From Gammaproteobacteria bacterium UBA6968 (GTDB lineage: Bacteria > Pseudomonadota > Gammaproteobacteria > Pseudomonadales > Azotimanducaceae), in the NCBI GenBank assembly GCA_002450255.1, contig DJYW01000023.1, positions 1-15,417 on the forward strand: a DNA stretch of 15,417 bases, written 5' to 3'. The position numbers and the translations under genes are program-made. Numbering within the stretch: the first letter of the stretch is position 1; each line of letters opens with the position of its first letter. The notes below the pieces were generated by a model, which was not told where the DNA came from, made no database searches, and worked only from the letters and a program-made list of their open reading frames with translations. Positions 1 to 15,417 of this stretch are shown one piece after another.

Positions 1-24
1 CCTCTGCGCTGATACCTCTGCGCT
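1..24. repeat. short direct repeat at window edge
   Basis: The 10-mer CCTCTGCGCT occurs twice, at 1-10 and 15-24, separated by GATA (14-base period). It lies in the non-coding stretch upstream of yggS. The window edge cuts it off, so I cannot say whether it belongs to a longer array. The rest of 25-273 contains no convincing gene; a poor promoter-like pair (TTGACT at 89-94, TTTAAA at 111-116, 16-base spacer) is the best I see for yggS. Confidence 0.4.
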
Positions 25-273
25 TTGACCAACACTGGTTCTTGCTACCACCGACCTAGCCGATCTCGCCTGGGTTCGATTAGCCTTTTTGACTCTCGCT
101 ATTCTCCGGTTTTAAAAAACTTCGGCTAAAGACATAGTCCCAATTTGCAGTGGCTTAACGTACATTGGGTCCGGAAGTATTGGCCTCGATCCGATAACGA
201 TTTCTTCTTCACAGCAAACGCCGTATACCATTGCTTGGCGCCACAAATTTCAGAGATAGCGCGGAACGCACCT

Positions 274-978
274 ATGACCTCTGCAAAAATATTTCAACAC
301 ATTGAAGTCGTTCGCGAGGAAATCGCAGCTGTCTGTAAGAAAACCAGGCGCACCGTCGACGACATCACACTGATCGCTGTGTCCAAAACGCGACCCGTTG
401 CAGACCTGGAGGCGGCCCACGCAGCGGGTTTGGTGCACTTCGGCGAGAACTATCTGCAGGAGGCCGAGGCAAAAATCGCCGAGTTACGGCATCTTCCGAT
501 CGTTTGGCATTACATCGGATCCATTCAGTCCAATAAAACCCAAGCGATCGCCAGCAACTTCGACTGGGTTCATACGGTAGACCGCAATAAGATCGGACAG
601 CGCTTAAACGATCAATGCCCACCGCAAAAGCAATTGAACGTGCTGTTACAGGTCAATTCTGATGACGACCCAAATAAAGGGGGCGTTCCGCTAGCAGACT
701 GCGCTGCGCTCACCAACTTCCTTTGCGGTCTGCCGAATCTTCGCATTCGTGGGCTAATGACGATTTTAGCGAAGGATACCGATCCGGCTGTTGGCTATGA
801 TTTAGTACAGAGTCAATTCGCGGCAATAAAAAAGCTGCTCGCCGACGACTTTCCAGACCGGTTGGCAGACTGGGATACCTTATCTATGGGCATGAGCGGA
901 GACTTCGCCACCGCGATCGCTTATGGCAGTACGCAAATCCGAATAGGGACCGCATTGTTCGGTCCGCGCTCAGACTAA
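274..978 (+). CDS. yggS: PLP homeostasis protein, YggS/PLPBP family
   Basis: A 234-residue fold-type III PLP-binding protein without known catalytic activity; the family buffers pyridoxal phosphate and affects amino-acid and B6 pools in the cytoplasm. The PLP lysine is K38 in the motif LIAVSKTRP. Other family blocks are FGENYLQEA, WHYIGSIQSNKT and, near the C-terminus, the phosphate-binding region with SMGMSGDF, GSTQIRIGTALFG. The open frame extends up to a TTG at 145, but those 43 extra residues match nothing in the family, while ATG 274 gives the usual length (about 230) and has a weak GGAA upstream; I therefore start at 274. It heads the plus-strand cluster and is followed after 138 bases by proC, the usual neighbour. 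That gap holds a 6-bp hairpin (CCGCAC 992-997, GTGCGG 1015-1020) without an adjacent T-run, so proC may be read through or have its own promoter. Confidence 0.96.
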   Translation: MTSAKIFQHIEVVREEIAAVCKKTRRTVDDITLIAVSKTRPVADLEAAHAAGLVHFGENYLQEAEAKIAELRHLPIVWHYIGSIQSNKTQAIASNFDWVHTVDRNKIGQRLNDQCPPQKQLNVLLQVNSDDDPNKGGVPLADCAALTNFLCGLPNLRIRGLMTILAKDTDPAVGYDLVQSQFAAIKKLLADDFPDRLADWDTLSMGMSGDFATAIAYGSTQIRIGTALFGPRSD

Positions 979-1116
979 GCACCGGGCTACTCCGCACGCT
1001 ACGGGATTGCGGTGGTGCGGGGAGACAGCTGAAGGCTTTTTATCAAAACGGGCAAAAAAAGATTAAACTGGCGCGTCAACATTTACTCGCAATCTAATCA
1101 TTGGGAACCCTCTAGC

Positions 1117-1923
1117 ATGAAAGTCGCTTTTATTGGCGCTGGCAATATGGCTTTTAGTCTTATCAAAGGCTTGATCGCCAGGGACTTTGATCCATCTACC
1201 TTACGTGCGGCAGATCCGGCACCGGAGCAACTGGCACGTTTGCAGGCCATGCAAGTCGCTACTTTCGCGAACAATGCAGAGGCGATTGCCGACGCTGACG
1301 TGATCGTCCTGGCCATCAAACCGCAGTTAGCTGCCCAGGTCGCCGGGTCTTTGACACCCCTCGATTCGCGCCAATTGGTGGTTTCGATTATGGCCGGGAT
1401 TAACCTGGATAGCCTTGCCGCGTGGTTCACCGCTGAACAACCCATCGTTAGATGTATGCCAAACACGCCCGCTCTGCTCGGCGCGGGTATTACCGGACTG
1501 TACGCAAATAGCCATGTGAGCGAAGCCATGCAAATAGCCGCGCAGGCTATCCTGGATGCTGCCGGAACGACGCTATGGCTCGACAACGAAAGACAGCTTG
1601 ACGCGGTTACAGCGGTATCCGGGAGCGGGCCCGCCTACTTCTTCTATCTTATGGAAAGTATGATCAATGCGGGCAAGGAGCTTGGCCTGAGCGCCGAAGT
1701 CAGCCGGCAACTGACGATCAAAACTGCCCTGGGGGCCGCTTTGATGGCAGACGCACCAGGCAGCGATCCGGCCAAACTGCGCGCCAACGTCACTTCACCT
1801 GGCGGCACCACTGCCAGCGCACTAAGCGTAATGGAAGACAAATCACTTGATAAAATTGTTAGCCTGGCGCTTGCAGCTGGGTATCGTCGCGCCAACGAGC
1901 TAGCGTCGGAATTTGGAGAATAA
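1117..1923 (+). CDS. proC: pyrroline-5-carboxylate reductase
   Basis: A 268-residue enzyme catalysing the last step of proline synthesis, NAD(P)H-dependent reduction of 1-pyrroline-5-carboxylate to L-proline, in the cytoplasm. The Rossmann dinucleotide motif is at the N-terminus (AFIGAGNMA, residues 4-12). AIKPQ (66-70) and CMPNTPALLGAG (113-124) follow, then the C-terminal dimerisation/substrate domain with VSGSGPAYF (167-175) and the P5CR signature VTSPGGTTASAL (225-236). All family blocks are present and the length is normal (about 270). ATG 1117 is the only sensible start since the nucleotide fold begins at residue 3. The stop is two bases before the TTG start of yggT, and the GGAG inside the last codons of proC serves that gene, indicating cotranscription and coupling. 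Confidence 0.98.
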   Translation: MKVAFIGAGNMAFSLIKGLIARDFDPSTLRAADPAPEQLARLQAMQVATFANNAEAIADADVIVLAIKPQLAAQVAGSLTPLDSRQLVVSIMAGINLDSLAAWFTAEQPIVRCMPNTPALLGAGITGLYANSHVSEAMQIAAQAILDAAGTTLWLDNERQLDAVTAVSGSGPAYFFYLMESMINAGKELGLSAEVSRQLTIKTALGAALMADAPGSDPAKLRANVTSPGGTTASALSVMEDKSLDKIVSLALAAGYRRANELASEFGE

Positions 1924-1925
1924 AA

Positions 1926-2456
1926 TTGCTTAGTACAGGCTTTATGATAGTTAGCTTGCTCTTCCGTTTGGTGGCGCTGCTTTTCCTGCTGCGCTTTGTG
2001 CTGCAGGCCACGCAGGCGGATTTTTATAATCCAATAAGTCAGGTCGTTATTAAAGGCAGTGACCCTCTGGCGAAGCCGTTGCGCGCGCTATTACCTAACC
2101 TCGGACGCTGTGACTTGGCGTCGTTGATATTGGCTTGGGCCACCGGCGTAATCTTTATTGCGCTTATCTCACAAGGTGCATTGCCGATCACTTCAATGCT
2201 TGGCTTGGGTCTCGTTACGACCCTTAGCGTTCTTGTGGATTTTTACTGGTGGACTCTGCTTTTTGTCATCGTCATGAGCTTCATTAGCCCGGGCAACAGT
2301 CACCCCGTTTTGTCACTCGCTGACCAAATGATCAATCCGCTGCTGGACCCTATTAGAAAAATACTACCGACAGCAGGCCCTCTCGACTTTTCACCCTTAG
2401 TCTTCATCTTGTTGTTGTCAATATTGCAGAATCTGCTGCAGGGGCTAGTGCGCTAA
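1926..2456 (+). CDS. yggT: YGGT-family integral membrane protein
   Basis: A 176-residue polytopic inner-membrane protein made of two YGGT repeats. Repeat 1 starts with a hydrophobic helix (about 8-26), then [10 protein letters not shown] and the [12 protein letters not shown] block (46-57), and a second helix (about 66-82). Repeat 2 has a helix (about 95-120), then [22 protein letters not shown] (137-148) and a last helix (about 157-172). The molecular role is unknown; links to osmotic tolerance or membrane assembly have been proposed for the family. The TTG at 1926 is chosen because a GGAG Shine-Dalgarno (1915-1918) sits 7 bases ahead; the alternative ATG 1944 has only a close, weak AGG. It lies between proC and metX with 2-base gaps on each side, the conserved family neighbourhood. 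Confidence 0.9.
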
Positions 2457-2458
2457 CA

Positions 2459-3628
2459 ATGTCAGGTAGCCAGGACAATTCGGTTGGCATTGTTAAGCCG
2501 CAGCGCTTCGATCATCGGGATACGTTTGCCCTGCAAAGCGGGCAAACTCTCCAAGGCTTTTCTTTGGTGTACGAAACATATGGCGCACTCAATGAAAACA
2601 AAGACAATGCCGTTCTGATTTGTCATGCCCTGTCAGGTAACCATCATGCCGCCGGTTGGCATAGTGCAGCAGATCGCAAGCCGGGCTGGTGGGACCAATG
2701 TATAGGGCCGGGCAAAGCCATCGATACCAATCTCTTTTTTGTAGTCAGCTTAAATAATCTAGGCGGCTGCGATGGTAGTACCGGGCCGAACTCAATTGAT
2801 CCCGCCACTGGCGAGGCCTTTGGAAGCGCATTCCCAACTGTAACCGTAAGCGATTGGGTGAAAAGCCAGGCGCTTCTCGCCGACTACGTTGGCATCCAAC
2901 GTTTTGCCGCTGTCATTGGGGGCAGCTTAGGCGGCATGCAAGCGCTACAGTGGGCGATCGATTACCCGAATCGCCTGTACGCTGCAGTCGTAATTGCCTC
3001 TGCAGCAAATTTAACGGCACAGAATATAGCGTTTAATGAATTGGCCAGACAGGCCATTCTTACCGATGAAAATTTTCGTAAGGGTGACTACTACGCAGAC
3101 GCGTCCACGCCCTCTCACGGCTTGATGTTAGCGCGCATGATCGGCCACGTTACCTATCTGTCCGACAATGGCATGGACAATCGCTTCGGGCGTGATTTGC
3201 GCTCCGGTGATTTAGCCGTCGGTGAGAACGTGCAATTTGAAGTGGAAAGCTACCTAAATTACCAGGGGCGCGCGTTTACTGAAAAATTTGATGCGAACAC
3301 CTACCTTCTTATGACGCGAGCCTTGGATTATTTCGACCCGGCGAGAACCAGCAACAACAATCTCAGCCAGGCGTTAGCAGACGTCACCGCAAAGTTTATG
3401 ATTGTGTCTTTCACTAGTGACTGGCGATTTTCTACGCAACGATCTACCGAGATCGTCGATGCTTTGATTGCGTCCAACAAGGATGTCGTTTCTGCGGTAA
3501 TCGAATCAGAGCATGGCCACGATTCGTTTTTGTTGCCTCTACCCAGATACATCGAAACGCTGAAGACTTATTTGCAATGCCTGCACCAGGCGCACTGCAC
3601 CTCTGATTCACTCGCGGCGGAAGCCTAA
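2459..3628 (+). CDS. metX: homoserine O-acyltransferase MetX (probably O-succinyltransferase)
   Basis: A 389-residue alpha/beta-hydrolase-fold enzyme that activates homoserine by acylation, the first committed step of methionine synthesis. The nucleophile is S156 in [12 protein letters not shown]; the rest of the triad is D321 (FTSDWRF) and H354 (EHGHDSF). Further MetX blocks are [15 protein letters not shown] (54-68), [20 protein letters not shown] and [12 protein letters not shown]. By overall motif similarity to the Pseudomonas MetX, and because it is paired with metW, succinyl-CoA is the likelier donor, since MetX enzymes of many gammaproteobacteria are known to use succinyl-CoA; sequence alone cannot settle acetyl versus succinyl. 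The gene starts 2 bases after yggT and its stop abuts the metW ATG. With only 2 bases before it there is no room for a riboswitch leader. Shine-Dalgarno is weak (GGGG at 2441-2444 is distant), so translation may depend on coupling. Confidence 0.97.
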
Positions 3629-4225
3629 ATGCGATCCGACCTTGCCCTTATCGCGAATCTAATAAACCGCGAAGCCAGAGTGCTGGATCTGGGCTGCGGC
3701 GAAGGTGAATTGTTGGCGGCTCTACAAAAAGAGAAAGCAGTTAAAGGTTACGGACTTGATCGCGACGCAAATAACATCCTTACGTGTATAACCAAAGGGG
3801 TAAATGTCATCGACCAGGATCTGGATAATGGCCTGGCCAACTTTCCCGACGATAGTTTCGATATGGTCATCATGACCGAGACATTGCAGTCCGTTAGAGA
3901 CCCAAAGAATCTGATGAAAGAGATGCTGCGAATCGGTCAAGAGTGCATTGTCACTTTTCCTAATTTTGGCCACTGGCGTTGTCGCGCTCAACTTGCGCTT
4001 ACTGGACGCATGCCCGTTTCACAACATCTTCCGTACTTCTGGCACGACACGCCGAATATCCGCCTATGTACCTTCAACGACTTTGAATCTTTCTGTGCTG
4101 AAGAACGGTTTCATATTATCGAGCGGCGTGTTGTCAACGTCTCGCACCAGGAGAGCTCGATTCTTAATTTGATCCCTAATTTTTTTGGCGTTTATGCTTT
4201 TTACCGACTTGGAAGGCCGCAATGA
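3629..4225 (+). CDS. metW: MetW, methyltransferase-fold partner of MetX
   Basis: A 198-residue protein with a class I SAM-methyltransferase fold: motif I is VLDLGCGEGELL (18-29), followed by GLDRD, an acidic strand (DMVIMTETLQ, 78-87) and the MetW hallmark blocks FPNFGHWRCR (110-119) and PYFWHDTPNIRLCT (135-148). MetW is needed together with MetX for methionine synthesis in Pseudomonas and relatives, but its reaction is not clear; it is generally treated as an accessory subunit. The ATG directly follows the metX stop, with GGCGGAAG upstream as Shine-Dalgarno inside metX. The end overlaps the DUF4426 gene by 4 bases (ATGA). The tight coupling to metX supports a stoichiometric MetX-MetW complex; that is inference. 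Confidence 0.95.
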   Translation: MRSDLALIANLINREARVLDLGCGEGELLAALQKEKAVKGYGLDRDANNILTCITKGVNVIDQDLDNGLANFPDDSFDMVIMTETLQSVRDPKNLMKEMLRIGQECIVTFPNFGHWRCRAQLALTGRMPVSQHLPYFWHDTPNIRLCTFNDFESFCAEERFHIIERRVVNVSHQESSILNLIPNFFGVYAFYRLGRPQ

Positions 4226-4677
4226 TCCTAGCTTCTCAATCTCGCCTTAAATTGCAGCACTTGTTTGCGCTGTTTTTCACGCTGCTTCTGTCGGCGCTGC
4301 CGACGCATGCCGAACAAGTGCAAAAGTTTAAGGGGCATGAAATCCACTACATCGTTTTCCCGTCCACCGTTATTCAGCCAAAGATTGCTGGACAATACGC
4401 AATCAACCGCGGTCGTGATCGCGCCGTGATCAATATCGCCGTGCTAGACAAGGAGAGTAACGCAGTTAGCGCGACGCTTTCTGGCAGCAGTGCAAACCTA
4501 ATCGGACAGCCCCAGAACCTTGAGTTCCAGGAAATACGTGAAGCCGGCGCCATCTACTACCTAGCGCAAATCCGCCATTCTGATCAGGAAATACATAAAA
4601 TTACGATCGAGGTTGATATTCCCAAAGTCGGCACAGCAACGCTCAACTTTCAACAAAAGCTATACTGGGAAGAATGA
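4222..4677 (+). CDS. DUF4426 exported protein
   Basis: A 151-residue protein of the DUF4426 family, function unknown. It starts with a typical signal peptide: a short basic stretch (R8, K10), a hydrophobic core rich in L and F (about 12-26) and a likely signal-peptidase I site after THA (residue 30). No lipobox cysteine follows, so a soluble periplasmic protein is expected. The mature part of about 120 residues looks beta-rich, with the early block EIHYIVFPSTVIQP and a C-terminal strand NFQQKLYWEE. No cysteines, catalytic motif or repeat are visible. It overlaps metW at its start (ATGA, 4222-4225) and rdgB at its end (ATGATGA), so it is translated as part of the operon. The same metW-DUF4426-rdgB order occurs in Pseudomonas, which is the main ground for the family call. 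Its link to methionine or nucleotide metabolism is unproven. Confidence 0.85.
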   Translation: MILASQSRLKLQHLFALFFTLLLSALPTHAEQVQKFKGHEIHYIVFPSTVIQPKIAGQYAINRGRDRAVINIAVLDKESNAVSATLSGSSANLIGQPQNLEFQEIREAGAIYYLAQIRHSDQEIHKITIEVDIPKVGTATLNFQQKLYWEE

Positions 4678-5276
4678 TGAAAGTCGTTTTAGCGAGCGGA
4701 AATCGCGGCAAGCTTGGCGAGTTACAAACACTCTTAGCGCCGCTGGGCCTGACACTACTTAGTCAGGCGGAACTCGATATTGCTGGTGCCGCTGAAACCG
4801 GCACGACATTTGTTGAGAACGCTATCTTAAAAGCGCGCCATGTCTGTGAGCTAAGTGGTCAAGCAAGCATTGCCGATGATAGCGGGCTCGTTGTAACCGC
4901 CCTAAACGGCGAGCCAGGGGTCTACTCCGCCCGCTTTGCCGGGCCCGATGCAAATGACACGGCGAATAACCGAAAACTGTTGGCAACCATGACAAATGTT
5001 GCCGAGCGTCGCGCTTACTTTTTCTGCTGCATGGTATATATGCGCTCCGCCAGCGATCCTGCACCAATCGTTGCGTATGGGTCTTGGCAAGGGGAAATTT
5101 TGACCGCAGAACAAGGAAGCGGCGGCTTTGGTTACGACCCGATATTTCTGGATTCTGCAAGCAACATGAGCGCAGCCGAACTACCTGCCGACATGAAAAA
5201 CAAAGTGAGTCACCGTGGCAAAGCTGCTGCGGTGCTGCTGGAAAACCTTCGTAAAGAATTGGCGAATGTTGCCTAA
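4674..5276 (+). CDS. rdgB: dITP/XTP pyrophosphatase RdgB (HAM1 family)
   Basis: A 200-residue non-canonical purine NTP pyrophosphatase that hydrolyses dITP, ITP and XTP to monophosphates, keeping deaminated purines out of DNA and RNA. Motifs: the nucleotide-binding N-terminus LASGNRGKLGEL (6-17), the metal/catalytic block IADDSGLVV (66-74, with D69 the presumed general base), EPGVYSARFAG (80-90), the glycine-rich GSGGFGYDPIF (148-158) and KNKVSHRGKA (175-184). Length is typical. Two consecutive ATGs occur (4674 and 4677); the GGGAAGA at 4667-4673 is better spaced for the second, so the protein may begin at M2. The gene overlaps DUF4426 by 4 bases upstream and hemW by 11 bases downstream. Confidence 0.97.
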   Translation: MMKVVLASGNRGKLGELQTLLAPLGLTLLSQAELDIAGAAETGTTFVENAILKARHVCELSGQASIADDSGLVVTALNGEPGVYSARFAGPDANDTANNRKLLATMTNVAERRAYFFCCMVYMRSASDPAPIVAYGSWQGEILTAEQGSGGFGYDPIFLDSASNMSAAELPADMKNKVSHRGKAAAVLLENLRKELANVA

Positions 5277-6387
5277 CCCCAGTCTCTATATGCACTTCCC
5301 CTGGTGCGTAAAAAAATGTCCCTACTGTGATTTTAATTCACATCCGAGCAACGGCGATATTCCTCAAGAAGCGTATGCGTCAGCACTGATCAACGATCTC
5401 GAAAAGCAGTCCAACGATTTATTTGGGTATCAACGATTTGCTACCGTATTCATCGGCGGCGGTACGCCAAGCCTGTTTGATCCATGCCAACTCGATCGAG
5501 TGTTTGAGGCAATTGATCTTACAGCAGATGCCGAGGTGACCATGGAAGCGAACCCCGGCACGACAGAGCGATTCAGCTTCTCCGCTTATCGCTCAATCGG
5601 CATTAACCGGTTATCAATTGGCGCACAAAGCTTTGATGACGAACACTTGCAGGTATTAGGCCGTATTCATGAAGCGACCCATACCGCTGCAGCCTTTCAG
5701 ACTGCGCGCGAGGCTGGCTTTGAAAATATCAATGTCGATTTAATGTGGGGACTACCACAGCAGACCACAGCACAGGCCATGCAGGATCTCAGTACCGCTA
5801 TCGCGCTTTCGCCGGAGCACATCAGTTGGTATCAGTTAACCTTGGAGCCGCGCACGGAGTTTGCCAAACGTCCTCCGATCATCCCGGTGGAGCCTATCCT
5901 CGCGGAAATCGAAAGTGAAGGTTTAGCGTTATTGGAGAGCTCGGGCTTCGAGCGGTATGAGATCTCAGGCTTCGCTAAACCGGGTTTCACTTGTGCACAT
6001 AATCTCAACTATTGGCGCTTTGGCGACTACGTCGGGATTGGCGCGGGTGCGCATGGCAAATGCACATCCAGCGATCCGATGCCAGTACAGGTGGCGCGAA
6101 CCAACAAAGCCAAACAGCCGCGCCTCTATCTGCAACGCGCTACCGACATTGACATTAATCCCGTCATAGAGGACGCCCTGCCACTAGAATTTATGATGAA
6201 CGCACTGCGTTTGGTAGACGGCGTTTCACAGGAATTATTTGCACAACGTACCGGTATCGACTGGCACAGGATAGATGAGGTTTGGTCTAACCTCGCGGAA
6301 CGGGGCCTAGTCTATGCTGACCGCTGCGCAGCAACCACCATGGGGATGCGCTATTTGGACACAGTTTTAGGAGAGTTTGTGAATTGA
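5266..6387 (+). CDS. hemW: radical-SAM haem chaperone HemW
   Basis: A 373-residue HemN-like radical SAM protein. HemW proteins bind haem and a [4Fe-4S] cluster and act in haem delivery rather than as coproporphyrinogen dehydrogenases. The cluster motif CxxxCxxC is C14, C18, C21 followed by DFNSH; the cysteine found two residues later in true HemN is absent (F23), which is the usual HemW/HemN distinction. GGGTPS (64-69), EANPGT (94-99), LSIGAQSF, DLMWGLPQQ and HNLNYWRFGDYVGIGAGAHGK (start at 245) complete the family pattern, with a HemN_C winged-helix region after about 300. The start is ATG 5266, overlapping the rdgB end by 11 bases; the frame is open to 5215, but those 17 residues lie wholly inside rdgB and the family starts just before the SLYMHFPWC strand. 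It is the last gene of the plus-strand operon. Confidence 0.96.
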   Translation: MLPNPSLYMHFPWCVKKCPYCDFNSHPSNGDIPQEAYASALINDLEKQSNDLFGYQRFATVFIGGGTPSLFDPCQLDRVFEAIDLTADAEVTMEANPGTTERFSFSAYRSIGINRLSIGAQSFDDEHLQVLGRIHEATHTAAAFQTAREAGFENINVDLMWGLPQQTTAQAMQDLSTAIALSPEHISWYQLTLEPRTEFAKRPPIIPVEPILAEIESEGLALLESSGFERYEISGFAKPGFTCAHNLNYWRFGDYVGIGAGAHGKCTSSDPMPVQVARTNKAKQPRLYLQRATDIDINPVIEDALPLEFMMNALRLVDGVSQELFAQRTGIDWHRIDEVWSNLAERGLVYADRCAATTMGMRYLDTVLGEFVN

Positions 6388-6405
6388 CACCAAAGGCCAT
6401 CGTTC

Positions 6406-6433
6406 GCTAATTCAGCTTTGCAGAAAGCTTAGC
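6406..6433. other. stem-loop 18 nt after hemW stop
   Basis: A hairpin with a perfect 6-bp stem, AGCTTT (6414-6419) and AAAGCT (6424-6429), around the loop GCAG. The stem can be extended by GCTA (6406-6409) with TAGC (6430-6433) if ATTC is bulged out. It may end or protect the hemW transcript. No T-run follows, so I do not call it an intrinsic terminator. Confidence 0.4.
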
Positions 6434-6473
6434 AGTGCAAGCATTTGGAGGTAGGCGCCCCCGTGGTTAAGAG

Positions 6474-6497
6474 CAGGGGTAAGTAACAAAGCCCCTG
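6474..6497. other. GC-rich inverted repeat in hemW-trmB gap
   Basis: CAGGGG (6474-6479) and CCCCTG (6492-6497) form a 6-bp GC-rich stem with a 12-base loop. A CCCCC run at 6458-6462 could compete for the GGGG arm. The tandem 16-bp array begins 4 bases downstream. No T-run is present on either strand next to it, so its role is unclear. Confidence 0.35.
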
Positions 6498-6500
6498 ACT

Positions 6501-6596
6501 GAAAGATCGATAAGCCGAAGAATCGATAAATTGAAGCACCAGTTGGTAGAAACGCCCGCAGATTGAAACGTCACTTAATCGAAACGCCAGTTAACT
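6501..6596. repeat. degenerate 16-bp tandem repeat, six units
   Basis: Six consecutive 16-base units start with GAA at 6501, 6517, 6533, 6549, 6565 and 6581, exactly in register. Units 4-6 all begin GAAACG; units 1 and 2 share ATCGATAA; units 3 and 6 share CCAGTT. An approximate consensus is GAAACGCCAGTTAATT, with pairwise identity near 10 of 16. The array sits between two convergent genes and no open frame of note covers it. The 7 bases before it (GCCCCTG) belong to a hairpin. It is too short and direct, with no spacers, to be a CRISPR. I infer an old minisatellite-like expansion; a protein-binding array is possible. Confidence 0.6.
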
Positions 6597-6632
6597 CAAT
6601 GCAAGCGGGCTTAAAATCGTGTTACGAGTAGC

Positions 6633-6665
6633 CGTCTTCACGACCCGGTCAGCCATGTGAAGACG
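6633..6665 (-). terminator. hairpin across the trmB stop codon
   Basis: CGTCTTCAC (6633-6641) and GTGAAGACG (6657-6665) are perfect 9-bp inverted arms around a 15-base loop, and the trmB stop codon (6649-6651) lies in the loop. Read on the minus strand, the stem can be lengthened by a U-G and a G-C pair. No U-tract follows directly; the nearest TTTT is about 17 bases on. It may act as a 3' end stabiliser or a weak bidirectional terminator for trmB and hemW. Confidence 0.4.
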
Positions 6666-7368
6666 ACGGCGTATGACTTAAATCGCTACGGGCGAATATC
6701 AGGTCGCGGATCGCATGGCCTAGCCGCTCTCCTCGTTGCTCAAATTTTGTTCGCTCTCGCTGCAACTCAATGCCATCCGAGGCGTTACTAGCAGGATCAT
6801 CACCTGGCCCTCGATATTGATTCGCCACCAAATCGAAATGTGGATTATTGTGAAAGCACTCAGCTATCCAATCGCCATATTCTGCCCAATCCGTCGCCAG
6901 CCAAACCTCAGCGCCGGTTGGTAAGACACGCGCTAAGCTGTCTATAAACTCAGGCTGAATCAGGCGTCTTTTGTGATGGCGTTTCTTCGGCCAGGGGTCT
7001 GGGAAAAAGATGCGAACCTCATGCAACCGCTCGTTCGGAATATCGGCCAGAAATAACTGAGCAGGTAAGTCGCTGTAGCTAACATTTGCTATCTGCTCTC
7101 TTTCTAACTCGGCGAGCAGCGAGCCGATACCCGGTTCGTAAAGCTCGATGCCAATTAAGCACCAATCCGGCCGCGCCTGAGCCCATACGCACAAATGCTG
7201 GCCCATGCCAAAGCCTATCTCAATACCAATAGGTGTCTCGGTTGCAAGTACTGCCTCAAGATTAACTCGATAGCGCTGCTTCAGAGTAAGCAGCGCGGAT
7301 GTCTGTGCCTTGGTCGCGCGGCCATGTCTACGGATATAGCTGAATGCATCTTTGGGGGGGCGGTGCAT
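6649..7368 (-). CDS. trmB: tRNA (guanine-N7-)-methyltransferase
   Basis: A 239-residue class I SAM methyltransferase that makes m7G at position 46 in the variable loop of tRNAs. Motif I is GIEIGFGMGQHL (48-59), with the ribose-binding E75 in IGIELYEPG. The TrmB hallmark is RIFFPDPWPKKRHHKRRL (starting at 119), then LATDWAEYGDW (157-167) and the C-terminal RERTKFEQRGERLGH (204-218). The frame is open far upstream to 7644, but that part overlaps the DUF423 gene and matches nothing; ATG 7368 gives the normal family length (about 239 in E. coli) and has AAGAG a few bases before it. It begins 14 bases after the DUF423 stop, and with rpoH further upstream it probably shares a transcript with both. 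Confidence 0.96.
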   Translation of the reverse strand: MHRPPKDAFSYIRRHGRATKAQTSALLTLKQRYRVNLEAVLATETPIGIEIGFGMGQHLCVWAQARPDWCLIGIELYEPGIGSLLAELEREQIANVSYSDLPAQLFLADIPNERLHEVRIFFPDPWPKKRHHKRRLIQPEFIDSLARVLPTGAEVWLATDWAEYGDWIAECFHNNPHFDLVANQYRGPGDDPASNASDGIELQRERTKFEQRGERLGHAIRDLIFARSDLSHTPSSSHG

Positions 7369-7382
7369 GGCAACTCTTAGGA

Positions 7383-7790
7383 TCAGGTCTGTGTCCGCCA
7401 GGCGGTGAGGACAAGCATTGCCCAACCGAAAATGAGCAGGCCACCACCAATTGGCGTAATCGGACCGAATATTGGACCGATTATCGAAGCAGGGAACAGC
7501 GCCAGCAGATAGAGACTCCCACTGAAGCACAACACACCGGCAACGAATACGTACACAACGAATCGGGCTGGTCCTGTGCCGGTAGTCCTTTGCCAGAGAC
7601 CGATTATCAGTAAGACAAGCGCATGCATAACGTGGTACCGCCAAGCGATTTCCCAGGTACTTTCTCCTTGGCCCGATAACGTGTTGTCTAAGGCGTGGGC
7701 GCCAAGTGCGCCGAGGAGAACCGCAAGGAGGCCATAAAGGCCGCCACTGACCAATGCGATTTTACTCGCCGCTATTGCTGAAGAGGTCAA
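7383..7790 (-). CDS. DUF423 (YgdD-like) small membrane protein
   Basis: A 135-residue inner-membrane protein of the DUF423 family (E. coli YgdD), function unknown. Four hydrophobic segments are visible at about 11-33, 53-67, 77-99 and 111-131. Family landmarks are LGALGAHAL (26-34), RYHVMHAL (51-58), FSGSLYLLAL (89-98) and ITPIGGG (111-117). The start is a TTG at 7790; no ATG exists before the first membrane helix, and upstream the frame runs into rpoH, so a TTG start 13 bases after the rpoH stop is the best choice, although its Shine-Dalgarno is poor. No terminator-like structure fits into the 13 bases, so it is likely transcribed with rpoH, and trmB follows after 14 bases. Conserved placement after rpoH occurs in pseudomonads too, as far as I recall. 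Confidence 0.85.
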   Translation of the reverse strand: MTSSAIAASKIALVSGGLYGLLAVLLGALGAHALDNTLSGQGESTWEIAWRYHVMHALVLLIIGLWQRTTGTGPARFVVYVFVAGVLCFSGSLYLLALFPASIIGPIFGPITPIGGGLLIFGWAMLVLTAWRTQT

Positions 7791-7803
7791 ACCAAGCCCG
7801 CGG

Positions 7804-8652
7804 CTAGGCGACGATCGCTTGTTTCAACTTTTTCATCGCATTTTTTTCTAGCTGACGAATGCGTTCGGCACTGACGCCATACTCTGCAGCCAGCTGGTGT
7901 AGGGTCGATTTATCATCGCTCAGCCAACGCTGCTGCAATATGTCTCTGCTACGCTCGTCTAAACCAGCAAGGCCGGCGCTAAGACGTAAGCTAACATCTT
8001 GTTCGGCGTCTTCAGCGGCGACTAAATCAGCAGGGTCTGGTGCAGACGAGGCTAGGAAATGCGCGGGCGCTGCCCCCGCTTCATCATCATCTGTATAGCC
8101 ATCGAATGCCATATCGTTAGAGCTTAGACGCCCTTCCATACGCGTGACTTCAGCAGCTGAGACGCCTAAATCGTCTGCAATCGCTTGGGTTTCGTCCTGC
8201 GACAACCAAGACAGAGAGCGTTTTGCGCTACGTAAATTAAAGAACAGTTTGCGCTGTGCCTTGGTGGTTGCCACCTTTACGATGCGCCAGTTACGTAAAA
8301 TGTACTCGTGCATTTCGGCCTTAATCCAATGCACCGCAAAAGAAATCAGCCGAACGCCCACATTTGGGTCAAAACGCTTAACAGCCTTCATCAGGCCCAC
8401 ATTCCCTTCCTGAATCAGGTCGGCCTGCGGCAACCCATATCCTTGGTAAGAACGCGCAAGATGAACTACAAAGCGCAGGTGGCAAAGCACCAGTTCTCTT
8501 GCGGCATTGAGATCGCCATCGTCAAAAAAGCGTTCAGACAACGCTTTCTCGTGCTCGGGCTTTAAGATAGGAAATTGCCCGATGGTCCGAAGATAGGCAT
8601 CGAGATCTTGGCCGGGCGCAATGCTCGGCAACGTCATTACATTTGTGCTCAT
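7804..8652 (-). CDS. rpoH: heat-shock sigma factor sigma-32
   Basis: A 282-residue group 3 sigma-70-family factor directing RNA polymerase to heat-shock promoters. Region 2 spans about 50-125 with HLRFVVHLARSYQGYGLPQ, DLIQEGNVGLMKAVKRFDP and the region 2.4 helix ending RNWRIVK; the diagnostic RpoH box QRKLFFNLR is at 133-141; region 4 with its helix-turn-helix (LHQLAAEYGVSAERIRQLEKNAM) closes the protein. Length matches the family (about 284). ATG 8652 has CCGGAAG about 6-7 bases upstream on the minus strand. The only strong promoter signal in front coincides with a perfect CIRCE operator (8683-8709), leaving a predicted leader of only about 20 bases. Upstream is ftsX (134-base gap), the usual neighbour; downstream are the DUF423 gene and trmB. 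Confidence 0.98.
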   Translation of the reverse strand: MSTNVMTLPSIAPGQDLDAYLRTIGQFPILKPEHEKALSERFFDDGDLNAARELVLCHLRFVVHLARSYQGYGLPQADLIQEGNVGLMKAVKRFDPNVGVRLISFAVHWIKAEMHEYILRNWRIVKVATTKAQRKLFFNLRSAKRSLSWLSQDETQAIADDLGVSAAEVTRMEGRLSSNDMAFDGYTDDDEAGAAPAHFLASSAPDPADLVAAEDAEQDVSLRLSAGLAGLDERSRDILQQRWLSDDKSTLHQLAAEYGVSAERIRQLEKNAMKKLKQAIVA

Positions 8653-8679
8653 GTGATACTTCCGGTAACACTTTCAATT

Positions 8680-8709
8680 ATTTTAGCACTCCCTACCTTA
8701 GAGTGCTAA
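8680..8709 (-). promoter_or_regulatory. sigma-70-type promoter of rpoH, overlapped by CIRCE
   Basis: On the minus strand, TTAGCA (8709-8704, 4 of 6 to TTGACA) and TAAAAT (8685-8680, 5 of 6 to TATAAT) are separated by 18 bases. The -35 is the upstream CIRCE arm and the -10 begins in the downstream arm, so HrcA would block polymerase. Predicted initiation near 8673 gives a leader of about 20 bases with the rpoH ribosome-binding site. Confidence 0.65.
8683..8709. promoter_or_regulatory. CIRCE operator (HrcA site) before rpoH
   Basis: TTAGCACTC (8683-8691), nine bases, then GAGTGCTAA (8701-8709) matches the CIRCE consensus TTAGCACTC-N9-GAGTGCTAA at all 18 arm positions with the exact spacing. 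CIRCE is the binding site of HrcA, the repressor whose activity depends on the GroEL chaperonin, and is best known before groESL and hrcA-grpE-dnaK operons. Here it lies 31-57 bases ahead of the rpoH start codon and covers the predicted -35 and -10. The motif is seen directly; repression of rpoH by HrcA is inference, and no hrcA gene is in this window. Confidence 0.93.
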
Positions 8710-8786
8710 TAAAAAAGATAGATGAAAACAGAACGTTAGTTGCGATAAGTCATCGATAGAGGAAAGAGGATCAGAAACTTTTGAAG

Positions 8787-9764
8787 TTAGGCGCTTTCTA
8801 AATCGCGTATTCGTTGAGAGGCCGCTAGACGCGCACCAAATACCCCTAATGCTCCGCCGACCAGCAAAAGTCTGCCCAGAAACTCAGCATCAAACCCAAC
8901 CACCCTGAGGGGCACTTGATAACTGCCTAACAGAGTTTCCAGCGGCTGCTCTATCACGCTGAGTGCCAAGGCCAGCAACATTGCTGCGATAACCGCACCG
9001 CCAAGCCCATAAAACGCTCCAAAGTAAAGAAATGGACGCCGAATTTGACGCGGCGTTGCCCCAACCAAATGGAGCACTCTTAGCTCTTCTAATCTGGCCT
9101 CAATCGCAAGGCGAACAGATGCTCCGGTCACTAAAACAGCGGCAACACCGAATAAAACAGCCAGGAGAGCACCAAGCCGCTGAACAATTTGGGTCATATC
9201 CCGCAACCGCTCTAGCCAGGTACGTTCCAGCACTGCTTCATCGACATGCACATGCCGCGAATACTGCGCCTGTAATCGATCAAGCTCGCCCAGTTCACCT
9301 TCGGTCTTGATCATAACTTTGATGGACGCGGGTAAAGGGTTATCGTCAATCAATGCCAAAGCACTCCGAATCACATCCGTTTGCGACCCTTCGGCAAGGA
9401 ATTCCTGCAATGCCTCATCTGCCGACTTGAGTGATAACTTATCCACCACCGGATCCTCTGCCAACGTCGCACGCACTTCATCAATCACTGCTGCAGGTGT
9501 CGCCGGAACAAAATAAATCGTCATACCGAGGCGCCCTTGCCAATCAGCGCCAAGCACTTGCATATTCATTTGGACTAGCCTGAGCCCGCCTGGCAACGCC
9601 AGCGCTATGCCAACCAAAAGCCAAACGACCATGCTAGTGCCCAAGCGCTGGCTGACGAAACTGGCAGTTTCAGCAAGCGTGCGGGCGTGATCGCGCAGCC
9701 AGCTACGCAAGGACCAGTCTCGCTCACCAATTAACTGCTCCCATGCACTAGGACGCTTACTCAC
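8787..9764 (-). CDS. ftsX: cell-division protein FtsX
   Basis: A 325-residue inner-membrane subunit of the FtsEX complex, which couples ATP hydrolysis at the septum to activation of peptidoglycan hydrolases through a periplasmic loop. Layout: cytoplasmic N-terminus of about 43 residues, TM1 (about 44-66), a periplasmic domain (about 67-190) with the family block DDNPLPASIKV (140-150), TM2 (about 193-215), the cytoplasmic coupling segment ELRVLHLVGATPRQIRRPF (start 227), TM3 (about 246-270), and TM4 (about 296-315). The start is GTG 9764: AGGA (9772-9775) lies 7 bases ahead, whereas the nearby ATG reads into a stop. The ftsE stop is 36 bases upstream. The C-terminus is followed by the rpoH promoter region with no evident terminator. 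Confidence 0.96.
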   Translation of the reverse strand: MSKRPSAWEQLIGERDWSLRSWLRDHARTLAETASFVSQRLGTSMVVWLLVGIALALPGGLRLVQMNMQVLGADWQGRLGMTIYFVPATPAAVIDEVRATLAEDPVVDKLSLKSADEALQEFLAEGSQTDVIRSALALIDDNPLPASIKVMIKTEGELGELDRLQAQYSRHVHVDEAVLERTWLERLRDMTQIVQRLGALLAVLFGVAAVLVTGASVRLAIEARLEELRVLHLVGATPRQIRRPFLYFGAFYGLGGAVIAAMLLALALSVIEQPLETLLGSYQVPLRVVGFDAEFLGRLLLVGGALGVFGARLAASQRIRDLESA

Positions 9765-9800
9765 CGTGTCATCCTTTTTGCATACATATTCGCATACACA

Positions 9801-10484
9801 TCACAGTCCGTTCGCTGCGGGCATGTCGTCAACAACTTTGCCTTCCTGAAGATGCATGGTGCGCAGGCCAAGTCGGCGTATCAGTTCTACATCGTGAGTC
9901 GCGATGATGACTGTCGTACCAATCTCATTGAATTGGTTGAACAATCGCATAATGCTCTCGGAAAGGTAGGGGTCTAAATTACCCGTGGGCTCGTCAGCCA
10001 GTAGAATTCGCGGTCGATTGACTACCGCACGAGCTATACCAACGCGCTGTTGCTCGCCGGTAGACAGATAGCTTGGCAACATGGTTTCTTTATCGAGCAG
10101 TCCGACCCGACCCAAAGCACCTCGAACACGACGGGCAATATCGCGTGGGTGCCAATTCCTAATCAATAGCGGAATCGCCACGTTTTCGTAAATGCTGCGG
10201 TCCGCAAGCAAATGGTGGTCCTGAAAAACAACGCCAACCTGACGTCGGTACCAGGGCAGTTGCTGCGCCGTCAGTCCGCCGATATCCACACCATTAACCA
10301 AAACGCGGCCTCGCGTCGGTCGGTCTGCACCAATCAGAAGTTTCAGAAAAGTACTTTTGCCAGCCCCGGAGTGGCCGGTCAAAAAGGTCATGGAGCCCTC
10401 GTCAAACTGCGCAGAAATATTCGATAACCCTTCCTGCCCGTTATCAAAGCGTCTGGTGACATGTTGTAATTCAATCGTCGACAT
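9801..10484 (-). CDS. ftsE: cell-division ATP-binding protein FtsE
   Basis: A 227-residue ABC-type ATPase that pairs with FtsX at the division site. Walker A is GHSGAGKST (37-45), Q-loop VFQDHHLL (86-93), signature LSTGEQQRVGIARA (140-153), Walker B ILLADEPTGNLDP (160-172) and switch histidine H197 in ATHD. The signature carries T at the third position where the standard form is LSGGEQQR; I list this as a minor variant, still compatible with activity. The start ATG 10484 is 5 bases after the ftsY stop, so ftsY and ftsE are coupled, and ftsX follows. The ftsY-ftsE-ftsX-rpoH order is conserved in many gammaproteobacteria. Confidence 0.97.
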   Translation of the reverse strand: MSTIELQHVTRRFDNGQEGLSNISAQFDEGSMTFLTGHSGAGKSTFLKLLIGADRPTRGRVLVNGVDIGGLTAQQLPWYRRQVGVVFQDHHLLADRSIYENVAIPLLIRNWHPRDIARRVRGALGRVGLLDKETMLPSYLSTGEQQRVGIARAVVNRPRILLADEPTGNLDPYLSESIMRLFNQFNEIGTTVIIATHDVELIRRLGLRTMHLQEGKVVDDMPAANGL

Positions 10485-10489
10485 AGCGA

Positions 10490-11515
10490 TTATTCGGCCA
10501 CTGTAGTCTCTTCCGCGAGCAACGCATCAACAAAGTCTTCTGCATTGAAGGGGCGCAAGTCATCCTCACTTTCACCCACGCCGATAAAATAAACAGGCAG
10601 TGACCCACTAGCCGCATCTTCGTCGCTATTTTTCGCAGCGTTTTCCAGGCCACTTTCGGCTATGGCAAATACGACCCCTGCTTTGGCGCTACCGTCTAAC
10701 TTGGTCAGCACTAAGCCCGTTAACGGCACTGCCTCGCCGAATAATTGAACCTGGCTCAATGCGTTTTGGCCCACACCAGCGTCGAGCACCAAAATGACCT
10801 CATGTGGCGCGTCTGCATCCAGCCGCTTTACCACTCGATGGATTTTCGCTAGTTCGTCCATTAACTGAGCTTTGGCTTGCAACCGGCCAGCGGTATCCAC
10901 AAGCAACACATCGACGCCTTTGGACCGGGCAGACGCTACAGCGTCGTACACGACTGATGCACTGTCCGAACCTTGAGCTTGAGCGACCACCGGCACATCA
11001 TTCCTATCACCCCACACTTGTAACTGCTCGACTGCAGCAGCTCGAAACGTATCACCAGCCGCGAGCATGACGCTGTGGCCTTCACGCTGAAACTTTTTGG
11101 CAAGCTTCCCGATCGTCGTGGTCTTGCCAACCCCATTTACGCCAACAAAAAATATCACTCTTGGACCAGGCGGTGACACTGAAAGTTGGCCTTCCAAAGC
11201 AATCAGTTTTTGCTTGAGCAACTCACTAAGCGCGCTGTGCAATGCACGCGTGTCGGCCAATTGGCTGCGTCTAACTTTCTCGGCGAGCTCAGCGATTATC
11301 CCTTGCGTCGTGGCTACGCCGACGTCTGTGCTCAATAAAGCCATCTCCAGGTCATCGAGCACTTCGGGACCGATTTCTTTTTCACCGAGCAGTAAGTTGC
11401 CCACCCCTTCCGCCAACTGCGTACGGGTCTTTCGCAAGCCGCTGCGAATACGCCCCAAAAAACTAACTGATTTTTCTGGCGGCGTTTCAGCACTATCATT
11501 ACCGGAATTGCTCAT
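10490..11515 (-). CDS. ftsY: signal recognition particle receptor FtsY
   Basis: A 341-residue SRP-type GTPase that docks SRP-ribosome complexes at the inner membrane. The acidic A domain is very short: the basic amphipathic lipid-binding helix starts at F19 (FLGRIRSGLRKTR), so the protein is close to the minimal NG core, unlike E. coli FtsY with about 195 residues before it. N-domain motif LLSTDVG (60-66); G1 GVNGVGKTTT (125-134), DTFRAAAVEQL (155-165), DTAGRLQ (207-213), G4 TKLDGSAKAG (271-280) and closing GVGESEDDLRPF (312-323). Two oddities: about 15 additional residues (around 289-304, rich in A, S, D, N) between the helix after G4 and the GVGE strand, and DAGVGQNA where E. coli has DASTGQNA. 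ATG 11515 is preceded by AGAGA at about 8-10 bases. Confidence 0.97.
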   Translation of the reverse strand: MSNSGNDSAETPPEKSVSFLGRIRSGLRKTRTQLAEGVGNLLLGEKEIGPEVLDDLEMALLSTDVGVATTQGIIAELAEKVRRSQLADTRALHSALSELLKQKLIALEGQLSVSPPGPRVIFFVGVNGVGKTTTIGKLAKKFQREGHSVMLAAGDTFRAAAVEQLQVWGDRNDVPVVAQAQGSDSASVVYDAVASARSKGVDVLLVDTAGRLQAKAQLMDELAKIHRVVKRLDADAPHEVILVLDAGVGQNALSQVQLFGEAVPLTGLVLTKLDGSAKAGVVFAIAESGLENAAKNSDEDAASGSLPVYFIGVGESEDDLRPFNAEDFVDALLAEETTVAE

Positions 11516-11529
11516 GGAACCGTATCTCT

Positions 11530-11661
11530 ATGCCTACTGAAATTGACGCATGCTTTCGCTCGATGGCGACCTTACAACGAAACGGCGTTTGCTGCGGTGA
11601 GCACAAACAGAAATCGATTTATATTGACGTTTACACAACGCTTGCCGAAGGTCGCGACTGA
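11530..11661 (+). CDS. possible 43-residue ORF coupled to rsmD
   Basis: An ATG at 11530 opens 43 codons that end at TGA 11659-11661, whose last base is the first base of the rsmD ATG (TGATG, a classic coupling arrangement). The peptide starts MPTEIDACFRSM, contains C8, a CC pair at 21-22 and H25, and ends TTLAEGRD. I recognise no family. The Shine-Dalgarno is poor (GGAAC about 10 bases before). It fills nearly the whole ftsY-rsmD gap, where Pseudomonas carries M16-type peptidase genes; I see no clear similarity to those. It could equally be a chance frame in an intergenic region. Confidence 0.3.
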   Translation: MPTEIDACFRSMATLQRNGVCCGEHKQKSIYIDVYTTLAEGRD

Positions 11662-12239
11662 TGGCTTCTTACGGCCAAGTTCGCATTATCAGCGGTAAAT
11701 GGAAAGGGCGAAAGATAAGATTTCCAGCAGCCAAAGGTCTAAGACCCAGTTTGGGACGTAATCGTGAAACCCTATTCAACTGGATCCGTCCGGAAATAGC
11801 CGGCGCTCGCTGTCTCGACCTTTTTGCAGGTTCCGGTATTTTGGGATTCGAAGCCGCGTCCCTGCAAGCAAAAAGCGTCGATTTTATCGACAGTAACCGC
11901 GAGGTAGTGAGAGCGCTGCGCGAAAACTTGACCGTTCTGAAAGACAACTCTGACGGCCCAAAGATGGAGGTCTACCTAACAGACTCAATCCGTTGGCTAA
12001 AGCAGGCAACCGAGCCTTACGACATCATTTTTCTGGATCCACCTTACACAGAACCAGCGTTATTAAAGTCGGCGCTTAAAAGCATAGAAACTCAGCAGTT
12101 GTGCGGTGGCCTCGTCTACGCGGAATCAAACGCCAAAGAAAGCCTGATCACTCAGTGTGAAACAACGGGATTCGAGGTGCTAAGATCGGTGCGCGCCGGT
12201 GACAGCTTTGCGATCCTAGCAAGCCCGATCAATCGCTAG
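11661..12239 (+). CDS. rsmD: 16S rRNA (guanine966-N2)-methyltransferase RsmD
   Basis: A 192-residue SAM-dependent N6/N2-type methyltransferase that modifies G966 of 16S rRNA in the 30S head. The N-terminal block VRIISGKWKGRKI (7-19) and GLRPSLGRNRETLFNWI (start 26) are typical; motif I is CLDLFAGSGILGFEAASL (51-68) and the catalytic motif IV is DPPY (126-129) in IIFLDPPYTEP. A C-terminal strand AGDSFAIL closes the fold. Usual length is about 185-200. ATG 11661 has GAAGG (11647-11651) 9 bases upstream. It is divergent from ftsY, with 145 bases between the starts. coaD follows in the same direction after about 290 bases. Confidence 0.95.
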   Translation: MASYGQVRIISGKWKGRKIRFPAAKGLRPSLGRNRETLFNWIRPEIAGARCLDLFAGSGILGFEAASLQAKSVDFIDSNREVVRALRENLTVLKDNSDGPKMEVYLTDSIRWLKQATEPYDIIFLDPPYTEPALLKSALKSIETQQLCGGLVYAESNAKESLITQCETTGFEVLRSVRAGDSFAILASPINR

Positions 12240-12490
12240 AGCAAAGCAAGCTTTCCGTCCGCGTCGCCCCTATCAACTCCAAGCGTTATCTGCTCCGAGG
12301 CAATCAAAGACAGGTAAGCGGAGAAAGCCGAGCATGCGTCAGCGCAGAATTTGCTGAGTTTGCTAAAGGCGGAGAGAGTCTGTAAGAGAGACAGAGCATC
12401 GACTAGTTGAAGAAAAAATAGCCGAACGAAAAGGTTGCAATAGAGGCTGACGCTTGCAGCCCAAAATGCACGCCGCTACCATCAAAGAAA
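12240..12490. other. rsmD-coaD intergenic region
   Basis: About 250 bases with no supported gene on either strand. It is purine-rich in its second half (GAGAGAGTC and GAGAGAC around 12372-12392) and has only a 5-bp hairpin there (TCTGT 12379-12383, ACAGA 12391-12395) without a T-run. A GAGG at 12443-12446 lies 7 bases before the TTG at 12454 that could open an extended coaD. Confidence 0.4.
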
Positions 12491-12519
12491 TTGTCGAGTT
12501 GTACGTCAGCTCATATAAA
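12491..12519 (+). promoter_or_regulatory. candidate promoter immediately upstream of coaD
   Basis: TTGTCG (12491-12496, 4 of 6) and TATAAA (12514-12519, 5 of 6) are exactly 17 bases apart. Initiation would fall near 12526, about 3 bases before the coaD ATG, and the -10 overlaps the Shine-Dalgarno AAAGG (12517-12521). If used it would give an almost leaderless mRNA; it may instead be a chance match inside a longer transcript. Confidence 0.35.
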
Positions 12520-12528
12520 GGTCTAGCT

Positions 12529-13008
12529 ATGACAGAACGAGTAGTGGTATATCCGGGATCGTTTAACCCCATCACCAACGGCCATACGGATTTAGTCGAA
12601 CGTGCACTACACCTCTTTGACCATGTTGTGCTGGCAATAGGAACTTCGGCACAGAAAGATCCAAAGGTGGACTTAGCTGATCGCATTGGGCTTTGCAGTG
12701 AGGTCCTAGCCGAATTCGGGGGACGGGTTTCCGTTGAAGGATTCAACACCCTTCTCGTGGATTACGTACAGAGCAAAGGTGCGCGCTTTATTCTGCGAGG
12801 CCTCCGTACGGTAACCGACTTTGACTACGAGTTTCAGATGGCGGAGATGAATCGCTCGTTAAGCCCTGCTATCGAATACGTGTTTTTACCCACATCGAAA
12901 GATTGTTCGTTTATCTCTTCTACACTCGTGCGAGAAATCGCCGCGCTAGGCGGTGATATTTCTCAATTCGTGCACCCAGCTGTCGTCAACGCAATAAGCA
13001 ACCACTAG
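12529..13008 (+). CDS. coaD: phosphopantetheine adenylyltransferase
   Basis: A 159-residue nucleotidyltransferase that joins ATP and 4'-phosphopantetheine to dephospho-CoA, the penultimate step of coenzyme A synthesis. The nucleotide-binding motif is YPGSFNPITNGHTDL with the HxGH-like TNGH (residues 16-19); later blocks are the substrate region GFNTLLVDYVQSKGA, RGLRTVTDFDYEFQMAEMN and the second nucleotide motif with SSTLVREIA. The ATG at 12529 is chosen because AAAGG (12517-12521) is well spaced and the first strand of the fold begins 3 residues in, giving the normal length of about 160. The frame is open upstream to a TTG at 12454, also with a good Shine-Dalgarno, so a 25-residue extension cannot be excluded. 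The stop overlaps the mutM stop in one CTAG. Confidence 0.96.
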   Translation: MTERVVVYPGSFNPITNGHTDLVERALHLFDHVVLAIGTSAQKDPKVDLADRIGLCSEVLAEFGGRVSVEGFNTLLVDYVQSKGARFILRGLRTVTDFDYEFQMAEMNRSLSPAIEYVFLPTSKDCSFISSTLVREIAALGGDISQFVHPAVVNAISNH

Positions 13009-13829
13009 CGCCAACCACTGTAACGCTGACACTGCGGGCAAAAGACCGTAGAGCGTTGTCCTAGATTTTGCTTCCTTAGTGTCGCGCCACAGTTACGACA
13101 CGGCAGTCCCTCACGTCCGTATACCTTTAGGCTCTGTTTAAAGTATCCCGGCTGGCCATCTGAATTGACGAAATCACGCAGTGTCGTGCCACCCATATCT
13201 ATGGCCCGAGAGAGTATCGCGCGAATCGCCTCAGCGAGTCGGTCGTAGGCTTTTCGGGTGACTCGATGGGCTTGAGTACCGGGGCGAATCCCGGCGGTGA
13301 ATAACGCCTCAGCGGCGTAAATGTTACCCACGCCAACTACGATATTGGCATTCATGATAAATATTTTGACCGCAACGCGCCGCCGCCGCGATAGACGAAA
13401 CAGGTAATCCCCAGAAAACTCGTTGCCCAACGGTTCTACGCCAAGGTCTCGCAATAACCAATGCGTTTCGTCTCCCGTTGGCTGGAAATGGAAACTGCCA
13501 AATCGACGCGGATCGTTGTAGCGCAGAACCAGGCCAGAACTGAGTTGCACATCAATGTGATCGTGTCGCTTTGGCGGCACATCAGGATTAACTAAACGCA
13601 AACTGCCAGACATGCCAAGATGAATAATGATTTGCCCTTCCGGGATTTGTATCAAGATATACTTCGCACGCCGGCGTACGTCGATAATCGGTTGCCCGAT
13701 CAGGCTGGGGGGAAGTTCAAAAGGCCAGCGTAATCGCGCTTCGCGCGCGGTTATCGCTGATATTTTTTGGTCGCAAATATGCGGCTTGATGCCGCGACAG
13801 GTGGTTTCGACCTCGGGTAGTTCAGGCAC
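13005..13829 (-). CDS. mutM: formamidopyrimidine-DNA glycosylase (Fpg)
   Basis: A 274-residue bifunctional base-excision repair enzyme that removes 8-oxoguanine and formamidopyrimidines and cleaves the abasic site. The N-terminus PELPEVET supplies the catalytic proline (P2 after Met removal) and E3; K56 is in RRRAKYI; the helix-two-turn-helix contains VVGVGNIYAAEALF (164-177); the C-terminal zinc finger is C244, C247, C264, C267 with R259 (GQRSTVFCPQC) as the beta-hairpin-loop arginine. The start is a GTG at 13829; this is fixed by the required MPELPE N-terminus despite the absence of a clear Shine-Dalgarno (the nearest AGG is 12 bases away). It is 16 bases downstream of rpmG, so translation is probably coupled, and convergent with coaD. 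Confidence 0.97.
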   Translation of the reverse strand: MPELPEVETTCRGIKPHICDQKISAITAREARLRWPFELPPSLIGQPIIDVRRRAKYILIQIPEGQIIIHLGMSGSLRLVNPDVPPKRHDHIDVQLSSGLVLRYNDPRRFGSFHFQPTGDETHWLLRDLGVEPLGNEFSGDYLFRLSRRRRVAVKIFIMNANIVVGVGNIYAAEALFTAGIRPGTQAHRVTRKAYDRLAEAIRAILSRAIDMGGTTLRDFVNSDGQPGYFKQSLKVYGREGLPCRNCGATLRKQNLGQRSTVFCPQCQRYSGWR

Positions 13830-13845
13830 TCAGGAGAGCAGCCTG

Positions 13846-14001
13846 TTACTTGATCTTGCCTTCTTTGTAGATGACGTGTTTTCTGACCACTGGGTCGTAC
13901 TTACGAATTTCCATCTTATCTGGCGTATTTTTCTTGTTTTTGTCTGTCGTGTAGTAGTGCCCTGTTCCAGCACTTGAAACCAGCTTAATCTTGTCTCGCA
14001 T
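13846..14001 (-). CDS. rpmG: 50S ribosomal protein L33
   Basis: A 51-residue basic protein of the large ribosomal subunit, located near the E site. The sequence begins [19 protein letters not shown] and continues with [17 protein letters not shown] and ends VIYKEGKIK, a clear L33 of the cysteine-free type: the two CxxC zinc pairs seen in some L33 paralogues are absent. The length is typical. A strong Shine-Dalgarno AAAGGA (14009-14014 on the minus strand) lies 7 bases before ATG 14001. It follows rpmB by 63 bases containing a hairpin, and precedes mutM by 16 bases; radC-rpmB-rpmG-mutM is also the E. coli order. Confidence 0.97.
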
Positions 14002-14033
14002 GATTCGATCCTTTAACTGTGAGCCTATCGTCT

Positions 14034-14050
14034 AACAAGCTTCGCTTGTT
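14034..14050 (-). other. hairpin between rpmB and rpmG
   Basis: AACAAGC (14034-14040) and GCTTGTT (14044-14050) form a perfect 7-bp stem around a 3-base loop in the 63-base rpmB-rpmG gap, about 20 bases before the rpmG Shine-Dalgarno. No T-run follows on the minus strand, so it is unlikely to be a full terminator; it may modulate or protect the rpmB-rpmG mRNA. Confidence 0.5.
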
Positions 14051-14064
14051 GTTGGGCTGTATGC

Positions 14065-14301
14065 CTAAACGCGCTGCCCCGCAGCCCGCATTTCCTTTAT
14101 CACCTCGTCGATGCCTTTCTTATCGATGATACGCATCCCGCGAGAAGACACGCGCAACTTAACGTAACGCTTCTCCGACTCTATCCAAAAACGATGATAA
14201 TGCAGATTCGGCAGGAACCGACGCTTAGTCTTATTCTGCGCGTGACTGACGTTGTTTCCAGTAATCGGACGTTTACCCGTTACCTGACATACCTGAGACA
14301 T
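14065..14301 (-). CDS. rpmB: 50S ribosomal protein L28
   Basis: A 78-residue large-subunit protein. The N-terminus [20 protein letters not shown] and the following [19 protein letters not shown] are canonical L28, with [20 protein letters not shown] and the C-terminal [12 protein letters not shown] completing it; length equals that of E. coli L28 (78). One cysteine, C5, is conserved in proteobacterial forms. ATG 14301 is preceded by an AGG only 3 bases away, so initiation signals look ordinary to weak. A promoter is predicted at 14331-14359, so rpmB-rpmG (and mutM by read-through) can be expressed apart from radC, which ends 88 bases upstream. Confidence 0.98.
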
Positions 14302-14330
14302 GACCTGACACCCAAAAAATTTGAGGCGCG

Positions 14331-14359
14331 TTTATAGCAAAGCTCAGCCTCATGAGCAA
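14331..14359 (-). promoter_or_regulatory. predicted promoter of rpmB-rpmG
   Basis: On the minus strand TTGCTC (14359-14354, 3 of 6) and TATAAA (14336-14331, 5 of 6) are 17 bases apart. The -10 is followed directly by the GC-rich discriminator CGCGCC, the hallmark of growth-rate and ppGpp/DksA-controlled ribosomal promoters in gammaproteobacteria. Initiation near 14324 gives a leader of about 23 bases. Confidence 0.55.
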
Positions 14360-14389
14360 CTGGCTCGTTCAGATCCAGCGTAATATCCG

Positions 14390-15196
14390 TCATGGTAGCA
14401 GCCCACGAGCAGCGAACGACACATACTGCCGTGGAGACACGACGATGTGATCCACAACACGAATGTCGATGCGGGCCAGGAGATCGACAAGTTCTCGAGT
14501 CAACGCGACATCAGATTGACTGGGTTCAGCAACGCCAGATGGATGATTATGGGCGAGGATGACCGCCCCCGCGTTCAACTCTAAACCGCGCCTCAATATT
14601 TCACGGGCATGCACGTGAGCGTGATCAACAGAGCCGCGGAACAATACTTCAAACGCGATTAAATCGAGCCGTACAGAAAGAAACAAACAGGCAAAATTTT
14701 CGCGCGGCTGATACCCGAGGCGTTGCTGCAAATAGTTAGCCACGTCCTGGCTCTGCGAAAAATTGCGCGCATCGGCCAGCTCCGACTCTGCGCCGCGTGC
14801 TCCGAGTTCCGCTACAGCCTTTAACATAGCGATTTTTGCCGGACCGAGTCCGCGCACGCCATTGAGATGGGTAATCGGCGACAGCAACAGCTTGCGCAGT
14901 GATCCGAACTGGGTCAACAAACGTCTAGCCATACTCACTGCGTCTTCGCCGCGCAACCCAGAGCCGAGGCAAATGCCGAGCAGCTCCGCGGTAGATAGTT
15001 GTTCGGCACCAAATTTCGCAATGCGTCGCCTGGGTTGATCCTCGATTGGCCAGCCGCTGATGCTTTCCGGGTTTTGGTCGGGTAAGCCATTGGTAGGTAC
15101 AGCACCAGGCAGAGAGTCGAGCACCATTTTCGCTTGGCGACTTGATCGTTTATCGATAGATGTGTTTTTCAAGCTGTCTCTCTTCTTATGTTTCAC
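14390..15196 (-). CDS. radC: RadC/UPF0758 JAMM-domain protein with N-terminal extension
   Basis: A RadC-family protein of up to 268 residues; the biochemical role is unknown and the old DNA-repair assignment is not supported for E. coli. The family core starts near SGWPIEDQPRRRIAKFGAEQLSTAELL (in pieces from 47), includes a helix-hairpin-helix segment LNGVRGLGPAKIAML (111-125), RENFACLFL (165-173), LFRGSVDHAHVHAREI (185-200) and the JAMM/MPN+ metal motif with H216, H218, S226 and D229 in AHNHPSG...PSQSD. Family members are usually about 224 residues, so about 45 residues are extra if GTG 15196 is used. An in-frame TGA sits just before that GTG. Alternatives are TTG 15172 (AGAGAG ahead) and ATG 15127; none has a decisive Shine-Dalgarno. 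Next downstream is rpmB, as in E. coli. Confidence 0.93.
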   Translation of the reverse strand: MKHKKRDSLKNTSIDKRSSRQAKMVLDSLPGAVPTNGLPDQNPESISGWPIEDQPRRRIAKFGAEQLSTAELLGICLGSGLRGEDAVSMARRLLTQFGSLRKLLLSPITHLNGVRGLGPAKIAMLKAVAELGARGAESELADARNFSQSQDVANYLQQRLGYQPRENFACLFLSVRLDLIAFEVLFRGSVDHAHVHAREILRRGLELNAGAVILAHNHPSGVAEPSQSDVALTRELVDLLARIDIRVVDHIVVSPRQYVSFAARGLLP

Positions 15197-15342
15197 GTTT
15201 CAATTTTTAGCTACTTCCGAGGCCTCTTATTCGAGAAAGGCCGTTTCTTTGTTGGAACTGGTTTGAACCGGATACAGAAAAACACTGCTTGTGGCTGTAC
15301 CAACGCCGAATAGCTTGCCGCGTTCGACACCCGCGTCGCCCT

Positions 15343-15356
15343 GACAGCTAGCTGTC
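15343..15356. repeat. perfect 14-bp palindrome upstream of radC
   Basis: GACAGCTAGCTGTC is a perfect 14-base palindrome, about 150 bases upstream of the radC start. It could be an operator for a dimeric regulator, or a 5-bp hairpin with loop CTAG. The remaining part of 15197-15417 holds no convincing gene; in related genomes a coaBC/dfp gene is often divergent from radC and would lie beyond the window. Confidence 0.5.
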
Positions 15357-15372
15357 TTCTCGCCTCGCTATT

Positions 15373-15392
15373 TACCCACCTATACCCACCTA
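15373..15392. repeat. perfect tandem duplication of a decamer
   Basis: TACCCACCTA is repeated twice head to tail (15373-15382, 15383-15392), one helical turn apart, 17 bases beyond the 14-bp palindrome and just before AGCGC plus a run of seven or more T. CGCTA (15366-15370) and TAGCG (15391-15395) flank it as short inverted repeats. Confidence 0.5.
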
Positions 15393-15417
15393 GCGCTTTT
15401 TTTGTTTCGACCTCTTC

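Follow-up and report, generated by a model that had tools for sequence, protein, structure and literature searches.

The HrcA repressor and sigma-32 strategies of the heat-shock response are usually described side by side. The window, as we call the whole 15,417-nucleotide stretch of contig DJYW01000023.1 analysed here, carries a CIRCE element in front of rpoH, the gene for sigma-32, and raises the question of whether HrcA governs sigma-32 synthesis in this lineage and how widely such an arrangement is shared. Our analysis makes it very probable that HrcA uses this element as a functional operator at the rpoH promoter. Four sequence observations lead to this prediction: the CIRCE is perfect and its right arm also forms an extended −10; hrcA is intact; groESL carries a second CIRCE; and among relatives the site co-occurs with hrcA.

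CIRCE element and sigma-70 promoter upstream of rpoH

The sequence-only reading that first pointed to this locus had described a perfect CIRCE, with all 18 arm bases and the 9-base spacing matching the consensus. This was confirmed: the element reads TTAGCACTC-N9-GAGTGCTAA with 0/18 arm-base mismatches, and nothing else in the window matches CIRCE at up to 3 mismatches (200 dinucleotide shuffles average 0.01 matches). The span originally given, 8680–8709, comprises the CIRCE at 8683–8709 plus the last three bases of the −10. The minus-strand ORF downstream was identified as rpoH (395 bits, cut-off 323; Table 1). It is separated from ftsX, also on the minus strand, by a gap of 134 bases, and the CIRCE lies inside this gap. 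The element overlaps the promoter of a heat-shock gene, rpoH, which is the location looked for in a CIRCE operator.

Table 1 Features of the rpoH upstream region in the window.
Feature	Position	Strand	Evidence
CIRCE operator, perfect 9-9-9 inverted repeat (predicted HrcA binding site)	8683..8709	−	Motif match; kept before rpoH in relatives
Weak −35-like hexamer TTAGCA (4/6), start of the left CIRCE arm	8704..8709	−	Promoter scan
TCTAA, sigma-E −10-like pentamer from left arm and spacer	8698..8702	−	−35 partner GGAACTT absent in the window
Extended −10, TGC-TAAAAT, right CIRCE arm and three flanking bases	8680..8688	−	Promoter scan; T at +29 kept in relatives
Imperfect palindrome GTGTTACC-GGA-AGTATCAC, predicted leader up to the ATG, holding the Shine-Dalgarno-like GGAAG	8653..8671	−	Conserved in relatives
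rpoH (sigma-32), 282 aa	7804..8652	−	TIGR02392
ftsX, next gene upstream, same strand as rpoH	8787..9764	−	Best match TIGR00439, 218 bits, below the cut-off of 255

A scan of 8600–8900 found a single sigma-70-like promoter, TTAGCA-18-TAAAAT on the minus strand, scoring 9/12 with TG before the −10 (shuffles gave 0.3). The only good sigma-70-type promoter before rpoH thus lies under the CIRCE, as had been claimed. The stretch TGC-TAAAAT fits the extended −10 rule, in which TGN precedes a TANNNT hexamer. The T at +29 from the CIRCE start is present in 86/87 rpoH sites vs 6/38 groESL sites, and a profile of the 87 rpoH sites shows that bases outside the operator are conserved, with the right arm running downstream into TGC-TAaAAT. 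For the −35-like TTAGCA, conservation as a promoter element cannot be told apart from conservation of the operator. Placed from the −10, the rpoH transcription start would fall near 8672–8673, in line with the earlier estimate of a leader of about 20 bases.

CIRCE sites in the genome and their conservation in relatives

The sequence-only reading had proposed searching the genome for hrcA and for other CIRCE sites, and related genomes for the motif. The window's assembly (3.16 Mb in 187 contigs, 94% complete) contains one hrcA (PF01628, 1.2e-59; TIGR00331, 310 bits against a cut-off of 197), full length and intact and followed by ORFs recognised by eye as grpE and dnaK. E. coli, included as a control, gave no match in the HrcA search. 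A genome scan at up to 3 mismatches returned two perfect CIRCE elements, at rpoH and at groESL (its GroES identified by NF001527), plus a single site with 3 mismatches; a control scan with the pattern reversed likewise gave 1 match. The 3-mismatch site (G000:C109:3293-3319) lies about 120 bases upstream of a DEAD-box RNA helicase-like ORF and is at chance level. Upstream regions of the hrcA operon were read in 31 of the 101 hrcA-bearing genomes, the window's genome and 30 relatives, and none of the 31 carried a CIRCE (best, 7 mismatches). With two perfect elements and none at the hrcA operon, the recognisable HrcA regulon of the window's genome consists of groESL and rpoH.

We then compared 146 relatives from the genus, family and order, of which 142 had rpoH and 4 gave no match. 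Two were dropped, G021 because the start of its gene was missing and G112 because its place was not listed, leaving 140 rpoH upstream regions: 37 from the genus (the window's own included), 49 from the rest of the family and 54 from the rest of the order. A site was called when a CIRCE with up to 2 mismatches lay within 300 bases of the rpoH start; contamination was not filtered. By this measure, the site precedes rpoH in 79/96 hrcA-bearing vs 8/44 hrcA-lacking genomes (Fisher 4e-13). These counts ignore shared ancestry, an effect lessened by taking one genome at least 90% complete per family outside the window's family, which gave 12/13 hrcA-bearing vs 1/27 hrcA-lacking (3e-8). Within the genus, 35/37 members have the site with up to 2 mismatches and the other 2 have it with 3, so that it is indeed conserved in close relatives.

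Exceptions occur on both sides. Among the 17/96 hrcA-bearing genomes outside the count, 10 have a site with 3–5 mismatches and 7 have none; 10 of the 17 belong to a single RpoH-tree branch of 17 members. Sixteen of the 17 members of that branch carry a second rpoH match, and 10/17 first copies are degraded or siteless; the nine second copies examined (L175–L183) have no CIRCE (6–9 mismatches). Of the 8 hrcA-lacking genomes that keep the site, 5 are below 90% complete and 3 are not. The remaining hrcA-lacking genomes comprise 30 with no site and 6 with degraded sites (3–5 mismatches) at the same place (G091, G123, G124, G128, G131 and G135), and the degraded copies read as operator decay after loss of the repressor.

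These decayed sites bear on the idea that the element is a leftover, kept only because its right arm serves as the promoter −10. The right arm is an extended −10, as such a reading would have it, but the left arm is conserved too where hrcA is present, except for a C-to-G change at position 6. Among the degraded hrcA-lacking sites, the right half is better kept in G123 and G128 and worse kept in G091, G124 and G135, and hrcA is intact in the window's own genome. We consider a leftover very improbable. The same alignments allow a second reading to be weighed, in which the inverted repeat works not as a DNA operator but in the RNA, as a hairpin, terminator or attenuator within a transcript running from ftsYEX into rpoH. 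The repeat can pair and sits between ftsX and rpoH, and in imperfect sites 25/67 single-side changes leave a G-U pair. However, the other 42 single-side changes break the pair, against 1 paired double change, and the pair 6/20 is broken in 29/91 sites (24 G.G, 5 C.C) with 0 compensated. No terminator signal was found in 8600–8900, and the site co-occurs with hrcA. The arms are kept as sequence rather than as pairs; the RNA reading was rejected as extremely improbable, and we retain that of a DNA operator.

The arrangement extends beyond the order. In the class, 199/274 genomes have a CIRCE with up to 1 mismatch; 30 of these sites, one per genome, lie before groES (17), rpoH (12) or hrcA (1). 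A follow-up of 38 of the 199 genomes, those with listed places, found rpoH in 34 and gave 30 loci, 27 of which have the site, all from genomes picked for holding a CIRCE. Thirty phylum-level sites, all from other classes, comprise 29 before groES and 1 before rpoH. The latter, in G540, is a 1-mismatch CIRCE at position 1501 of locus L324, 42 bases before an rpoH homologue (42% identity). In two gamma-proteobacterial genomes of family f71, CIRCE elements lie before groESL (G170) or hrcA-grpE (G315), not before rpoH (L270, L271, L320, L321). Among named rpoH loci, some from genomes shared with the order set, 22/80 have a CIRCE, including those of Alcanivorax jadensis T9, Parahaliea mediterranea, Haliea and Ketobacter; the Pseudomonas rpoH loci of this set have none. 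The sequence-only reading had taken HrcA control of rpoH to be unusual, a view that did not hold: the site is usual in the sampled hrcA-bearing relatives and had been predicted for Geobacter in 2004. We read CIRCE on rpoH as an apparently ancient connection common to these bacteria, not as a peculiarity of one genome.

A sigma-E-type promoter running into the operator in relatives

In relatives, a GGAACTT box starts 15–16 bases upstream of the operator, and the left arm and spacer read TCTAA. Compared with the sigma-E promoter consensus, the distance from GGAACTT to TCTAA is that of a sigma-E promoter. We called the −35 box at up to 2 mismatches to GGAACTT (chance about 1.3% per offset). It is present at 18/18 rpoH sites in other families of the order, 19/34 in other genera of the family, 11/35 in the genus, 20/27 at class level and 17/22 at named loci, and at 0/38 CIRCE sites before groESL. 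Additionally, 25/37 hrcA-lacking genomes of the order outside the family have a sigma-E promoter (total of up to 2 mismatches) before rpoH vs 8.5% of shuffles. Because such a promoter pair exists without CIRCE, the CIRCE appears to have been laid over a sigma-E/sigma-70 pair. The left arm appears to form part of the sigma-E −10, and the right arm part of the sigma-70 −10.

The box tends to follow the sigma factor. RpoE, called by TIGR02939 above cut-off, was detected in 101/146 genomes and in 11/40 of the genus, where RseB occurs in exactly the same 11/40 members. Genus members having the RpoE-RseB pair measure 2.8 to 6 Mb, and the 29/40 in which it was not detected have 1.6–3.4 Mb assembled, several of these assemblies being incomplete. 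Among genomes whose site has at most 3 mismatches, 47/56 with rpoE and 4/35 without it carry the −35 box, so that 9/56 and 4/35, respectively, are exceptions; the figures are 11/11 and 2/26 in the genus, and 18/27 and 1/8 in the rest of the family.

These raw counts are not independent, owing to shared ancestry. On the RpoH tree, rpoE changes 8 times and the −35 box 9 times; independent pairs agree in 3.6 cases, disagree in 0.0 and show no difference in 2.4 (averages; sign test p 0.125). When a sigma-E promoter at any position within 260 bases was accepted instead, 3.6 pairs pointed in the same and 1.0 in the opposite direction (p 0.375). This is a quickly built tree, with 37/86 inner branches weak and an outgroup that is not one clade; G064, whose row failed translation, was left out. 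The tree-corrected test does not reach significance, the number of change events being too small, and the consistent direction gives weak support to the −35 box tracking rpoE. The C-to-G change in the left arm, which we take to give the GTC-TAA form of the sigma-E −10, is found at 23/56 rpoE-bearing vs 1/35 rpoE-lacking sites. As a sigma-E signal, this enrichment is only suggestive, because some groESL sites share the same change.

In the genome that contains the window, neither RpoE (best TIGR02939 match 2.9e-12, below cut-off) nor RseB was detected. The absence of RpoE from a 94% complete genome is credible mainly because it also goes undetected in 28 other genus members. The window itself has no GGAACTT-type −35 about 16 bases before TCTAA. 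With no RpoE, RseB or −35 box found, HrcA is the only transcriptional input to rpoH that we recognised, and it is predicted to be the main one in the window's lineage. A sigma-E (AlgU)-dependent rpoH promoter, P3, is described for E. coli and P. aeruginosa in the available text of PMC8103513 and PMC13104619, and the sigma-E promoters seen before rpoH in hrcA-lacking genomes agree with it. Most rpoE-bearing relatives with a CIRCE before rpoH resemble this case in having a sigma-E-type −35 box there. They differ in that, where hrcA is present, the sigma-E −10 lies inside the CIRCE, and the window lacks the P3-type arrangement.

Leader palindrome, predicted circuit and known systems

The predicted leader is occupied by a 19-base imperfect palindrome. 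Much of the family reads GTGTTACC-GGA-GGTATCAC, where the window has GGA-AGTATCAC after the first half. The palindrome is present in 50/72 family members having a CIRCE with up to 3 mismatches (chance 0.6%), with the pattern GTTAC-N5-GTA(T/G)CA and, in most, the Shine-Dalgarno-like core. It is placed further downstream in G006. In one sub-clade, its distance to the promoter is kept and the assumed ATG lies about 60–190 bases further on; the Shine-Dalgarno-like core is changed in most members of this sub-clade. In a check for an RNA thermometer of the ROSE, fourU or E. coli rpoH type, no Rfam match was obtained, and pairing within the palindrome shows no excess (119/152 cells, shuffled mean 119). 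The palindrome is possibly an RNA thermometer, a CsrA-type site or a DNA operator; being fixed to the promoter and not to the ATG in that sub-clade, it is at least as likely to be a DNA site or 5′-end element as an RNA thermometer.

The leader matters for a further alternative, in which the operator is real and its role minor: rpoH output would depend mainly on translation, on DnaK/FtsH-dependent turnover and on ftsYEX read-through, with HrcA only trimming basal transcription. The established control of E. coli sigma-32 by mRNA structure and turnover counts for this alternative, as does the conserved palindrome that covers the predicted leader. Read-through from ftsX into rpoH is possible, ftsX ending 134 bases upstream on the same strand with no terminator-like site found in 8600–8900. 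On the other side, the leader and early coding region show no unusual folding (z −1.39), and no Rfam family matched in 7700–9000. That the site is perfect, and that it accompanies hrcA across many families, also argues for sustained selection. We therefore regard a minor role as unlikely and favour an operator that governs rpoH transcription.

With HrcA at such an operator, free GroEL would keep the repressor active and the sigma-70 promoter of rpoH would be held closed; in relatives with sigma-E, HrcA would also close the sigma-E promoter whose −10 is partly made of the left arm. Once misfolded protein occupies GroEL, or heat inactivates HrcA, groESL and rpoH would be released together. The new sigma-32 would then also drive groESL through that operon's own promoter, and restored GroEL would re-activate HrcA and shut rpoH again. 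In C. jejuni, GroE enhances HrcA binding and heat causes loss of binding, according to the accessible passages of PMC8533110.

The groESL region of the window's genome has a sigma-32-like promoter, CTTGAAA-N13-ACCTATCA, which scores 11/14 and starts 42 bases before the groESL CIRCE. This score is reached by 10/21 groESL regions vs 2.9% of shuffles. A sigma-32-like promoter directly upstream of the groESL CIRCE makes the wiring look like a feed-forward loop, and the predicted circuit would be a coherent one, with HrcA acting on rpoH and groESL and sigma-32 acting on groESL. The sequence-only reading had placed the HrcA circuit above that of sigma-32. HrcA over rpoH stands as a prediction, but a simple hierarchy of one above the other does not, given that groESL has its own sigma-32-like promoter. 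A direct loop from sigma-32 to HrcA through a sigma-32 promoter before hrcA was also considered and rejected (2/31 regions reach 11/14 vs 6.1% of shuffles).

For hrcA-bearing gamma-proteobacteria more broadly, these sequence patterns would fit a fused gate, in which the left CIRCE arm is also the sigma-E −10 and the right arm the extended −10 of sigma-70. HrcA at one operator would veto both the sigma-E (envelope-stress) and sigma-70 (housekeeping) inputs, the operator going with hrcA and the −35 box with rpoE. The window would represent the final stage: sigma-E has been lost and rpoH transcription is set solely by chaperonin status via HrcA, possibly with a second control at the leader palindrome. 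We put the chances of this wider model at about even. If true, a large share of gamma-proteobacteria would have HrcA and sigma-32 wired in series, so that the state of GroEL feeds into the synthesis of sigma-32. What is left in E. coli and Pseudomonas would then be just the sigma-E/sigma-70 portion of a promoter once held in common.

The closest known case is Geobacter sulfurreducens, for which Rodionov et al. (2004; PMC545781, Table 8) predicted a CIRCE before rpoH. That site has the same perfect TTAGCACTC-N9-GAGTGCTAA, at position −51 there and −57 here, and groESL carries a CIRCE as well; both cases are computational predictions. In Geobacter, hrcA-grpE-dnaK-dnaJ carries a CIRCE, whereas the hrcA operon here has none, and an overlap of CIRCE with a sigma-E promoter is not mentioned in the accessible part of PMC545781. 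The HrcA/CIRCE systems of Bacillus subtilis, Campylobacter and others, which act on groESL and hrcA-grpE-dnaK, share the operator sequence, the spacing and HrcA with the present one, as well as GroE as presumed co-factor (PMC8533110, accessible passages). What sets the present case apart is that HrcA would act on a gene encoding a heat-shock sigma factor, through an operator overlapping the −10 itself.

In the accessible text of PMC545781, PMC3989490, PMC13104619, PMC10696704, PMC8103513, PMC8533110, PMC10490939 and PMC2700814, a CIRCE before rpoH is reported in PMC545781 alone. Our search of the open-access literature found no report of a CIRCE before a gamma-proteobacterial rpoH or of a sigma-E/CIRCE overlap. 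What is new here is the promoter anatomy: the right arm doubles as the extended −10 and, in other families of the order, the left arm contributes to the −10 of a sigma-E-type promoter. The nearest named public RpoH sequences (78–82% identity) come from uncultured gamma-proteobacteria, including a K189A-clade genome; we take these bacteria to be marine.
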